Assembly (NCBI RefSeq): GCF_003626975.1
Contig: NZ_CP032616.1
Location: 5,822,399 to 5,886,398, forward strand
DNA: 64,000 nucleotides
Source: Pseudomonas sp. DY-1
Lineage (GTDB): Bacteria; Pseudomonadota; Gammaproteobacteria; Pseudomonadales; Pseudomonadaceae
Reading direction: 5' to 3'
Under the pieces are notes generated by a model. It was not told where the DNA came from. It was given only the letters and a program-made list of their open reading frames with translations, and ran no database searches. Each line of letters begins with the position of its first letter. Position 1 is the stretch's first letter. This document shows, one piece after another, positions 1-64,000 of the stretch. The translations under genes were made by a program, and so were the position numbers.

Positions 1-246
1 TTCGCCAAGGAGCTGGCGGCCAGTGGTGTGACCGTCAACGCTATCGCGCCCGGGCCGATCGAATCGCCCGCCGTGCGCGCAGCGGTGCCGGCCGAGCGCA
101 TGGAAGGGCTGCTTGCCAACATCCCGGTCAAGCGCCTGGGCGATGCGGATTTCCTCGGCGATCTGGTGGTGCAGCTGGCGCGTCCTGAAGCCTATTTCAC
201 TACCGGGGCGACCTGGGATGTGAACGGTGGACTGTTCATGCGCTAA
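1..246 (+). CDS. SDR family oxidoreductase, C-terminal part (truncated by window edge)
   Basis: The reading frame is open from the first base and ends at TAA after position 243, so the start lies outside the window. The visible 81 residues carry the late short-chain dehydrogenase/reductase signature: VNAIAPGPI, typical of the segment after the catalytic Tyr-x3-Lys, and a C-terminal TGATWDVNGG that matches the usual end of the fold. The NAD(P)-binding and catalytic residues are upstream and unseen, so the substrate cannot be named. It is followed after 89 bases by a ferredoxin reductase and then a flavin reductase on the same strand, which suggests the tail of a catabolic operon. Confidence 0.85.
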   Translation, partial: FAKELAASGVTVNAIAPGPIESPAVRAAVPAERMEGLLANIPVKRLGDADFLGDLVVQLARPEAYFTTGATWDVNGGLFMR

Positions 247-335
247 GTGCGCGAAGCGACAAAGCAAGGCCGTGCGTGCAGTGCGGTGGGTAACAACGAG
301 AACAAGCAGCACCTTGAAGGTGCGGGAAGGCCGGT

Positions 336-1295
336 ATGAGTGAGCAAGTGTTGAATCTGGTGGTCCGCAAGCGGGTGGAGCAGGGCGAGGGCGTGGTGAT
401 CCTCGACCTCGCCGACCCGTCGGGCAAACCCCTGCCGGCGTTCGAAGCCGGCGCCCATGTCGATATCCACCTCAAGCCCGGCCTGGTGCGCCAGTACTCC
501 CTTTGCGGTGACCCGGCCAACGCCTCCGTCTACCGCCTTGGCGTGCTGCGCGATCCGGCTTCCCGTGGCGGTTCGGTTGCGGTCCATGAACTGCTGCAGG
601 AAGGCAGCGAGGTCGCCATCGGCGCACCGCGCAACCTCTTCCCGCTGGCCGGCGGCGCGAGCCGTTCGATCCTCATCGGCGGTGGCATCGGCATTACCCC
701 GATGATCGCCATGGCCCACGAACTGACTGCGAAGGACAGTGCCTTCGAGCTGCACTACTGCGGTCGCTCGCGCAGCCGTACCGCCTTCCTCGACGAGCTG
801 GAAAGCGCCGACTTCTCCGCTTGTGTGCGTACCCATTTCGATGATGAGGCCGCCGAGCAGAAGCTCGACCTGCCCGCCGTGCTGGGGCAACCAGCGGCCG
901 ATGTTCACGTCTATGTTTGCGGCCCGGCCGGGTTCATGGACTGGGTGATCAGTGAGGCACGCAAGGCCGGTTACGCCGACGATCACATCCACCGCGAGTA
1001 CTTCCAGGTGGAAGTGGACGCCAGTGGCGACAGCTTCGAAGTCGTTGCTTCGCGCAGCGGCAAGGCGGTGCAGGTGGCTGAGGGCCAGAGCATCGTCGAC
1101 GCTCTCGCCGGCGTCGGTATCAAGATCGAGATTTCCTGCGAGCAGGGCGTCTGCGGTACCTGCCTGTGCGACGTACTGGAAGGCGAACCGGACCACCGTG
1201 ACGTCTACCTGACCGATGAAGAAAAAGCCGCCAACGACCAGATCCTGGTCTGCTGCTCGCGGGCCAAGTCGAAAAAACTGGTGCTGGACATCTGA
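336..1295 (+). CDS. PDR/VanB-type ferredoxin:NAD(P)H oxidoreductase, 319 aa
   Basis: Reductase component of a multicomponent oxygenase. It passes electrons from NAD(P)H through flavin to a C-terminal plant-type 2Fe-2S cluster. The flavin-binding barrel carries RQYSLCG near residues 52-58, the nucleotide domain has GGGIGITPM near 115-123 and CGPAGFM near 195-201, and the cluster ligands are Cys268, Cys273, Cys276 and Cys306 (C-x4-C-x2-C-x29-C). The order flavin-NAD-2Fe2S is that of phthalate dioxygenase reductase and VanB, opposite to AntC further along this window. No oxygenase is in the window; a partner gene is expected upstream of position 1. The family is certain, the substrate unknown. 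Confidence 0.9.
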   Translation: MSEQVLNLVVRKRVEQGEGVVILDLADPSGKPLPAFEAGAHVDIHLKPGLVRQYSLCGDPANASVYRLGVLRDPASRGGSVAVHELLQEGSEVAIGAPRNLFPLAGGASRSILIGGGIGITPMIAMAHELTAKDSAFELHYCGRSRSRTAFLDELESADFSACVRTHFDDEAAEQKLDLPAVLGQPAADVHVYVCGPAGFMDWVISEARKAGYADDHIHREYFQVEVDASGDSFEVVASRSGKAVQVAEGQSIVDALAGVGIKIEISCEQGVCGTCLCDVLEGEPDHRDVYLTDEEKAANDQILVCCSRAKSKKLVLDI

Positions 1296-1313
1296 CAGCT
1301 GAGGGGCAAGACC

Positions 1314-1814
1314 ATGGTCGATACCAATGGATTCCGTAATGCCATGGCGCTGCTGGGCGGCGCCGTTTCAGTCATCACCACCGATGGCACCGCAGGCCGC
1401 TGGGGCTTTACCGCTTCGGCTGTGTGCAGCGTCACCGACCAGCCGCCGACGCTGCTGGTGTGCATGAACCGCTCCTCGTTCGCCAATGGCCATTTCAAAC
1501 AGAACGGCGTGCTCAGCGTGAACGTGCTGACCGCCGAGCTGAAGGAAATCTCCGGTGTCTTCGCCAACCGCGAACTGGACTCCGAGCAACGTTTCGCCCG
1601 CGCCAGCTGGAGCACCTTGGAGAGCGGTTCGCCGCTGCTGGACGACGCCCTGGTGAGCTTCGACTGCCGCATCGCCCAGGCGCATGAGGTGGGCTCGCAC
1701 ACCATCTTCTACTGCGAGGTGCTGGGCATCCGTCACGGCAAGAACCAGGAAGGCCTGGTGTATTTCAACCGCGCCTACCACCGCCTGGGGGATGCCTCGC
1801 GCTCGGCCTGCTGA
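1314..1814 (+). CDS. Flavin reductase (HpaC-like), 166 aa
   Basis: Small NAD(P)H:flavin oxidoreductase that would supply reduced FMN or FAD to a separate flavin-dependent monooxygenase. It has the split-barrel flavin reductase fold: an early GGAVSVITT strand (residues 14-22), GFTASAVCSVT (30-40), the PPTLLVCMN segment (44-52) and a late YFNRAYHRL motif typical of HpaC and RutF relatives. It begins 18 bases after the ferredoxin reductase and is probably cotranscribed with it. Having a Rieske-type reductase and a flavin reductase side by side implies two different oxygenases in the upstream pathway, or a two-part demethylase arrangement. The partner monooxygenase is not in view. Confidence 0.85.
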   Translation: MVDTNGFRNAMALLGGAVSVITTDGTAGRWGFTASAVCSVTDQPPTLLVCMNRSSFANGHFKQNGVLSVNVLTAELKEISGVFANRELDSEQRFARASWSTLESGSPLLDDALVSFDCRIAQAHEVGSHTIFYCEVLGIRHGKNQEGLVYFNRAYHRLGDASRSAC

Positions 1815-1820
1815 TCGACC

Positions 1821-1933
1821 TGTAGGAGCGGGGGCCGCGAAAGTCTGCCGCAGGTTGTTCGCCAGCAAGCTGGCTCCTACGGCAAACGAGACCCGGTTAG
1901 CGTGTAGGAGCGGATTCATTCGCGATGCGGGTC
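1821..1933. repeat. Intergenic GTAGGAGC-type repeat cluster
   Basis: The 377-base gap between the flavin reductase and the OprD gene holds TGTAGGAGCGG at 1821 and 1902 and an inverted AGCTGGCTCCTAC at 1868-1880, a common Pseudomonas REP-like family found in seven other gaps here. The rest of the gap (about 1980-2150) is noticeably AT-rich and probably holds the porin promoter; no gene is supported there. Confidence 0.7.
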
Positions 1934-2191
1934 GCAGGCCTGCCAATGGATTTCGGCTGATCGCCGGAATACCGGATGAAGTTGTACTTCATCCAGTTTG
2001 AAGCTGTACCCATAACTATATATATCGAGGGCGCCCGTACATGTTCGGGTGGCGGGCCTTGCTACAACTTTTTTGCAGTAAGTGGTTATAAAAACAAAAC
2101 TGTGGATTAACTGCCGAAGTTGCACTTCTTGCTAATTAATCTGCTCCCACTAGATGTGCCTTGCATGCACATGTAAGAAAGGATCACTTCC

Positions 2192-3469
2192 ATGTTTCAG
2201 AAAAGCTGGCTGGCCAGCGGCGTGGCTGCCGCGGGCCTGATGGGGATGCTCATGCCGATGTCCGCCCAGGCGGACTTCGTGAAGGATCGGCAAATCAGCC
2301 TTGGCCTGCGCAACTTCTATATCGATCGTGATTTCAAACAGGATGATGCACCAAAGTCGCGTATTGGAAGTTGGACCCAGGGTTTCGACTTCCGTGCCAT
2401 CTCCGGATATACCGAAGGCACTTTGCAGTTCGGTCTGGATGTATCCGGGCAATATGCCTATCGCCTCGATGGCGGCGGCGGTCGCGGCCCGGACACCATC
2501 ATTCCCTACGACGACAGCAAAGGTGAGCAGGTGCGCGACTACGGCCGCGCCGCGCTGACCGGAAAGGTGCGTTACTCCAAGACCGAGTTGAAGGTCGGCG
2601 AGCATCGGCCGATGCTGCCGGTGGCCTTCTACGATGATTCCCGCCAACTGATCACCACTTTCCACGGCTTCCTGCTGGAGTCCCGTGAAGTGGACCGGCT
2701 GACGCTCACCGGTGGCCGTTTCACCGAGATCAGCAGTCGCGAATCGTCCAACCGCGAGAAGATGTACCTGTTCAATGGGCCGGACATCAAACGCCGCAGC
2801 GATGGCCTGAATTTCGGCGGTGCCACCTACGCCTTCACCCCGAGCCTTACCGCCAGCTACTTCTACGGCCAGCTGGAAGACATCTACCAGCAGCATTACC
2901 TGGGCGCGACCCATACCGCTGACCTGGGTGGCGGCTATGGCCTGAAGACAGACCTGCGCTACTTCGACAACAGCGAAGACGGCAAGGCGTTGTACGGCGA
3001 TATCGACAACCGCTCCTACGGCGCGATGACCACCCTGCGCAAGGGCCCCCACGCCATCGGCGTCGGCTACCAGCGCATGCTCGGCGAGAGCGTCTTCCCA
3101 ACGCTCAACGGCTACGCGCCGCAGCCGTATCTGGTGAACTGGTCCACCGTCGGTTTCGTAAAACCCAACGAAAGCTCCTGGCAGCTGCGCTACGACCTCG
3201 ACTTTGCCGCCTACGGCGTGCCCGGCCTGAAGCTGATGACCCGCTACCTGCGAGGCACCGGCATCGACCGTGGCAACAACGCCCTGGACCAGAACGTCGA
3301 GAGCGAACGCAACATCTACCTCAGCTACGTGGTGCAGAGCGGCCCGCTCAAGGGCGTCGGTTTCGAGTGGCGCAACATCGACGTCAAGACACGCTACGGC
3401 AACGGCAGTGCCTCGGGTCCGGACTATCAGGAAAACCGCCTGATCACCACTTATACCTTCAAGTTCTGA
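2192..3469 (+). CDS. OprD family outer-membrane porin, 425 aa
   Basis: Outer-membrane channel of the OprD/Opd family, which takes up small carboxylates or basic amino acids. A signal peptide ends at SAQA-DF (about residue 27), followed by OprD-type strands such as ISLGLRNFYIDRDF, and the chain ends in the aromatic Phe (TYTFKF) usual for beta barrels. The length is normal for the family. The ATG follows an AGAAAGGA ribosome-binding site by about 10 bases. It sits directly after the reductase operon and before a NIPSNAP gene, so it probably imports the substrate of that upstream pathway. A second OprD gene at 10097-11350 belongs to the anthranilate cluster. Confidence 0.93.
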   Translation: MFQKSWLASGVAAAGLMGMLMPMSAQADFVKDRQISLGLRNFYIDRDFKQDDAPKSRIGSWTQGFDFRAISGYTEGTLQFGLDVSGQYAYRLDGGGGRGPDTIIPYDDSKGEQVRDYGRAALTGKVRYSKTELKVGEHRPMLPVAFYDDSRQLITTFHGFLLESREVDRLTLTGGRFTEISSRESSNREKMYLFNGPDIKRRSDGLNFGGATYAFTPSLTASYFYGQLEDIYQQHYLGATHTADLGGGYGLKTDLRYFDNSEDGKALYGDIDNRSYGAMTTLRKGPHAIGVGYQRMLGESVFPTLNGYAPQPYLVNWSTVGFVKPNESSWQLRYDLDFAAYGVPGLKLMTRYLRGTGIDRGNNALDQNVESERNIYLSYVVQSGPLKGVGFEWRNIDVKTRYGNGSASGPDYQENRLITTYTFKF

Positions 3470-3472
3470 CCC

Positions 3473-3510
3473 TGCGGGGCCGGTCGAAAACGGTCGGCCC
3501 CGCATTCTTA
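3473..3510 (+). terminator. Hairpin between OprD porin and NIPSNAP gene
   Basis: A perfect 9-bp stem (TGCGGGGCC pairing with GGCCCCGCA, 3473-3481 and 3496-3504) follows the porin stop codon by four bases and is followed by only a short T-rich stretch. It may terminate partially or stabilise the porin mRNA. Confidence 0.55.
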
Positions 3511-3528
3511 CCTGGCAGCGAGACTCCG

Positions 3529-4152
3529 ATGCGACTCTACGAACTCATCACCTTCACCCTGCGCGTGCGTACTCCCGCCGCGACCCTGGCGCGCCTGGAA
3601 TCCACCCTTGCCGAAGCGCTGCCGGGCTGCACATTGGTCGGCTGCTGGTCCTCGGAAATCGGCCCCCTGAACCAGGTCGCCGTGCTGCGCGGCTTCAGCG
3701 ACGAACAGGCCCGTCAGGCCGAGCGCGAGCGCTACCTGCTGGCGCGGGATGCATTCGGCATCGAGGAGTTCATGCTCGACATGAAGGTGGAGAACTACAG
3801 CTTGTTCCCCTTCCTCGAACCCCTCGCGCCGGGCGCCCACGGCCCCTTCTACGAACTGCGCGAATACAACCTGATTCCCTCCGGTCTGACCCCCACCCTG
3901 GAAGGCTGGAAAAAGGCCGTCGCGCCGCGTACCGGAGAAAGTTATTCACAGGTCTACGCGGCCTTCTACGCCACCGACGGACGCACGCCGCGTTACCTGC
4001 ACATCTGGCCCTACGCGACCCTGGAACAGCGGCTGGATGTCCGCACGCGAGCCGTCGAGGACGGCGTGTGGCCACCGGAGAACTCCGGGCCGCAACTGCG
4101 TGAAATGCATTCCACCGTCTACCTGCCGGCGAAGTTCTCGCCGCTGCAGTAG
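3529..4152 (+). CDS. NIPSNAP family protein, 207 aa
   Basis: NIPSNAP proteins are ferredoxin-like alpha/beta barrels of uncertain role, often found beside aromatic or xenobiotic catabolic genes. Two related halves are visible: the N-terminal MRLYELITFTLR strand and, near residue 105, FYELREYNLIPSG, a typical start of the second NIPSNAP repeat. The start at 3529 is preferred over an upstream in-frame extension because the family begins with this strand. No strong ribosome-binding site is visible, so expression may depend on the upstream porin. The specific function is unknown. Confidence 0.8.
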   Translation: MRLYELITFTLRVRTPAATLARLESTLAEALPGCTLVGCWSSEIGPLNQVAVLRGFSDEQARQAERERYLLARDAFGIEEFMLDMKVENYSLFPFLEPLAPGAHGPFYELREYNLIPSGLTPTLEGWKKAVAPRTGESYSQVYAAFYATDGRTPRYLHIWPYATLEQRLDVRTRAVEDGVWPPENSGPQLREMHSTVYLPAKFSPLQ

Positions 4153-4178
4153 GCGAAAACCCTTTTTAGCTTTACCTC

Positions 4179-4209
4179 AGCCCGTTCCACTCCTTTGCGG
4201 GCTTTTTTT
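4179..4209 (+). terminator. Rho-independent terminator after NIPSNAP gene
   Basis: The inverted repeat AGCCCG/CGGGCT (4179-4184 and 4198-4203) is followed by seven T. It lies between the end of the NIPSNAP gene and the end of the convergent catR gene. Confidence 0.7.
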
Positions 4210-4289
4210 CTTGTTGTAGGGGCGCTTCGGCCGCTCTCTTGTGGGCGTGAATTTATTCGCCAAGGGCAGCGCAGGGGCCCCGAGCACGC

Positions 4290-5177
4290 TCAGGCACCGA
4301 TATGCCCTTCGGACAGCTCTTCGATCAGATCCAGGCAATGGGTCAGCGCCGGGGAGGCATCGCCCACACGGCGGCTGATGATGATGGGGGAGGTGGCCTG
4401 GGCTTCCTGCAGGTTGGCGTAGCCGATGTCGATGCGGTGCAGCACCTGCACCGAGGCCGGTACCAGGGTGATGCCGATGCCGGCGGCGACCAGGCCGATG
4501 GCGGTCTGCAGTTCGTTGGTCCATTGCGCCACTTCGATCTGCAGGCCGTAGGCCGCGAACAGTGCCAGCACATGGTCGGCATAGCTTGGCCGTGGGTTGC
4601 CCGGATAGAGCACGAAAGGCTCCTGGGCCAGGTCGGTAAGGCTCACCGGGCCGGGTAGAAGCGGATGTCCGGCGGGGAGGGCGGCCACTAGCGGGTCGAG
4701 GGTCAGCACCTCTTGCTGGATGGCCGGATCATTGATGTGGATGCGGCCGAAGCCGACGTCGATGCGCCCGGCCTTGAGCGAGTCCACCTGTTGCAGGGTG
4801 GTCATCTCCGACAGGCCCAGTTCCAGCCCGGCGTCGCTGCGCAAACGACGGATCAGATCGGGCAGCACACCGTAGAGGGTGGAGGGCGCGAAGCCGATGC
4901 CGAGCCAGGCTTTTTCGCCTGACCCAATGCGGCGGGTATTGTCACAAACCTTCGTCAGCTGCTCGAGGAGGGTGCTGGAGTGCTCATGGAAAAAGCGTCC
5001 TGCCTCGGTCAGGCGCAGGGGTCTGCCACGGTCCAGCAATGCCACCCCGAGCTCCTCTTCGAGTTGCTGTATCTGCCGGCTCAGTGGGGGTTGAGCGATG
5101 TGCAGGCGCTCGGCGGCACGGGTGAAATTGAGGGTTTCGGCAAGCGCCTGGAAGTAGCGCAGGTGGCGAAGCTCCAT
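4290..5177 (-). CDS. catR: CatR-type LysR transcriptional regulator, 295 aa
   Basis: LysR-type activator that responds to cis,cis-muconate and drives catechol degradation genes. The N-terminal winged helix-turn-helix (residues 1-60) begins MELRHLRYFQALAETLNFTR, the hallmark start of the CatR/BenM/CatM subgroup, with AERLHIAQPPLSRQI as the helix-turn-helix. The effector domain holds GIGFAPSTLYGVLP near residue 93. It is divergent from catB with 123 bases between the start codons, and that gap holds the ATAC-N7-GTAT dyad this subgroup recognises. Both family and placement agree with CatR, so confidence is high. Confidence 0.93.
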   Translation of the reverse strand: MELRHLRYFQALAETLNFTRAAERLHIAQPPLSRQIQQLEEELGVALLDRGRPLRLTEAGRFFHEHSSTLLEQLTKVCDNTRRIGSGEKAWLGIGFAPSTLYGVLPDLIRRLRSDAGLELGLSEMTTLQQVDSLKAGRIDVGFGRIHINDPAIQQEVLTLDPLVAALPAGHPLLPGPVSLTDLAQEPFVLYPGNPRPSYADHVLALFAAYGLQIEVAQWTNELQTAIGLVAAGIGITLVPASVQVLHRIDIGYANLQEAQATSPIIISRRVGDASPALTHCLDLIEELSEGHIGA

Positions 5178-5211
5178 GGTGACTCCGGGGCGGTGACTTT
5201 TCGGGTTTGTC

Positions 5212-5228
5212 GATACCCTGGAGGTATC
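5212..5228 (+). promoter_or_regulatory. CatR operator dyad in the catR-catB promoter region
   Basis: ATAC (5213-5216), seven bases, then GTAT (5224-5227), extended by one C/G pair on each side, is an exact match to the consensus known for the CatM/BenM/CatR subgroup. It lies between the divergent catR and catB starts. A TATATT at 5244-5249 is a possible catB -10 box. Confidence 0.8.
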
Positions 5229-5300
5229 GTGTTAGACAAACTCTATATTGGACCCCGCGATTTGTCGCGGCCACTATCGGGACCAGATGAAACGAACCTG

Positions 5301-6434
5301 ATGGGTATTGAAGTGAGCCAAGTCCTGATCGAAAGCGTCGAGACGATCATCGTCGACCTGCCGACCATCCGCCCGCACAAGCTGGCCATGCACACCATGC
5401 AGAACCAGACCCTGGTGGTGATCCGCCTGCGCTGCTCCGATGGCATCGAAGGCATCGGCGAGTCCACCACCATCGGTGGGCTGGCCTACGGCAACGAAAG
5501 CCCGGAGAGCATCAAGCAGAACATCGACAGCCACCTCGCGCCGCTGCTGATCGGCCAGGACGCCAGCAACATCAACGCCGCCATGCTGCGCCTGGACAAG
5601 GCCGCCAAGGGCAACACCTTCGCCAAGTCCGGCCTGGAAAGCGCACTGCTCGACGCCCAGGGCAAGCGCCTCGGCCTGCCGGTGAGCGAACTGCTCGGCG
5701 GCCGCGTGCGTGACGGCCTGGAAGTGGCCTGGACCCTGGCCAGCGGGGATACCGCCAAGGACATCGCCGAAGCCGAGCACATGCTGGAAATCCGCCGTCA
5801 CCGCATCTTCAAACTGAAGATCGGCGCGGGTGAAGTGAACCGCGACCTCAAGCACGTGATCGCCATCAAGCAGGCCCTGGGCGACAACGCCAGCGTGCGT
5901 GTCGACGTCAACCAGGCCTGGGACGAATCCGTTGCCCTGCGTGCCTGCCATATCCTTGGTGATAACGGCATCGACCTGATCGAACAGCCCATTTCGCGCA
6001 TCAACCGTTCCGGCCAGGTACGCCTGAACCAGCGCAGCCCGGCGCCGATCATGGCCGACGAGTCCATCGAAAGCGTCGAGGACGCCTTCAGCCTGGCTGC
6101 CGACGGCGCCGCCAGCATCTTTGCCCTGAAAATTGCCAAGAACGGTGGCCCACGTGCCGTGCTGCGCACCGCCCAGATCGCCGAGGCGGCCGGTATCGCC
6201 CTGTATGGCGGCACCATGCTGGAAGGCTCCATCGGCACCCTGGCGTCGGCCCATGCCTTCGTCACCCTCAAGCAACTGACCTGGCACACCGAGCTGTTCG
6301 GCCCACTGCTGCTGACCGAGGAAATCGTCACCGAAGCGCCGGTCTACCGCGACTTCCAGCTGCACGTGCCGCGTACCCCGGGCCTTGGCCTGGCCCTGGA
6401 CGAAGAGCGCCTGGCGTTCTTCCGCCGCAAGTAA
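5301..6434 (+). CDS. catB: Muconate cycloisomerase, 377 aa
   Basis: Converts cis,cis-muconate to muconolactone, the second step of catechol ortho-cleavage. It belongs to the enolase superfamily: the KLK motif places the catalytic lysines at 171 and 173, Mn ligands fit Asp202, Glu228 and Asp253, and the opposite base fits Lys277. The early VDLPTIRPHKLAMHTM segment is characteristic of Pseudomonas CatB. The frame is open far upstream into catR, but ATG 5301 gives the family-typical N terminus. It heads catB-catC-catA, with catC starting 15 bases after its stop. Confidence 0.96.
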   Translation: MGIEVSQVLIESVETIIVDLPTIRPHKLAMHTMQNQTLVVIRLRCSDGIEGIGESTTIGGLAYGNESPESIKQNIDSHLAPLLIGQDASNINAAMLRLDKAAKGNTFAKSGLESALLDAQGKRLGLPVSELLGGRVRDGLEVAWTLASGDTAKDIAEAEHMLEIRRHRIFKLKIGAGEVNRDLKHVIAIKQALGDNASVRVDVNQAWDESVALRACHILGDNGIDLIEQPISRINRSGQVRLNQRSPAPIMADESIESVEDAFSLAADGAASIFALKIAKNGGPRAVLRTAQIAEAAGIALYGGTMLEGSIGTLASAHAFVTLKQLTWHTELFGPLLLTEEIVTEAPVYRDFQLHVPRTPGLGLALDEERLAFFRRK

Positions 6435-6449
6435 ACAGGAGATCTTTCC

Positions 6450-6740
6450 ATGCTGTTCCACGTGAAGATGACCGTAAAACTGCCGGTCGACATGGACCCC
6501 ACCAAGGCGGCCAAGCTCAAGGCCGACGAGAAAGAACTGGCCCAGCGCCTGCAGCTTGAGGGCAAGTGGCGCCACCTGTGGCGCATCGCCGGTCACTACG
6601 CCAACTACAGCGTGTTCGACCTCGCCAGCGTCGAGGAGCTGCACGACACCCTGATGCAGCTGCCGCTGTTCCCCTACATGGAGATCGAGGTGGACGGCCT
6701 CTGCCGCCACCCGTCATCGATTCACGAAGACGATCGCTGA
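6450..6740 (+). CDS. catC: Muconolactone delta-isomerase, 96 aa
   Basis: Isomerises muconolactone to beta-ketoadipate enol-lactone. The 96-residue length, the MLFHVKMTVKLP start, the WRHLWRIAGHYANYSVFD core and the LFPYMEIEVDGLCRHPSS tail are all typical of CatC, which forms a decamer. An AGGAGAT ribosome-binding site lies between catB and catC. It is cotranscribed with catB and catA. Confidence 0.96.
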   Translation: MLFHVKMTVKLPVDMDPTKAAKLKADEKELAQRLQLEGKWRHLWRIAGHYANYSVFDLASVEELHDTLMQLPLFPYMEIEVDGLCRHPSSIHEDDR

Positions 6741-6779
6741 TCGATTCGCGCCCGATAACAACAAGATGAGGAAATAGCC

Positions 6780-7706
6780 ATGACTATCAAACTGTCCAGT
6801 ACCGAAAGCGTCCAGAAGTTCTTCCAGGAAGTGAGCGGCTTCAACAACGACCAAGGCAGCCAGCGCATGAAGAAGCTGGTGAACCGCATCCTGGTCGACA
6901 CCATCAAAATCATCGAAGACCTGGAAGTCACCACCGAAGAGTTCTGGAAAGCGGTGGACTACTTCAACCGCATGGGCGCCCGCGGCGAAGCCGGCCTGCT
7001 GGTAGCCGGCCTTGGCCTGGAGCACTACCTGGACCTCCTGCTGGATGCCCAGGACGAGCAGGCCGGCCTGTCCGGCGGCACCCCGCGCACCATCGAAGGC
7101 CCGCTGTACGTGGCTGGCGCGCCGCTGTCCGAAGGCGAAACGCGCATGGACGACGGCACCGATGCCGGCACCGTGATGTTCCTCCAGGGCCAGGTCAAAG
7201 ACGCCGATGGCAAACCGATCGCCGGTGCCGTGGTCGACCTGTGGCACGCCAACACCAAGGGCACCTACTCCTACTTCGACACCACCCAGTCGGACTACAA
7301 CCTGCGTCGTCGCATCGTCACCGATGCCGATGGCCGCTACCGCGCCCGCAGCATCGTGCCGTCCGGCTACGGCTGCCCGCCGGATGGCACCACCCAGGAA
7401 GTGCTGAACCACCTGGGCCGCCACGGCAATCGTCCGGCACACATCCACTTCTTCATCTCCGCACCGGGCTACCGCCACCTGACCACCCAGATCAACCTGT
7501 CGGGCGACGAGTACCTGTGGGACGACTTCGCCTATGCCACCCGCGACGGGCTGGTGGGCGAGATCCGATTCACCGAGGACGCCGCCGCTGCTGCCGCCCG
7601 TGGCGCTGTGGATCGCTTCGCCGAAATCGACTTCGACTTCCAGTTGCAGAAGGCCCCGAGCCCAGAGCAGGAAGCCATCCGCGACCGCGTTCGCGCCGAA
7701 GCCTGA
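6780..7706 (+). CDS. catA: Catechol 1,2-dioxygenase, 308 aa
   Basis: Intradiol ring cleavage of catechol to cis,cis-muconate using a non-haem Fe(III). The four iron ligands can be placed by motif: Tyr163 in GTYSYFD, Tyr197 in PSGYGCPP, and His221 and His223 in RPAHIHFF. The N-terminal helical dimerisation domain (about residues 1-100) and the central DLWHAN strand match the family. It is the last gene of catBCA, 39 bases after catC, and is followed by a strong terminator. It takes catechol from AntABC, encoded 10 kb away on the other strand. Confidence 0.97.
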   Translation: MTIKLSSTESVQKFFQEVSGFNNDQGSQRMKKLVNRILVDTIKIIEDLEVTTEEFWKAVDYFNRMGARGEAGLLVAGLGLEHYLDLLLDAQDEQAGLSGGTPRTIEGPLYVAGAPLSEGETRMDDGTDAGTVMFLQGQVKDADGKPIAGAVVDLWHANTKGTYSYFDTTQSDYNLRRRIVTDADGRYRARSIVPSGYGCPPDGTTQEVLNHLGRHGNRPAHIHFFISAPGYRHLTTQINLSGDEYLWDDFAYATRDGLVGEIRFTEDAAAAAARGAVDRFAEIDFDFQLQKAPSPEQEAIRDRVRAEA

Positions 7707-7748
7707 GTCACCGAATCGGCGGGGGAGGCTGGTTCCCCCGCTGTTTGA

Positions 7749-7772
7749 GCCGGCCGATTGGCCGGCTTTTTT
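7749..7772 (+). terminator. Rho-independent terminator of catBCA
   Basis: A perfect 7-bp stem GCCGGCC/GGCCGGC (7749-7755 and 7760-7766) with a GATT loop and six T, 43 bases after the catA stop. Confidence 0.9.
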
Positions 7773-7826
7773 ATGGGCGGCTAGTCAACCTGGATCGGCC
7801 GTCGGGGCGTGGCCGAACGCCGCTTC

Positions 7827-7945
7827 CCTCACCCCAACCCTCTCCCAGAGGGAGAGGGGGCTGTCCAAGCAGGATGGCTGGTGAGTGCCCGGCGCGAGTC
7901 ACCTCTCTCCTTTCGGGAGAGGGGCCAGGGGGAGGGTGGTTGACC
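7827..7945. repeat. Imperfect inverted intergenic repeat (CCCTCTCCC type)
   Basis: The 376-base gap after catA holds two arms rich in CCCTCTCCC and GGGAGAGGG (about 7827-7862 and 7902-7945). This is a widespread proteobacterial intergenic repeat that can fold into a long hairpin. Apart from this and the catA terminator I see no gene between 7707 and 8082. Confidence 0.6.
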
Positions 7946-8082
7946 CCGCGCTAGGCCTTTCGCGAATGAATTCTCTCCCACAAATGAGCACCCCTGACTC
8001 CCCGGATAGCCATCCCCGACTATCCGGATTTCGCCATTCCACGGGATGCCGCCTAATCGACGGACAACCATCGGAGGTGCCC

Positions 8083-8952
8083 ATGACCCGCCCCAGTGAT
8101 CCGGCCGAACTGGCCGCTTACTACGACGTGCAATACAACGCTCGCGCCAGCGTCGAAGACTTCGATCAGTACCCGCGCCAGTACCGCGCACTGAGCGACT
8201 CAGCCCACGCGAGCCTGAAGTGCTTCAAGGATGTGTCCTACGGGCCGGGTACCGGTGAGCGGTTGGATATCTTCCCTGCCGAGCAGCCGAACGCGCCGGT
8301 GCTGTTGTTCATCCATGGCGGCTATTGGCGTGCCCTTTCCAAGGCCGATTCGGCATTCATGGCGCCAGCCCTGACCGCTGCCGGCGCTTGCGTGGTGGTG
8401 CTGGACTACGACCTGACTCCGGCCGTGACCCTCGATCACATCGTCGACCAGACCCGCCGCTCGCTGGCCTGGCTGCACCGGCATATCGCCGATTTCGGCG
8501 GCGATCCGCAGCTCCTGTATGCGAGCGGCAGCTCGGCGGGCGGGCACCTCACCGGGATGCTGCTGGCTGGAGGCTGGCACGGACGCTATGGCGTGCCGGA
8601 CAGTGTGCTGCGTGGTGCGCTCCCCATCAGTGGGCTGTTTGATCTGCGACCGTTGCTGGAAACGCATATCAATGGCTGGATGGGAATGGACGAAGCGGCG
8701 GCGCGGCGCAACAGCCCGACTTTCCGTTTGCCGACGCGGGGAGCCGAGCTGGTGATCAGCTATGGCGCGCAGGAAACGGCGGAATTTGCGCGCCAGTCCC
8801 ACGAGTTCCTCGACGCCTGGATCGCGAGGGGGCTGCCAGGTCGCTTCGTGGCCGCACCGGGCAAGAACCACTTCGATGTCGTGCTGGAGCTAGGCCAGCC
8901 GGGGACGCAGCTGTATCGGGCAGTGTGCGAACTCATGGGCCTGAATGGGTGA
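8083..8952 (+). CDS. Alpha/beta hydrolase, arylformamidase/esterase-like, 289 aa
   Basis: Cytoplasmic alpha/beta hydrolase of the kynurenine-formamidase-like esterase group. It has the oxyanion motif HGGYW at 78-82, the nucleophile elbow GSSAG with Ser151, and a late GKNHFDV with the likely catalytic His. The start at 8083 follows a GGAGG ribosome-binding site by five bases. A formamidase would fit thematically, since kynurenine breakdown yields anthranilate and antABC is nearby, but no kynureninase or tryptophan dioxygenase is in the window, so that role is inference. A general carboxylesterase is the alternative. Confidence 0.8.
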   Translation: MTRPSDPAELAAYYDVQYNARASVEDFDQYPRQYRALSDSAHASLKCFKDVSYGPGTGERLDIFPAEQPNAPVLLFIHGGYWRALSKADSAFMAPALTAAGACVVVLDYDLTPAVTLDHIVDQTRRSLAWLHRHIADFGGDPQLLYASGSSAGGHLTGMLLAGGWHGRYGVPDSVLRGALPISGLFDLRPLLETHINGWMGMDEAAARRNSPTFRLPTRGAELVISYGAQETAEFARQSHEFLDAWIARGLPGRFVAAPGKNHFDVVLELGQPGTQLYRAVCELMGLNG

Positions 8953-9017
8953 GCCTGTAGAAGGTGCGAATTCATTGGCTATGTCTGCATTACGTCTTGC
9001 AAGGAGCTGCATTGCCC

Positions 9018-9072
9018 GTAGGAGCTGGCTTGCCAGCGAATGGCCGCGTTTCGCTGGCAAGCCAGCTCCTAC
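9018..9072. repeat. REP-like inverted pair (GTAGGAGCTGGC)
   Basis: GTAGGAGCTGGCTTGCCAGC (from 9018) is mirrored by GCTGGCAAGCCAGCTCCTAC (ending 9072), forming a hairpin of about 20 bp. A GCGAATGAATTCGCCCCTAC arm of the second repeat family follows near 9124-9143. Confidence 0.8.
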
Positions 9073-9159
9073 AAGGCTCTTGGCCTGATGGTCAATCTCT
9101 CGCAACAGCTAACGCAGACATAGCGAATGAATTCGCCCCTACAAGGAAAGCAGCGGTGA

Positions 9160-10023
9160 TCAACCCACCAACCCCCTCAGCTGCCTGGTGATCCGCTGCT
9201 TCTCGTCCAGCCGCTGCATGATGCGCTGGACGATTTCGTAGCGGGTGGTGGCAACGCGCTTCATCTCCGCCAGGGCCTGCAGGGCGATGGCGGATTTCTC
9301 CAGGCCGGCGCGGGTCGAACCGTCCACTTGTGCAAGGCCCGTACGTGCGTTTTCCGAGGCCTGTTGCAAGCCTCCGACAATCTCCCTGATCTGTTCGCTC
9401 GCCTCGTTGGCACGGCGGGCGAGGTGGCGCACCTCGTCTGCCACCACGGCGAATCCACGGCCCTGTTCGCCAGCGCGTGCCGCTTCAATGGCGGCGTTGA
9501 GAGCCAGCAGGTTGGTCTGTTTGGCGATCTCCTGGATGCTGCCGACGATGGAGCCGATGCGCTGTGACTGATCGCTGAGGTCGTTGAACACTTCAGTGAT
9601 ATGTCCCATGTACTGGCCCAGTTCGCCGATGGAGTTTTTCGAGTCCTCGATGCTGTTGGTGGAGAGCTGCAAGTTCTCGCCCGCCTGGCGAGCCAGGCTG
9701 TTGGCCTGTTGCATGTCTTCCGCGCTTTCGGCGATGGCCAGGCCAAGGTCGGCCAGGCGGGCCAGCAGGTGTTCGAGGGGTAGGGTTAGGACCGGCGCTA
9801 CCGGGATTTCCAGCGCGGGCGGTGGAGCGGGTAGCGGTTCCGGCGCCGGTTGGTTCAGCGGGACCTCGACTACCCGGGCTGGCAGGTGGTGGTAGAGCAG
9901 CCCACCACAAAGGGTACAGGCGCTCGCCAGGAGCAGGGGCCAGGAGCTGGCCAGCAACCAGGCAGCGAGCATGAAGAGTCCGCCGAGACAGAGCAGCAGG
10001 GCGGCCAGGGATTTTCGGGGCAT
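9160..10023 (-). CDS. Short methyl-accepting chemotaxis protein without a periplasmic domain, 287 aa
   Basis: Signalling protein of the chemoreceptor family. Two N-terminal hydrophobic segments (about residues 5-25 and 27-45) are separated by only a few residues, so there is no periplasmic sensor. A Pro-rich linker (56-78) leads to a signalling domain whose hairpin tip is [20 protein letters not shown], the most conserved chemoreceptor segment. The chain is about half the normal length and ends soon after the signalling region, so adaptation regions are short. It stands alone between repeat-bearing gaps. Its stimulus is unknown; sensing from within the membrane or cytoplasm is inferred. Confidence 0.88.
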
Positions 10024-10063
10024 GGCGGTTTCCTTGTCGGGGCAGGGACTGTGGGCAAGAAAC

Positions 10064-10093
10064 CTGTTGGGGCGAATTTATTCGCCCCAACAG
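10064..10093 (-). terminator. Perfect hairpin after the OprD gene
   Basis: A 14-bp perfect inverted repeat CTGTTGGGGCGAAT/ATTCGCCCCAACAG with a two-base loop starts immediately after the OprD stop codon on the minus strand. There is no long T run, so it may act as an mRNA stabiliser or a REP-derived terminator. Confidence 0.65.
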
Positions 10094-10096
10094 GGC

Positions 10097-11350
10097 TTAG
10101 AACAGTGCCAGGGTGTAGTTGAGGATCAGACGGTTCTCGTCGATGTCGGTGCGATAGTTGGAACGTGCGGTGACATTGCGGATGCGCACGCCCAACCCCT
10201 TGAGCGAGCCGCTCTGGATCACGTAGCCGATATCCAGGTCGCGTTCCCAGTCCTCGCCTTCGAAGCCCTTACCGGTATCCACGTTGTCGCCCTTGATGTA
10301 GCGCACCGTGGTGGTCAGGCCGGGGATGCCGAGGGCGGCGAAGTCGTAGTCATGGCGCACCTGCCAGGAGCGCTCATCCGCCGAGGCGAACTCGTAGGTC
10401 GGCACTTCGTTGCCCAGCGGCGTGATGTTGGCGAACACCTTGGGGAAGCCCTGGTCGCCGTACATACCCTGGTAGCCGACGAAGAAGGTATGGCCGCCTC
10501 GCTTGGCCGAGAGCAGAGAGTAGAAGGCCTGGTTGTCGACCTCGCCGATCAGCTTCTTGCCGTCCTCGGAAGAATCGTAGAAGCCCATGTTGGCGCCCAG
10601 CACCCAGTCACCCACCGGCTCGGCGTGCTTGAGGCTGATCAGGCGCTGGTCGTAGATGTCTTCGAGCTGCGCGTACCAGGTACCCACCGTGGTGCGGTTG
10701 GCGTTGAAGGCGTAGTCGGCACCGGCGTAGTTGAAGGCATCGCTGGAAGCCTGCCGTTGCGGCTGGTAGCCGATCTGAGCCTGGATCTTGTCGTCGCCGG
10801 CCTCGTTGCGCAGGCTTGTACCGGTCAGATGGCCGCCTTGCAAGGTCAGCCCGGCGATCTCGGTGGAGGTGATGCTGGCACCCTGGTAGCTGGGCGGCAG
10901 CAGGCGGATGTCGCTGAACATCAGCACGGGCAGGTTGGGTTGCAGTTCGCCGACTTTCAGCTCGGTCTTCGACACGCGCATTTTGCCGGCCACGCCCAGG
11001 CGGCTGTAGTCGTCGGCGGCCTCGCCATCTTCCTGCACCGGCAGCAGGCCGGTGTTCACCCGGTCGGGACTGCTGTCGAGCTTGATGCCGAGGGTGCCGA
11101 TGGCATCGATGCCGAAACCGACCGGGCCGGGCGTGTAGCCGGACTTGAAGTTGAGGATGAAGCCCTGGGCCCATTCCTCGGCCTTGGACTGCTGGTTCGG
11201 CCCGACGATGTCGGAGAAATCGCGACTGAAGTAATAGTTGCGCAGTTGCAGCGTGGCGGTGGAATCCGCGATGAAGCCGGACTCTGCAGCCAGGGCGGAA
11301 AGCGGGAGGGTGCTCAAGAGGATCGGGAACGCACGGGACTTGTAGATCAT
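10097..11350 (-). CDS. OprD family outer-membrane porin of the anthranilate cluster, 417 aa
   Basis: OprD-type specific porin. The start at 11350 gives a good signal peptide ([19 protein letters not shown] followed by LAAES); an in-frame ATG 36 bases upstream adds a charged tail and is less likely. The mature chain opens with an OprD-like [15 protein letters not shown] strand and ends LNYTLALF with the terminal aromatic residue. It follows the Liv-type ABC genes on the same strand after 130 bases, so the likely role is outer-membrane entry of anthranilate or a related aromatic acid. The substrate is inferred from position only. Confidence 0.9.
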
Positions 11351-11480
11351 CGCAAGGCTCTTCTTCTTCTGGTTTTCAGGGCGCACCCGTCCGCCGCCGG
11401 CTTTTGCTGAGCCGGTGGGGAGCGGATTGCGTCGGGATTACCGGTCCGTCTTGACTACGGGCCGGGAGGCTGGGCGTTGG

Positions 11481-12170
11481 TCAGACGCCCAGGTATCGAT
11501 GCGACAACTCCGGTGTCGCGGCGAGCTGGTCCGGCGTGCCCTGCCAGACCTGTCGGCCCTTCTCGATGATGTGGTGGCGATCGACCACCCGCGCCATCTC
11601 CTTGAGGTTCTTGTCGATGACCAGGATGGTCTCGCCCTCTGCCTTGAGGGTCACCAGGCAGTTCCAGATGGTCTCGCGGATCACCGGGGCCAAGCCTTCG
11701 GTGGCTTCGTCGAGGATCAGCAACTGCGGGTTGGTCATCAGCGCGCGGCCGACGACCAGCATCTGCTGCTCGCCTCCGGAGAGGGTCTTCGACAACTGCT
11801 CCTGGCGCTCTTCCAGGCGCGGGAACAGGGCGTAGATGCGTGCCAGGTCCCACTTGCCGCCCTTGGTGGCGGTAGCCAGCAGGTTCTCCTTCACGCTCAG
11901 GCTGCCGAAGGTGCGGCGGCCCTCCGGCACCAGGCCGAGGCCCGCCTGGGCGATGCGGTAGGGCGTGGCGCCGCGCATCTCCTGGCCGTGTATGCGGATG
12001 CTCCCGGCACTGGGCTTGAGCAGGCCCATGATGGATTTCACGGTGGTGGTCTTGCCCATGCCGTTGCGGCCGATCAGTGAGACCACCTGACCCTGTTCGA
12101 TCGTCAGGTGCATGTCGAACAACACCTGGCTCAGACCGTAGCCGGCCTGCAATCCACTGACTTCAAGCAT
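11481..12170 (-). CDS. LivF-type ABC transporter ATP-binding protein, 229 aa
   Basis: One of the two ATPases of a branched-chain-amino-acid-type (HAAT) importer. The Walker A is GRNGMGKTT (34-42), the signature LSGGEQQ lies near 133, and the Walker B LLILDEA near 153. The start at 12170 overlaps the end of the upstream livG-type gene by eight bases. It is the last ABC component before the OprD gene. LivF relatives import amino acids, amides, urea or aromatic acids; the link to antABC favours an aromatic substrate. Confidence 0.92.
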   Translation of the reverse strand: MLEVSGLQAGYGLSQVLFDMHLTIEQGQVVSLIGRNGMGKTTTVKSIMGLLKPSAGSIRIHGQEMRGATPYRIAQAGLGLVPEGRRTFGSLSVKENLLATATKGGKWDLARIYALFPRLEERQEQLSKTLSGGEQQMLVVGRALMTNPQLLILDEATEGLAPVIRETIWNCLVTLKAEGETILVIDKNLKEMARVVDRHHIIEKGRQVWQGTPDQLAATPELSHRYLGV

Positions 12171-12912
12171 GTTCTTCCCCCAGGTAGGCGGCGCGGACCT
12201 GCGCGTTGCTGCGGACTTCTTCGACGGAGCCGGTGAGGATCGTCTGGCCATAGACCAGCACGGTGATGCGGTCGGCCAGGGCGAACACGGCATCCATGTC
12301 GTGCTCCACCAGCAGGATGGCGTAGCGCCCCTTGAGCGACTGGAGCAGATCGGTCATCCGCGCGGATTCTTCCGCACCCATGCCCGCCATGGGTTCGTCC
12401 AGCAGCAGGACAGATGCCTCCTGGGCCAGCGCCAGGGCTAGCTCCAGCTGGCGGCGTTCACCGTGGGACAGCTCGCTAACCAGGTCCTGCGCGCGGCGGC
12501 CGAGGCCGACCTGTTCCAGGTAGTCCTGGGCCGGGTCCAGCAAGCTGCGGTCGCGGGACAGCGGGCGCCACATGCCGAAACTCTTGCCTTCGCGAGCGGC
12601 GATGGCCACGGCGACGTTCTCCAGCAGGCTGAAGTCCGCGTAGAGCTGGCTGACCTGGAAGGAGCGGGCCAGGCCCAGGCGCGGCCGCTCATGGGCCGGC
12701 ACTTCGGTGATGTCCCGGCCGGCGAAGAGGATCTGCCCCTTGTCCGGCCGGATTTCCCCGGCGATCTGCGAGATAAGCGTCGACTTGCCCGCGCCGTTGG
12801 GGCCGATGATCGCGTGCAACTCGCCAGCGGCCAGCTCCAGGTTGGCGCCGTTAGTGGCTTTCACTGCACCGAACGCCTTCTCCAGGCCACGGATGGACAG
12901 TTGCGCGCTCAT
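12163..12912 (-). CDS. LivG-type ABC transporter ATP-binding protein, 249 aa
   Basis: Second ATPase of the HAAT importer. The Walker A is GPNGAGKST (37-45), the signature LSHGERRQLELA lies near 148 and the Walker B SVLLLDEPMAGM near 166, and the C-terminal extension typical of LivG is present (RAAYLGEEHA). It overlaps the upstream permease gene by four bases (ATGA) and the downstream LivF-type gene by eight, which indicates translational coupling. Confidence 0.92.
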   Translation of the reverse strand: MSAQLSIRGLEKAFGAVKATNGANLELAAGELHAIIGPNGAGKSTLISQIAGEIRPDKGQILFAGRDITEVPAHERPRLGLARSFQVSQLYADFSLLENVAVAIAAREGKSFGMWRPLSRDRSLLDPAQDYLEQVGLGRRAQDLVSELSHGERRQLELALALAQEASVLLLDEPMAGMGAEESARMTDLLQSLKGRYAILLVEHDMDAVFALADRITVLVYGQTILTGSVEEVRSNAQVRAAYLGEEHA

Positions 12913-13928
12913 GGATGCACCTCACGGGTGGTGGCGACAGGGGAGGACTTGGAGTAAGCCTTGCGCGGCCGCTGGCGGGCCATCAGCAGGCCGTAGATGC
13001 CCTGGCGGCCGAACAGCACTACCAGCAGCAGGAGGGGGCCGAAGATCAGCAGCCAGTGCTCGGTCCACAGGCTCAGCAGCTGTTCCAGACCGAGGTAGGC
13101 GGCCGCCCCCAGCACCGGGCCGAGGAGGGTACCGACGCCACCGAGGATGACCATCGCCATCAGCTCGCCGGACTTCTGCCAGGCGCCCATGTCAGGGCTG
13201 ACGAACAGCGCGTAGTTGGCCCAGAGCACGCCGGCCAGGCCCGCGCCGAGGCCGGCGATGACGAAGGTGGTGAGGCGGTAGCGCAGGGGTTTCAGACCGA
13301 GGCTGATGGTGCGTCGCTCGCTCTGCTTGAGGCCGCGCAGGACGAAGCCGAAGCGCGACCCGACCAGGCGCCGGCAGAACAGCAGCCAGGTCACCAGCAG
13401 GGCCACGCAGAGGTAATAGAACTGGTTGGCGTCGTTCAGGTCGAGGCCGGGCAGGCTGTTGCGCTCGTTCATCAGGATGCCGTCGTCGCCACCATAGAGC
13501 GACAGCGAGCCGAGGATGAAGTAGAGCATCTGGCTGAAGGCGAGGGTGATCATGATGAACTGTACGCCGCTGGTACGCAGCGACAGGTAGCCCATCACCA
13601 GGCCCAGCAGGGCGCAGCAGAGCAGGGCCAGCGGCCAGACGATGAGCGCGCTGTTGCTGCCTTCCCAGCCCCACAGCGGCATCGCCTGCGAGCTGTGGAA
13701 GGCGATGATGCCGACCACGTAGCCGCCCAGGCCGAAGAAGGCCGCGTGGCCGAAGCTGACCAGGGCGCCGTAGCCGATCAGCAAATCCAGGCTGGCGGCG
13801 GCCATGCCGTAGATGGCCAGGCGCGTGAACAGACTGACCAGGAAGGGTTCGTCGAACAGCGCCGCCACCAGGGGCATCAGCGCGAAGGTGGCCAGGCAGG
13901 CCAGGTCGATGAAGAGGCGTCGGGACAT
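12909..13928 (-). CDS. LivM-type ABC transporter permease, 339 aa
   Basis: Inner-membrane permease with about nine hydrophobic segments across residues 10-300, and the LivM hallmark around GYGALVSFGHAAFFGLGGY (residues 52-70). The C-terminal tail after residue 318 is basic and cytoplasmic. It pairs with the LivH-type permease encoded ten bases upstream and overlaps the LivG-type gene by four bases. Part of the anthranilate-linked importer. Confidence 0.92.
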   Translation of the reverse strand: MSRRLFIDLACLATFALMPLVAALFDEPFLVSLFTRLAIYGMAAASLDLLIGYGALVSFGHAAFFGLGGYVVGIIAFHSSQAMPLWGWEGSNSALIVWPLALLCCALLGLVMGYLSLRTSGVQFIMITLAFSQMLYFILGSLSLYGGDDGILMNERNSLPGLDLNDANQFYYLCVALLVTWLLFCRRLVGSRFGFVLRGLKQSERRTISLGLKPLRYRLTTFVIAGLGAGLAGVLWANYALFVSPDMGAWQKSGELMAMVILGGVGTLLGPVLGAAAYLGLEQLLSLWTEHWLLIFGPLLLLVVLFGRQGIYGLLMARQRPRKAYSKSSPVATTREVHP

Positions 13929-13938
13929 GGAATTCTCC

Positions 13939-14850
13939 TCAGGCGCGGGACGGCAGCAGGCCGCGTGGACGCACCAGCAGCACCAGGGCCATGACGATGT
14001 AGGCGCTGGCGGAAATCAACCCGGCGCTCAGCGCGCCGCTGACCTCGGCCGGCAACAGCTGGTCCAGCAGTTGCGGGATGTAGGCGCGGCCCAGGCTGTC
14101 GACCATGCCGATCAGCAGGGCGCCCACCAGGGCACCGCGCACCGAGCCAACGCCGCCGACGACGATGACCACGAAAGTAGTGATCAGCACCTTCTCGCCC
14201 ATGCCGATCTCTACCGAGAGCAGCGGCGCGGCCATGAATCCGGCGAGGCCGCAGAGCATGCAGCCGAAGACGAATACCAGGGTGTAAAGACGGCTGATGT
14301 TCACCCCCAGCGCACCGACCATCTCGTGGTCGTCGGCGCCGGCGCGGATCAGCATGCCCAGGCGGGTGTGGTTGATCAGCAGCCACATGCCCAATGCCAC
14401 CAGCAGGCCAGCGCCGATGAACAGCAGGCGGCTGACCGGGTACATCAGGCCGGGGAGCACTTCGACGAAGGCGTTGTACCAGTCCGGCGTCGGCATGGCC
14501 GGCGGGCTGCGGCCGAACAGCAGGGTGATCAGCTCGTTGGTGAAGAACACCACTGCGAGGGTGGCCAGCACCTGGTCCAGATGGTCGCGGTTGTAGAGGC
14601 GGCGGATGATCCCGGTCTCGATCACCAGGCCGTAGAGCGCGGCACCGGCCAGGGCGGCGAGGCCGCCGAGCCAGAACGAGCCGCTGGCGATGGCGGTATA
14701 GGCGGCACAGAAGGCGCCGACCATATAGAAGGCGCCATGGGCCAGGTTGATGACGCCCATGATGCCGAAGATCAGCGTCAGGCCGGAGGCGAGCAGAAAC
14801 AGCAGCGCGCTGTACTGCAGGCCATTGAGAAGTTGTTCGAGCAACAGCAT
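13939..14850 (-). CDS. LivH-type ABC transporter permease, 303 aa
   Basis: Inner-membrane permease of the HAAT importer. Hydrophobic segments run throughout, with the family signature GVINLAHGAFYMVGA (31-45) and a late VVIVVGGVGSVRGALVGALL segment. It follows the substrate-binding-protein gene after a 61-base gap that contains a GC-rich hairpin (14871-14893) without a T run, probably setting higher expression of the binding protein than of the membrane parts. Confidence 0.92.
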   Translation of the reverse strand: MLLLEQLLNGLQYSALLFLLASGLTLIFGIMGVINLAHGAFYMVGAFCAAYTAIASGSFWLGGLAALAGAALYGLVIETGIIRRLYNRDHLDQVLATLAVVFFTNELITLLFGRSPPAMPTPDWYNAFVEVLPGLMYPVSRLLFIGAGLLVALGMWLLINHTRLGMLIRAGADDHEMVGALGVNISRLYTLVFVFGCMLCGLAGFMAAPLLSVEIGMGEKVLITTFVVIVVGGVGSVRGALVGALLIGMVDSLGRAYIPQLLDQLLPAEVSGALSAGLISASAYIVMALVLLVRPRGLLPSRA

Positions 14851-14870
14851 GGCGAAGTCCTGCGGTGGTG

Positions 14871-14893
14871 GCCCGCCGGTGTGGCCGGCGGGC
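14871..14893 (-). terminator. GC-rich hairpin between binding-protein and permease genes
   Basis: A 9-bp stem GCCCGCCGG/CCGGCGGGC lies after the binding-protein stop codon. No U tract follows, so it is more likely an mRNA-stabilising or partial-termination element than a full terminator. Confidence 0.5.
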
Positions 14894-14911
14894 TGGCGGA
14901 TCAGATTGGAA

Positions 14912-16075
14912 TCAGAGCGCGCACTGGGTCGCGTAACTGTCCACCTGGGCCTTGGCGATGGTCTTCACCGGCACTTCGGCGAGCTTGCCGTCGGCGCCGG
15001 CCTGGACCTTGAGCAGGTGCCAGTCGATCACCGCATGCTGGTTGCTACCGAAGCGGAAGTCGCCACGTACCGAGTCGAAGCGGGCATCGCGCAGGGCCGC
15101 GCGGAAGGCGTCGGCGTCCTTGAGGTCGCCGTTGGTGGCCTTGAGTGCCGAGCCGATCAGGCGCGCGGTGTCGTAGCCCTGGGCGGCATACATGGTCGGC
15201 GCGCGGTTGTACTTCTCGGTGAAGGCCCTGATGAAGGCCTGGTTGGCCGGGTTGTCGGACTGCGGGTTCCAGCCGCTGACCACGTTGACGCCCTCGGCCA
15301 CGTTGCCGGTGGCGGCGAGCATGCGTTCATCCATGGAGAACACCGGCACCACCATCGGAATGCTCTTCGACAGGCCCGAGCTGCCGTACTGCTTGGCGAA
15401 GTTGATGCCTGCACCACCCGGGTGGAACTGGAACACGGCGTCCGGGTTCAGCGAGCGGATGCGCGCCAGTTCCACGGAGAAGTCCAGTTGGTTGAGCTTG
15501 GTGTAGATCTCGGTGACTTCGCCCTTGAAGGTGCGCTTGAACCCGGCCAGCGCATCGCGACCGGCCTGGTAGTTGGGCGCCAGGATGACCATCTTCGTGT
15601 AGCCCAGGTCGTTGGCGGCAACGCCGGCCATCTCATGGGGCACATCGTTCTGGTAGGAGGCAGCGAAGTAGTTCGGCTTGCACTGCGCGCCGGCAAGGTT
15701 GGACGGTGCGGCGTTGGTGCTGATGTAGAAACGGTCGCCCTGGGTGGCACCGTTAACCACGGCGGCCAGCACGTTGGAGAACATCACGCCGGTGTAGAGG
15801 GAGATGCCATCCAGGCTCATGCGGTCGATGATCTGCTTGCCCTTGGCGGGTTGCAGGCCGTCGTCCTCGACCACCAGTTCCACCGGCACGCCGCCGAGCT
15901 TGCCGCCTTCCTGGTCCATGGCCAGGCGGAAGGCGTCGCGGGCGTCCTCGCCGAGGTAACCGGCCGGGGTCGAAAGTGTGGTGATGAAGCCGATGCGCAC
16001 AGGTTCCTGTGCCAGGGCGGGAAGGGAAGAGGCCAGTGCGGCCCCGAGCATCGCAAGGTTCAGAGTCGTTTTCAT
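14912..16075 (-). CDS. Periplasmic substrate-binding protein of a Liv-type ABC importer, 387 aa
   Basis: Peripla_BP_6-type binding protein. A signal peptide of about 22 residues ends at PALAQ, and the mature part begins EPVRIGFITTLSTPAGYLG, the usual first lobe of leucine-binding-protein relatives. Relatives of this subgroup occur with aromatic-acid degradation genes. It lies between antC and the permease genes, all on the minus strand, so anthranilate or another aromatic acid is the likely ligand. The 186-base gap to antC holds a REP-type repeat, so it may have its own promoter. Confidence 0.9.
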   Translation of the reverse strand: MKTTLNLAMLGAALASSLPALAQEPVRIGFITTLSTPAGYLGEDARDAFRLAMDQEGGKLGGVPVELVVEDDGLQPAKGKQIIDRMSLDGISLYTGVMFSNVLAAVVNGATQGDRFYISTNAAPSNLAGAQCKPNYFAASYQNDVPHEMAGVAANDLGYTKMVILAPNYQAGRDALAGFKRTFKGEVTEIYTKLNQLDFSVELARIRSLNPDAVFQFHPGGAGINFAKQYGSSGLSKSIPMVVPVFSMDERMLAATGNVAEGVNVVSGWNPQSDNPANQAFIRAFTEKYNRAPTMYAAQGYDTARLIGSALKATNGDLKDADAFRAALRDARFDSVRGDFRFGSNQHAVIDWHLLKVQAGADGKLAEVPVKTIAKAQVDSYATQCAL

Positions 16076-16170
16076 GGTTACCGCCTTGGTTACGCAGTGC
16101 CGTCGTGACCCGGCCTGCTAGTTGTTGTGTGGGCAGTTGGTGAAGCGGGTGGAGCGTATTTGTTGTTTTG

Positions 16171-16240
16171 TGTGCCGCCGTAGGCGCGAGCTTGCCAGCA
16201 GCGCACCGCGCATTCGCCAGCAAGCTGGCTCCTACAAAGG
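16171..16240. repeat. REP-like inverted repeat
   Basis: CGTAGGCGCGAGCTTGCCAGC and, inverted, GCCAGCAAGCTGGCTCCTAC flank a GC-rich centre in the gap between antC and the binding-protein gene. It is the same family as the repeats near 9018 and 50881. Confidence 0.7.
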
Positions 16241-16261
16241 GGCCTGCGTTTGGGACGAGCC

Positions 16262-17287
16262 TCAGGTATTGCTCTCGGTGAACTTCTCGAAATACAGGTG
16301 GCCGTTGTCGATGCCGTTTTCCGTGAGCCAGGTCTTCACCGACTCGACCATCGGCGGGGGGCCGCAGAGGTACATGTCGAAGGGGGCTTCGCGCAGGGCC
16401 GCTGCATCGAAGTGCTTCGCTACGTAACCGCGCTTACCGTCCCAGTCCTGGCCTTCGTCGCTGATCACCGGGGTGAAACTGAAGTCCGGGATGCGCGCGG
16501 CATAGTTCTGGATGCGCTCCAGCTCGCAGAGGTCCGCTACCTGGCGCACGCCATAGAACAGGTGTACCGGCTGTCCGCAGCCGCCGTTCGCGGCGATATC
16601 GTCGAGCATGCCGAGGAAGGCGGAGAGGCCGGTGCCGCCGGCCACCATCAGCAGCGGTTTTTCGATGTGGCGCATGTAGAAGGCACCCAGCGGGGCTTCG
16701 AAGCGGATCTCGTCACCCACCTTGCAGCGTTCGCGGATGTAGTTGCTCATCACCCCGTCCGGCAGCAGGCGGATGAGGAACTGCAGCTTGTTCTCCGCGT
16801 TCGGTCGGTTGGCGAAGGAGTAGGAGCGTTTCGAGTCCGTGCCCGGTACCTGCAGGCGGGCGTACTGTCCCGGCAGGAAGTCCAGGTGCTGGCCGTCGAT
16901 GCCGGCATCCAGGTGGAGGATGGCGGTGGTCGGCGACACCTGCTCCACAAAGGTGACCACGCCACGCTCTTGCACCGGCCGCGCCGCGCTGCAGAGCGAT
17001 GAGGCGAAATCGAAGTAGAACGAGGCATCGGACTGCACACGGGTCTGGCAGGTGAGCATCCTGCGCTGCTCCAGGTCCTTGGCCGACAAGGCTTCTTCGT
17101 CCACGTAGTCCATTGCGTAGCGGCCAGATTCGCAGCGGCCCATGCAGGTGCCGCAGACACCCTCGCGGCAGTCCAGCGGAATGTTGATGCCGTTACGCAG
17201 GGCGGCGTCGAGCAGGATCTCGTTGCCCTGCACGGGGAAGAACAGGGTTTTGCCATCGGCAAAACTGAAGGCGACCTTGTGATTCAT
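16262..17287 (-). CDS. antC: Anthranilate 1,2-dioxygenase reductase component, 341 aa
   Basis: Transfers electrons from NADH to the AntAB oxygenase. An N-terminal plant-type 2Fe-2S domain has ligands Cys40, Cys45, Cys48 and Cys80, followed by a flavin-binding motif RSYSFANRP and nucleotide motifs GGTGLSAFLG and CGPPPMVE. This order (2Fe-2S, FAD, NAD) is that of BenC/AntC. The start at 17287 is set by the family-typical MNHKVAFSFADGKTLFFPV. It follows antB by 19 bases. Confidence 0.94.
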   Translation of the reverse strand: MNHKVAFSFADGKTLFFPVQGNEILLDAALRNGINIPLDCREGVCGTCMGRCESGRYAMDYVDEEALSAKDLEQRRMLTCQTRVQSDASFYFDFASSLCSAARPVQERGVVTFVEQVSPTTAILHLDAGIDGQHLDFLPGQYARLQVPGTDSKRSYSFANRPNAENKLQFLIRLLPDGVMSNYIRERCKVGDEIRFEAPLGAFYMRHIEKPLLMVAGGTGLSAFLGMLDDIAANGGCGQPVHLFYGVRQVADLCELERIQNYAARIPDFSFTPVISDEGQDWDGKRGYVAKHFDAAALREAPFDMYLCGPPPMVESVKTWLTENGIDNGHLYFEKFTESNT

Positions 17288-17306
17288 GGCGCATGCATCC
17301 GGGCAA

Positions 17307-17798
17307 TCAGAGGTGGTAGAAGTCGAGCACCGAGTTGATGGTGTCGTTGAGCAGGACCATGTGCTTGCGGGTGATCTTCCAACTCTCGCCGCTGGGCTTG
17401 AGGTGGTAGGTCGCATGGCCAAAGAAGTGCTCGGCCTGGCCCAGGCGGTAGTACAGGGTCTGCCAGCCGGCCGTCACTTCGAGCTGACCGTCTTCGCGCT
17501 CGGTGATGCGCACATTGCTGATCTGGTGCAGGGTGCGCGGCATCGGGATGGTCGAGGCGGCCTTGCCGGTGCGGATGCGGAACACGCGGTCTTCCAGGCC
17601 CGAGCGGTTGCTGTAGTAGATCAGCGACATGCCGCGTTTCGGGTCGGTGGTGTACTGGTGCTCGGACTCCCACTGCGGCAGGTGGTACTCGCACTGCTCG
17701 TCGAACAGGTCCAGGTAGGCGTCCCAGTCCTGGGCGTCGCACAGGGCGGACTTGCGATAGAGGAATTGTTCGATCTGGTATTGCAGCTGCGAGTTCAT
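17307..17798 (-). CDS. antB: Anthranilate 1,2-dioxygenase small subunit, 163 aa
   Basis: Beta subunit of the Rieske oxygenase, a cone-shaped NTF2-like fold that packs against AntA in the alpha3beta3 complex and has no metal. The Q-Y-Q-I-E-Q-F-L-Y start and the late HATYHLKPSGESWKITRKHM segment are typical of the BenB/AntB group. It overlaps the antA stop by four bases (ATGA), implying coupled translation and equal subunit dosage. Confidence 0.94.
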   Translation of the reverse strand: MNSQLQYQIEQFLYRKSALCDAQDWDAYLDLFDEQCEYHLPQWESEHQYTTDPKRGMSLIYYSNRSGLEDRVFRIRTGKAASTIPMPRTLHQISNVRITEREDGQLEVTAGWQTLYYRLGQAEHFFGHATYHLKPSGESWKITRKHMVLLNDTINSVLDFYHL

Positions 17799-19189
17799 GC
17801 CTGCACCTCCTGCAGTTTCAGGGCTTTCTGGTCCAGACCCTGGAGCAGGAACCGCTGCCAGTTGCTGTGCTGGTTCACGTACAGGCCTTCATGGGTGAAT
17901 TCGGTGCCGGTCATCACCGGGGCGATGCCCAGGGTCTGGCTGTTCGGCGTGGCGCCGGTGACCCACTTGCCGTAGCCGCGGGAGATGTCGCTCCAGCGCT
18001 CCAGGCGCCCCTGGAAGCCGCGTTGCTGTTCGCGGAATTCCACCAGGTCGTCGGGGGTGCCGAGGCCGGAGACGTTGAAGAAGTCCTCGAACTGGCGGAT
18101 GCGGCTCTCACGGTCGGCGTCGGATTCGCCCTTCACGCCAATGCACTGGCTGATGATCTCGGTCTTGTTCCAGGCCACCGGGCGCACGATGCGCAGCTGG
18201 GAGCTGATCTGGTCCATGAAGAACAGGCTGGGGTAGATGTTCAGGTTGCGCAGGCGGTGCATCATCCACTCCGCCTTGGCCTGGCCGTGCTCCTGCACCA
18301 GGCGCGGCATTACGGTGGCGTAGCCGGGACGCACGGTTGGGTTGGGCATGTCGCTGAACAGCACGCTGTGTCCGTTGTTGAAGGAGAACCAGCCATCGTC
18401 GGTCTCGGCATCGCCGGCGCCGAGCTTGCTGTAGTCCAGCGTGCTGCTGGCGCCACCCTTGGCGGCGTTGACCTGCTGGCGATGTTGCACGGTGGCCACG
18501 TAGTTGTAGTGCACGGTGCTGACGTGATAGCCGTCCAGGCCGTTCTCGTTCTGCAGCTTCCAGTTGCCGTCGAAGGTGTAGGTGGACTTGCCCGGCAGCA
18601 CTTCCAGCTCGCCGGTGGGCGACTGGGCGACCATCATGTCGAAGAACACCTTGGCGTCGCCGAGGAAGTCTTCCAGGCTGTCGGTGCCCGTGACGTCGAG
18701 GCTGATGAAGACGAAGCCCTTGTAGCTTTCGATGCGCGCCTTCTTCAGTCCTCGGGTGGCCTTGTCGAAGCCTTCCGGGTATTCGCCAGGTGCCTTCACC
18801 TTCACCAGGCGGCCGTCGCTCTTGTAGCACCAGGCGTGGAAGGGGCAGGTGAAGGTGGACTGGTTGCCCTTGCCGACGCGCGTGAGGGTGGCGCCGCGAT
18901 GCTGGCAGGCGTTGATCAGGGCGTTCAGCGCGCCATTGCCGTCACGGGTGATGATCATCGGCTGGCGGCCGGCGCGCATCGTCATGAAGTCGTGGACGTT
19001 GGGGATCTCGCTCTCGTGGCAGGCGTAGATCCAGTTCTTCTCGAAGATCAGCTCCATCTCCAGGTCGAACAGGTCCGGCTCGGTGAACATGTCCCGGGCA
19101 ATGCGGTACACGCCTTCGGCCGGACGGAAGTCCAGGCAGCCGCTGACGTACTCTCTCCACTGCGCAACGTTTTTATTCGAAGTATTCAT
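17795..19189 (-). CDS. antA: Anthranilate 1,2-dioxygenase large subunit, 464 aa
   Basis: Catalytic subunit converting anthranilate to catechol with release of CO2 and ammonia. The Rieske centre is Cys95, His97, Cys115 and His118 (C-x-H-x17-C-x2-H). The mononuclear iron site has Asp219 as bridging residue and His222 and His227 as ligands. The N terminus (KNVAQWREYVSGCLDFRP) and the whole chain look like Pseudomonas AntA rather than BenA. The start at 19189 is preferred over one 18 bases upstream. It heads antABC, divergent from antR, and its product feeds catBCA. Confidence 0.95.
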   Translation of the reverse strand: MNTSNKNVAQWREYVSGCLDFRPAEGVYRIARDMFTEPDLFDLEMELIFEKNWIYACHESEIPNVHDFMTMRAGRQPMIITRDGNGALNALINACQHRGATLTRVGKGNQSTFTCPFHAWCYKSDGRLVKVKAPGEYPEGFDKATRGLKKARIESYKGFVFISLDVTGTDSLEDFLGDAKVFFDMMVAQSPTGELEVLPGKSTYTFDGNWKLQNENGLDGYHVSTVHYNYVATVQHRQQVNAAKGGASSTLDYSKLGAGDAETDDGWFSFNNGHSVLFSDMPNPTVRPGYATVMPRLVQEHGQAKAEWMMHRLRNLNIYPSLFFMDQISSQLRIVRPVAWNKTEIISQCIGVKGESDADRESRIRQFEDFFNVSGLGTPDDLVEFREQQRGFQGRLERWSDISRGYGKWVTGATPNSQTLGIAPVMTGTEFTHEGLYVNQHSNWQRFLLQGLDQKALKLQEVQA

Positions 19190-19227
19190 GGGTGGCACCT
19201 TCCACATCGGGCGAAACAGTGGAGGTC

Positions 19228-19277
19228 ATTAGAAGGAGCCGGGACTTCCCCGGTCTATCCGTTTGGTTGGCAAAGAC
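19228..19277 (-). promoter_or_regulatory. Predicted antA promoter with proximal AntR half-site
   Basis: On the minus strand, GCCAA-N6-GGATA (19271 down to 19256) lies just upstream of a TCTAAT -10-like box (19233-19228) at a spacing that puts GGATA over the -35 position, the geometry of XylS-type activated promoters. The -35 itself is poor, as expected for an activator-dependent promoter. The leader to ATG would be roughly 30 bases. Confidence 0.6.
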
Positions 19278-19820
19278 GCGCCGAAAATTTTGTGTCCCGG
19301 TTGCAGGCCAGAGAGCAGACGGGGCGGGGTTTCCAGCGGATTTCGGGCGGCCGGAAAAAGCGGATAGCCTTTGTCCAGGGAGCGGATAGCGACGAGGCTC
19401 TGAAGGGGAGTTGAATCCACTCTGTCGGCAGGTTGGCGGGGCGCGGTAACGGCCGCCTGGCCTGGATTGGCCCGAGGTAACGCAAAGTCGTGGAAATTGC
19501 GGATGGCTAGCCGATTCGTTCGCTGCGCGCTATCCGAAAAGTTGGCAAAGACTATCCGCCGGTGCTGCGCGGGTAACCCTTCGCCTGCGCGCCCTTCCCA
19601 CGTCAGGTAACACTGGGGTGCTTTACCTGTCTGGCGGTGCTTCATCGAGTGGCGCCGGTGACGGTGGCCAACGCGCGCATCGAAGTGTTGCTGCGCGTGC
19701 TTCAGCGCGTGGCAGCAAGGCTCTGGGATGAGGCGTCCAGACGCGCGGTCTGGTTCTTTGAAGTGACCCGTCCGGGGGATCGAGGAACGGTTCTATCCGG
19801 AAAGTTGGCCAATGCTATCC
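19256..19820. promoter_or_regulatory. AntR-type operator arrays in the antA-antR gap
   Basis: The 741-base gap has no supported gene but repeats the element TATCC-N6-TTGGC. Two complete arrays with TATCC repeated at exactly 22 bp lie at 19531-19557 and 19794-19820; a single copy lies at 19256-19271; and an inverted pair, GGATA at 19362 and 19384, also has 22-bp spacing. This resembles the TGCA-N6-GGNTA direct repeats bound by the XylS branch of AraC regulators. Orientation of three copies points to antA, one to antR. Confidence 0.7.
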
Positions 19821-19930
19821 TCGTTTTCTGCTCTTCGAAGGATCGTGCTGGCGTGGCATGGAGCTTGCGTGCTTTAACTCGACGCGCCGCTAGAGCGCGC
19901 ATCTCCAATTGCCGTGTTGGGTGCCGCGTG

Positions 19931-20944
19931 ATGAGTACGAAGAACCATCTTCATTTTCGAGACATATCCGCCGATCGCTACGATCTGGCCGGAGCCCGTT
20001 CCTGGATGTCGAACATTTGCGGCCCCCACCACTTGAAGGTGGCGAAGCCTGAACGCATCCAGTTCCACCACAGCGGCAATGTGCTGCCCTCGATGTCCAC
20101 GACCCTGGGCTATGTGGAGTACGGCACCGACGTCACCATCGGCGTCGGCGAGGACATGAACCTCAATTGCTACAGCCTCAGCCTGCCGCTCTGCGGTGAA
20201 CAGGAGCTGGCCAAGTCCGGGCGTCTGCTGCGTTCGGATCGCGACTGGGGGGTGATTGTCTCGCCCCACGAGCATCAGGAACTGACCATCGCCGGCGACT
20301 GCCACAAGTTGCAGGTAGCCATTCCCCGCGCGGCGATGCTGCAGACCCTGGAAGACCTGCTGCAACGCAGCGTGGATACTCCTCTGTGCTTCCAGGCCGA
20401 GATGGACGCCGTGGATGGCGCGGCCGCGTCCTGGTGGCGCATGGCCCGGCACCTGATCGACGAGCTGGAGCGCAGCCGCGATCTCTACGGGCAGCTGTTC
20501 TTCACCCGTGACCTGGAAAGCGCGTTGATCAAGGGGCTGATCCTGGCGCAGCCGAACAACTATTCGGAAGAGCTGCGCGAACGCCTGGAGATAAAGCTGC
20601 CTCACTACCTGCTGCGTGCCCGTTCCTTCATCCAGGTCCACGCCCGCGAGGATATCTGCCTGGAGGACATCGAGCGGGCTGCCGGCGTTTCGCGCTTCAA
20701 GCTGTTCGAGGGCTTCAAGAAGTACTTCGGCCAGTCGCCCATGGCGTTCCTGAAAAAGCACCGGCTCACTGCAGTGCGCCAGGACATCCTCGAGGACCGT
20801 TCCCAGCGCAACATCTCGGCGATTGCCCTGGCCTGGGGCTTCAATCACCTCGGACGCTTCTCCAGCGAGTACCGCAAGCTGTTCGGCGAGACGCCCAGCG
20901 CCACGGTGCAGCGCCTGGAAGCCCGGCGCGGCCACAGCCTCTGA
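19931..20944 (+). CDS. antR: AraC/XylS-type activator of anthranilate genes, 337 aa
   Basis: AraC/XylS-family activator, divergent from antA. The N-terminal effector region (about 1-220) is followed by the two helix-turn-helix units: LEDIERAAGVSRFKLFEGFK near 244 and ISAIALAWGFNHLGRFSSEY near 296, then FGETPSA, the standard family ending. An AraC gene beside antABC matches AntR in P. aeruginosa and related species, where anthranilate is the effector. The start at 19931 gives the normal length; upstream in-frame codons reach into the operator region and are rejected. Confidence 0.88.
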   Translation: MSTKNHLHFRDISADRYDLAGARSWMSNICGPHHLKVAKPERIQFHHSGNVLPSMSTTLGYVEYGTDVTIGVGEDMNLNCYSLSLPLCGEQELAKSGRLLRSDRDWGVIVSPHEHQELTIAGDCHKLQVAIPRAAMLQTLEDLLQRSVDTPLCFQAEMDAVDGAAASWWRMARHLIDELERSRDLYGQLFFTRDLESALIKGLILAQPNNYSEELRERLEIKLPHYLLRARSFIQVHAREDICLEDIERAAGVSRFKLFEGFKKYFGQSPMAFLKKHRLTAVRQDILEDRSQRNISAIALAWGFNHLGRFSSEYRKLFGETPSATVQRLEARRGHSL

Positions 20945-21051
20945 GGCGGGGCCGTTCGTCGCCAACTCTTCGAGCGATTGTCGAGCGCACTTTCCGTCGG
21001 ACGACCAATAGGGCGAGTCCCTTATCAACGTCTGGTTCAGGAGTGCGCACC

Positions 21052-21789
21052 ATGAAGATCGACAAGCATCCCGTAGTTTCCCGAGAAGAATGGCTTCAGG
21101 CGCGCGAAGAGCTGCTGCGCAAGGAAAAAGCCTTCACCCGAGAGCGCGACAAACTCAGTGCCGAGCGGCGGGCGCTGCCTTGGGTACGAGTCGAGGAGAT
21201 CTATGCCTTCGAGGGGCCTGATGGCTGGGAAACCCTGGCCGACCTGTTCGATGGGCGCAGCACGCTGGTCATCTACCACTTCATGTTTGGACCCGGCTGG
21301 GAGGAGGGTTGCCCGGGCTGTTCCTTCCTCGCCGACCATATCGACGGGCCAAACCAGCACCTGAAGCACCACGACGTGACCCTGCTGTGCGTTTCACGTG
21401 CGCCTTTGCAGGAGTTCCAGGCCTTCCGCAAACGCATGGGCTGGAAGTTCAAGTGGGTGTCGTCCCATGGCGGCAGTTTCAACCGGGACTTCGGCGTGGC
21501 CGCCAGGCCCGAGGACATCGCCGCTGGCATTGCACGATACAACTACGGCACCAGCAAGGACCCGGGTGAGGACATGCCGGGGCTCAGCGTGTTCTATCGC
21601 AACGAGGCGGGGGAAATCTTCCACACCTATTCCACCTATGCCCGTGGCCTCGACCTGCTGGTGGGCGCCTACAACTTCCTCGACCTGCTGCCCAAGGGAC
21701 GGGACGAAGCGGAGATCATGGACTGGATGACCTACCACGACCGCTATGAGGACGAGCCCGTCAAGGTGCATAGCTGCTGTGCGGAGTAG
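21052..21789 (+). CDS. DUF899 thioredoxin-like protein, 245 aa
   Basis: Member of the DUF899 family, thioredoxin-fold proteins of unknown substrate. The motif CPGCSFLADHIDG places Cys87 and Cys90 in a CxxC arrangement, preceded by the typical YHFMFGPGW strand. The N-terminal helix (residues 8-40) is rich in Arg and Glu. The ATG at 21052 follows an AGGAG site by eight bases. It lies alone between antR and the RND pump genes. A redox or peroxide-related role is plausible from the fold but not shown. Confidence 0.85.
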   Translation: MKIDKHPVVSREEWLQAREELLRKEKAFTRERDKLSAERRALPWVRVEEIYAFEGPDGWETLADLFDGRSTLVIYHFMFGPGWEEGCPGCSFLADHIDGPNQHLKHHDVTLLCVSRAPLQEFQAFRKRMGWKFKWVSSHGGSFNRDFGVAARPEDIAAGIARYNYGTSKDPGEDMPGLSVFYRNEAGEIFHTYSTYARGLDLLVGAYNFLDLLPKGRDEAEIMDWMTYHDRYEDEPVKVHSCCAE

Positions 21790-21802
21790 CCTCTCGCAAT
21801 TG

Positions 21803-21900
21803 TGGGGGTGAACTCATTTGCCAAGCAGACCGGAGGTCTGCCCTGGGGAGTGTCAGGGGGCAACTGCGTTGCCCTTGGCGAATGAATTCGCCCCTACAGG
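21803..21900. repeat. GCGAATGAATTCGCCCCTAC-family inverted repeat
   Basis: An outer arm near 21804 mirrors the TTGGCGAATGAATTCGCCCCTAC arm ending near 21898, with two small inner hairpins (CAGACC/GGTCTG and GGGCAAC/GTTGCCC). The same family recurs at 37089-37187. Confidence 0.65.
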
Positions 21901-21912
21901 AGGTTTACCGCC

Positions 21913-24900
21913 TCATGCCAGGGCCGCAGCGGTGGTTATCGGTTTTTCCTTCCGCAATACCAGCGCACACAGCGCCGGCAGGAACAGCAGGGTGAGCACT
22001 GTGCCCACCAGTACGCCACCGATCAGCACATAGGCCAGGGATGACCAGAACACCGAGAAGGTCAGCGGGATGAAGGCCAGCGCGGCAGCCAGGGCGGTGA
22101 GCAGCACTGGGCGGGCACGGCGGACGGTGGCTTCGATGATGGCCTCGCGCAGCGGTCGGCCGTGGGCCTGCTCCTGTTCTATCTGGTCGGTGAAGATCAG
22201 CGTGTTGCGCATCAGGATTCCGCCGATGCCGATCAGCGCCAGGATGGCATTGAAGCCGAACGGCTGGTTGAACAGCAGCAGTGCCGGCATGGCGCCGATC
22301 AGGCCCAAGGGCGCGGTGGCGAAGACCATGAACATCCGGCCGAAGGACCGCACCTGGAACATGATCACCACCAGGGTCAGCAAGATCATTACCGGGAACA
22401 GCACGGCCAGCGCCTTGTTGGCCTTGGCGCTTTCTTCCACCGGGCCGCCGATGGTCACCTTGTAGCCTGCCGGCAGCTTGGCGATCAGTGGTTGCAGGTC
22501 GGCGAACACGGCCTTTTCCACATCCGGCGGCTGGGTGCCCTTGATGATGTCGGCGCGCACTTCGAAGGTGAGCTCGCGGTCGCGGCGCTTGAGGATGGGG
22601 TCTTCCATCACCGGCTGGAAGCGGCCCACCTGTTCCAGCGGCACCGAGACGCCGGCAGCGTTGGTAATGGTCAGGCCCTCGATACCGCCGAGGTTTTCCC
22701 GCTGGGTGTTTTGCGCACGGACCGTTACGGCCACGGTGCGGGTGCCTTCGCGGACTTCGGTCACCGGGTTGCCGGTAAGCAGGGCGTTGAGCTGGCTCTT
22801 CACATCAACGGGTGTGAAGCCGAGCAGGCGCAGGCGGTCCTGGTCCAGTACCAGGCGATAGGAGCTGCTGCGCTCGCCCCAGTCGACGAAGGTGTCGCGG
22901 GTCTTGGGATTGGCGGCCACCACGGCGCGAACCTCTTCGCTGATCTGCCGCAGTTGGTCGAGGTTCGGACCGGAAACGCGGAACACGACCGGGAACGGCA
23001 CTGGCGGGCCGAACACCAGCTGGGTGACACGTACCCGTGCGGAGGGGAATTCGCCAGCGGCGATGCGCGTCTGCATGCGTTCCCTGAGGGCGTCGCGGGC
23101 CTTGGAATCGGCGGTCTGCACGATGATCTTGGCAAACGCCGGGTCCGGCAGCTCGGGGTTAAGGGACAGGAAGAAACGTGGCGCACCACCACCCACGTAG
23201 GCGTCGACCAGTTTGGTCTGGGGCTCCTCCAGCAGGGCTTTCTCCACCTGGGCGACTACGGCTTCGGTCGCCTTGAAGGCACTGCCCGGTGGCATGTAGA
23301 CCTCCACCAGTAGCTCGGAGCGGTCGGAATTGGGGAAGAATTGCTTCTTCACGATGCCCATTCCGAGGCCGCTGGCGACGAAGGCCAGCACCACCAGCAC
23401 GGTGACCAGCTTGCGGTGGTTCACGCACCAGGTGATCAGGGCGCGCAGGCGCTGGTAGAGACGGGTGGCATAGAGCGCTTCATGGCCACCGGGTATGGGT
23501 TTGATCTTCGGCAGCAGCTTCACCCCCAGGTAGGGCGTGAAGAACACTGCCACCAGCCAGGAAGCGAGCAGGGCGAAGCCGACGATCCAGAAGATGTTTC
23601 CGGCGTACTCGCCCGCGCCGGACTTGGCGAAGCCCACCGGCAGGAAGCCGATGACGGTTACCAGGGTTCCGGTGAGCATGGGGGCGGCGGTGGAGGTCCA
23701 TGCGAAGGTGGCGGCCTGCATGCGGTCGAGGCCTTCCTCCAGCTTCACTACCATCATCTCGATGGCGATGATGGCGTCGTCCACCAGCAGGCCCAGGGAG
23801 AGGATCAGCGCGCCGAGGGTGATCCGGTCGAACTCGCGCCCGGTCATCAGCATGATCACGAAGACGATGGACAGGGTCAGCGGTACGGCAGCAGCCACCA
23901 CGAGACCGACGCGGAAGCCCAGGGCCAGCAGGCTGATCAGCATCACTACGCCCAGGGCGACGAAGAACTTGAGCATGAACTCGTTCACCGCGATGCGGAT
24001 TTTCTCGGCCTGGTCGGAAACCTTGTCGAACGTGACGCCCAGCGGCAGCCCGGCGTGGATGCGGTCTTCCTCGGCCTGCAGGGACTTGTCCAGTTCAAGG
24101 CCGTTGAAGTGCGGGTCCATGATCACACCGAGCATCAGTGCCGGTTCGCCCTGGTGACGAATGCGATAGCTCGGCGGGTCCTCGTAGCCGCGCTTGACCG
24201 TGGCGACATCGGCGATGCGCAGCAGCTTGCCGTTGGCGTTGATCGGTACGTTCTCGATCAGTTTCAGGCTGTCGAAGGCGCCATCCAGGCGGATGTAGGC
24301 GCGCGGCCCGCTGGTTTCGACGAAACCTGCCGGGGCCACGCCGTTCTGCTTGCCCAGGGCTTCAAAGATCTGTTCGGGTTTCAGGCCGAGGGTGGCCAGA
24401 CGTTGGTAGGAAAACTCGACGAAGATGCGCTGGGCCTGTTCACCGAGGATGTTGACCTTCTTGACGCCAGGCAGGTTGAGCAGACCCTGGCGCAGGTCCT
24501 CGGCCATCTGCACCAGCTGACGGTGGGGCAGTTGTTCGGCCTCCAGTGCATAGAGGGCGAAGTAGACGTCCGAATACTCGTCGTTGAAGAAGGGGCCGAC
24601 CACGCCTTGTGGAAGGCGCTTGGCTTCATCGGAGAGCTTCTTGCGGGTCTGGTAGAACAGCTGTTGGATGTCCCCCGGCCGGGTGGAGTCCTGGTACTGC
24701 AGCTTCATCGAGACGAAGCCGGGCTGGGCGATGGTTTCTACCCTGTCGTAGAAGTCCAGCTCCTGCAGGCGCTTCTCCAGGCGGTCTGCCACCTGCTCCT
24801 GCATTTCCCGCGCAGTGGCGCCCGGCCAGGCGGCGGTAATGGTCATGGTCTTGACCGTGAAGGAGGGATCTTCGGCGCGGCCCAGCTTGCTGAAAGCGAT

Positions 24901-24987
24901 GGCGCCGGCGACCAGCGTGGCGATGATCAGGAACAGCGTCACCGCCCGGTTGCGTACCGCGAATGCGGAAAGATTGAAGCGGCTCAT
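21913..24987 (-). CDS. RND efflux transporter permease, 1024 aa
   Basis: Inner-membrane proton-driven pump of the AcrB/MMPL-like RND superfamily. The start at 24987 gives MSRFNLSAFAVRNRAVTLF with a first membrane helix at about 13-32; two large periplasmic loops and the central helices with LGLLVDDAIIAIEMMVVKLE, the conserved proton-relay region, follow. The C terminus is short and basic. It lies one base after the adaptor gene and is clearly cotranscribed. No outer-membrane factor gene is adjacent, so it would rely on one encoded elsewhere. The substrate is unknown. Confidence 0.93.
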   Translation of the reverse strand: MSRFNLSAFAVRNRAVTLFLIIATLVAGAIAFSKLGRAEDPSFTVKTMTITAAWPGATAREMQEQVADRLEKRLQELDFYDRVETIAQPGFVSMKLQYQDSTRPGDIQQLFYQTRKKLSDEAKRLPQGVVGPFFNDEYSDVYFALYALEAEQLPHRQLVQMAEDLRQGLLNLPGVKKVNILGEQAQRIFVEFSYQRLATLGLKPEQIFEALGKQNGVAPAGFVETSGPRAYIRLDGAFDSLKLIENVPINANGKLLRIADVATVKRGYEDPPSYRIRHQGEPALMLGVIMDPHFNGLELDKSLQAEEDRIHAGLPLGVTFDKVSDQAEKIRIAVNEFMLKFFVALGVVMLISLLALGFRVGLVVAAAVPLTLSIVFVIMLMTGREFDRITLGALILSLGLLVDDAIIAIEMMVVKLEEGLDRMQAATFAWTSTAAPMLTGTLVTVIGFLPVGFAKSGAGEYAGNIFWIVGFALLASWLVAVFFTPYLGVKLLPKIKPIPGGHEALYATRLYQRLRALITWCVNHRKLVTVLVVLAFVASGLGMGIVKKQFFPNSDRSELLVEVYMPPGSAFKATEAVVAQVEKALLEEPQTKLVDAYVGGGAPRFFLSLNPELPDPAFAKIIVQTADSKARDALRERMQTRIAAGEFPSARVRVTQLVFGPPVPFPVVFRVSGPNLDQLRQISEEVRAVVAANPKTRDTFVDWGERSSSYRLVLDQDRLRLLGFTPVDVKSQLNALLTGNPVTEVREGTRTVAVTVRAQNTQRENLGGIEGLTITNAAGVSVPLEQVGRFQPVMEDPILKRRDRELTFEVRADIIKGTQPPDVEKAVFADLQPLIAKLPAGYKVTIGGPVEESAKANKALAVLFPVMILLTLVVIMFQVRSFGRMFMVFATAPLGLIGAMPALLLFNQPFGFNAILALIGIGGILMRNTLIFTDQIEQEQAHGRPLREAIIEATVRRARPVLLTALAAALAFIPLTFSVFWSSLAYVLIGGVLVGTVLTLLFLPALCALVLRKEKPITTAAALA

Positions 24988-24988
24988 C

Positions 24989-26086
24989 TCAGTTCTCCAG
25001 GGCCAGCGACGGCGCCGGCAGTTCGCGCACGCTGTCACCGGCGTTCAGCAGGTGGGCGCCGAGGGCGACGATGCGTTCACCCGGCTGCACGCCACCTTCC
25101 AGCACCGCTTCTTCCTGCTCCAGGCGCACCACGCGAACCGAACGCAGCTCGACCTTGCCGTCCGCCTTGATGACCCAGACGCCGGTGCCCTGGCCTTTGT
25201 CGTGCAGGGCGCCAAGCGGCACGCGTACCAGTTGCTGTTGGGCGGCGCCTTCCAGTTGCAGGGTGATGGTGGAACCGATGGCCAGGGCCGTGGAGTCGCC
25301 ACCCAGGGTGTAGCGGGCGCGGAAGGTGCGAGTGGTGGTATCCGCCGCCGCGGAGAGTTCGCGCAGGGTGGCTGGCACCGCATCGCCTGACGCTCCATAT
25401 GGGTAGGCGCGGGCAGCGTGGTTGGCGAAGGAACGCTGGGTTTCCGGGATGTCGATCACCGCCTCGCGCGCACCGTCATGGGCGAGGCTGGCGACGATCT
25501 GGCCTTCGGCGACGACCTGTCCGCGGTCCACCCGTACATCGGTGATCACGCCGTCGCCATCGGCCTGCAAGGTCGAATAAGTGCGACGGTTCTCCACCTG
25601 GGCCGCTTCGGAAGTGGCGGCGGCCTGTTCGGCCTGGGCGACCCGCAGGCGCGTGGCGGCCTGGTCGTACAGTTGGCGGGAGACCGCGCCGGTGCCGGCC
25701 AGGCGGCGATAGCGGGCTTCGTCGTCGCGGGCCTGGCGCAGTTCGGCTTCAGCCGCGGTGACGCGGTTGCGTGCGGTGCGCAGGGCCAGTTCGAAATCGG
25801 TGTTGTCCAGCACCAGCAGTACATCGCCACGCTTCACGCGGGTGCCCGGGTCCACCTTGCGGGCAATCACCTTGCCGCCGACGCGAAAGCCCAGGTCGCT
25901 GGCCGTGCGGGCGGCTACCACGCCGGTGTAGAGGGCATTCTGCTGGGCCGCCGCTTGTACGTCCGCCGCCAATACCGCCCGTGGCTGGGGCGCGCTGACC
26001 GTGGTGTCGGCCTGGCTGTTGCAACCGGAGAGCGCCAGCAGGGCGGCGGGGATCAGGGCGAGTAGGGCAAGGTGCGGGCGATTCAT
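24989..26086 (-). CDS. RND periplasmic adaptor lipoprotein, 365 aa
   Basis: Membrane-fusion subunit linking the RND pump to an outer-membrane channel. The start at 26086 yields a lipoprotein signal with lipobox LLALSGC (Cys about residue 22). The lipoyl halves are at GFRVGGKVIARKVDPGTRVK and DGVITDVRVDRGQVVAEGQI, flanking an alpha-helical hairpin rich in Ala, Glu and Arg. It is the first gene of the pump operon, divergent from the small ORF and MFS gene. Confidence 0.92.
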   Translation of the reverse strand: MNRPHLALLALIPAALLALSGCNSQADTTVSAPQPRAVLAADVQAAAQQNALYTGVVAARTASDLGFRVGGKVIARKVDPGTRVKRGDVLLVLDNTDFELALRTARNRVTAAEAELRQARDDEARYRRLAGTGAVSRQLYDQAATRLRVAQAEQAAATSEAAQVENRRTYSTLQADGDGVITDVRVDRGQVVAEGQIVASLAHDGAREAVIDIPETQRSFANHAARAYPYGASGDAVPATLRELSAAADTTTRTFRARYTLGGDSTALAIGSTITLQLEGAAQQQLVRVPLGALHDKGQGTGVWVIKADGKVELRSVRVVRLEQEEAVLEGGVQPGERIVALGAHLLNAGDSVRELPAPSLALEN

Positions 26087-26150
26087 GGAGCGATCCTCGG
26101 AGTGGGCGGCATCGGGGCGGAGCACCGCAGGTCGAAAATATGATAGGCAT

Positions 26151-26192
26151 AATCTAATTTCGTGTATATATGTCACTCGTCATCTAATTCGT
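26151..26192. promoter_or_regulatory. Direct repeat in the divergent RND/MFS promoter region
   Basis: AATCTAATTTCGT (26151-26163) and CATCTAATTCGT (26181-26192) lie 30 bases apart in an AT-rich segment between the adaptor gene and the small ORF. They could be operator half-sites for a regulator encoded elsewhere. Confidence 0.4.
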
Positions 26193-26229
26193 CAGCCCAA
26201 GGGCGAAGCGACCAACGGAGGTGCATGCG

Positions 26230-26370
26230 ATGTGCAATGAACAACAAGTGGCAGATAACGGCCTGGCCTGCGTTGCGCCGCCCGCCGTCAGCAACGACGA
26301 CTGGCATGCCCTGGAGTGGCAACTGATGGCCCTGGCGCTGGAAGCCGAAGTAGTGGGAGAACTGTCATGA
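26230..26370 (+). CDS. Small ORF coupled to MFS efflux gene, 46 aa
   Basis: A 46-codon frame (starts MCNEQQVADNGLACVAPPA, ends EAEVVGELS) with a good GGAGG site eight bases before ATG, and its TGA overlapping the MFS start codon (ATGA). The ribosome-binding site and the coupling argue that it is translated. The sequence is acidic, with two Cys, no membrane segment and no domain I recognise. It may be a leader that couples MFS translation or a small partner protein. Confidence 0.6.
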   Translation: MCNEQQVADNGLACVAPPAVSNDDWHALEWQLMALALEAEVVGELS

Positions 26371-27566
26371 ATCCGTCGCGCCTGCTGCTGGCCATCCTCA
26401 TGGTGCTGACCGCCATGGGGGAAATCTCCACTCAACTGATCATTCCCGCCCTCGGTGCCCTCGAACAGGGGCTGGGTGCGGCTCATGGCACCAGTCTCGC
26501 GGCGCTGTCCGCTTTCGTCGCAGCGTTCGGGCTCGGGCAATTGCTGCTCGGGCCGCTGTCCGACCGGGTTGGCCGCCGACCGGTGCTGATCGGCGGTCTC
26601 AGCCTTTATCTGGCCGCAACTGCGTGGATGTTCCTGGCCGATAGCATGTCCGACTTCATTCTCGGCCGTGTGGTCCAGGGCCTTGGTGCCTGCGCGGCAC
26701 TGGTGCTGGCGCGTGCCATCGTGCGTGATGTCTGGAAGACCCAGGCGGCCCCGGCCCTGGCCCTGACCGTGATCGGCATGCTCAGCGCCATCGCCCTGGC
26801 GCCCATGGTGGGCGGCCTGCTCACCCAGTGGGGCGGCTGGCATGCGCCCATCCTTGCTTCCCTGGCCATCGGCAGCCTGGCGCTGCTGGCGGTGCTGGCC
26901 TTCTACCGGGAATCCAACCCCAGTCTCGATCCCAAGGCCGGTCATCCGGCGACGCTGGCGCGCGATTACTTCGACCTGTTCAAGCAGCGTTCCAGCCGCG
27001 CCTTGGCCTTTACCCTGGCAGGTACCTATGGGGCGATGTTCGCGGTGGTGGCCGGTTCATCGGCTGTCTATATCGGCCTGCTGGGACTGAGCGCGGCGGA
27101 GTACGGTCTGGCCTTCGGCGCCACCATTTCCGGACTGATCGCCGGCGCGTTGTTCACCCAACGCAAGATCATGCAACTGGGTCCGCAACGTATCGTTGGT
27201 ATTGGTGTGAGCCTGGTGGCCACGGGTGCACTGACCACCCTGCTGGTGCACGCCACGCTTGGCCTGTCGGTACTCGGCCTCTCATTGCCGCAGGTGTTGG
27301 TGACCCTGGGCGGCGGCATGCTGATTCCGGCTTCGGTGGCCGGTGTGGTCATGCCCAACGCCCACCGCGCTGGCCTTGCCGCCGGCCTGATGGGCTTCGC
27401 CCAGATGCTCGGCGCGACCTTGAGCGGCGTTCTGCTGGGGGCGCTGCAAGATGGCAGCTCCTGGCCGATGGTCGGCGTGCAAGCCGTATTCGCCGTGGCG
27501 GCCATCAGCGGGTTCACGCTGATGACCCGCAAGGCACGCAGCGCGGCGGTTTCTGCGGCGGGGTGA
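26367..27566 (+). CDS. MFS transporter, Bcr/CflA-like drug efflux, 399 aa
   Basis: Twelve-helix major facilitator protein. The cytoplasmic loop motif GPLSDRVGRRPVLIGG (residues 69-84) between helices 2 and 3 is the MFS signature A, and the RAIVRD segment near 120-125 fits Bcr/CflA-type drug:proton antiporters. The start at 26367 overlaps the stop of the 46-aa ORF, so translation is likely coupled. It is divergent from the RND pump operon across a 143-base promoter region, making a two-pump efflux locus that may share regulation. Confidence 0.88.
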   Translation: MNPSRLLLAILMVLTAMGEISTQLIIPALGALEQGLGAAHGTSLAALSAFVAAFGLGQLLLGPLSDRVGRRPVLIGGLSLYLAATAWMFLADSMSDFILGRVVQGLGACAALVLARAIVRDVWKTQAAPALALTVIGMLSAIALAPMVGGLLTQWGGWHAPILASLAIGSLALLAVLAFYRESNPSLDPKAGHPATLARDYFDLFKQRSSRALAFTLAGTYGAMFAVVAGSSAVYIGLLGLSAAEYGLAFGATISGLIAGALFTQRKIMQLGPQRIVGIGVSLVATGALTTLLVHATLGLSVLGLSLPQVLVTLGGGMLIPASVAGVVMPNAHRAGLAAGLMGFAQMLGATLSGVLLGALQDGSSWPMVGVQAVFAVAAISGFTLMTRKARSAAVSAAG

Positions 27567-27804
27567 GGGAAAGGAGAAGCACGCACGGGGCCGCCTGCCC
27601 CAGGCCCGAGACGCAGGGCAGGGACTGACCATCGCCCAAGCTATGCCCGCCAGCCTCGTCGCAGGTCGGTAGAGAGGACTGAGAGATCGTGCGATGGATG
27701 AGAGCATCCATCGCCGTTGGCCCGAATCATGAGGACCCATTCCCCGCCGCTAAGGAGCCGCCTGGTGACCTTCGAGTAGGCCGCCAGGTAACTGGGCGAA
27801 TCGC

Positions 27805-28293
27805 TTACTTGAACAGCGCCGCGTTGGTCGCCAGGACTTCGTCGGCGCACTGGGCGTCCAGGTGGCCACCCGGGGCGCCGGCTACGCCGATGGCGCCGAT
27901 GACGGCATCGCCGGCCTTGACCGGAACGCCACCACCCAGCAGCAGGAAGCCGGGAATGTCGGCCAGGTTGGCGGCGGCCGGGTTCTTCTGGGCGTTCTCC
28001 ATGATGTTCAGGGTCGGGTTCTTGGCGGAGGCGGCAGTGAAGGCCTTGGCGCGGCTGGCTTCTACGGTGTGTGGGCCGGCGTTGTTGGCGCGGGCGAAGG
28101 CTTTCAGCAGGCCGGCGCGGTCCACTACCGAAGCGCTGACGTTGTAGCCCTTGGCCTGGCAGGCGGCGACGGTTGCGACTGCCAGCTTCTGGGCGTCTTC
28201 GCTGGAGATGTTGCTTTCCTTCAGCACGGCGGCCTGGGCGGTGCCCGCGAGGGTCAGGGAGCAGAGCAGGGCAGCGAGGGAAGTACGGGGCAT
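27805..28293 (-). CDS. Secreted GlcG/HbpS-like (DUF336) protein, 162 aa
   Basis: Haem-degrading-protein-like family (GlcG/HbpS, DUF336). A signal peptide ends at GTAQA (residue 21); the mature domain has SASVVDRAGLLKAFARAN and the late GDAVIGAIGVAGAPGG motif of the family. HbpS relatives are exported redox or haem sensors that work with two-component systems. The gene lies just downstream of a FixJ-type response regulator and histidine kinase on the same strand, with a palindrome upstream that also precedes the kinase gene. A link between this protein and that system is inferred. Confidence 0.85.
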   Translation of the reverse strand: MPRTSLAALLCSLTLAGTAQAAVLKESNISSEDAQKLAVATVAACQAKGYNVSASVVDRAGLLKAFARANNAGPHTVEASRAKAFTAASAKNPTLNIMENAQKNPAAANLADIPGFLLLGGGVPVKAGDAVIGAIGVAGAPGGHLDAQCADEVLATNAALFK

Positions 28294-28367
28294 GGCTGTG
28301 TCCTTTCGTGGTGGACTTGAGGTGCAGCCAGTGTGTCTGGAGGGGGGGCGGCGCGGTATTCGCCCGA

Positions 28368-28396
28368 CTACGGGACGGCCTCCGTAGTGCTACGGA
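28368..28396 (-). promoter_or_regulatory. Palindrome TCCGTAG-N2-CTACGGA upstream of the DUF336 gene
   Basis: The palindrome is at 28381-28396, overlaps the response-regulator stop codon, and has an extra half-site CTACGG at 28368-28373. The same palindrome occurs at 30478-30493 before the kinase gene, which suggests a binding site of the adjacent FixJ-type regulator. Confidence 0.6.
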
Positions 28397-29016
28397 GGTG
28401 GCGAGTCGAGCAGGCTGGCGTATTGGCGGATGAGCTGCGCCAGCGAGTCGGTTTCGAGCTTGGCGAAGACGTTGGCCCGATAGGTTTCCACGGTGCGCGG
28501 CGACAACTCGAACTCGCGTGCGATCTCTTTGTTGCTCATGCCCTGGACGATGCGTTCCAGCACATCGCGCTCGCGCCCCGAGAGGCGCCCCAGCCGCTCG
28601 ACGGCGGCCTGGGTCACCGCCTGACGCTCGCGGCTGGCGATGTGGGTGCGCACGGCGGTCTGAACTGCGTCGAGGAAGACATCGTCGTCCGCCGGCTTCT
28701 GCAGGAACTCCATGGCGCCGCCCTTGAAGGCCCGGCGGCAGAGGTCGACGTTGGCGTGGCCGGTGAGCATCACCACCGGCAGGTCGGAGACTTCCGCCAG
28801 GCGGGCCAGCACGTCCAGCCCGCCGATGCCCGGCATGCGAATGTCCAGCACCACGCAACCGATGGCCTGCGGCGCCAGCGAGTCGAGAAAAACCTGGGGA
28901 TCGCTGAATCCCTCACTGCGTAGTCCAACGCTGCGCAGCAACAGCGCCAGGGCGTCGCGCACGGCGTCGTCATCGTCCACCAGGTAAACGAGCGGAGAGT
29001 GTGCGGGGAGGCTCAT
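28390..29016 (-). CDS. FixJ/NarL-type response regulator, 208 aa
   Basis: Two-domain transcriptional regulator. The receiver domain (1-122) has the acidic pocket DDDD near 14-17, phospho-acceptor Asp58 in VVLDIRMPG, and KP at the end. The LuxR-type helix-turn-helix follows (LSGRERDVLERIVQGMSNKE to PRTVETYRANVFAKL, about 143-190). Its start overlaps the kinase stop by four bases. The domain plan matches the FixJ/TodT/StyR group, which control aromatic or alcohol oxidation. Its target is probably the DUF336 gene and its own operon. Confidence 0.9.
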   Translation of the reverse strand: MSLPAHSPLVYLVDDDDAVRDALALLLRSVGLRSEGFSDPQVFLDSLAPQAIGCVVLDIRMPGIGGLDVLARLAEVSDLPVVMLTGHANVDLCRRAFKGGAMEFLQKPADDDVFLDAVQTAVRTHIASRERQAVTQAAVERLGRLSGRERDVLERIVQGMSNKEIAREFELSPRTVETYRANVFAKLETDSLAQLIRQYASLLDSPPP

Positions 29017-30452
29017 GCATCGGCTCCGGCGAGGGGCAGGCGCAGGGTGAAGCAGGCGCCTCGGGGTTCGAGGTTGCGAACGCTGATGCGGCCGTCCATT
29101 GCGCCGGCCAGGGTTTCGCAGAGTGTCAGGCCCAGCCCCATACCGTGCGGTCGCGTGGTGTAGAAGGGCTCGAACAGGCGCGGCAGCGCATCGGCGGGAA
29201 TGCCCGGACCGTCGTCGCTGACGCTGAATACATAGCCGCTGTCCTCGACACCGCCAGAAAGGCCGATGTTGCGGGTACTCGTCGCGTCGGCGGCGTTCTG
29301 CACCAGGTTGTGCAGGATCTGCTCGAGGGCCACCCGGTCGCCCAGCGGCCGCTCGCCCGGAGAGGCGTTGCGCCAGGTCAGGCGGATGCCACGGCGCGCC
29401 AGTTCCTGTTCGCGCAGGAACAGCAGCGAAGCCGCCAGCGCATCGGGATCGACCGCCGTGCGGGGCGAGGGTGAGCTGGGCTGCACCAGCTCGCGCATGC
29501 GCTGGATGATGTCGGCCGCGCGGCGTGCCTGGCCGGCGCTGGCGAGCAGGGCCTGGCGCACTGCCGGGCGTTCCTCTTCGTCATCCAGCAGGCGTTCGGC
29601 GGCACGCACCTGGGCGAGGATGGCGGTCAGCGGCTGGTTCAGCTCGTGGGCGATGCCAGCCGCCATCTCGCCCAGGGTGCTCAGCCGTGTCATTGCGGCC
29701 AGACGGGCTTCTTCCTGCTGCCGCCTGGCGTCGGCGCGCGTACGCTGCCAGACGCTCGTACCGGCGGCCAGCAGGCAACTGGCGACCGCCCAGACCAGCC
29801 ATTCCATCCAGGGCCAATCGCTGGGCGTCAGCCGTTTCCAACTGTGCAGGGGAAAGGGTTGGCTGACCGCGCCCAAGGGTTTGTGCAGGTCGATCAACCA
29901 GCCCAGCGAGCTGGCGCTGGATTGGCGTGCCAGCAGGGTCAGCGGCCCGGCGCCCACATCCAGCGTCAGCGTGGCCAGCGAGGGGGGGAAATCGGCGGTC
30001 GGTATGAGTTGCCGCGCATCCAGCAACAGGCTCCAGCTCGACGGTGCCACCAGCCAGTAGCGTGCCTCGTCCAGCGGCTGCGTGACGGGACGCTTCAGTT
30101 GGCGTGCCTGCTCGATCGTCGCAGCGAAGTTCGGCGGGGCGGCGAGGCTGCCCGTCCAGGTTCCGTCGCGCAGGAAACCCAGGCCCAGCAGTTGTGGCAT
30201 GGAGGGTTGCAGGCTGGGGAGCAGGCGTTCGGGATCAGGCGGATGCGACAACGCGGCCAGGGTGGCCAGCACAGCCTCGTGCTGCACCGTCTTCTGGCTG
30301 AGCATGCGCTGGGCGATGCTGGTGTCCTGGAGAAAGCGCTCACGTCGGTCGGCATGGTCCTGCCAGCCGATCCAGGCGGCGACGGGGCAGAACAGCACCA
30401 GCCAGAGCAGGAATGTGCGGGTATTGGTCAGGGGTTTCACGGTGTGCATCAT
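29013..30452 (-). CDS. Membrane sensor histidine kinase, 479 aa
   Basis: Two membrane helices (about 13-30 and 218-238) enclose a periplasmic domain of roughly 185 residues with no family I recognise. The cytoplasmic part has the H-box GIAHELNQPLTAI with His269, the N-box NLVQNAADA, and G boxes DDGPGIP and GMGLGLTLCE. The HELNQPLTA form is typical of FixL/DctB-type kinases that pair with FixJ or NtrC-like regulators. The stop overlaps the regulator start by four bases. A palindrome shared with the DUF336 promoter lies 26 bases before the start codon. Confidence 0.9.
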   Translation of the reverse strand: MMHTVKPLTNTRTFLLWLVLFCPVAAWIGWQDHADRRERFLQDTSIAQRMLSQKTVQHEAVLATLAALSHPPDPERLLPSLQPSMPQLLGLGFLRDGTWTGSLAAPPNFAATIEQARQLKRPVTQPLDEARYWLVAPSSWSLLLDARQLIPTADFPPSLATLTLDVGAGPLTLLARQSSASSLGWLIDLHKPLGAVSQPFPLHSWKRLTPSDWPWMEWLVWAVASCLLAAGTSVWQRTRADARRQQEEARLAAMTRLSTLGEMAAGIAHELNQPLTAILAQVRAAERLLDDEEERPAVRQALLASAGQARRAADIIQRMRELVQPSSPSPRTAVDPDALAASLLFLREQELARRGIRLTWRNASPGERPLGDRVALEQILHNLVQNAADATSTRNIGLSGGVEDSGYVFSVSDDGPGIPADALPRLFEPFYTTRPHGMGLGLTLCETLAGAMDGRISVRNLEPRGACFTLRLPLAGADA

Positions 30453-30477
30453 GCCTGGCCTGTGCCGATGGCGGCCA

Positions 30478-30493
30478 TCCGTAGGGCTACGGA
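30478..30493 (-). promoter_or_regulatory. Palindrome TCCGTAG-N2-CTACGGA before the kinase gene
   Basis: Identical arms to the palindrome at 28381-28396, located in the gap between the divergent kinase and GST genes. It supports autoregulation of the two-component operon. Confidence 0.6.
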
Positions 30494-30699
30494 GGAGCGG
30501 TGCGATTCGCCGCGCGGGGCAGGGGCTGGAGCCAAGTGGGGCGAGTCCATCGGTGGCATCTGTCGGGCCTGGTTGCGGATGTCGAGTGGGCGTGGCTGCG
30601 TTGCAGCCCTCTGGTCACTCCCGCAAGGCTCCTGCCGCCCTACAATGCTTCGGGTTCCATTCAAGACCACTGTCTTTTGTCCTGCATGAGGGGGTTCAA

Positions 30700-31545
30700 A
30701 TGTCCGATGCACGCTATGTTCCGCCGGAAGTATGGCGGCACCTCGAACCGTCCGGGGGCGAGTTCGCCAACATCAACCGCCCGGTCGCGGGGCCGACCCA
30801 TGAGCGCGAGTTGCCGGTGGGCAAGCATCCGTTACAGCTCTATTCGCTGGCGACGCCCAACGGGGTGAAGGTGACCATTCTGCTGGAAGAGCTGCTGGCC
30901 CTGGGGCATGCCGGCGCCGAGTACGACGCCTGGCTCATCCGCATTACAGAGGGCGATCAGTTCTCCAGTGGATTCGTCGAGATAAACCCGAACTCGAAGA
31001 TTCCCGTGCTGGTGGATTACAGCCAGGAAAAGCCCATCCGCATCTTCGAGTCGGGCTCGATCCTGCTGTATCTCGCGGAGAAGTTCGGCCGCTTCCTGCC
31101 GTCCGATCTGGCAACGCGCACCGAAACGTTGAACTGGCTGTTCTGGCAAATGGGGTCGGCGCCCTACCTGGGGGGAGGTTTCGGGCACTTCTACGCCTAC
31201 GCGCCGGAGAAGTTCGAGTACGCGATCAACCGATTCACCATGGAGACGAAGCGCCAACTGGATGTTCTGGATCGCCGTCTCGCCGATCACCGCTATCTCG
31301 CCGGCGACACCTACACCATCGCCGACATGGCCGTCTGGCCCTGGTACGGCCAACTGGTGCGGGGGCATCTGTACTCCGCGGCGGAATTCCTCTCCGCCCA
31401 TGAGTACGTCCATGTGCTGCGCTGGGCCGAGGAGATCGCCCAGCGGCCTGCGGTGAAGCGTGGTCGGCGAGTCAACCGCACCTGGGGTGATCCGGCGGAA
31501 CAGTGCCCGGAGCGGCATCAGGCATCCGATCTGGACGGAGACTGA
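30700..31545 (+). CDS. YghU-like glutathione S-transferase, 281 aa
   Basis: Member of the nu-class-like GST group (YghU/YfcG), which have disulfide-bond reductase or peroxidase activity with glutathione. The thioredoxin-like domain starts about residue 45 (LQLYSLATPNGVKVTILLEE) after a 40-residue N-terminal extension typical of YghU, with NPNSKIPVLVD and FESGSILLYLAEK forming the glutathione site. The all-alpha domain contains YTIADMAVWPWYG. The start at 30700 gives MSDARYVPPEVWRHLEP, as in relatives. Monocistronic. Confidence 0.9.
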   Translation: MSDARYVPPEVWRHLEPSGGEFANINRPVAGPTHERELPVGKHPLQLYSLATPNGVKVTILLEELLALGHAGAEYDAWLIRITEGDQFSSGFVEINPNSKIPVLVDYSQEKPIRIFESGSILLYLAEKFGRFLPSDLATRTETLNWLFWQMGSAPYLGGGFGHFYAYAPEKFEYAINRFTMETKRQLDVLDRRLADHRYLAGDTYTIADMAVWPWYGQLVRGHLYSAAEFLSAHEYVHVLRWAEEIAQRPAVKRGRRVNRTWGDPAEQCPERHQASDLDGD

Positions 31546-31599
31546 TGCCCGCTTGGCGTTGGGGATAGCCAGTCTGGAAGATTTGTGCAGCTGGCGGGT

Positions 31600-32214
31600 T
31601 CAGAGCTTCTTGCCGCTACTGGCCACCGCTGGCCTCAACGCCCGCGCTACTTCACCCTGGATTTTGTAGGCCGGGGCTTCCACCGAGTTGTAGTCCCGTG
31701 TGTAGCGCTTGGCGAAGTCCGCCACGCCCCATTCCAGGTACTGCTTTACGTGGTGCAGTTCATGAGCCCAGAGGGCGACGTTGTTCTGCGCGTCGTCCTC
31801 GTTGCGGAAAACGATCACGTCCACCAGGGTCACCGCTTCCACGTCCGGGTTCTGCATCAGGGTGTTGGCGGCGTTCATCTCGGCATCGACGCCCACCTTG
31901 TAGCGGGCCGTGTCCAGCACCTGCAGGTCGTAGTAAGGCTCCAGCTGCGCACGGATGTGCAGTGGAATGGGGTACAGAACGGTCGCTGGCATGTTGTTGC
32001 GCGACTCCACGATCCACTGTTGCAGGCTGGTGGCGGCCATCTGGTTGACCCCTTCCAGCAGCGGGGCAATGTCCCCCTGGCTTCCCGGTGCGCAGAAACA
32101 GGTCACCACGCACACCTGCGATTGCCCGGCGGGACAGGCAAGGGCGGCGGTGGAAACGAAGGGCAGGGCAAGAATGGTCTGACGCAGGAATGTGCGAAGG
32201 GATACAGCGAACAA
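31600..32214 (-). CDS. Secreted DUF4157-like protein with HExxH motif, 204 aa
   Basis: A signal peptide of about 26 residues ends at ALA-C; Cys at 27, 35, 39 and 41 may form disulfides or a lipoprotein end. The core has HELHHVKQYLEWG with HExxH at 151-155, then DFAKRYTRDY, which matches DUF4157-type metallopeptidase-like domains seen in toxins and secreted proteins. Whether it is a peptidase is unproven; the family is often only structurally zincin-like. It is convergent with the GST gene and not in an obvious operon. Confidence 0.7.
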   Translation of the reverse strand: MFAVSLRTFLRQTILALPFVSTAALACPAGQSQVCVVTCFCAPGSQGDIAPLLEGVNQMAATSLQQWIVESRNNMPATVLYPIPLHIRAQLEPYYDLQVLDTARYKVGVDAEMNAANTLMQNPDVEAVTLVDVIVFRNEDDAQNNVALWAHELHHVKQYLEWGVADFAKRYTRDYNSVEAPAYKIQGEVARALRPAVASSGKKL

Positions 32215-32420
32215 GGAGCCTCCCGGAGGCGCTGACGGAGCGCGCCATTATGGACAGCGGTGGCGGGGATTGGTTGCGCAATCCCCATCCGGCTGTCGGC
32301 CGATGTTCAAACGGTCTTCGTTTCCTGGGGCAGGCACGTGGCGGATGTGGAATTGTCGATTGCGTCCTGGAATGTCATGTCGCATGCTCTTCGCAGTCCT
32401 GCACAGGTATCCCTAAGTCC

Positions 32421-33371
32421 ATGAAAAATATAGCAATGGTATTGTTTCAGGACTTCCTGCTCCTGGACATCGCCGGTCCGCTTGAAGTCTTCTCCATCGC
32501 CAACCGCTATCTGCCGGCCGACAAGCATTACCGGATCATCACCATTGGCACCGAGACCAGCGCTATTCGGGCCTCCAACGGCACCTTGATGCAGGCGGAG
32601 CTTAGCCTGGAGGAAGCCGTCGATGCCTACGACCTGCTGCTGGTCCCCGGCGGGCCAGGCGCCTACCTCAAACCCTTCCCTGAGCTGGTGGACTGGCTGC
32701 CGCGGGCCTGTGAAAAGGCCGGGCGCTTCGGTTCCATCTGCACGGGCGCGTTCATTCTCGGTTTTGCGGGGTTGCTGGATGGACATCGGGTGACAACGCA
32801 CTGGCATTACACCGATCGTCTGGCCAAGGCCTTCCCCAGGGCACAGGTTCAGACCGACCACATTTTCCTGGAGGATGGTCGCCTGGTGTCCTCTGGGGGC
32901 GTCACTGCCGGTATCGACCTGGCGCTGTCGATGGTCGCCAAGGACCACGGCCGCAAGGTCGCCCTGGATGTGGCCAAGGTGCTGCTGGTGGTCATGACGC
33001 GTCAGGGCGGGCAGGCGCAGTTCAGCCCGCTGGTGGCGACGATCAGCACCCACGAGACACCGATCAGCCGGGTGCAGAGCCATGTGCTGGAGCGCCTGGA
33101 CGAATCCTTCAGCGTCGCGCGAATGGCCGAGATCGCGGCCATGAGTCCGCGTCACTTCGCCCGTACCTTCGTCCGTGAGGTGCAGATGACGCCCATGGAT
33201 TTCCTGCAGAACGCCCGTATCGATCACGCCAGGAACCTGCTGGAAACCAGCGACCTGCCACTGAAGACCATTGCCTTTCGCAGTGGCTTCGGCAGCGTGC
33301 GCGTGATGCGTCAGCGCTTCACCGAGCGGCTCGGGCTGACCCCCCTGCAATACCGCCAGCAGTTCAGCTGA
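32421..33371 (+). CDS. GlxA-type AraC family transcriptional regulator, 316 aa
   Basis: The N-terminal DJ-1/PfpI-like amidotransferase domain (1-180) has a Cys in GSICTGAFILGFAGLL at the nucleophile-elbow position, and the C-terminal AraC DNA-binding domain (about 215-316) has two helix-turn-helix units, MAEIAAMSPRHFARTFVREV and LKTIAFRSGFGSVRVMRQRF. Such GlxA-like regulators include those for arginine or quaternary-amine catabolism. The start at 32421 gives the normal N terminus MKNIAMVLFQDFLLLDIAG. No clear target gene is adjacent, so its regulon is unknown. Confidence 0.88.
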   Translation: MKNIAMVLFQDFLLLDIAGPLEVFSIANRYLPADKHYRIITIGTETSAIRASNGTLMQAELSLEEAVDAYDLLLVPGGPGAYLKPFPELVDWLPRACEKAGRFGSICTGAFILGFAGLLDGHRVTTHWHYTDRLAKAFPRAQVQTDHIFLEDGRLVSSGGVTAGIDLALSMVAKDHGRKVALDVAKVLLVVMTRQGGQAQFSPLVATISTHETPISRVQSHVLERLDESFSVARMAEIAAMSPRHFARTFVREVQMTPMDFLQNARIDHARNLLETSDLPLKTIAFRSGFGSVRVMRQRFTERLGLTPLQYRQQFS

Positions 33372-33606
33372 GCCGCAGTGTCCGCATCGGGCACTGCGAT
33401 GTCCGTATTCGGCACCGCCGCAGAGTTGTCGTACATCTTCCAACTGACAAGATAAAGGCCATTCGTCGGGAGCCTGGCACATGGCTGTCGGTGTGCTGAC
33501 GCACGCCTGCAAAGAACCACTGGCCTCATTGCCAATCAGCAGCTTGCTGGTGATGGCCCTCACTCACCCTGCCAGACCCACCGTCTCACCACGATGGACT
33601 GAAGCA

Positions 33607-34047
33607 ATGCCACGATCCGAGTTCCACGCCACGGGCGCCCCCGGTGCAATCTCCGGGGACGATGTGGCGTTCTCCACCGCAGGTGGGCTGAGCGCCAGCC
33701 GCGAACGCCTGGTCAAGCAGCTGATTCTCGCCAACCTCGCCAGCAGCCTTGAAGTCACCGCCCTGGCCGATGCCTGTTCTCTGTCCCGAAGCCATTTTTC
33801 CAGGGCATTCAAATGCAGCACCGGACTGTCGCCCCGGGAATGGATTCAGCGCCAACGTATCGCCCGCGCCAAGGAGCTGATTCGCCGCTCCGAGCTGAGC
33901 CTGATCCAGATCGGCCTGGAATGCGGCTTCTGCGATCAGGCGCATTTCTGCCGCAGTTTCTCGCGCAGCGTCGGGGTCACGCCCCTGACCTGGCGCCTCG
34001 GAGCGCGGCTCGACCCCAACGACTCCGCCACCAGGAATACCCCATGA
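33607..34047 (+). CDS. Short AraC-type DNA-binding protein, 146 aa
   Basis: Essentially only an AraC DNA-binding domain: the two helix-turn-helix units are near VTALADACSLSRSHFSRAFK and LIQIGLECGFCDQAHFCRSF, followed by the family ending VGVTPLTWR. No effector domain is present. The frame is open upstream to a possible start at 33481, but 33607 is chosen because the upstream part has no family character; the ribosome-binding site is weak for both. Its stop overlaps the start of the next LysR gene by four bases, an unusual tandem of two regulators. Confidence 0.8.
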   Translation: MPRSEFHATGAPGAISGDDVAFSTAGGLSASRERLVKQLILANLASSLEVTALADACSLSRSHFSRAFKCSTGLSPREWIQRQRIARAKELIRRSELSLIQIGLECGFCDQAHFCRSFSRSVGVTPLTWRLGARLDPNDSATRNTP

Positions 34048-34979
34048 ACCGAAACCAACTGCGTCGCGTCGACCTCAACCTCCTGGTCGTTTTCGAGGCC
34101 CTGATGTTCGAGAAGAATGTGACGCGGGTAGCCGAGAAGCTTTTCCTCGGCCAGTCGGCGGTGAGTGCGTCGCTTGCACGTTTGCGCGACCTGTTCGACG
34201 ACCCGCTGCTGATCCGCCAGGGCCGTGGCATGGAAGCCACGCCGAGGGCACAGGCCATCCTCGAGGAGTTGCGTCCGGCGCTGGACGCCATTTCCGGCGC
34301 GGTGAGCCGTGCCAAGGATTTCGACCCTGCCAGCAGTCGCGAGATATTCCGCATCGGCCTTTCCGACGATGCCGAATTCGGCCTGTTCCCGGAGCTGCTG
34401 CGGCGTCTGCGCGAGGAGGCTCCCGGCATAAAGGTGGTGGTGCGGCGGGTGAACTACCTGCTGCTGCCGTCGCTGCTGGCATCCGGAGAGATTTCCGTGG
34501 GCGTCAGCTACACCCAGGAACTGCCGGCCAATGCCAAGCGCCGAAAACTGCGCGACATCCCCTGCAAGGTGCTGCGTGGTGACGACCGGCCGGAGCCGCT
34601 GACCCTGGACGACTACTGCGAGCGGCCGCACGCCATGGTGTCCTTCTCCGGGGACCTGTGCGGCAACATCGACCTCGACCTGCAACGGGTGGAACGCAGC
34701 CGTAACGTCGTGCTGGCGGTGCCGCAGTTCAGCGGCCTGCGTTCGTTGCTGCCGCGCACCGAGCTGATCGCCACTGTGCCCGACTATGCCGCCTGTGCAT
34801 TGGTCGCGGGCACCAGCCTGCGCGCCGAGGATCCACCGTTTTCCATTGCTCCGGCCGAGCTCTCCATGGTCTGGAGCGGGGCGCATGACAACGACCCGGC
34901 GGAGCGCTGGTTGCGCACGCACATCGTCGAACACATGTCGCGTCCGCTGCACCAGATGGTTGGGAGCGCAGCCTTCTAG
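34044..34979 (+). CDS. LysR family transcriptional regulator, 311 aa
   Basis: LysR regulator of the NodD/LinR-like branch: the N terminus MNRNQLRRVDLNLLVVFEAL and FLGQSAVSASLARLRDLFDD give the winged helix-turn-helix in the form typical of that branch. The effector-binding domain covers residues 95-300. It is translationally coupled to the short AraC gene and is followed by a Tat-exported amidohydrolase on the same strand, its most likely target. Confidence 0.88.
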   Translation: MNRNQLRRVDLNLLVVFEALMFEKNVTRVAEKLFLGQSAVSASLARLRDLFDDPLLIRQGRGMEATPRAQAILEELRPALDAISGAVSRAKDFDPASSREIFRIGLSDDAEFGLFPELLRRLREEAPGIKVVVRRVNYLLLPSLLASGEISVGVSYTQELPANAKRRKLRDIPCKVLRGDDRPEPLTLDDYCERPHAMVSFSGDLCGNIDLDLQRVERSRNVVLAVPQFSGLRSLLPRTELIATVPDYAACALVAGTSLRAEDPPFSIAPAELSMVWSGAHDNDPAERWLRTHIVEHMSRPLHQMVGSAAF

Positions 34980-35099
34980 AACGGGCGTTCCAGCTGAAGA
35001 ACAGCACATTCGTGCAATCGTTGCATGAGAGGACACGGCATCCTCGGGGTCCGATTTTCGCCGCCAGCCCCGGCGAGCGCGACGACCGAGGAACCGTTC

Positions 35100-37079
35100 A
35101 TGAGCCAAGACCCATCCAGCAATAGCCGCCGCCAGTTCCTCGCCGCCAGCTCCGTGCTGGGTGCCGCTGGCGCACTCTGGTCCGCACTACCCTTCACCGG
35201 CGCCGCAGGCGTCGCCCATGCCGCTACTTCAGGGGGTTCCATGTCCGCCGACCTGATCCTGTTCAATGGCCGCCTGCACACGGTCGACCGCGAAAAGCCC
35301 ACCGCCAGCGCCGTGGCCATCAAGGACGGGCGCTTTCTCGCCGTCGGCAGCGATGCCGAGGCCATGGCCCATCGCGGCGACGCCACCCAGGTCATCGACC
35401 TCAAGCAGCGCACGGTGATCCCCGGCCTCAACGACTCGCACCTGCACCTGATCCGCGGCGGCCTCAACTACAACCTGGAACTGCGCTGGGAAGGCGTGCC
35501 CTCGGTGGCCGACGCCCTGCGCATGCTCAAGGACCAGGCCGACCGAACCCCCTCTCCGCAGTGGGTACGCGTGGTCGGTGGCTGGAACGAGTTCCAGTTC
35601 GCCGAAAAACGCATGCCGACCCTGGAGGAAATCAACCGCACAGCGCCGGACACCCCGGTGTTCCTCCTCCACCTCTACGACCGCGCGCTGCTCAACCGCG
35701 CCGCGCTGAAGGCGGTCGGCTACACCAAGGACACGCCCAACCCGCCGGGTGGCGAAATCCAGCGCGACGGCAGCGGCAACCCCACCGGCATGCTGATCGC
35801 CCGGCCCAACGCCACCATCCTCTACGCCACCCTGGCCAAGGGGCCGAAGTTGCCGCTGGAGTACCAGGTCAACTCCACCCGCCAGTTCATGCGCGAGCTC
35901 AACCGCCTCGGCCTGACCAGCGCCATCGACGCCGGCGGCGGCTACCAGAACTACCCGGACGACTACCAGGTGATCGAGGAACTGGCCCAGCAGGGCCAGC
36001 TCAGCGTGCGCATCGCCTACAACCTGTTCACCCAGAAACCCAAGGAAGAGCTCACCGACTTCCAGAACTGGAGCAAGGTGGTCAAGCCCGGCCAGGGCAA
36101 TGACTTCCTGCGCCACAACGGCGCCGGCGAGATGCTGGTGTTCTCCGCGGCCGACTTCGAGGACTTCCTCGAACCGCGCCCGGACCTGCCGCAGACCATG
36201 GAGCAGGAGCTGGAGCCGGTGGTGCGCCACCTGGTGGAGCAGCGCTGGCCGTTCCGCCTGCACGCCACCTACGACGAATCCATCTCGCGCATGCTGGATG
36301 TGTTCGAGAAGGTCAACCGCGACATTCCGTTCAACGGCCTGCCGTGGTTCTTCGACCACGCCGAAACCATCTCGCCGAAGAACATCGAGCGAGTGCGTGC
36401 CTTGGGCGGCGGCATCGCCATCCAGGACCGCATGGCCTTCCAGGGCGAGTACTTCGTCGACCGCTACGGCGCCAAGGCGGCCGAGCAGACTCCGCCGATC
36501 CAGCGCATGTTGGCCGAAGGCGTGCCGGTGGGCGCCGGCACCGACGCCACCCGCGTCTCCAGCTACAACCCCTGGACCTCGCTGTACTGGCTGGTCAGCG
36601 GCCGCACCGTCGGCGGCCTGGAGCTTTATCCCCAGGGCCTGTCGCGCGACACCGCGCTGCAACTCTTCACCCACGGCAGCGCCTGGTTCTCCAGCGAGCA
36701 GGGCAAGAAGGGGCAGATCAAGGTGGGCCAACTGGCCGACCTCGCCGCCTTGTCGGCGGATTTCTTCAGCGTCGAGGACGAGGCCATCAAGTGGATCGAG
36801 TCGGTGCTGACCGTGGTCGACGGCAAGGTGGTCTACGCCGCCGGCGAGTTCGACAAGCTCGGTCCGCCGCAGCTGCCGGTGCTGCCGGAGTGGTCGCCGG
36901 TGGCCAAGGTCCCCGGCCACTGGAAGCCCGCCGCGCCGCTCGCCGCCCAGGTGCACCAGTGCGTCGGCGCCTGCACGGTGCACGCCCACAGCCACGAGCG
37001 GGCACGGCAGTCGAGCGTGCCGGTGAGCGACTTCCAGGGCTTCTGGGGGGCACTGGGCTGCTCCTGCTTTGCCTTCTGA
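35100..37079 (+). CDS. Tat-exported amidohydrolase (YtcJ-like), 659 aa
   Basis: Metal-dependent amidohydrolase of the YtcJ/NfdA-like group. A twin-arginine signal SRRQFLAAS lies near residues 8-16 and a cleavage site at VAHAA near 40. The catalytic domain begins MSADLILFNGRLHTVDR and carries the HxH metal site in NDSHLHLIRGG. The late segment GQLADLAALSADFFSVED is typical of the family. The C terminus has an added 40-residue Cys- and His-containing tail (HQCVGACTVHAHSH) that could bind another metal. The start at 35100 is chosen for the Tat motif; an upstream ATG at 35025 is less likely. Substrate unknown. Confidence 0.88.
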   Translation: MSQDPSSNSRRQFLAASSVLGAAGALWSALPFTGAAGVAHAATSGGSMSADLILFNGRLHTVDREKPTASAVAIKDGRFLAVGSDAEAMAHRGDATQVIDLKQRTVIPGLNDSHLHLIRGGLNYNLELRWEGVPSVADALRMLKDQADRTPSPQWVRVVGGWNEFQFAEKRMPTLEEINRTAPDTPVFLLHLYDRALLNRAALKAVGYTKDTPNPPGGEIQRDGSGNPTGMLIARPNATILYATLAKGPKLPLEYQVNSTRQFMRELNRLGLTSAIDAGGGYQNYPDDYQVIEELAQQGQLSVRIAYNLFTQKPKEELTDFQNWSKVVKPGQGNDFLRHNGAGEMLVFSAADFEDFLEPRPDLPQTMEQELEPVVRHLVEQRWPFRLHATYDESISRMLDVFEKVNRDIPFNGLPWFFDHAETISPKNIERVRALGGGIAIQDRMAFQGEYFVDRYGAKAAEQTPPIQRMLAEGVPVGAGTDATRVSSYNPWTSLYWLVSGRTVGGLELYPQGLSRDTALQLFTHGSAWFSSEQGKKGQIKVGQLADLAALSADFFSVEDEAIKWIESVLTVVDGKVVYAAGEFDKLGPPQLPVLPEWSPVAKVPGHWKPAAPLAAQVHQCVGACTVHAHSHERARQSSVPVSDFQGFWGALGCSCFAF

Positions 37080-37088
37080 TGGTTCCTT

Positions 37089-37187
37089 GAGGGGGCGACT
37101 TCAATCGCCAAGGGCAGCAACGCTGCCCCCCGGCGAACCCGAAGGGCAGACCTTCGGCCTGCCTGGCGAATGAATTCGCCCCTACAG
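37089..37187. repeat. GCGAATGAATTCGCCCCTAC-family inverted repeat
   Basis: The outer arms GGGGCGA...TCGCCAAGG (37092) and CTGGCGAATGAATTCGCCCCTAC (ending near 37185) enclose GGGCAGC/GCTGCCC and a GGGCAGACC hairpin. Same family as 21803-21900. Confidence 0.65.
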
Positions 37188-37267
37188 AGAAAACAGCCCC
37201 CCAGGGCAAGCCTGAATTATTTGCGCAGGCCCCAAGCCGGCGCCCTACCCAAGCAAGGAGAACGACC

Positions 37268-37891
37268 ATGGCTACTCCCTACAAGCGTCTCGACAAGGAC
37301 AACGCCGCCGTCCTGCTGGTGGACCACCAGTCCGGCCTGCTGTCGCTGGTTCGCGACTTCACCCCGGACGAGTTCAAGAACAACGTGCTGGCCCTGGCCG
37401 ACATCGCCAAGTTCTTCAACCTGCCGACCATCCTCACCACCAGCTTCGAAAGCGGCCCGAACGGCCCACTGGTGCCAGAACTCAAGGCCATGTTCCCAGA
37501 CGCGCCGTACATCCCGCGCCCCGGCCAGATCAACGCCTGGGACAACGCCGATTTCGTCAAGGCGGTGAAGGCCACCGGCAAGAAGCAACTGATCATCGCG
37601 GGCGTGGTGACCGATGTCTGCGTGGCGTTCCCGACCCTGTCGGCCATTGCCGAAGGCTTTGACGTGTTCGTGGTCACCGACGCCTCCGGCACCTTCAACC
37701 CGGTGGTACGCGACGCCGCACTGAACCGCATGAGCCAGGCCGGCGCCCAGCTGATGAACTGGTTCGCCGTGGGCTGCGAACTGCACCGCGACTGGCGCAA
37801 CGACATCGAAGGTTTCGGCGGTCTGCTCGCCGGTCACCTGCCGGCCTACGCCAACCTGATGCAGAGCTACTCGGCGCTGAACGCCAAGTAA
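37268..37891 (+). CDS. YcaC-type isochorismatase-family hydrolase, 207 aa
   Basis: Cysteine hydrolase of the isochorismatase superfamily, closely resembling YcaC. Asp19 in LLVDHQSG and Cys118 in GVVTDVCVAF occupy catalytic positions, with Arg84 where many relatives have Lys. The long segment AWDNADFVKAVKATGKKQLI and the ending HRDWRNDIEGFGGL are YcaC-like. YcaC is an octamer of unknown substrate. An AAGGAG site precedes ATG. It may be cotranscribed with the amidohydrolase upstream and ends at a strong terminator. Confidence 0.9.
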   Translation: MATPYKRLDKDNAAVLLVDHQSGLLSLVRDFTPDEFKNNVLALADIAKFFNLPTILTTSFESGPNGPLVPELKAMFPDAPYIPRPGQINAWDNADFVKAVKATGKKQLIIAGVVTDVCVAFPTLSAIAEGFDVFVVTDASGTFNPVVRDAALNRMSQAGAQLMNWFAVGCELHRDWRNDIEGFGGLLAGHLPAYANLMQSYSALNAK

Positions 37892-37906
37892 TCCCAGCGC
37901 AAAAAA

Positions 37907-37932
37907 ATGCCCGCATTTGTGCGGGCATTTTT
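37907..37932 (+). terminator. Rho-independent terminator after ycaC-like gene
   Basis: A 9-bp perfect stem ATGCCCGCA/TGCGGGCAT with a TTTG loop is followed by a T run and preceded by an A run, so it can work in both directions. Confidence 0.92.
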
Positions 37933-38087
37933 GTTTCGCCGGTGGACATCGAGAGTGATGCCTGGCCAGCCCCAAGGGTGGATGACGCTCTGTTCATCCA
38001 CCAGCGATGCCGATCCGGGCTCCGATCGTTGGGTCTCGTTCCTCGGCACCAACCTACCGAAGAACATCGTTCTGCACGGCGAATCTC

Positions 38088-38279
38088 TTACTGCAGGTGC
38101 TTCCTCAGCTCGGTACCGGCCTGACGCATGGCCGCCTGCACGGCGGGAACATGGGCCAGCGGGTTGAGCAGGCCATAGTCGTGGATCATGCCGTTGAAGC
38201 GCACGGCGGTGACGTCGACGCCAGCGGCATTCAGCTTGCGCGCCCAGCTGGCTGGACTATCGCGCTGGCCGGTGCGGAG
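38088..38279 (-). pseudogene. 3' remnant of an alpha/beta hydrolase (acetyl esterase) gene
   Basis: On the minus strand, 63 codons before the TAA at 38088-38090 read as the C-terminal end of a lipase/esterase of the alpha/beta hydrolase-3 type: WARKLNAAGVDVTAVRFNG followed by MIHDYGLLNPLAHVP holds the catalytic His region. An in-frame stop at 38280-38282 and unrelated sequence further upstream show that the body of the gene, with its GDSAG elbow, is missing. This is the only gene-like content of the 554-base gap between the ycaC-like gene and the next regulator, apart from the terminator. Confidence 0.75.
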
Positions 38280-38445
38280 TTATTGCATGGGTGTGCTTAC
38301 TTTCGGCCCGGTACCGGCCAGGGTGGAAATCCGGCGGAGCAATTCCGTCGTCACGGGCGGTGCGAAGGGAAGTCGCCGCGCAAGAACGATCAAGTGCCAT
38401 CCTCTCCAGCGCGGCACACTCGCTGGCGTCTCGTAAGGAGTGAAC

Positions 38446-39282
38446 ATGGAAGACCCTATCGACAAGGCCCTCTGGATGATCGAAACCGATGTCGACGGCC
38501 ACTTCGATCTCCAGGCCATCGCCGGCGCCTGTGGCGTATCCCGTTTCTGCCTGGCCCGTGCGTTCGTCGTTGCCACCGGCTGGCCCGTGATGCGCTACGC
38601 GCGGGTAAGGCGGCTAAGCCGGGCAGCGCGCAGGCTGGCTGACGGGGAAACGGACATCCTCGGCCTGGCCCTGGAGTCCGGCTATGGCTCCCACGAGGCT
38701 TTCACTCGCGCGTTTCGCGAGCATTTCGGCCTGACGCTGGAATCCGTTCGAGCACGCGGCTATCTGGACGGCATCCAATTAAGAGAGGCCATGCGCATGC
38801 GCCCCACCAGCACCTATCCACTTACCGAACCGCGTTTCGAACAGGGCGAAGAACTGCTGATCGCCGGACTCGGTGAGCGCTTCACCGCCGACAAGTCCCT
38901 AGGCATCACCGCCCTCTGGCAGCGCTTCGTGCCCTACATCGGCCGGGTATCCGGGCAGCAGGGTTACGAGACGTATGGTCTGTGCCACAGCCCGGATGAG
39001 GAGGGTGGTTTCGAGTACATGGCTGGCGTTCGGGTCAACCGCACAGACGATCTGCCGGCCGGTTTCACCCACCAGCGGCTGCCAGCGCGGCGTTATGCGG
39101 TGTTCCGCCATCAGGGGCACATCTCCAGCATCCACGAGACCTTTGCAGCGATCTTCCAGCGCTGGTTGCCGCAGTCCGGATTGCAGGCCGCCGATGCGCC
39201 GGAGTTCGAGTATTACAGTGCCGATTTCGATCCCATGGCTGGAACGGGTTGGGTGGAAATCTGGGTGCCGATAAAGGACTGA
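38446..39282 (+). CDS. AraC regulator with GyrI-like effector domain, 278 aa
   Basis: An N-terminal AraC DNA-binding domain (about 1-110, with FDLQAIAGACGVSRFCLARA and ILGLALESGYGSHEAFTRAF) is followed by a GyrI-like/SOUL-type small-molecule-binding domain (125-278, ending GTGWVEIWVPI). This order matches Rob/SoxS-like regulators that sense amphipathic compounds. ATG 38446 follows AGGAG by five bases and is preferred over the GTG at 38440. It is next to a deleted esterase, which may once have been its target. Confidence 0.87.
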   Translation: MEDPIDKALWMIETDVDGHFDLQAIAGACGVSRFCLARAFVVATGWPVMRYARVRRLSRAARRLADGETDILGLALESGYGSHEAFTRAFREHFGLTLESVRARGYLDGIQLREAMRMRPTSTYPLTEPRFEQGEELLIAGLGERFTADKSLGITALWQRFVPYIGRVSGQQGYETYGLCHSPDEEGGFEYMAGVRVNRTDDLPAGFTHQRLPARRYAVFRHQGHISSIHETFAAIFQRWLPQSGLQAADAPEFEYYSADFDPMAGTGWVEIWVPIKD

Positions 39283-39352
39283 AAAGGGGGAGACTCGCGG
39301 CTTCCCGTCAGCCTAAACTGAGCGGCATTTTCGTCAGGCCCCTTGCACATCC

Positions 39353-40123
39353 ATGCCGAGTACGCAGGTATCAAGTCGTTGCCGAGCGTTGTGGTTCGTC
39401 GCGCTGCTGCTGGCCAGCGTGTGGCCGCTGTTCGGCCATGCCGGCCAACCGGCCGAGTACCGCATCGGGGTGGAACAGGTGGATTACTACCCCATCTACT
39501 CCGCGGTGCCGCCAGACAACGAATACCGCGGCTATGCCCGTGACCTGCTGGACCTCTTCGCCACCCGGGAAAACCTGCGCTTCATCTATGTGGCGCTGCC
39601 GGTGCGGCGTCTGTCCCATTCCTTCTGGAGTGGACGACTCGATCTGGTCTTCCCCGACAACCCGCGCTGGGCAGAGCCGCAGAAGCCCGCCGGAATCACC
39701 TACTCGCAGCCGGTGCTGCAATTCCAGGACGCCATGCTGGTGTTGCCGGAGCGCAAGGGCCAGCCGCGCAAGAACTTCCGCCGGCTCGGCTTCGTCCGTG
39801 GTTTCACGCCGTGGAAGTTTCAGGACGACATCGCTGCCGAACGGGTGGTCATCGAGGAGGCGCCCAACCCCGAGGGACTTATCCACATGGTCATGGCCGG
39901 CTACATAGACGCTGCCAACATGGCGCAGCAAGTGGCTAACTTCCACCTCAAGCACCTGGGGCGGGAAGGCGGCCTGGTGATCGAGTCGTCATTGCTGCCA
40001 CTCAGCGACAGCTACTACCACCTCTCCAGCATCCAGCACCCTGAGCTCATCCACCGTTTCGATGCCTTTCTCCAGCGTGAGCAAGCGGCGATTCAGACGC
40101 TGAAGGCGAAGTACGGTTTCTAA
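39353..40123 (+). CDS. Periplasmic solute-binding-like protein (SBP_bac_3 type), 256 aa
   Basis: A signal peptide (hydrophobic 12-26, cleavage near GHAGQ) precedes a type II periplasmic-binding fold: early YRIGVEQVDYYPIYS, then FWSGRLDLVFPDNPRW and a late AAIQTLKAKYGF. Stand-alone proteins of this type are common in Pseudomonas and often lack an adjacent transporter, as here. Ligand and role are unknown; amino-acid or small polar ligand binding is the family expectation. Confidence 0.75.
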   Translation: MPSTQVSSRCRALWFVALLLASVWPLFGHAGQPAEYRIGVEQVDYYPIYSAVPPDNEYRGYARDLLDLFATRENLRFIYVALPVRRLSHSFWSGRLDLVFPDNPRWAEPQKPAGITYSQPVLQFQDAMLVLPERKGQPRKNFRRLGFVRGFTPWKFQDDIAAERVVIEEAPNPEGLIHMVMAGYIDAANMAQQVANFHLKHLGREGGLVIESSLLPLSDSYYHLSSIQHPELIHRFDAFLQREQAAIQTLKAKYGF

Positions 40124-40138
40124 CGCCGGGGCAGGCGG

Positions 40139-41041
40139 TCAGGCCAGTTCGAAGGCATCCATCAATTCCGCGAGAAAGGTGCTCACCAGTTCGCTCTGGC
40201 GGATGGAATGCCGGACTGCCGCGTGGAACTGCACTTCATAGCGAAACTGGTTCGGGTTGAGGGCGCGGAGCTGGTCCAGTTCAACGTGGCGTGCCGCGTA
40301 GTGCTCGGGCAGAAAGCCCAGGTGCTGGCCAGAAAGGATCAGCAGGGCAGCGCCATCCATGCTGTCGGTGAGAGCGGTCATGCGGTCGATCGAGGTAGGG
40401 GCTGGCATTTCCGGCAGCGGGTGACTGGGCCAGACCCACTCGTGTTCGGCCACGTCGGCGACTTGTAGCGTGCCAGCCTGGAGATAGAGCGGGTGCGAGG
40501 CACTGCAATAGGCAGCCTGGGTTTCGCTGAACAGGGACAGATAGTCGAGGTTGTCGAGACGCCGCCAGAAATAGCCGATGGCCAGGTCCAGATGGCCATT
40601 GATGAGCTTCTCTTCGAGGAAGGCGGACGACAGCTCGGTGAACTGGAAGTACAGGCCCTGGTTGCGTGCGCGCAGGCGAGCGATGGCCAGGGCGATCTTC
40701 TTGTTGGCCGTCGGGTCGATCTGTCCGAGCAGGCCGATGTTCAGCGTGCCGGAGAGGGTGCGGTTGATGTGCTGCACTTCAAGGCGAAAGCCCTCGGCAG
40801 CTGCCAGCAGGCGCCGCGCCGCTTCGACGAACTGGCTGCCCTTGGACGTCAGCGCGAATCCCGCCCGGCCACGTTGGCAGAGGCGGAAGCCCACGCGAGT
40901 CTCAAGTGACGCCAGTTGCGCACTGATAGTGGGTTGCGAAGTGTTCAGCGCAGTCTGCGCAGCGGAAATGCCTCCTGCCTCGACAACCGCCAGGAACACG
41001 CGGATCAGACGGATATCCAGTTCGGATACGTTGCCCAGCAT
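40139..41041 (-). CDS. LysR family transcriptional regulator, 300 aa
   Basis: LysR-type regulator: the winged helix-turn-helix lies in residues 6-65 (ISAAQTALNTSQPTISAQLA), with the effector domain from about 95. It is divergent from the NCS1 permease and nitrilase-family genes, with a dyad ACATAG-N8-CTATGT about 20 bases from its own start codon. It is therefore the probable regulator of that uptake and hydrolysis pair, with the imported compound or its product as inducer. Confidence 0.9.
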   Translation of the reverse strand: MLGNVSELDIRLIRVFLAVVEAGGISAAQTALNTSQPTISAQLASLETRVGFRLCQRGRAGFALTSKGSQFVEAARRLLAAAEGFRLEVQHINRTLSGTLNIGLLGQIDPTANKKIALAIARLRARNQGLYFQFTELSSAFLEEKLINGHLDLAIGYFWRRLDNLDYLSLFSETQAAYCSASHPLYLQAGTLQVADVAEHEWVWPSHPLPEMPAPTSIDRMTALTDSMDGAALLILSGQHLGFLPEHYAARHVELDQLRALNPNQFRYEVQFHAAVRHSIRQSELVSTFLAELMDAFELA

Positions 41042-41061
41042 GGGGCCTCCGGGAATGCCTT

Positions 41062-41081
41062 ACATAGAAGGCGATCTATGT
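41062..41081 (+). promoter_or_regulatory. LysR operator-like dyad
   Basis: ACATAG (41062-41067), eight bases, CTATGT (41076-41081). A second, weaker ACAT-N11-ATGT lies at 41250-41268 in the same 308-base gap. No gene is seen in the gap. Confidence 0.5.
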
Positions 41082-41349
41082 GAACAGTTGGCCCGCGCTA
41101 TTTTACGAATTCGGCAGGGCACCTAGATTGCTGCTTCAGCGACGGCTCGATCCCAATCAGGATGCCGGGAATAGCCGGGTCGCCAGGCGTCATCATAGGT
41201 CGCCGCAGAGGGCGTTCGCCACAGGGCTTGGGCAGCGCCATCTCACCCAACATAGATGAACCCGATGTATGGCTGGCGCCTTGCGTGGCCCGCTGACCGC
41301 ATCATCACAAGAACAACAGTTCGCTCGACCAGGAGCGAAGGAGCATCCC

Positions 41350-42855
41350 ATGTCAGGGTCCACCCAGCCCGTTCACGCGGCTGACGCCAGCGCCGGATTG
41401 GCCATCGAAGGCCACTCGATCGACTACATCCCCGAATCCGAGCGCCACGCCCGGCTCAGCAGCCAGGGGCCGTTCTGGTTCCTCGGCAACTTCCACTTCT
41501 TCACCATCTCCATCGGTTTCGTCGGGCCGAGCCTGGGGCTGTCTGCCCTGTGGACGACCCTGGCCGGTGCGCTGGGCATCATGTTCGGCACCTTGTTCAT
41601 GGCCTTCCACGGCTCCCAGGGGCCGGAGATGGGCCTGCCGCAGATGATCCAGTCCCGTGCGCAGTTCGGTTATCGCGGGGTGGTGCTGGCGTTGATGGCG
41701 ACCCTGTTCGTGTTCGTCGGCTTCAACGTGGTGAACGTCTCGCTGATCATCGACGGCCTGAAAAATGTCTTCGGACTTGAGCCGCTTCCCGTGGCCTGCG
41801 CGGTGATCGCCGTCGGCGCGCTGCTGTCGATCTATGGCCACGACCTGATGCACAAGGCCTTCAAATGGGCATTGATGCTGACCCTGCCGCTCTACGCGCT
41901 GGTGACCGTCGCGCTCATGTTCGGCGCCGGGCAGTCGGAGGCAGTCGAGCCGGCCAGCCTGGGCTTCACCTGGGTTGCGTTCGTCACCCAGTTCGCCATC
42001 GCGGCCAGCTACAACATCTCCTACGCGCCCTATGTATCTGACTACTCGCGTTACCTGCCGAAGAACACCAGCCGACCCAAATTGATTGCGGCGGTGTTCC
42101 TCGGCGCTTCGCTCTCCGGTGCCTGGATGATCGGCCTCGGCGCCTGGCTTGCGCAGTTGCTGCAAGTGTCCGACGCACTGGTGGCGCTGGATCGCGTCGG
42201 CACGGCCGTGCTGCCGGGGCTGGGCCATGTTCTGGTACTGGTTTCGGTGGTCGGCTTCCTGCCGGTGATCGCGCTCAACACCTACAGCGCCATGCTTACC
42301 CTGCTGACTGGCATCGACTCGGTTCGCCGCATCAACCCGACACCGCGTGCGCGGGTGCTGTCGATCCTCATCATCACCCTGGTGCTGCTCGCCTGTGTGA
42401 TGTCGATCCGTGGCAATGGCATCTCCATCCTCAATACCTTCCTGGTGCTGATGCTCTACTTCCTCGTGCCGTGGACCGCCGTGAACCTGGTGGACTACTT
42501 CTGCGTGCGCAAAGGCCGCTATGCGATCCCCCACTTCTTTACGCCGAATGGCATCTACGGCGCGTGGCAAATGCGCGGCATCGTCGCCTACGTGGTGGGC
42601 TTCGTTTGCATGATCCCGTTCTTCTTCATCTTCGATGCAGCGGCAGGCCAGGAGGTCTTCGTCGGCCCCATGGCACGCCTGCTGGACGGCGTGGATATCG
42701 CCTGGCTGGTAGGGCTGGTGGTGTCCGGCCTGACCTACTTCATCCTCAGTCGCTCGCTCGACCTGGAAAGCGAACGCCGCATCATCGATGCCATCAGCGA
42801 ACGCGACATCCTCGAAATGACCCGAGCTGGCGCAAGCCAGGAACCGCGAGCCTGA
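41350..42855 (+). CDS. NCS1-type purine/cytosine permease family transporter, 501 aa
   Basis: Twelve-helix Na+ or H+ symporter of the NCS1 family (cytosine, allantoin, hydantoin, uracil or thiamine precursors). Helix 1 is in FWFLGNFHFFTISIGFVGPS, and the conserved YNISYAPYVSDYSRYLP segment lies near residue 220. The start at 41350 follows GGAG by about eight bases; an in-frame upstream ATG at 41269 lacks such a site. It is followed after 19 bases by a carbon-nitrogen hydrolase gene, which suggests import of a nitrogen compound then deamidated in the cytoplasm. Confidence 0.9.
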   Translation: MSGSTQPVHAADASAGLAIEGHSIDYIPESERHARLSSQGPFWFLGNFHFFTISIGFVGPSLGLSALWTTLAGALGIMFGTLFMAFHGSQGPEMGLPQMIQSRAQFGYRGVVLALMATLFVFVGFNVVNVSLIIDGLKNVFGLEPLPVACAVIAVGALLSIYGHDLMHKAFKWALMLTLPLYALVTVALMFGAGQSEAVEPASLGFTWVAFVTQFAIAASYNISYAPYVSDYSRYLPKNTSRPKLIAAVFLGASLSGAWMIGLGAWLAQLLQVSDALVALDRVGTAVLPGLGHVLVLVSVVGFLPVIALNTYSAMLTLLTGIDSVRRINPTPRARVLSILIITLVLLACVMSIRGNGISILNTFLVLMLYFLVPWTAVNLVDYFCVRKGRYAIPHFFTPNGIYGAWQMRGIVAYVVGFVCMIPFFFIFDAAAGQEVFVGPMARLLDGVDIAWLVGLVVSGLTYFILSRSLDLESERRIIDAISERDILEMTRAGASQEPRA

Positions 42856-42874
42856 TATCAGGGAGTACTGCCCA

Positions 42875-43720
42875 GTGAACGCATCCCGAAACCTCAAGGT
42901 CGCCTGCTGCCAGTTGGCGCCGAAGATCGGTGACCTCGCCCACAACCGCCGCATTGCCGAGCGGGCCATCCGCGCGGCTGCGCTGCAAGGCGCGCGAGTC
43001 GTGGTGCTGCCGGAGCTGGTGCAGAGCGGTTACGTCTTCCACGACCTGGCCGAGGCGCTGGCTTCGGCCGAAGCCGTGGACGGGCCGACGCTGCAACTCT
43101 GGCAAGCGCTGGCCCGCGAGCTTGAGATCGTCATCGTTGCCGGCTTCTGCGAGCGACTCGATGATCAGCGCGTTGCCAACAGCGCCGCCCTGGTCGATGC
43201 CACGGGAGTGCGCGCCCTGTACCGCAAGGCGCACCTGTGGGATGCCGAAAACGCCATCTTCACCACTGGCAACGAACCGCCGCCAGTGGTGGAAACCGCC
43301 TTCGGACGGATCGGCGTGATGATTTGCTACGACCTGGAGTTCCCCGAGTGGGTGCGCCTGCCGGCATTGGCTGGCGCCGATTTGCTCTGCGCGCCGGTCA
43401 ACTGGCCGGACGGCCCGCGCCCGCCCATCGAACGCCCGGCCGAAGTGGTGCGCGTGCAAGCCAACGCTGCGGTCAACCGCCTGTTCATCGCTGCCTGTGA
43501 TCGGCATGGCAGCGAGCGCGGGGTGAACTGGGTGCAGGGCTCGGTGATCGTCGATCCGGACGGCTACCCGTTGGCTGGGCCGGCGGAAGAGGGCGGGGAA
43601 CAGATTCTCGTCGCCACCCTGAATCTGGATGAAGCGCGCAACAAGCGCATCAGCCAGCACAACCACCTGCATGAGGATCGTCGGCCGGAGCTGTACGGGG
43701 CAGGTGGACTGCTGGAGTGA
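42875..43720 (+). CDS. Nitrilase-family carbon-nitrogen hydrolase, 281 aa
   Basis: Cytoplasmic amidase or carbamoylase of the nitrilase superfamily with the Glu-Lys-Cys triad: Glu47 in VVLPELVQSGY, Lys118 in YRKAHLW and Cys151 in VMICYDLEFPE. GTG 42875 is the start that fits. The closest functional groups are R-amidases and N-carbamoyl hydrolases. Cotranscription with the NCS1 permease suggests a ureide, carbamoyl or amide substrate. A terminator follows. Confidence 0.88.
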   Translation: MNASRNLKVACCQLAPKIGDLAHNRRIAERAIRAAALQGARVVVLPELVQSGYVFHDLAEALASAEAVDGPTLQLWQALARELEIVIVAGFCERLDDQRVANSAALVDATGVRALYRKAHLWDAENAIFTTGNEPPPVVETAFGRIGVMICYDLEFPEWVRLPALAGADLLCAPVNWPDGPRPPIERPAEVVRVQANAAVNRLFIAACDRHGSERGVNWVQGSVIVDPDGYPLAGPAEEGGEQILVATLNLDEARNKRISQHNHLHEDRRPELYGAGGLLE

Positions 43721-43765
43721 ATGGCGGCTGCGAGGTGCATTGCGTGGTCCAAAGCCTGCACAGAG

Positions 43766-43797
43766 AAAAGCCCCGCTTGAGGGGCTTTTCCTTTTTG
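43766..43797 (+). terminator. Rho-independent terminator after nitrilase-family gene
   Basis: A 9-bp perfect stem AAAAGCCCC/GGGGCTTTT (43766-43774 and 43781-43789) with more T after it, lying between convergent genes and probably serving both. Confidence 0.9.
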
Positions 43798-43802
43798 GAA
43801 TG

Positions 43803-44114
43803 TCAGTTCGCTGCGTTGTTCGTGGTTTGCTCCAGGGATGCGGCCTGGCGCAGAGGCTGCGTTTCCCTGATGCAGAAGAGGACCATATGGAAGTCGCTGC
43901 CCCATTCCGACTCGCATTGGCCGCGAATGGGGCCGCTGTAGCTGGCAACGGCTTCGGCTGACTGGCGTTGCTCTTCTACGCAATAGCTGCGCATGGCATC
44001 ACCGCTCCATTTCTCCAGGCAATGTGCCTGGATGGCCGATTCGTCGGCCTGGGCGCCAGTCAGGACGCCGGTAGCCATTGCTGCAGCGGCGATCAGACGT
44101 TTTCTTTGCGACAT
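43803..44114 (-). CDS. Small secreted Cys-containing protein, 103 aa
   Basis: A signal peptide (MSQRKRLIAAAAMATGVLTG, cleavage near AQA-DE) precedes an 80-residue mature chain with four Cys arranged to form disulfides (AHCLEKW, SYCVEEQ, GQCESEW, LFCIRE), separated by regular spacings. This repeated C-x-x-E/S-W/E pattern is seen in small Pseudomonas periplasmic proteins of unknown role. The start at 44114 follows a GGAAGAGAG site; the longer frame upstream has no signal peptide. Function unknown. Confidence 0.75.
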   Translation of the reverse strand: MSQRKRLIAAAAMATGVLTGAQADESAIQAHCLEKWSGDAMRSYCVEEQRQSAEAVASYSGPIRGQCESEWGSDFHMVLFCIRETQPLRQAASLEQTTNNAAN

Positions 44115-44497
44115 AAGTACGCTCTCTTCCTTCGAAATGTCGGCCCTCCGTGGCCTGCGAGTTACACGAAGCAGTGAGATGAATTCGTGGTTGTGAACAA
44201 CCGGAGCCCTGACCGCCACGCTTGGGTGCACAGTGGTGGTGCAGTCTAGTACAGCTCCGCCTTCTTCCCAGATCACCCCATGGTGGCCCGACGTCCGGTA
44301 TACGGAAGCGGCGGGGAAGGCGCGCATTTTTCCATGCAGGGACTTCACCCCACCTAACCTGGATCAATGGTTTCCGATGCAGGGCTGGCGACCGGATGGA
44401 CGGCGGGCCTATCGATATGAACGAGATTTGTGGGAAAGCCAGGAACTCGTTTCGCGTGCCGCAATCTGAGGGGAACGCAAACACCCAAGGAGTCACC
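44115..44497. other. Intergenic region between divergent small secreted proteins
   Basis: 383 bases with promoter-like TCTAGTAC near 44247 but no frame, repeat or RNA I can support. Confidence 0.5.
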
Positions 44498-44833
44498 ATG
44501 CGTTTCCGCAACACCGTTGCCACCCTCGCACTGATCGCTGTGCCATTCGCGTCTGCCGTTGCCAAACACGACCACGACGATCACGACGACCTGCTGCGAA
44601 ATCTCATCTCCACCGGCGCTACCACCGCCTCCAGCTACATCACCAGCGGCGGCGACGATAAGCTCGTAGGACCGGTGAAGGACGACGCCAGCAGCTTCAT
44701 CGCCAGCGGTGGCGAAATCCGCGGCCCCTATCTCGAAGCCGAACTGCAACGGATTCGCAGCGCGAACCCGAGCCTGAGCGAGCGCAGTGACCTGGATCTG
44801 GCGAGCGCCATCCTGGCGGGTGACTCGCAGTAA
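44498..44833 (+). CDS. DUF2388 family secreted protein, 111 aa
   Basis: A signal peptide ends at SAVA-KH (about 22), followed by a His/Asp-rich stretch (KHDHDDHDD) that could bind metal. The DUF2388 core is clear: a Thr/Ser segment, DDKLVGPVKDDASSFIASGG, IRGPYLEAELQRIRSANPSL and a final LASAILAGD. The family is nearly confined to Pseudomonas and has no assigned role. An AAGGAG site precedes ATG by about seven bases. Confidence 0.88.
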   Translation: MRFRNTVATLALIAVPFASAVAKHDHDDHDDLLRNLISTGATTASSYITSGGDDKLVGPVKDDASSFIASGGEIRGPYLEAELQRIRSANPSLSERSDLDLASAILAGDSQ

Positions 44834-45100
44834 TCAAGCGGCAGCGCTTCGCGCAAGCGAAGTGGAGGGACAGGGAGGTCCTGCCTCATTTCGCCGTACT
44901 GTGAATGAGCCATTCGGCGGCGTATTCCCTGGCGCGCAGGACGCCTCGGGAGCGGCCTGGACGGCCCTGTTCGGGGGTGTACTCCAGGGTCTTTAAGCTT
45001 CCCGCCGAACGGTCGATATCAGGCCCCTTTCCCCGCTTTCCGTGAGCTATACCCCTTCCACGCGTTCTGTTCAGAACGCGCGTACGATCTGGGGAGAGCA

Positions 45101-45370
45101 ATGAGAGCCAAGCTGGAACATCGATTGCAAAAGCGGCTGGAAGCGTTGCTACCCGGCCATGTCATCAATTGCCAGATCGGCGCCGATGGCATTTTGGCGC
45201 TGACGGTGCGTTGGCCTGCCTCCGGCGAGAGCATGGCCATCACCGGTATCACCATGCAGTCCCTGCTGGGGCGTGAAGCCCTGGAAAATACCGTCGATCA
45301 GATTCTGATCGAGATCAGTGCCGCTCGTGGTGAGTTGCCCCTCCTTCTCACCCAGCGGAAGGCGGAATAG
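45101..45370 (+). CDS. DUF1652-like small protein, 89 aa
   Basis: Small cytoplasmic protein resembling DUF1652: a leading helix, a strand with INCQIGADGILALTV, then WPASGESMAITGIT and a helix with VDQILIEI. DUF1652 proteins are small Pseudomonas proteins of unknown function. A GGAGAG site precedes the ATG. The upstream 267-base gap shows an antisense 71-codon frame that I could not support. Confidence 0.7.
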   Translation: MRAKLEHRLQKRLEALLPGHVINCQIGADGILALTVRWPASGESMAITGITMQSLLGREALENTVDQILIEISAARGELPLLLTQRKAE

Positions 45371-45424
45371 AAGAGCAAGGGGCGATTAGGGGACAGATCT
45401 GTTATCTGCCCCCCTGCCTCTCTG

Positions 45425-45937
45425 TTATCCGACCACCACTGGTTCTCGCTCCAGCAAACGCGAGCATTCATTCAGCGGCAGCCACGCCTTGCCCTGCCAA
45501 TGCAATACCTCCAACTCCCGCCCCAGCCAATGCAGCACCCTGCGACAGGGTCGCTGGCCGTCGAAGCGTTCTTCGCTGCGCAGGCGCGGGATCACCTGCC
45601 GAGTTATCCACTGGCGTATGCAGCGGTTCTCCGGGTGATAGAAGTGGATCAGCGTGGCATACAGGCCGGAGTCGCTAACCAGCAATTCCTCCTGGAACTC
45701 GCCATGGCTGTTGCGCATCCAGGCCCTTTGCACCTGATCTTCATCGAGGTTGCGTTGTATCCGTTCGGCAAGCTGGGGATGTGCCATCAGCCGGGCGAGA
45801 TCGTTGACGGCAAACCAGGGCTCGTCGTCCAGCAGCAGTGCACGGAGCTGGCGTTTGTGGCGAATGAAGGAGAGGGGGAGCAGGACTTCGACGTCAGTCT
45901 GCTGCGCGGGGAGAAAGGGGAAATCGGGCATATCCAT
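45425..45937 (-). CDS. BRO-N domain (phage antirepressor-like) protein, 170 aa
   Basis: The N-terminal BRO domain found in phage antirepressors and baculovirus BRO proteins: PWFAVNDLARLMAHPQLAER, then VSDSGLYATLIHFYHPENR and the typical WITRQVIPRLR. No KilA-C or ANT C-terminal domain is present; the last 40 residues (WLGRELEVLHWQGKAWLPLN) look like a second small module. It stands alone, about 360 bases from a degenerate copy of the prophage attachment sequence, so it may be a phage remnant put to host use. DNA binding is inferred from the family. Confidence 0.82.
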   Translation of the reverse strand: MDMPDFPFLPAQQTDVEVLLPLSFIRHKRQLRALLLDDEPWFAVNDLARLMAHPQLAERIQRNLDEDQVQRAWMRNSHGEFQEELLVSDSGLYATLIHFYHPENRCIRQWITRQVIPRLRSEERFDGQRPCRRVLHWLGRELEVLHWQGKAWLPLNECSRLLEREPVVVG

Positions 45938-46089
45938 TACCTCTGCTTGATGGAGCAGCTTTCTTAGGGCTGTTGGAGTCGGGAGCTAAGAAACCTCAAG
46001 CAGAAGGCCGGGCATATTTCCCTTTCGGGTGTTGTATTAGCCCACTCCCGACAGTGCAGAGTTTTGCGGACGCGAGTATGCCGCGAGCA

Positions 46090-46122
46090 CAAAAAAGCCG
46101 CTGAGCTTTCGGGAGCGGTGAT
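46090..46122 (-). terminator. Possible terminator for the chemoreceptor/NIT operon
   Basis: On the minus strand, CCGCT/AGCGG with an inner GCT/AGC and six T. It lies about 340 bases after the end of the NIT-like gene. The rest of the 519-base gap (45938-46456) holds a degenerate tRNA-Gly end (46294-46319) and small hairpins but no gene. Confidence 0.45.
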
Positions 46123-46293
46123 CCGCTGCTTGATAGGCGTTTCTTAGGCGCCAGCGAAAGAGGGTATGGACGGTGCCGGAAAGCGGCAATGTCGAAGGCG
46201 TGTGCGAAAGGGCTGATTGGGGAAGCGGATTCTGGGCGGCTCAGAGGCCCAGAAACGAAAAGACCATCAAGTGGGCCTTGATCTGAGGAGGTC

Positions 46294-46319
46294 TGGAGCG
46301 GGCGAAGGGCATCGAACTC
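46294..46319 (-). other. Degenerate copy of the tRNA-Gly 3' end (old attachment site?)
   Basis: 24 of 26 positions match the prophage att sequence at 55776-55801 (mismatches at C46310 and T46318), including the CCA-proximal TGGAGCGGGCGAAGGG. There is no tRNA body next to it. It may be a scar of an earlier integration. Confidence 0.6.
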
Positions 46320-46456
46320 TTATGACCTGTCCCCGGAAGACGCTCGACTACGCAACTGGCGGTCGGTAGTGAATGGCAGCTACCGGTTGAATCCACAGTT
46401 GATTGTGGACACCAGTACGTCACGGGAGCGCTCCTGGCATCCAATGAGGCGTCAGG

Positions 46457-47161
46457 TCATGAGGCTCGGAAGTGCCCAGCAGGTCGAATACCACTTTGAA
46501 TCGCGTCGATTCGTGCGTCGATCAGCGGAGTGAGCAAGGCATAGAGGTCGGTAGGCTGGAGTGCGGTTCGCTGTACACCCATTAGCTCAGTGGACAGACG
46601 CCCCAGGGCCGCGCGGAGGGGCACGTCTGCATTCTTCAGCAGGCGATCATGCAGGTACTGCAGCTGAATGCGAAGCTCCAGCGGGCAGTGTTCCTGGGCA
46701 GCCGCGCGAATCGAAAGACCTCGCAGTCGGCCGAGCTCTTCGACTTGCCAGCATCGCTCGGCGACCTCCGGTGTCAGTGCCAGCAGGTGGCAACGTTGCA
46801 AGTCCAGGTGCTGGATGTGGGCAAGCAGTTGCTCCAGCAAACGGCAATGCCCATCGAAGTCCTCCGGCGTGCGCAGCAGGCCTTGCCAGGTTCGATAGTG
46901 CCCCGACGCTGTCCAGGCCAGCCAGGACTGTTCCAGTTCGGCTGCAAGCTTCTGGCGGTGGTGCAGGGCCTCGCCACTGCTCTGAGCGCCCAGCGCACGA
47001 TGGCGCTGGACGCCCTGCATGAGCACCAGGCCCAACTGCAACATGGTGCGCAGTTCTTCTTGCTGGCGGTACTGCCGGCGTCGATTGGCCCACAGCAGGG
47101 CCATGCACGACGCGGCGAGGGCCGTCAGTACGGCCAGTGCGGGCAGGCTCTGCATGATCAT
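46457..47161 (-). CDS. NIT-like (nitrate/nitrite sensing) membrane protein, 234 aa
   Basis: One N-terminal membrane helix (about 5-24) is followed by an all-helical cytoplasmic region. The segment [20 protein letters not shown] (42-61) resembles the first helix of NIT domains, where a Gln-x-x-Arg region with conserved Arg binds nitrate or nitrite, and the total length fits one NIT domain. It overlaps the chemoreceptor gene by four bases and lies at the end of the nitrate uptake cluster. A role as ligand-binding partner of that chemoreceptor is inferred; the NIT assignment is by eye. Confidence 0.6.
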
Positions 47162-48351
47162 AGCGTCGCGTCGCTTGTGAGTCGGGTGAGGTAGCGGGTC
47201 AGGTCATGCAGGTCGTGGGTCTGTCGGCTTTGCACCTGAAGGCTGGTGCTGATCTGTTGCAGCTGTTCACCGAGGTCCTGGTTCGCCTGGTGATGCTCGA
47301 CCAGGGCCTGTTGCATGTTGTCGAAACGCTGCAGGTTTTCCTGACTTTTGCGGGCCAGCCGATCAAGGCTCTCGGCGAGGCTGTTGCTCTGGCCGCTACC
47401 CCGCTCCAGCAGCTCGCGGTGATGCTCGACCTCATGGCTCACCTGCTTCACAGCTTCGGCAATGGCCGAGGCTGCAGCGATTATCTCGCGCGTGGTCCTG
47501 TCGGTAGCGGTAGCCATCTGCCGGACTTCGTCGGCCACCACCGCGAAACCGCGACCTTGTTCACCGGCGCGGGCCGCCTCGATCGAGGCGTTCAAAGCCA
47601 GTAGTTGGGTTCGCTTGGCCAGGTCCTGAATGCCATGCACCGACTGCTCGACGAGCGCGGTGCTGTGCAGCAATTGCGTCACAGCTCGGGCGGTGTCGCC
47701 GAGGCTGCTGCGTATGTCCGCCATCCCTGCCCCCAGTTGCCGAGCCGCCTGGCATCCTTCCTCGCCCTGGGCATGGGCGGCCGCGAAATCCGTCCGGGCG
47801 CTACTGGCCATTTCGTCCACGCTGACCAGGCTGCGCTCAATCTGTTCGCTGGCGGCTGCGATCATGTTCACCCGCTGGCTTTGCTCACCGCCCTGGACAT
47901 TGGCTTTCTGCGCCAACTGTTCCAGCGCCTGGCTGGCGAAGCGCACCTCGCTGTTGAGGCGATCATTGCCGCGCAGTCGTTCACTGCACTCGACCAGCAG
48001 GTTGGCCTGGTCGTTGGCGGATTGAGTGCTGAGCAGGCGCGCCAGTTCGTCGAACCAGAAGGCTTCGCTGCAGCGCTGGCGCAACTGATGTAGATGCAGG
48101 GAGATCGCCAGGTAGAGCGTCACGAGGATAAATCCAAGCGCCATGACCGGCTGACCTGCATATGTGCAGGCCGCTGCTCCCAGTGCCGTCCCGATGGGCA
48201 GCCATGCACCGGATTGGACACTGGCGACCAGGGCGATACCTGGCTCGAATGGCAGGGAGGTCGTCCGTCGTCGAGGCGTTCGCCGGAGGTCCTGAGCGAG
48301 TCTGGTCGCTCCGTCGATTCCAGTTACACCGGAGTCAGCGAGATTGCTCAT
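47158..48351 (-). CDS. Methyl-accepting chemotaxis protein without sensor domain, 397 aa
   Basis: Chemoreceptor with two closely spaced membrane helices (about 40-90) and no periplasmic or HAMP ligand domain. The cytoplasmic part carries the signalling tip [20 protein letters not shown] and long coiled-coil arms. The start at 48351 ([13 protein letters not shown]) is chosen because the longer frame is not membrane-compatible. Its stop overlaps the start of the NIT-like gene by four bases. Placement after the porin and nitrate transporter genes suggests nitrate taxis with the NIT protein as sensor. Confidence 0.88.
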
Positions 48352-48476
48352 GCAGGGATTCCCACGTGGAGTGAAGACTGTGCGTTGTCCATGATCGTGC
48401 CGCGTCCTCGTGAACGGTTCGGCGGGATCGGTGTGGGGCAAGACGCCCGCACACCGATGTACCCACCAATTTGCGG

Positions 48477-49724
48477 TTAGTAGGTGTATTGCACCTGCAC
48501 CCAGAGCTTGTCGGTATCGACCGTGCGGGCTCGATCATCCGAGTCGTAGCTGGCGTACTTGAGCAGTCCGACCAGGCCTTTCACACCTGGAATCGGGTGC
48601 GCATAGGACAGGTCGATCTCGCTGCCGTAGCTGTCGCTGCCCTGCTCGGTGTCGAAGTCGTGGTACCAGGCTTGCAGGCTGCCGCCGGCCAATGGCGCGG
48701 TGAACCCCAGGTAGGCGTCCTCGATGCCGTCGGCCGGCGTGGTGAGGAACTGGTCGGCCCAGCCCTGAAAGATGTGCTTGGTCGCCAGCGGCGTCTGGAA
48801 CGCGCGGTTGCCGGGGCCGCTGTCACCACCCAGCACCTCGTACCCGCCCTTGAACTGCACGCCCTTGAAGACATACCCCAATTCCGCCAGGTAGTACTCA
48901 CTGTCCAGGTCCAGCGGGTTATCGGCGTAGTCCTGCTGGCGTGCGTACTCCAGCGCATAGTTGAAACCGGCCAGCGCACCGTTCAGGCGCAGGCCGCTGG
49001 TCCGGCTGGACAAGCTGCCCAGCGGGGAGGTCGCGGTGGTCGCAATGTTGTCCAGGCCGAGCAGGTAGCTGTAGGCGGTCACTGCGAGTTCCGGCCGCAC
49101 CAGGTACTGGGCATTGAACAGGTGGCTGTGGCCTTCGATGTTGGCCGGGTTGGTGCGGTTGTCGAAGCGGCCGTTTTCCGGGCCAAAGATGGTGTTGATG
49201 TTGTCGAGGTAGCTGTAGGTCAGGGTCAGGCCGTCGAGGGGCTTGAGTTGAGCGAGAGCCGCGTCGTAGGTCTGCTCGTTCTGCCGCCAGGCGGAGCCGC
49301 CGACGAAGCGTTGGTTATCCAGATTGATGCGCTGGCGGCCAAGCACGGCGCTGCCGAAGGCCTGGTCGTAACGCAGCAGGGCCTGGTTGACTTCGGTGCC
49401 GTCGGGGTCGACCACCATGGCGTAGTTGGTCTGGCCATTGCGGGTGCTGTTGTAGGCGGCATCGCCGAGGCGGCTGACGTTGTCCACTTCCACCAGGCCC
49501 GAGAGGCCGTACCACTTGCCGGTCTGGAAGCCGACGCGGGTGCGCAGGGTCTGGGCATTGGCGTCGCGCAGGTTGTTGTTCTGGTCAACGTTCTCAAAGC
49601 GGTAGCGGGCATCGAGGATGGCTTTGCCCCCAGTGAACAGGTTGCTAACGTCCTCTGCGGCCAGGGCGGCGTGACTGGTGCCGGCAACGGCCAGCGACAG
49701 CAGAGCGGGATTCAGCATGTGCAT
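48477..49724 (-). CDS. Alginate-export-type outer-membrane porin, 415 aa
   Basis: Eighteen-strand-type porin of the alginate_exp family. A signal peptide ends at AALAAE (about 21); the mature part begins [20 protein letters not shown] and ends WVQVQYTY with the terminal aromatic residue. Several members sit with nitrate or nitrite genes in Pseudomonas and are thought to pass these anions. The start at 49724 follows AGGAAAA. Its leader has a terminator with nine T, which implies control by antitermination together with nrtA and nasS. Confidence 0.88.
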
Positions 49725-49745
49725 AGCGGTTTTCCTAGGTCTGAA

Positions 49746-49804
49746 AAGCGCAAAAAAAAACGTCACGGTGTCCGCGCTCCTGATGGAGAGGGGATTCCGC
49801 GACG
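49746..49804 (-). terminator. Leader terminator before the porin gene
   Basis: On the minus strand, ACGTC-G-CGG pairs with CCG-T-GACGT around an inner CTCC/GGAG hairpin and is followed by nine T, only about 20 bases before the porin ATG. Its position inside the leader makes it an attenuator candidate for NasT. A GACC-TTCCCC-GGTC six-base-loop hairpin lies upstream (49844-49857). Confidence 0.65.
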
Positions 49805-50017
49805 TCGTTGTCGGTTGAGTGGCAGACACGCCGTTGTGCTGACCGGGGAAGGTCTTAGCAGGCACTGTGCCAGTTTGTTCAATTACTTGATTTGCCTGAA
49901 GTTTGTTTGGCGCCAAGAACATTTGGCGATTACGTCATGCACATGCGCGGGCAAGGTTGCATTGGTGGGGTGCGAAGCCGGGGACGGGGGCCCCTGCATG
50001 GGGCATGCGGGCAAGTC

Positions 50018-50056
50018 AAAACGCGAAAGCCCGGCACGTGGCCGGGCTTTCGCGAA
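50018..50056. terminator. Bidirectional terminator between nrtD and the porin leader
   Basis: CGCGAAAGCCCGGC/GCCGGGCTTTCGCG forms a long stem shortly after the nrtD stop codon. Confidence 0.8.
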
Positions 50057-50071
50057 GGGCAGGGCGGATAC

Positions 50072-50863
50072 CTAAGCAGCAGGGCGCTGCTGGCGTTGGT
50101 AGAGGAACTCAAGCACCGCGGTGCGGTACTCGTGGTAGTGGGCATCGTTGGCCAGCGCCAGGCGATTGCGCGGGCGCGCCAGATCGACCCGGACGATATC
50201 GCCGACGGTGGCCGCCGGGCCATTGGTCATCATCACGATTCGGTCGGAGAGCAGCACGGCCTCGTCCACGTCATGGGTGACCATCACAACGGTACTGTGG
50301 GTCTCGCCGACGATGCGCAGCAACTCGTCCTGCAGGTGCGCACGGGTGAGGGCGTCCAGGGCGCCGAAGGGCTCGTCCATCAGCAGCACCTTGGGTTCCA
50401 TCGCCAGCGCGCGGGCGATGCCTACGCGCTGTTTCATGCCACCGGAGATTTCACTGGGGTGCTTGTGCGCCGCGTGATCCAGGCCAACCATCTGCAATGC
50501 GGCGGCGGTGCGCTCCTTGAGGCGGGCCTTGCTTTCGCGGGCGCCGAAGACCCGCTCCACAGCCAGGTAGACGTTGCCGAAGCAGGTCATCCAGGGCAGC
50601 AGGCTGTGGTTCTGGAACACCACAGCACGCTCCGGGCCAGGGCCGTCGATTTCCCGGCCATTGCAAATCAGCCCGCCTTCGCTGGCGTCCAGCAGGCCGG
50701 CGATCAGGTTGAGCACGGTGGACTTGCCGCAGCCGGAGTGGCCGATCAGCGAAACGAACTCGCCACGGGCGATGCAGAGGTTGACGTTGCTGAGGGCCTG
50801 GAAGCGCCCCTTGCGTGTATCGAAGTGTTTGCTGACACCGGTCAGCTCGACGAACTTGTCCAT
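50072..50863 (-). CDS. nrtD: Nitrate ABC transporter ATP-binding protein, 263 aa
   Basis: ATPase of the nitrate/sulfonate/taurine ABC subfamily. The Walker A is GHSGCGKST (near 42-50), Q-loop [11 protein letters not shown], signature [15 protein letters not shown] and Walker [17 protein letters not shown]. It couples to the NrtB permease; a REP element separates the two genes. NrtD is favoured over SsuB or TauB because nrtA-like and nasST genes are upstream. Expression probably depends on NasT readthrough at the nrtA leader. Confidence 0.9.
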
Positions 50864-50880
50864 CAGGGTTCTCCTGCTCT

Positions 50881-50937
50881 TGGTAGGAGCGAGCTTGCTC
50901 GCGAATGCGGTTCGCGAGCAGAGCTCGCTCCTACAGA
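50881..50937. repeat. REP-like inverted repeat between nrtB and nrtD
   Basis: GTAGGAGCGAGCTTGCTCGCGA and its mirror TCGCGAGCAGAGCTCGCTCCTAC fold into a long hairpin inside the operon, probably adjusting the ATPase:permease ratio. Confidence 0.85.
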
Positions 50938-50942
50938 AATGG

Positions 50943-51800
50943 TCAGTTGTTGTAGTCGAAGCGCTTGGCCAGCCACAGCAGGCTCTGTTCCAGGGCCAGG
51001 CCCACCAGGCCGACGATGATGATGGCGATGAGGATGTGCTCGACGTTGAGGTTGTTCCATTCGTCCCACACCCAGAAGCCCAGGCCGGTGCCGCCGGTGA
51101 GCATTTCCGCCGCCACGATCACCAGCCAGGCGACACCGATGGCCAGGCGGATGCCAGTCATCAGGTGAGGCAACACGGCGGGGAACAGGATGCGGGTGAG
51201 TACCTTGAACTCGGAGAGCTTCAGAACCCGCGCCACGTTGAGGTAGTCCTGCGGCACGCTGGCCACCCCGGCGGCGGTGTTGAGGATGATCGGCCAGATC
51301 GAACTGATGAAGATCACCCAGATCGACGCGGGGCCAGCGGCCTCGAACACCAGCAGGCCGATGGGCAGCCAGGCCAGCGGCGACACCGGGCGCAGCAGGC
51401 TGATGATGGGGGACAGCATTCCGGCCAGGAAGGTGAAGCGGCCGATGGCGAAACCCAGGGGAATACCTACCAGCGCCGCCATGCCGAAGCCCAGGCCGAC
51501 CCGGCCCAGCGAGTGCAGGATGTTCCAGCCGATGCCCATGTCGTTGGGACCGTTGTCGTAGAAGGGATCGGCAAAGAGTTCCAGCGCCGAATGCCAGGTC
51601 GACAGTGGCCCCGGCAACCCTTCGCTGCGTGTCGCCACCAGGGCCCAGAGGCCGATGAACAGCAGCAGGCCGAGCAGTGGTGGGACCAGTGCCCGTGCCA
51701 GGTTGTTGAAGAACTCCACGGCTGGCTTGGCCAGTCGTGGAGCGGAGCTGGGTGCGGCCTTGGCCGGCAGAGGCAGCGGCGGAGTTACCGGAGCGTTCAT
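50943..51800 (-). CDS. nrtB: Nitrate ABC transporter permease, 285 aa
   Basis: BPD_transp_1-type permease with about six membrane helices. The EAA-like loop near [20 protein letters not shown] faces the ATPase. The start at 51800 ([17 protein letters not shown]) follows nrtA by 14 bases; the longer frame lacks support. The [16 protein letters not shown] region before the core is typical of NrtB. Imports nitrate with NrtA as the binding protein. Confidence 0.9.
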
Positions 51801-51814
51801 CGTTACCTCCCGGG

Positions 51815-53098
51815 TCAGGCTTTGATGGCAAAGGACTGGGCGTAGGCGGCAGGGTTCGAGCCGTCCCACAGCTTGCCGTCAATCAGGGTGCTGCCGCGCA
51901 TCTGGCTGGCCGGAACCGGCAGGCCGAGGGCGCTGGCCGCTTCACTGAACAGCTTGGTCTGGTTGACCTGGGCGGCGACGGCTGCGTAGTCCGGGTCCTG
52001 CTTGATCAGGCCCCAGCGCTTGAACTGGGTCATGAACCACATGCCGTCGGAGAGCCAAGGGAAGTTCACGTTGCAGTCCTTGCAGAAGGCCATGGCGTGC
52101 TTGTCATCCCATTTGTTGCCCAGGCCGTCCTCGTAGTGCCCGAGGAAGCGCTGCTCGATGACGTCCACCGGGGCGTTCACGTAGGCCTTGCCGGCAATGA
52201 GTTTGGCGGTGGCCTTCTTGTTCTCGTCGCTGGCCTCGATGAAGCGGCTGGCGTCGAGCAGGGCCATCACCAGTGCCCGTGCGGTGTTGGGGTTCTGCTC
52301 GACGAAATCGCGCGAGCAGCCCAGCACCTTCTCCGGATGGTCCGCCCAGATCTGCTGGGTGGTGGTGGCAGTGAAACCGATCTTGTCGAAGATCGCCCGC
52401 GCGCCCCAGGGCTCGCCGACGCAGAAGCCGTCCATGTTGCCGACGCGCATGTTGGCGACCATCTGCGGCGGCGGCACGGTGATGGTCTTCACATCGGTCA
52501 GCGGGTTGATGCCATGGCTGGCCAGCCAGTAGTAGAGCCACATGGCATGGGTGCCGGTGGGGAAGGTCTGGGCGAAGGTCAGTGGGTTGCCGCCCTTCTT
52601 GATATGCGCGGCGAGTTGTTCACCGTTGGTCACGCCAGCTTCTTTCAATTGGCGGGAGAGGGTGATGGCCTGGCCGTTCTGGTTCAGTCCCATGAGCACC
52701 GCCATGTTCTTCTGCGGACCGGCAACGCCGAGCTGGGAGCTGTACATCATGCCGTAGAGCACGTGGGAGGCATCGAGTTCGCCGGTGTTCAGCTTGTCGC
52801 GCACGCCAGCCCAGGAAGCTTCCTTGCTGGGTGTGATGGACAGGCCGTACTTGGCGGCGAAGCCCTGGGTGGCGGCCACGACCACCGAGGCGCAGTCGGT
52901 GAGGGGAATGAAGCCGACCTTCAGGGCGGTCTTTTCCGGTGCATCCGAGCCGGCGGCCCAGGCCGCGCTGCGCAGGAAACCGGGGGCGGAGAGGCCGAGG
53001 GCGGTCACGCCACCGACCGTGCCGGCAATGGCGATCGATTGCTTGAGGAAGTTGCGACGACTGTTGTTCACCGGGTCTTTGGAATCACGTTCGCTCAT
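51815..53098 (-). CDS. nrtA: Nitrate-binding protein with Tat-type signal, 427 aa
   Basis: Periplasmic nitrate receptor of the NrtA/CmpA type. The N terminus has twin Arg in NSRRNFLKQS (near 12-21), a Tat-like signal ending before ASAWAAG. The binding domain has KVGFIPLTDCASVVVAATQG, FPTGTHAMWLYYWLASHGIN and GFCVGEPWGARAI, characteristic of nitrate/bicarbonate binding proteins. The start at 53098 is chosen for the signal. It follows a 500-base leader containing hairpins and a terminator. It is a paralogue of NasS, encoded 1.1 kb upstream. Confidence 0.92.
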   Translation of the reverse strand: MSERDSKDPVNNSRRNFLKQSIAIAGTVGGVTALGLSAPGFLRSAAWAAGSDAPEKTALKVGFIPLTDCASVVVAATQGFAAKYGLSITPSKEASWAGVRDKLNTGELDASHVLYGMMYSSQLGVAGPQKNMAVLMGLNQNGQAITLSRQLKEAGVTNGEQLAAHIKKGGNPLTFAQTFPTGTHAMWLYYWLASHGINPLTDVKTITVPPPQMVANMRVGNMDGFCVGEPWGARAIFDKIGFTATTTQQIWADHPEKVLGCSRDFVEQNPNTARALVMALLDASRFIEASDENKKATAKLIAGKAYVNAPVDVIEQRFLGHYEDGLGNKWDDKHAMAFCKDCNVNFPWLSDGMWFMTQFKRWGLIKQDPDYAAVAAQVNQTKLFSEAASALGLPVPASQMRGSTLIDGKLWDGSNPAAYAQSFAIKA

Positions 53099-53120
53099 GG
53101 TGCTGTCCTGAATGGAGGGC

Positions 53121-53181
53121 AAAACAAAAACGGCGCACGCCAGAGCTCCCGAGAAGGAAAGGAGCTCTGACGGACGCCGTT
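53121..53181 (-). terminator. Leader terminator before nrtA
   Basis: AACGGCG/CGCCGTT encloses AGAGCTCC/GGAGCTCT, followed on the minus strand by T5-G-T4, ending about 22 bases before the nrtA ATG. It is complete and strong, so nrtA expression needs antitermination. Confidence 0.85.
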
Positions 53182-53227
53182 GTCCGTGATCCGCGGCCCA
53201 CCGCCGTTGGCGCGCTACGCAAGATTC

Positions 53228-53296
53228 TGCAGGTGAGACTGCAAACGCCTTGCCAGCTTGCCCAGCAGCCCGAAGCCATGACTTCGGCAGGCTGCT
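53228..53296 (-). promoter_or_regulatory. Two six-base-loop hairpins in the nrtA leader (NasT/ANTAR target)
   Basis: Hairpin P1 (53264-53296) has stem CCGAAG/CTTCGG with six-base loop TCATGG inside outer AGCAGC/GCTGCT pairing; hairpin P2 (53228-53243) has stem TGCAG/CTGCA with six-base loop TCTCAC. Tandem six-base-loop stems ahead of a terminator are the known architecture bound by ANTAR proteins such as NasT; the loops do not match the usual A1/G4 pattern well. The remaining leader to 53599 shows no gene. Confidence 0.6.
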
Positions 53297-53599
53297 TTAG
53301 GTCGTTATTGTCTTTTAAATCAGCAGCTTGACTCTTTGGGTAAAAGTGCGGACAGGCTGGCGGCACTGAGCCATGTTCGTGCGGTGCAGAGGTGGCCTGA
53401 ACGGTTTTGGTTCACTTGGAGTAGGAGTGCGGCGAGGGGCGGATGCCAGGAACGTAGTCCTGTGTCTGGGGCAACGACGGACCGCACCACAGTGCGCCTG
53501 CGTACGGTGTGTGGCTTGAGGTTGTCGCGGGTGTTTGCCCTGTCCATGTGGAGCGATGAGTTTGCACCCACATGGACTTGGCCGATTTCTACTCGCTGT

Positions 53600-54178
53600 T
53601 CAGACGCCGAGCATCTCGTGCGTGGCGATGATCTGTTCGGCCACCTGGATCAATCGTTGTTGACGCCCCATGGCCTGGCGACGCATCAAGGTGTAGGCGG
53701 CATCCTCGTCACAGCTTTTCATCTTCATCAGTAGGCCCTTGGCCAACTCGATGCGTTTGCGTTCGGCCAATTGGGTATCCCGCACCAGCAACTGGGTACG
53801 CAGGGCCTGGTCAGCCTCGAAGCGCGCCATGGCCACGTCCAGGATCGGCCGCAGGCGTTCGGCGTGAATGCCCTCGATCACGTAGGCGCTGACACCGGCC
53901 CGAATCGCCTGGCGCATCAGCTCGGGATCGTGGTCGTCGGTGAACATGACGATCGGGTGAGGCCGGTCGCGGCTGACCATCACTACCTGTTCCATCATGT
54001 CGCGACCCGCGGATTCGGTGTCTATCAGCACGACATCGGGGCGCGCGGCTTCGATCCGCTCAGGCAGGTTGATACTCAGGCCGGTTTCGTCCATGACCTC
54101 GAAACCGGCCTCCACCAGGGCATTGCGCAGACGGCCGACTTTCTTCGGGGTGTCATCAATCAGGAGAATGCGGAGCAT
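53600..54178 (-). CDS. nasT: NasT-type ANTAR antiterminator, 192 aa
   Basis: RNA-binding response-regulator-like protein that prevents termination in nitrate-assimilation leaders. The receiver-like domain (1-120) keeps Asp53 in VVLIDTESAG; the ANTAR domain (about 128-188) has RKRIELAKGLLMKMKSCDE and AYTLMRRQAMGRQQRLIQVA. The start at 54178 (MLRILLIDDTPKKVGRL) is standard. It lies 20 bases after nasS; NasS holds NasT inactive until nitrate or nitrite binds NasS. Targets are predicted at the nrtA, porin and nasS leaders. Confidence 0.93.
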   Translation of the reverse strand: MLRILLIDDTPKKVGRLRNALVEAGFEVMDETGLSINLPERIEAARPDVVLIDTESAGRDMMEQVVMVSRDRPHPIVMFTDDHDPELMRQAIRAGVSAYVIEGIHAERLRPILDVAMARFEADQALRTQLLVRDTQLAERKRIELAKGLLMKMKSCDEDAAYTLMRRQAMGRQQRLIQVAEQIIATHEMLGV

Positions 54179-54198
54179 GCTGTGATCAACTCCAGGCG

Positions 54199-55413
54199 TC
54201 AGAGGGAAGCAGCCGCAATGGCGGAGCTGCGGGCATGGATGGCGAAGCTGCGGGCGTAGCCGGCCGGATCGGTGCCGTCCCAGACATGGCCGTCGAACAG
54301 CCTGGAGCTGCGCATGGGGTGCTCGGGGACCACGATGCCCAGTGCTTCGGCCGCTTCGCGGTAGAGCGCAAGCTGGTGGACTCGACGGGCCACGCCGATG
54401 TAATCCGGGTCTTCCCTGAGCAGCCCCCAGCGACGGAACTGGGTCATGAACCACATGCCATCGGACAGCCAGGGCATGGTCGCCTCTCCGTCGGCAAAGA
54501 AGCGCAACGGGTGATCATCGCGCCAGGCGTAGCCGAGGCCGTCCTCGTAGAAACCGAGAAAACGCGGCTCAATGGCTGAGAGTGGTGCATCGAGGTATTC
54601 GCCGCCGCTGATCAGTTGGGCGGTGCTGCGCTTGTTGTCGTCGCTGGCGTCGATGAAGCGGCTAGCCTCGAGCACCGCCATGGTCAGGGCGCGGGCGGTG
54701 TTGGGGTACTGCTCCACGAAGGCGCGAGTGCAGGCGAGCACCTTTTCCGGGTGGTCTGGCCAGATCATCTGACTGGTCGCCAGGGTGAAGCCTTGTTTCT
54801 CATCCACGGCGAGCGCGCCCCAGGGGCCGCCGGCACAAAAACCGTCGATGTGTCCTGTCTTGAGATGCTGGACCATCTGCGCAGGTGGCAGCACCACCGT
54901 GTTCACGTCTTCCAGCGGGTGGATACCCTGGGCCGCCAGCCAGTAGTGAAGCCACATGGCATGGGTGCCGGTGGGAAAAGTCTGGGCGAAGGTCAGCTTC
55001 GCACCGTGCTGGCGCACCCGGGCGGCCAGGGCGTCGGCACGGGTCACGCCTGCCTGACGCAGCGGTTCGGAGAGATTGATCGCCTGGCCGTTCTGGCAAA
55101 GTCCCATGAGGATCGCCATTTCGGTCGGGGCGCTGCCCAGTCCCAGGTGGGTGCCGTAGACCTGTCCATAGAGCGAATGCGCGGCGTCCAGTTCGCCGCT
55201 CAATAGTCTGTCGCGCAGGCCGGCCCAGGAGGTCTGCCGCTTCAGTTCCAGGGTCAGTCCATAGGGTTGGGCGAACCCCTGGGTAGCCGCGACTATCAGC
55301 GAGGCGGAGTCGGAAAGGGCCATGAAGCCCAGGTTCACAGTGCGCTTTTCCGGGGCATCGCTGCCCGCGACCCAGGCGAGATTGTCGTTACGGGTGCAAC
55401 TCTTGTCGGTCAT
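54199..55413 (-). CDS. nasS: NasS nitrate/nitrite sensor, 404 aa
   Basis: Cytoplasmic paralogue of NrtA without an export signal. The start at 55413 (MTDKSCTRNDNLAWVAGSD) leads straight into the binding fold, with FPTGTHAMWLHYWLAAQGIH and GFCAGGPWGALAV as in NrtA. It sequesters NasT in the absence of nitrate. It is the first gene of nasST, and its own leader has a terminator hairpin, which suggests feedback control. Confidence 0.92.
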   Translation of the reverse strand: MTDKSCTRNDNLAWVAGSDAPEKRTVNLGFMALSDSASLIVAATQGFAQPYGLTLELKRQTSWAGLRDRLLSGELDAAHSLYGQVYGTHLGLGSAPTEMAILMGLCQNGQAINLSEPLRQAGVTRADALAARVRQHGAKLTFAQTFPTGTHAMWLHYWLAAQGIHPLEDVNTVVLPPAQMVQHLKTGHIDGFCAGGPWGALAVDEKQGFTLATSQMIWPDHPEKVLACTRAFVEQYPNTARALTMAVLEASRFIDASDDNKRSTAQLISGGEYLDAPLSAIEPRFLGFYEDGLGYAWRDDHPLRFFADGEATMPWLSDGMWFMTQFRRWGLLREDPDYIGVARRVHQLALYREAAEALGIVVPEHPMRSSRLFDGHVWDGTDPAGYARSFAIHARSSAIAAASL

Positions 55414-55434
55414 GTTGTTTGTCCCACCGCTGAA

Positions 55435-55486
55435 CGAAAAAGGCGCCGCCCCAGTCACCATGGGATTGGTGACCGGGAGCGACGCC
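55435..55486 (-). terminator. Leader terminator before nasS
   Basis: GGCG/CGCC and GTCACC/GGTGAC pair around an eight-base loop (55442-55486), followed on the minus strand by five T (55441-55437), about 20 bases before nasS ATG. Confidence 0.7.
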
Positions 55487-55775
55487 ATCGTCTATGAACT
55501 GTCTCCGCCGTTGGAGGACGTTCGGAGTGCTGGTGTCAGCAAGTGATGTGCCATCGTTCAGCAAGGAAACTGAACGGAGGGCAGGGAAGGCCGGGAATAT
55601 GGCGCATGAAGTAGTACTGGAAGCCAACGCCAGAGGCGAGGACGAGATGGAGAATGAGTTGCGTAGGTTTAGACATGGGTAAGTCCTCAGAAATGGAATT
55701 TCTTGGACTGACAGCTACCCATTAACCTCAATGCCGTCGCGGAAGGCCCGTACTAGAGCGGTTCCGTGAGGAGTA

Positions 55776-55801
55776 TGGAGCGGGCGAAGGGAATCGAACC
55801 C
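55776..55801 (-). other. Prophage attachment site: 3' end of tRNA-Gly (CCC type)
   Basis: The minus strand reads as the last 26 bases of a tRNA-Gly (T arm, acceptor stem and terminal CCA minus the last bases: GGTTCGATTCCCTTCGCCCG then CTCCA). The rest of the tRNA is missing; unrelated sequence follows. This is the expected left junction of an element integrated in the tRNA 3' end. The full tRNA should lie beyond the right end of the window. The flanking 55414-56006 stretch holds no gene. Confidence 0.8.
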
Positions 55802-56006
55802 GTTTCAGGTGGGTCGCAGTAGGTTGCAAAGTGGTGCAAAGCCCTGATCACTCGGCCTGCCAAGGCTTTGTCTCGTTGCTATGTGTCGCTGTGTATTCGA
55901 CACATTTTCGACACCTCGCGGGTTTCGTTACATCCGCCGCGCCGCAGGGTTTCCTTTCCGGTAGGATCGTTGCAATAGCTCAATGTGGGACAGAGGAGGT
56001 CTGTAA

Positions 56007-56759
56007 ATGAGCGCAGAAGTTATCGCGGCGATTATCGGGTTTTGTGGGGTTGCTTTTGCCGCCTTTCTAAGTTCTGTTGGATACCTTCTTAAGGCGCGAG
56101 TTGAGCTAAAGCGAAGTGCTCGTCTTGTTCTTTATTATCTTATGGAGATCAGATACACCATAAATACTACGCTCATTGATCCCAATAGTTTTTATGAAGG
56201 GTTCATGAGGGAGGTAAATAAAGTGTTTGAGGCGAGAGGTATTCCAGTAGCCGATCCTGTTATTGCTGAGTTGGTTGAAGCGGCGGTCTATGCTCATCTG
56301 TCAAATATGGTGGGGTCCATACGAATGGAGATTGATGAGGGGCTTTTGGTTGGCTATGAGGAGTCCCTGAAACTATTGGCGTGTGAAAAACCTGTTCTGG
56401 CCTATCAGCTAAGGGGCAAGGAGAGAATCCAAGAGGCTGCTTCTCACACAATTCAATATACGGAAAAGTTAGAGAAAGAAATCATTCCTGATATCTCCAC
56501 TGGGAAAGTTCAGGATTTTCTCCTATCGTTCTCGCGTAGTAAGAAAGGTGAGTCTCTGAATGAGGTTGCCGATATGCTGGATGGAGACATCCTCATGCTC
56601 GCCAAGAACTGTGGGTTCCTTGAATATATAAAGTGCAAAAGAGCCTTAAAAAAGACCTCAAGGCTCCATGAGAACTTCGATTTTTCCGGTATAGACGAGT
56701 TTCTTGACACGATGATGGACTCACTCAAAGTCTTCGCCCAAGCCCAAGAAATTAAGTAG
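56007..56759 (+). CDS. Prophage cargo membrane-anchored protein of unknown function, 250 aa
   Basis: One N-terminal membrane helix (residues 5-28, IAAIIGFCGVAFAAFLSSVG) is followed by a largely helical cytoplasmic domain of about 220 residues with no family I recognise. A strong AGAGGAGGT site lies six bases before ATG. Base composition is AT-rich and unlike the chromosome. It is the first gene inside the att site, transcribed toward the convergent cargo pair. It could be a superinfection-exclusion or membrane effector protein, but nothing in the sequence proves this. Confidence 0.75.
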   Translation: MSAEVIAAIIGFCGVAFAAFLSSVGYLLKARVELKRSARLVLYYLMEIRYTINTTLIDPNSFYEGFMREVNKVFEARGIPVADPVIAELVEAAVYAHLSNMVGSIRMEIDEGLLVGYEESLKLLACEKPVLAYQLRGKERIQEAASHTIQYTEKLEKEIIPDISTGKVQDFLLSFSRSKKGESLNEVADMLDGDILMLAKNCGFLEYIKCKRALKKTSRLHENFDFSGIDEFLDTMMDSLKVFAQAQEIK

Positions 56760-56913
56760 CAGTAGAAGAACTCTCTCGTCCTGGCTAGTGTTCATGGCGC
56801 CAATCAACGGAATGTTGAATAAATTAGTGATTGGCGCAGTGCTCAATTCTTTTGAATTTAAATTGGGGGGTAAATCTATTTCGCTCCCTGTTTTCGAGGA
56901 TCTGGTTCAGCCA

Positions 56914-58101
56914 TTAAATAATAGGAGCTGGAGCTGGAGCTGGAGCTGGAGCTGGAGCTGGAGCTGGAGCTGGAGCTGGAGCTGGAGCTGGAGCTGGCTT
57001 CCTTTTTTTGAACTTGAACAAGAGTTCTGGAAGAAATTCAATCGTAGATGAATTGATTTTTGAGAGGGTCTGTTCTTGCGTTGGTGGTAGATTTCTAAAT
57101 TGATGAAAAATGAAATTTCTAACTGGGTAGAAGAATTCCTCGAAATTTACTCCGGTCTTCTTTGCAACTCCGCCCAGGAATGAGTCACATTGAGTTTTGA
57201 GGTCTGCTAGTGAGCCAGCACAGTTGGCATATTCATTGATGAGCAGCTTTATCCTCTCCTTTTCAGAGCTGAGTACTTGAAGCTCTCGCAGTATGTCCTT
57301 CGTCGCTGAGGGGTCAGCTTTCGAAGCGAACAGATTATCTATCACTGCTTCTTGTTCATGCTTCAGGATGTTTTCTAGTAATAACTCAAAGACCTGATAG
57401 ACATAGAAGAAGCAAAATGCAGGATTGTTTTCGTATGGAAAGAGATTGCCCATGATGGATGAAATTACGTGGCTGTTTTCAACTTCTTCAGATATGTAGT
57501 GTAATTTTAGTTTGTCGCCATCTGGCAGATTTGCATGAAAGTGCGAGAGGTCAGGGTTTTTGATTGTGAGTGGACTAAAGCCGTATTTCATAAGGGATGG
57601 TATTGCTCGGCTAATATCAAATCCTTCTCCATTCAGGGTCTCCTTGCTAATAACGAGGATTACAGTGTCTGGATGAAAGAATTTTGAGAGTCGTATGTTT
57701 TCATCTCCGCTGATGTCTGGTCTTTCAGTGTATATGTCGTCAAACGAGGAGTTGATGATCAGTTCGATTGCTTTGTATGCGTAACGCAAGAAGTGAGGGC
57801 TGCTGGCGTAACTATGAAGCGAAGACTCTAGCGCATTTATCGGGATGCACCAGCCAATTCGAGGCTCGTCCGATTCTTTTTTGAGGTGCGTGATAAATAT
57901 GTCATTTTCCTTGACTCCTTTTCGGAGGAGGAAATGCACCTCAAATTCCTTATCCTTAAAATCGTCAATTAGTGTCAATGGCGTAAAGATCTGGAAGCTA
58001 AGTTCGTGGTCCTCTTCGAAGGATACAGTGTGGTGTCCTTCCGAATATCCTGAGTAAACGAGCTTTACGCTTTTTCCATGATGCACACACTCAAAAGCCA
58101 T
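56914..58101 (-). CDS. Prophage cargo protein with HEPN-like motif and Pro-Ala tail, 395 aa
   Basis: Unrecognised N-terminal region (1-225), then a helical C-terminal domain whose pieces resemble a HEPN RNase: helix FYVYQVFELLLENIL (232-246) and YPVRNFIFHQFR (325-336), where Arg328 and His333 form the R-x4-H motif. After a basic KFKKRK stretch the chain ends in about twelve Pro-Ala units (369-393) encoded by a hexamer repeat. It starts eight bases after the DGxxR gene, with an AAGGTG site, so the two are cotranscribed. A toxin-like RNase paired with a regulator is the working idea; the HEPN call is by motif only. Confidence 0.75.
   Translation of the reverse strand: MAFECVHHGKSVKLVYSGYSEGHHTVSFEEDHELSFQIFTPLTLIDDFKDKEFEVHFLLRKGVKENDIFITHLKKESDEPRIGWCIPINALESSLHSYASSPHFLRYAYKAIELIINSSFDDIYTERPDISGDENIRLSKFFHPDTVILVISKETLNGEGFDISRAIPSLMKYGFSPLTIKNPDLSHFHANLPDGDKLKLHYISEEVENSHVISSIMGNLFPYENNPAFCFFYVYQVFELLLENILKHEQEAVIDNLFASKADPSATKDILRELQVLSSEKERIKLLINEYANCAGSLADLKTQCDSFLGGVAKKTGVNFEEFFYPVRNFIFHQFRNLPPTQEQTLSKINSSTIEFLPELLFKFKKRKPAPAPAPAPAPAPAPAPAPAPAPAPII
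56924..56995 (+). repeat. Hexanucleotide microsatellite (GGAGCT)12
   Basis: Twelve exact GGAGCT units. Read on the minus strand they encode the Pro-Ala tail of the cargo protein; being a multiple of three, changes in copy number would alter tail length by two residues without shifting the frame. The plus-strand reading (Ser-Trp repeats) is judged a shadow. Confidence 0.97.
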
Positions 58102-58109
58102 AGTGCACC

Positions 58110-59288
58110 TTACATGTTTTGGGCTTGATACTTCCTAAGAGCAGTCTTGGAAGCTTTGGTAAGGTCTCTGTAGCTTTCTGAGTCTTTGTTGAATAGGTCT
58201 CTGAAGAAGAATGTGAAGTAAGTTCTTTGGGCGTTGCCAATTTTACTGGCATTGTTTTTTAGCCAGTCCAAAGAGTTGTTGGTTTCTTCTAGAAATTCCT
58301 CTGGATCGTCAATGGTGAGGGTGTTTATTATCTCTATAATTTCATCTACGCTATTTACAGATTGGAAGTCAATTAGCTTTCCAATTGCGGCGCCTAGTCC
58401 AGACATGGCCTGCGGCTTTTTAAAGATCTGAACAGGTTTTTTTGCAAAGGGAGAATTATTTTTTTCCAAGTAATCTTCAGAAAGTTCGCAGTCTCCGCAG
58501 ATTTCTTCTAGTTTCGTGACAAGGTGATGCAGTGTCTCCAGGTACTTTTCAAAAAGCTCTGTACCTTGGTTCTCTTTCGAGAGTTTTTCAAGGCTGTTAA
58601 TGTTTTCCAGTATGTCCGCCTTTTCTATTGGAAGTTCATCTCTGTCCAGGTAGGCGTTAAACCCTTCTACTACGTCCTTAAAGTTGTACTGGTTGATTCT
58701 GGATGCGACCTTGTTGTCGTTCTCTCGGAGTAATTCAACGCCATCTATTCCTGTCTCGATATAGTCAAGGTAAAGAATTTCAATCTGCTGGCGCAAAGAC
58801 ATTGGAGTCTGTCCGGTATTAAGCGTCAGCATTCGATAGAGAATCCCAAGGCGATTCAGGCCAACATATAGCTCCACCCGTATTTTGGATCGACGAACGC
58901 TTTCTAGAGTATCAATGTCATTCTTTTCGGTTAGTTCGGTGAGAAGGTCGAGAATTGTATAGGTTCGCTGTAGTCCATCTAGAATCACAAGGTTTGAAGC
59001 GTTTTGCATAACCTCGTCGAGGAATCTGCCTTCGTCGTCTGGAATGCTCTCGTCATAATCTTTTATGGTGGTGGTTAGTGCTAATACCACCGGTGGAATA
59101 ACGCACTGTCTCATCAGGTCGTGCTTAAGGAGTGAGTATACAGTTTTAGATGAGCGTACTCTTTTTCTCTGGAATACGTTGTTTTCCAAGACTCCTTTTA
59201 TTATCCCAACATACTCCCCAATCTCCATTTCTATAAGGGTATTGGTAGCATTGATTCTTAAGTCTCTAAGATGAGATGCGACTTTCAT
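58110..59288 (-). CDS. Prophage cargo DGxxR protein (ParB/DndB/DGQHR-like), 392 aa
   Basis: The motif NLVILDGLQRTYTILDLL (99-116; Asp104, Gly105, Arg108) and the following LTLNTGQTPMSLRQQIEIL (154-172) resemble the DGQHR/DndB and DUF262 branch of the ParB-like fold, proteins found in DNA-modification defence systems and other anti-phage systems. The region 40-70 (SSKTVYSLLKHDLM, CVIPPVVLA) fits the upstream strands of that fold. The C-terminal half is helical and unrecognised. It is the first gene of the two-gene cargo operon, with an AGGGA site before ATG. AT-rich composition indicates transfer. Confidence 0.7.
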   Translation of the reverse strand: MKVASHLRDLRINATNTLIEMEIGEYVGIIKGVLENNVFQRKRVRSSKTVYSLLKHDLMRQCVIPPVVLALTTTIKDYDESIPDDEGRFLDEVMQNASNLVILDGLQRTYTILDLLTELTEKNDIDTLESVRRSKIRVELYVGLNRLGILYRMLTLNTGQTPMSLRQQIEILYLDYIETGIDGVELLRENDNKVASRINQYNFKDVVEGFNAYLDRDELPIEKADILENINSLEKLSKENQGTELFEKYLETLHHLVTKLEEICGDCELSEDYLEKNNSPFAKKPVQIFKKPQAMSGLGAAIGKLIDFQSVNSVDEIIEIINTLTIDDPEEFLEETNNSLDWLKNNASKIGNAQRTYFTFFFRDLFNKDSESYRDLTKASKTALRKYQAQNM

Positions 59289-59427
59289 GGCGTTCCCTGT
59301 TAATTTTAAAAATTAGCCTTGGTTATTTAAGGGCATATGTTCGTGAGTGTGCACAAATTTCAATTATTTCATCCTTGTTCGCGTCTTGCTTGGGCATACC
59401 ATCGCCTAGTCACTTCTTTAGTAATTG

Positions 59428-59703
59428 CTATCCCGCGCTTTGATTTGGCAAGTTTGAATGCGCTGCATCGTAATCAGGACTGGTTTGGCCCATTTCTGGA
59501 GCAACTTCACCAGTCAGCATCCACCACCTGTATTGAGGGAACACTTTGGCGATAGCCAGAATCTCCTCTTCTTTGATCTCCCTCTTGCGGGCAGGGTTCT
59601 TCAGATTGTTCCAGGTATAGCGGCTGATTCCCGTCCGCTCTTCAAGCTCCGGTAGGCGGATGCCGGAGCTTTTCAAAATTTCTATAACGCGAGCCTTTAT
59701 CAT
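59428..59703 (-). CDS. Inovirus repressor-like HTH protein, 91 aa
   Basis: Small DNA-binding protein with a helix-turn-helix near residues 10-35 (LKSSGIRLPELEERTGISRY) and the segment YRWWMLTGEVAPEMGQTSP, typical of Pf-like prophage repressors. It is divergent from the Xis-like gene, and the 127-base gap holds two related palindromes. No ribosome-binding site is apparent, so it may be leaderless or nearly so. It is expected to keep the phage operon silent in the lysogen. Confidence 0.82.
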   Translation of the reverse strand: MIKARVIEILKSSGIRLPELEERTGISRYTWNNLKNPARKREIKEEEILAIAKVFPQYRWWMLTGEVAPEMGQTSPDYDAAHSNLPNQSAG

Positions 59704-59727
59704 AACGAAATGATCTATATGTTATCT

Positions 59728-59784
59728 ATCCAAAATGGATTTGTTTCTGTATTATTCGTTTCAGGTTGATCCATATTGGATCAA
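59728..59784. promoter_or_regulatory. Prophage repressor operators
   Basis: Two palindromes share the core ATCCA-N3-TGGAT: 59728-59740 and the longer, perfect TTGATCCA-TAT-TGGATCAA at 59766-59784. Centres are 41 bases apart, about four helical turns, in the AT-rich gap between repressor and Xis-like gene. Confidence 0.75.
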
Positions 59785-59830
59785 TTAAAGGCGAATCGCT
59801 TGCATTGCAACGAATAGTGACGGAACAACC

Positions 59831-60046
59831 ATGGAACTGGAAGAGCTTGACCCGCGCGCGCTGATCGGCCCGCAACAGGACGTTGAAACCATCGAGAGCT
59901 GGGCCGAACGCAACGGCGTCGCATACGGCGTTGTCCGGGCCTGGGCCATGAAGGGTGTGCTGCCCACCGTGAAGCTGGGCAAGCGCCGCATGGTCAACAG
60001 CGCCATGCTCCGCACCTGGCTCCTGGAGCAGGAGTGGACGGCATGA
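59831..60046 (+). CDS. Xis-like DNA-binding protein, 71 aa
   Basis: Small excisionase/MerR-like winged-helix protein: VETIESWAERNGVAYGVVRA followed by KGVLPTVKLGKRRMVN is the usual helix-wing arrangement. In Pf4 the equivalent (XisF4) drives excision and activates replication genes. It is the first gene of the rightward phage operon; its stop overlaps the next start (ATGA). Confidence 0.8.
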   Translation: MELEELDPRALIGPQQDVETIESWAERNGVAYGVVRAWAMKGVLPTVKLGKRRMVNSAMLRTWLLEQEWTA

Positions 60047-60333
60047 ATGCTCACCTCACCGCCTGCCTGCGTTCGCTTCTGCTCTCCATCCGCTACTCCG
60101 AGCCAAGCGCCTCTCTGTCCGCACTGGTGCTCTTCCACCAACTGGTGCTGATGCATCGCATTGCCCGCTGCGTAAATGCGGACCAGTACATCCGCCTGAT
60201 GACTCTGGCCGCCAACGCATGCCGCTACGCCCTGGCCGGCTACAAGCAAAAAGCCGTCGCTGCGATCACCCAGGCCGACTCCGCCGCACTGGCCCGTTTC
60301 ATCGACCTTCATTCCCGAGCAAAGGAGCGCTAG
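60043..60333 (+). CDS. Inovirus hypothetical protein, 96 aa
   Basis: Helical, mildly basic protein (MNAHLTACLRSLLLSIRYSE...) with no domain I recognise, translationally coupled to the Xis-like gene. Its place between Xis and the ssDNA-binding protein matches the small hypothetical genes of Pf phages (PA0717-PA0719 region). Function unknown. Confidence 0.7.
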   Translation: MNAHLTACLRSLLLSIRYSEPSASLSALVLFHQLVLMHRIARCVNADQYIRLMTLAANACRYALAGYKQKAVAAITQADSAALARFIDLHSRAKER

Positions 60334-60336
60334 GCA

Positions 60337-60560
60337 ATGGAAAGGGAACGCTTCGACCTGTCACTCAAAGACCTGCTCAGCCCGCCCCGGTAATGCCCTG
60401 GCGCGAATTCGCGGACTGGATTCGCATGGGCAACGACCACGACGTGGTGTGGGGCTGGATTCGCAACGGCTACATCCCGTCGCACAAGGTGGGCAAGTAC
60501 GTGATGGTCAACGTGGCGCTCCTGACCCAGCAGTTACTGGAAAAGGAGTGGACGGCGTGA
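60337..60560 (+). pseudogene. Second Xis-like gene with a single-base frame break
   Basis: ATG 60337 opens MERERFDLSLKDLLSPP, then a stop follows at 60391. One base lower in phase the frame continues VMPWREFADWIRMG to EKEWTA at 60560. Joining the two at the CCCC run (60385-60388) gives a protein of about 73 residues that aligns end to end with the first Xis-like gene (shared E-x-D start, AW/GW...NG...P...K(L/V)GK, and the identical EWTA end). A one-base deletion or sequencing error is the likely cause. ATG 60393 could still yield a 55-residue product. Confidence 0.75.
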
Positions 60561-60563
60561 ACC

Positions 60564-60850
60564 ATGAACACACTCGACCGCTACCGCCGCCTCGCCCACG
60601 CCGCCAACTGCGACTGCTCTGTCTGCTGGTCCCGTCGCGAACTGGCGAAGAGCGCGCCCTCCCGGTCCATGTCCTGCGAGCACTGCCGCCCCGCGCAGAT
60701 ATCCAAGGTCGCTGGGCGCTGGGTCTGCCAGCCGGCCTCGTTCTGCGAGAAACACAGGCCCGCCCGCCGCGCCCGAAGTACTGGAACGTTGTGTACGACA
60801 GCGGCAAGCCCACGCCCTTCGTGCCCATCTACGAGCCGTTCGAGGACTGA
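60564..60850 (+). pseudogene. Inovirus Cys-rich zinc-ribbon-like protein with frame break
   Basis: The first frame holds paired Cys motifs (CDCSVCW, MSCEHCRP, FCEKHRPARR) typical of a zinc-binding phage protein, but from about 60775 it turns into low-quality sequence. The -1 frame then reads PKYWNVVYDSGKPTPFVPIY to a stop at 60850, three bases before the next ATG. A one-base loss near the GCCC at 60771-60774 restores a single frame of about 95 codons. Confidence 0.7.
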
Positions 60851-60853
60851 GCC

Positions 60854-61066
60854 ATGACTGACGCCCAATTCATCGTCGTGGTCGTGGCCCTGTTCGCCTG
60901 GCTGACCTTCCGGCTGGCCAAGGCCCTCGGGCTTCTCCCACGCCGCCGCCCCCGCGCCGGACTCGCCCCGGTCCAGGGCCGCCGCACCGGCTTGTCCGAA
61001 CACGCTTCACCGTTCGGTCAAACGGAGCGCCGGGCGGAGCGCACCCTTGACCGCGCCCCGCCCTGA
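60854..61066 (+). CDS. Small inovirus membrane protein, 70 aa
   Basis: One N-terminal membrane helix ([20 protein letters not shown], residues 6-25) followed by a basic tail. It starts three bases after the previous gene. Position fits the small membrane proteins before the ssDNA-binding gene in Pf-like phages. Function unknown. Confidence 0.6.
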
Positions 61067-61313
61067 AAAGCCTCGGCTGGGGAGAGAGGGGCAGCTCCAC
61101 CGCCCCGCGCTCCCGAGCCCTCGGCGGCAAGAGTGGGATGACAAGGGCAAAGCCCTTGGTGTTGACCCAGTAACCGGCCGCGCAGGCCCACGTTTTTAAC
61201 CCCCGGTAGACCGAGACAGCACTCGGGCGAAAACAAGAGTTCGCCTGTGTGGGATCGCTCGGCCTGCTGAAAGGCAAACCGCGCATGTCGCGCACCCAAG
61301 TGAGGAAACACAA
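61067..61313. other. Phage intergenic region with hairpins
   Basis: 247 bases without a gene. It has a perfect CAAGGGC-AAA-GCCCTTG hairpin (61142-61158) and GC-rich inverted segments near 61100-61135. In filamentous phages such gaps can carry replication or packaging signals, but I see no proven nick site. Confidence 0.4.
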
Positions 61314-61667
61314 ATGGCACGTTCAATCATGGAAGTTGCATTCCTGGGCACCCAAAAAACCGAAATGGAAGGCGCCAAGTACGTGAAGGTCTTCTACGGC
61401 GATGAGCCGGACGGCAAGACCGAGCACGGCCTCTCCATCATCGGCATGGCGGTGGCCGACGATTACGCGGATGAGGTGTTCGCCGCTGGCGCTCAGTTCT
61501 CCCCGCTGGAAATGGTCCGCATCACCTTCGAGGTGGACCGGGGCGGCCAGAACAAGGGCAAGAACCTCGCCCTGCACATCGAGTCGGCCAAGCCGCGTCC
61601 GACCTCGCAAGGCTCCCGCCAGTCGCAGCCTGCCGCTCAGCCTTCGAGCGAGCCGGCCAAGTCCTAA
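61314..61667 (+). CDS. Putative inovirus ssDNA-binding protein, 117 aa
   Basis: Small beta-rich protein (MARSIMEVAFLGTQKTEME..., MVRITFEVDRGGQNKGKNLA) with a Ser/Gln/Pro-rich tail. Its place just before the CxxC protein and coat genes is that of gene V / PA0720 in Pf phages, which coats single-stranded phage DNA before assembly. ATG follows a GAGGAAA site. The assignment rests on position and general character. Confidence 0.7.
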   Translation: MARSIMEVAFLGTQKTEMEGAKYVKVFYGDEPDGKTEHGLSIIGMAVADDYADEVFAAGAQFSPLEMVRITFEVDRGGQNKGKNLALHIESAKPRPTSQGSRQSQPAAQPSSEPAKS

Positions 61668-61684
61668 CCGGGGAGGGCGCCGCC

Positions 61685-61852
61685 ATGGTGATTCTGGATC
61701 GCGTCGTGTGTGACCGCTGCGGGCGACCGATGGGCCAGCTCTGGAATCAACCGGCCCCGGCGTCCGACCTCCTGCCGCAACTCCATGAACACACCTGCCC
61801 CGGTGGCTGCGAACAGCCGCTACCGGCCCAGGTGCTGGAGCACACGGCGTGA
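61685..61852 (+). CDS. Small CxxC inovirus protein, 55 aa
   Basis: Fifty-five codons with CDRCGRPMG and HTCPGGCEQ, a likely zinc-binding pair. A GGGGAGG site precedes ATG and the stop overlaps the next GTG start. Position matches PA0721 of Pf4. Confidence 0.7.
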   Translation: MVILDRVVCDRCGRPMGQLWNQPAPASDLLPQLHEHTCPGGCEQPLPAQVLEHTA

Positions 61853-62064
61853 ATTTCATCCTCTGTGACGGTGAGTGGGGCCAGGGCGCAGGCGGCGAGA
61901 TCGTCTGCACCGGGCAACTCTCGGCGCTCACGGTGGAGGAATTCCGGGCCTCGCTGGATCAAGGGTCCGGGCTTACGTGGGAGGACGCCCAGGCGCTCAA
62001 GGATGAGGTGCTCATCCTGTTCGCCGGGGTCTTTGCCTTCCTTCTCCTGAAGAAACTGCTGTGA
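61849..62064 (+). CDS. Inovirus membrane protein (PA0722-like position), 71 aa
   Basis: GTG start overlapping the previous stop. The soluble N-terminal part has MNFILCDGEWGQGAGGEIV, followed by one C-terminal membrane helix VLILFAGVFAFLLLKKLL. Probably a minor coat or assembly protein of the pVII/pIX kind. It immediately precedes the major coat gene. Confidence 0.7.
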   Translation: MNFILCDGEWGQGAGGEIVCTGQLSALTVEEFRASLDQGSGLTWEDAQALKDEVLILFAGVFAFLLLKKLL

Positions 62065-62075
62065 GGATTCACACC

Positions 62076-62282
62076 ATGCGTATCAAGCAACTGCGTTCCC
62101 GCATCTCCGCTGCCGTTGGCACCGCCGCCGCTGTCGTCGGCAGTGCCGTCCATGCCGCGGTGCCGACCGAGGCCACCACCGCACTGACCACCGCTGGGAC
62201 CGACGTCGGGACCATCGGCTGGGCCGTGTTCGGCGTCCTCGTCGCGGCGGCTGCGTTCAAGTACATGCGCCGCGCCCTGTAA
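62076..62282 (+). CDS. Major coat protein (pVIII/CoaB-like) precursor, 68 aa
   Basis: A signal sequence of about 27 residues ends VHAA; the mature coat has an acidic/Thr start (VPTEATTALTTAGTDVG), one membrane helix (IGWAVFGVLVAAAAFKY) and a basic end MRRAL that faces the DNA. Size and layout fit filamentous-phage major coat proteins. ATG 62076 follows GAGGA; the in-frame GTG at 62061 is less likely. Confidence 0.88.
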   Translation: MRIKQLRSRISAAVGTAAAVVGSAVHAAVPTEATTALTTAGTDVGTIGWAVFGVLVAAAAFKYMRRAL

Positions 62283-62346
62283 GGCCGGTGTCCGTTCCAT
62301 GGGCCCGGTTCGCCGGGCCTTTCTTTTCCACAGGGCGAGTAGCGAG

Positions 62347-63839
62347 ATGGTGAACCCATGTCCTTCGACTATCCGGCGTTTTATCTGGCCCTTTGCTGCG
62401 TGGCTTTTTTACCTGGTGTTTTTCGGGCGTCTTTAGCCCTCAAGCATCTGCCGGCACCGGCACCTCGGCCTATTACGTGACCGGACAGCTGACGGCTAGC
62501 CTCCGATCGAACCCTGCTGAGTCCTGTGCTGCCTATGGCGCCGCTGTTGGCATTTCGTTTCAAGAGCTCAACGGCGTTGATACAGGGTGTTTCTACTACG
62601 GGCCGAATGGGGAGTCGCGCTACACCTACCGGTCGCTCGCCGTGGGTTATTGCCCGGCAGGGCAACTGTTCTACAACGAGCTCGGTCAGTGTTCGGGGAC
62701 CCCCCGGAGCCGGAACCCGATCCCTGTGAAGCCACCATCGGCCAGAACCTCTCCACGAACACCGCATGGGCGACTACACCGGAGGTGGTGCCATCGGTGG
62801 CCGCACCGACCCTCCCGGCGTGGTCTGCCAGGGTTCCTGCCAGTACGCCTGGGACAGCGCCGGACCCACCAACGTCTACCGCTTCGTCGATGGCACGCCC
62901 AATGGCGTGTTCGGCCTGTTCTCGTACAAGGGCAACGGCGTGTCCTGTAGCGCCGAAGACAGCCCTAACAAGGGCCCGTCCTCCCTGGAGGCGCAATCCA
63001 AATCCGAGTCCAGCTGCACCGACAAGGTGACCGACGGAGAAGGGCGGGTGCATATGACCTGCCAGACCAGCAGCGAATACACCAATCCCGGCTCCTGCGA
63101 CCGGGGCCAGGTTAACGGCGAAACCGTGTGCATTCCCAACAGCCCGTCGCCCTCGCAGCAGAAGACCGAGACCGAAAAAGAAATCACCGAGGTCACCAAC
63201 CCGGACGGCTCCAAGACCACCACCACCAGCGAAACCACCACTACGACCAACTGCTCCGGCACTAAGTCCTGCACCACCAGCGTGACCAACAACACCTCCG
63301 TCAGCCACACCAACGCCGACGGCAGCAAGGGCGATGAGTCCTCCACCTGCACCGGCTCCGGCTGCAAGGACGGCGACGGCAAATCGCAGGACGACAAGGA
63401 CAAGGAGAAAGAAGAGAAGGAAGAAGACGAGTCGGTAGCGACCGGCCTGGCCTGTACGGAAACCGTGGCGTGCGAAGGGGATGCTATTCAGTGCGCGATT
63501 CTGCGGCAGGAAAAGGAGCAGAAGTGCGCGGCTGAAGAACTGAACGACTTCGCGGCGCACAAGGACGATATCGAAGGCTTCCTCGCCGACGCCGATCCCG
63601 GCAACCCCGAATCGCCGCAACTCCAGGTGCCGTCCTTCATCGACTCCGGGGCCCGCTGGCTCCCGTCCGGCACCTGTCCAGCGGACCAGTCGCTCAACCT
63701 GCAAACCCTGGGTGGCCGCAGCTTCTCGCTGTCCTTTGAACCGCTCTGCGCGGCGGTCAACGACCTGTCCTATGTCCTCGTGGCCATTGCTGCCGTTGCG
63801 GCGGCGCTCTACGTGGGCCGAGCCTTTGGAGGTGCCTGA
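62347..63839 (+). pseudogene. Minor coat / adsorption protein (pIII/CoaA-like), broken by frame changes
   Basis: The product reads across three frames: the N-terminal domain (SPQASAGTGTSAYYVTGQ... to LGQCSGTP, frame of 62393), a short PEPEPDPCEATIGQN piece (frame of 62587), then MGDYTGGGAIGGRTDPPG to the end (frame of 62766). The breaks are at the C6 run 62700-62705 and at GCATGGG 62764-62770; one base inserted at each restores the frame. The signal peptide may also be split, with MVNPCPSTIRRFIWPFAAWL from ATG 62347 joining at the T5 run 62419-62423; otherwise TTG 62393 is the start. The C-terminal part has a Thr/Lys-rich linker, a Cys-containing domain and a final membrane helix (SYVLVAIAAVAAALYVGRAF). 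Confidence 0.8.
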
Positions 63840-64000
63840 TGCAATTCCTCTTCATCGCCCAGCTCATCATGATGATCATCGGCCCCGCCGTGCGCCTGGT
63901 GCTGCGCATGCTCGGCGTCGGCTTCGTCACCTACGTCGGCTACAACATCGCGCTCAACGGGGCCGAGTCCTACATCATGAGCCGGGTGGGCAGCAGCGGC
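63839..64000 (+). CDS. pVI-like (DUF2523) minor coat protein, partial
   Basis: ATG overlaps the previous stop by one base (TGATG). The visible 54 residues are highly hydrophobic (MQFLFIAQLIMMIIGPAVRL, then GFVTYVGYNIALNG), typical of the DUF2523 protein encoded between pIII and Zot in Pf-like phages. It runs past the window edge; the Zot/pI, replication initiator and integrase genes should follow. Confidence 0.8.
   Translation, partial: MQFLFIAQLIMMIIGPAVRLVLRMLGVGFVTYVGYNIALNGAESYIMSRVGSSG

Follow-up and report, generated by a model that had tools for sequence, protein, structure and literature searches.

A predicted Dazbog anti-phage system as cargo of a Pf-like filamentous prophage, with a putative HEPN-type second protein

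Introduction

What does a pair of AT-rich genes do beside the repressor of a filamentous prophage? We have analyzed a stretch of 64,000 nucleotides (the window) from the genome of Pseudomonas sp. DY-1 (assembly GCF_003626975.1, contig NZ_CP032616.1, positions 5,822,399 to 5,886,398), in which two such genes, called here dzbA and dzbB, form an operon. A preliminary description had proposed an undescribed defence or toxin-antitoxin pair, with a ParB/DndB-like sensor or regulator and a HEPN-like effector. We argue that, judging by its sequence, the pair is the known anti-phage system Dazbog, here the lysogenic cargo of a Pf-like filamentous prophage; DzbA would act as its sensor and DzbB as a HEPN-type RNase held inactive until signalled. 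We give this reading a probability of roughly two in three. It would amount to a known system on a new carrier, with an enzyme assignment for DzbB that is plausible and unproven.

The Locus and its Prophage

The features of the locus, in window coordinates, are the following.

55776..55801, no strand: attL core and start of the prophage, at the end of a tRNA-Gly gene; 26 bp common to all junctions
56007..56759, + strand: AT-rich gene of 250 aa between att and dzbB; hydrophobic N-terminal segment (by eye)
56914..58101, - strand: dzbB, 395 aa; N-terminal half rich in beta structure, C-terminal half helical and with R-N-x3-H; predicted RNase effector
56924..56997, no strand: (GGAGCT)12 tract (TRF), encoding a Pro-Ala tail beyond the conserved end of DzbB
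57103..57120, - strand: RNFIFH, DzbB residues 328-333, a HEPN-type R-x4-H
58110..59288, - strand: dzbA, 392 aa; ParB/DUF262 domain and helical C-terminal part; predicted NTP-binding sensor
58809..58823, - strand: LNTGQ, DzbA residues 156-160, part of the invariant TLNTGQT
58965..58979, - strand: DGLQR, DzbA residues 104-108, a variant of the DUF262 DGQQR motif
59289..59427, - strand: intergenic gap between repressor and dzbA, 139 bp, both genes in the same direction
59428..59703, - strand: phage repressor gene, 91 aa; phrog_147, E 4.6e-23; 86% identity to the PfAC19 repressor
59831..60046, + strand: excisionase-like gene at which the divergent phage core starts; phrog_1864; 79% identity to the PfAC19 excisionase

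Both open reading frames start with ATG and lie on the same strand, dzbA first, with eight bases between the end of dzbA (58110) and the start of dzbB (58101). The frames, this gap and the motifs DGLQR, LNTGQ and RNFIFH are all where the preliminary description had placed them. The pair is also AT-rich as claimed, with 41.7% GC in dzbA and 43.2% in dzbB versus 64.3% in positions 59831-64000. Its siting between att and the repressor holds too, with one correction, the additional 250-aa gene that lies between att and dzbB. This gene had no Pfam, PADLOC or NCBIfam family, and tblastn of the phage records gave no match; it need not belong to Dazbog. A terminator-like site on the - strand was looked for in the gap between repressor and dzbA and none was found, the promoter-like and terminator-like sites at the locus were no more numerous than in shuffles, and a scan of the locus for RNA families gave zero matches.

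The prophage unit measures about 12.77 kb and is integrated in tRNA-Gly(CCC). The att core is present at each phage junction, with an intact tRNA-Gly(CCC) (L011:11465-11538) right next to the last of them. We call the element Pf-like because its repressor, excisionase, replication initiator and integrase resemble those of PfAC19 (58% identity for the initiator, 65.5% for the integrase, and the values listed above); four Pf-type genes are thus found together with a tRNA attachment site. Nothing in the prophage matched coat A, coat B, the helix-destabilising protein or Zot of PfAC19 at E<=1e-5. Tandem units occupy both ends of the chromosome contig, with junctions at C2:5925, 18697 and 31472 in addition to the window copy (55776-64000), and contig C1 (26,350 bp) is 99.97% identical to C2:1-26353, the array spanning C1:1-26350 and C2:1-31490. 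The tandem arrangement may be a real array, a replicating phage or an assembly effect. Near the contig end (window 62300-63840) the window copy of a 513-aa phage frame, by position a probable minor coat protein, is in pieces; intact copies exist, among them an open one at L011:5215-6756. The opposite end of the prophage (L011:10764-11371) has a NadS-family gene (60.2 bits, cut-off 60) that overlaps an upstream 104-aa frame with no convincing family match, likely a second accessory pair.

Identity of the Gene Pair

The first protein matched the PADLOC profile PDLC03835, DzbA, with an E value of 1.6e-150 (499.8 bits; residues 1-390 on profile positions 2-392 of 393) and the second matched PDLC03836, DzbB, with 3.2e-74 (248.4 bits; residues 31-366 on positions 17-339 of 341). 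We take these names to stand for Dazbog, a system reportedly first described by Millman et al. in 2022. Since the PADLOC profiles call both proteins, the pair is not an undescribed system as had been claimed; the defence role proposed for it is supported by the family. Both proteins cover nearly the whole profiles, and the genes are directly adjacent in the order of Dazbog. What differs here is the carrier, a Pf-like inovirus, and the Pro-Ala tail of DzbB.

According to excerpts of reviews, the DUF262 gene is required for Dazbog defence and the system lacks DUF1524 (PMC10952713), phage methylases are its published trigger (PMC12409349), it is counted among abortive systems (PMC11680222), and its mechanism is called unknown or unclear. 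A link between Dazbog and HEPN was not found in the portions available of PMC10952713, PMC12409349, PMC11680222, PMC10286901, PMC12926258, PMC10121019 and PMC13340146; reviews stand here for the first papers on Dazbog and on its methylase trigger, which may already contain a remark on HEPN. PMC12926258, PMC11680222 and PMC10121019 make no mention of filamentous phages, and PMC13340146 names a filamentous Pf phage, apart from Dazbog. The literature matches listed for the names DzbA and DzbB were all unrelated.

DzbA, a Predicted ParB/DUF262-Type Protein

The motif DGLQR was present in all 120 homologues listed (the best 120 of 2216 database relatives of DzbA). Both DGLQR and TLNTGQT were invariant in an alignment of 52 rows, made of the window protein, 45 of the 120 listed homologues and six genome loci. 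Compared with the (I/V)DGQQR of DUF262, the LDGLQR of these 52 rows keeps D, G, the second Q and R and replaces the first Q by L. Pfam GmrSD_N scored 31.4 bits, just below its cut-off of 33.2, and most of the 120 have a precomputed PF03235 assignment. With Foldseek nothing matched at E<=0.001 (BrxU appeared in row 9 and the ParB-like PadC in row 36), and it was the second look with VIA, not Foldseek, that ranked ParB-type chains first, rows 1-19 being all ParB/DUF262-type. DzbA is predicted from these comparisons to be a ParB/DUF262-type protein with a ParB/Srx-like fold, in the model of which LNTGQ falls in a low-confidence stretch (residues 157-167, pLDDT under 50).

The ParB half of the earlier ParB/DndB-like label can be kept in this form. 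Membership of the DndB/DGQHR group was considered and rejected, as no DndB, DpdB or DGQHR profile from Pfam, PADLOC or NCBIfam matched DzbA at E<=10, and the comparison gene of PfAC19 does match. The DUF1524 His-Me-finger nuclease was not among the Pfam families listed for DzbA at the same threshold, and searching PDB sequences with the DzbA and DzbB profiles returned nothing meaningful. With the GmrSD, BrxU, SspE and DndI-type DUF262 proteins DzbA shares the ParB-like N-terminal fold and the DGxQR motif; it differs from them by having DGLQR rather than DGQQR and by lacking a DUF1524 nuclease, the place of the effector being filled by a separate partner gene. The same genome contains elsewhere a distant DUF262-type homologue of DzbA (G000 C2:5220638-5221291, L006), 31% identical over residues 46-278.

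DzbB and the HEPN Question

As defined in the accessible part of PMC3710099, HEPN proteins carry Rx4-6H, in which the residue after R is mostly N, D or H. We aligned DzbB with its 44 database relatives (45 rows including the window). R328, N329 and H333 were each found in 44 of the 44 rows that reach the column, the 45th being a fragment of 265 aa, and in these 44 the R-N-x3-H agrees with the definition, including the polar residue after R. The HEPN-type motif noticed earlier is therefore strictly conserved, as are Y235 and E239 (45/45), and chance does not account for it or for DGLQR. In the model of residues 1-367 (pLDDT 94.9) the motif lies inside the helix 320-337. Foldseek against PDB and BFVD gave no match at E<=0.001, and in the VIA rows HEPN/KEN proteins came level with unrelated helical bundles.

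Profile comparisons gave a graded picture. With hhalign, the C-terminal region of DzbB aligned to 20 HEPN_RiboL-PSP sequences with P 0.0056 and the motifs in register (20 of 23 loci; L049, with an internal stop, and the partial matches L046 and L050 were left out). The score was 22.8, reached by 4 of 200 block shuffles; the controls gave 11.8 (reversed), 13.2 (N-terminal part of DzbB), 10.5 (Hpt) and 18.95 (C-terminal part of DzbA). Five MAE_28990 sequences alone gave P 0.49, and a pooled set of HEPN-type sequences (22 remaining of 26) an ordinary score matched by 85 of 200 shuffles. Full-length DzbB was co-linear with nine ApeA proteins (of 12 loci, leaving out L100 and the partial matches L102 and L107), with the motifs in register, at P 0.16 and with 5 of 100 shuffles reaching the score. 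For calibration, the accepted HEPN families RiboL-PSP and ApeA score no better than P 0.02 against each other, so weak scores do occur between such families. Among Pfam families, MauJ matched 6 of the 45 DzbB members (best 5.8e-4), the one MauJ protein fetched having RNSLMH, and HEPN_Cthe2314 matched one of the 45 (E 0.03). DUF1524 was absent among the families listed for the 45 rows (best 25 of 27). We favour the view that DzbB is a HEPN-type protein, which the sequence comparisons suggest and do not prove.

The alternative that survives best is that the pair is Dazbog and DzbB is not an RNase. The RN-x3-H helix would then be structural or nucleotide-binding, and DzbB might, for example, bind DNA or block a phage protein. 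That HEPN was not matched significantly by either fold or profile speaks in its favour, and so do R81, G83, W84, P87, S93, H96 and Y107 of the N-terminal half, strictly conserved in 45 of 45 rows, since the key chemistry could reside there. Against it stand the invariant R, N and H at HEPN spacing, the register of the motif with RiboL-PSP and ApeA, the end offset seen with Csm6' and the recurrence of the DUF262-HEPN gene order considered below. On balance we hold it unlikely, and yet the strongest of the competitors.

The Pro-Ala tail begins after the last conserved helix of DzbB, and PAPAPA is missing from all 44 database relatives. The tract has 12 units in all five genome copies and a change in unit number would preserve the frame of dzbB; the tail is probably neutral.

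Comparable Operons and a Proposed Mechanism

The order of a DUF262 gene followed by a HEPN gene is found in other operons. Among 23 HEPN_RiboL-PSP loci from 150 genomes, six have a HEPN gene with R-x4-H that is immediately preceded on its own strand by a DUF262-type frame with DG[QL]QR (seven were flagged and L045 was dropped, its NGLHR not being a DUF262 motif), versus none of 30 Hpt control loci and none of 12 ApeA loci. The DzbA profile matched these six frames with E 8.3e-6 over 75 columns. The part available of PMC3710099 also tabulates ParB in operon with the HEPN_RiboL-PSP and MAE_28990 families, two families that match the same proteins. Such operons differ from Dazbog in that their HEPN frames are mostly of 168-272 aa, while DzbB has an additional, large N-terminal half and matches no Pfam HEPN family clearly. 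ApeA (ApeA_NTD1 plus HEPN) resembles DzbB in its mostly beta N-terminal part and, in seven of nine proteins, R-x4-H near the end; it differs in that the co-linear match is not significant and no DUF262 neighbour exists in any of the 12 loci. A review, seen in excerpt, lists PD-T4-2 with DUF262 as well as with HEPN. The order, with the DUF262 gene preceding the HEPN gene, suggests a logic common to systems that carry separate names. One of the six loci, L036 (219-2103), has DGLQR as in DzbA, and its DUF262-type frame lies directly upstream of a gene matched by both HEPN_RiboL-PSP and HEPN_MAE_28990, making it a compact analogue of Dazbog.

In the mechanism that we propose, DzbA, without a DUF1524 nuclease of its own, would sense infection by binding nucleotide and, on the published evidence, the action of a phage DNA methylase or methylated DNA. 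The R328-N329-x3-H333 site of DzbB would stay inactive until signalled by DzbA; once activated, DzbB would cleave RNA and growth would halt ahead of phage production, provided that this copy is active. If DzbB does cut RNA, this would explain how Dazbog could stop an infected cell. The conserved R-N-x3-H of DzbB and the predicted ParB/DUF262 fold of DzbA turn Dazbog into a two-step scheme that can be tested at the level of single residues. A wider proposal seems to us evenly balanced between right and wrong: DzbB would found an unrecognised family of HEPN RNases with a beta-rich, sensor-coupling half; Dazbog would act by abortive infection, a nuclease-free ParB/DUF262 protein switching on an RNase upon phage methylase action; it would form with PD-T4-2 and the DUF262-HEPN_RiboL-PSP operons one class of DUF262 sensor and HEPN effector; and Pf filamentous phages would swap ParB-type cargo pairs at a single site next to the repressor.

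Pairing, Distribution and Carriers

At all ten loci fetched with DzbB, DzbA lies directly upstream on the same strand (six of six in genomes and four of four in viral contigs). The matches at L018 and L034 are identical, apparently one Oceanimonas stretch, and therefore nine loci are independent. Rare co-occurrence elsewhere, named beforehand as evidence against a functional pair, was not seen. The four viral loci appeared with the alignment as query, the single DzbB sequence giving zero. Dazbog is rare in the class survey: of 369 genomes, DzbB was detected in three (the window's own, G385 beside DzbA, and G169, a weak match with internal stops) and DzbA in two, so that two of the three with a DzbB match also had DzbA. 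The genus survey found DzbB in one of 18 genomes, that of the window. Neither protein matched any of 50,697 phage records at E<=1e-5; on plasmids no DzbB was found, and DzbA only as distant relatives in nine records (24-37% identity).

The Pf-like viral contigs L032 and L033 also have dzbAB adjoining the repressor gene, which makes three of three Pf-like elements with dzbAB, that of the window included. L032 is close to PfAC19 (excisionase 100% and helix-destabilising protein 99% identical). The repressors beside dzbAB differ, which indicates that the pair is not tied to one immunity type. At loci L018-L023, integrase at most was matched of the Pf proteins tried, with an integrase-like match a few kb from dzbAB at L018/L034 and L023.

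These contexts bear on the remaining alternatives. That dzbAB is a toxin-antitoxin pair, DzbB being silenced by DzbA mainly for prophage maintenance, would suit a two-gene operon on a prophage with the presumed regulator first, but the profiles point to a tested anti-phage system, a NadS-family gene pair already sits at the other end of the prophage, and dzbAB is found as well at loci that lack Pf core genes; we consider it improbable. Slightly less credible still is a prophage immunity device that excludes superinfecting related Pf phages rather than lytic phages: the constant position beside the repressor in the Pf-like elements fits, and KKP is an example of a Pf module with two roles (PMC11341870, in excerpt), but the pair is also present in L018-L023 and the repressors next to it differ. 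Type IV restriction, in which DzbA would recognise modified DNA like GmrS or BrxU and the pair would cut it, has the GmrSD-type relatives of DzbA for it and the lack of DUF1524, both among the families listed for either protein and in the excerpted review of Dazbog, against it, and is equally improbable.

With Dazbog as cargo remaining our preferred reading, the system joins the defence systems known on Pf-like filamentous phages. A survey of Pf phages (PMC11878078) gives, in its available part, TA type II, Retron, Kiwa, ShosTA, Gabija, IetAS, PfsE and Avs, and Dazbog is not among these eight. PfAC19 (OR863248) has another pair, a DGQHR gene and its partner, in the same slot and strand beside the repressor. 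The PfAC19 pair differs in belonging to the DndB/DpdB/DGQHR family, and in BLASTP neither DzbA (best E 0.034) nor DzbB (0.19) was significantly related to it. In this P. aeruginosa Pf phage (L007:1600-3579) the DGQHR/DpdB-like gene and its 324-aa partner, which has no family match, make up a candidate two-gene module.
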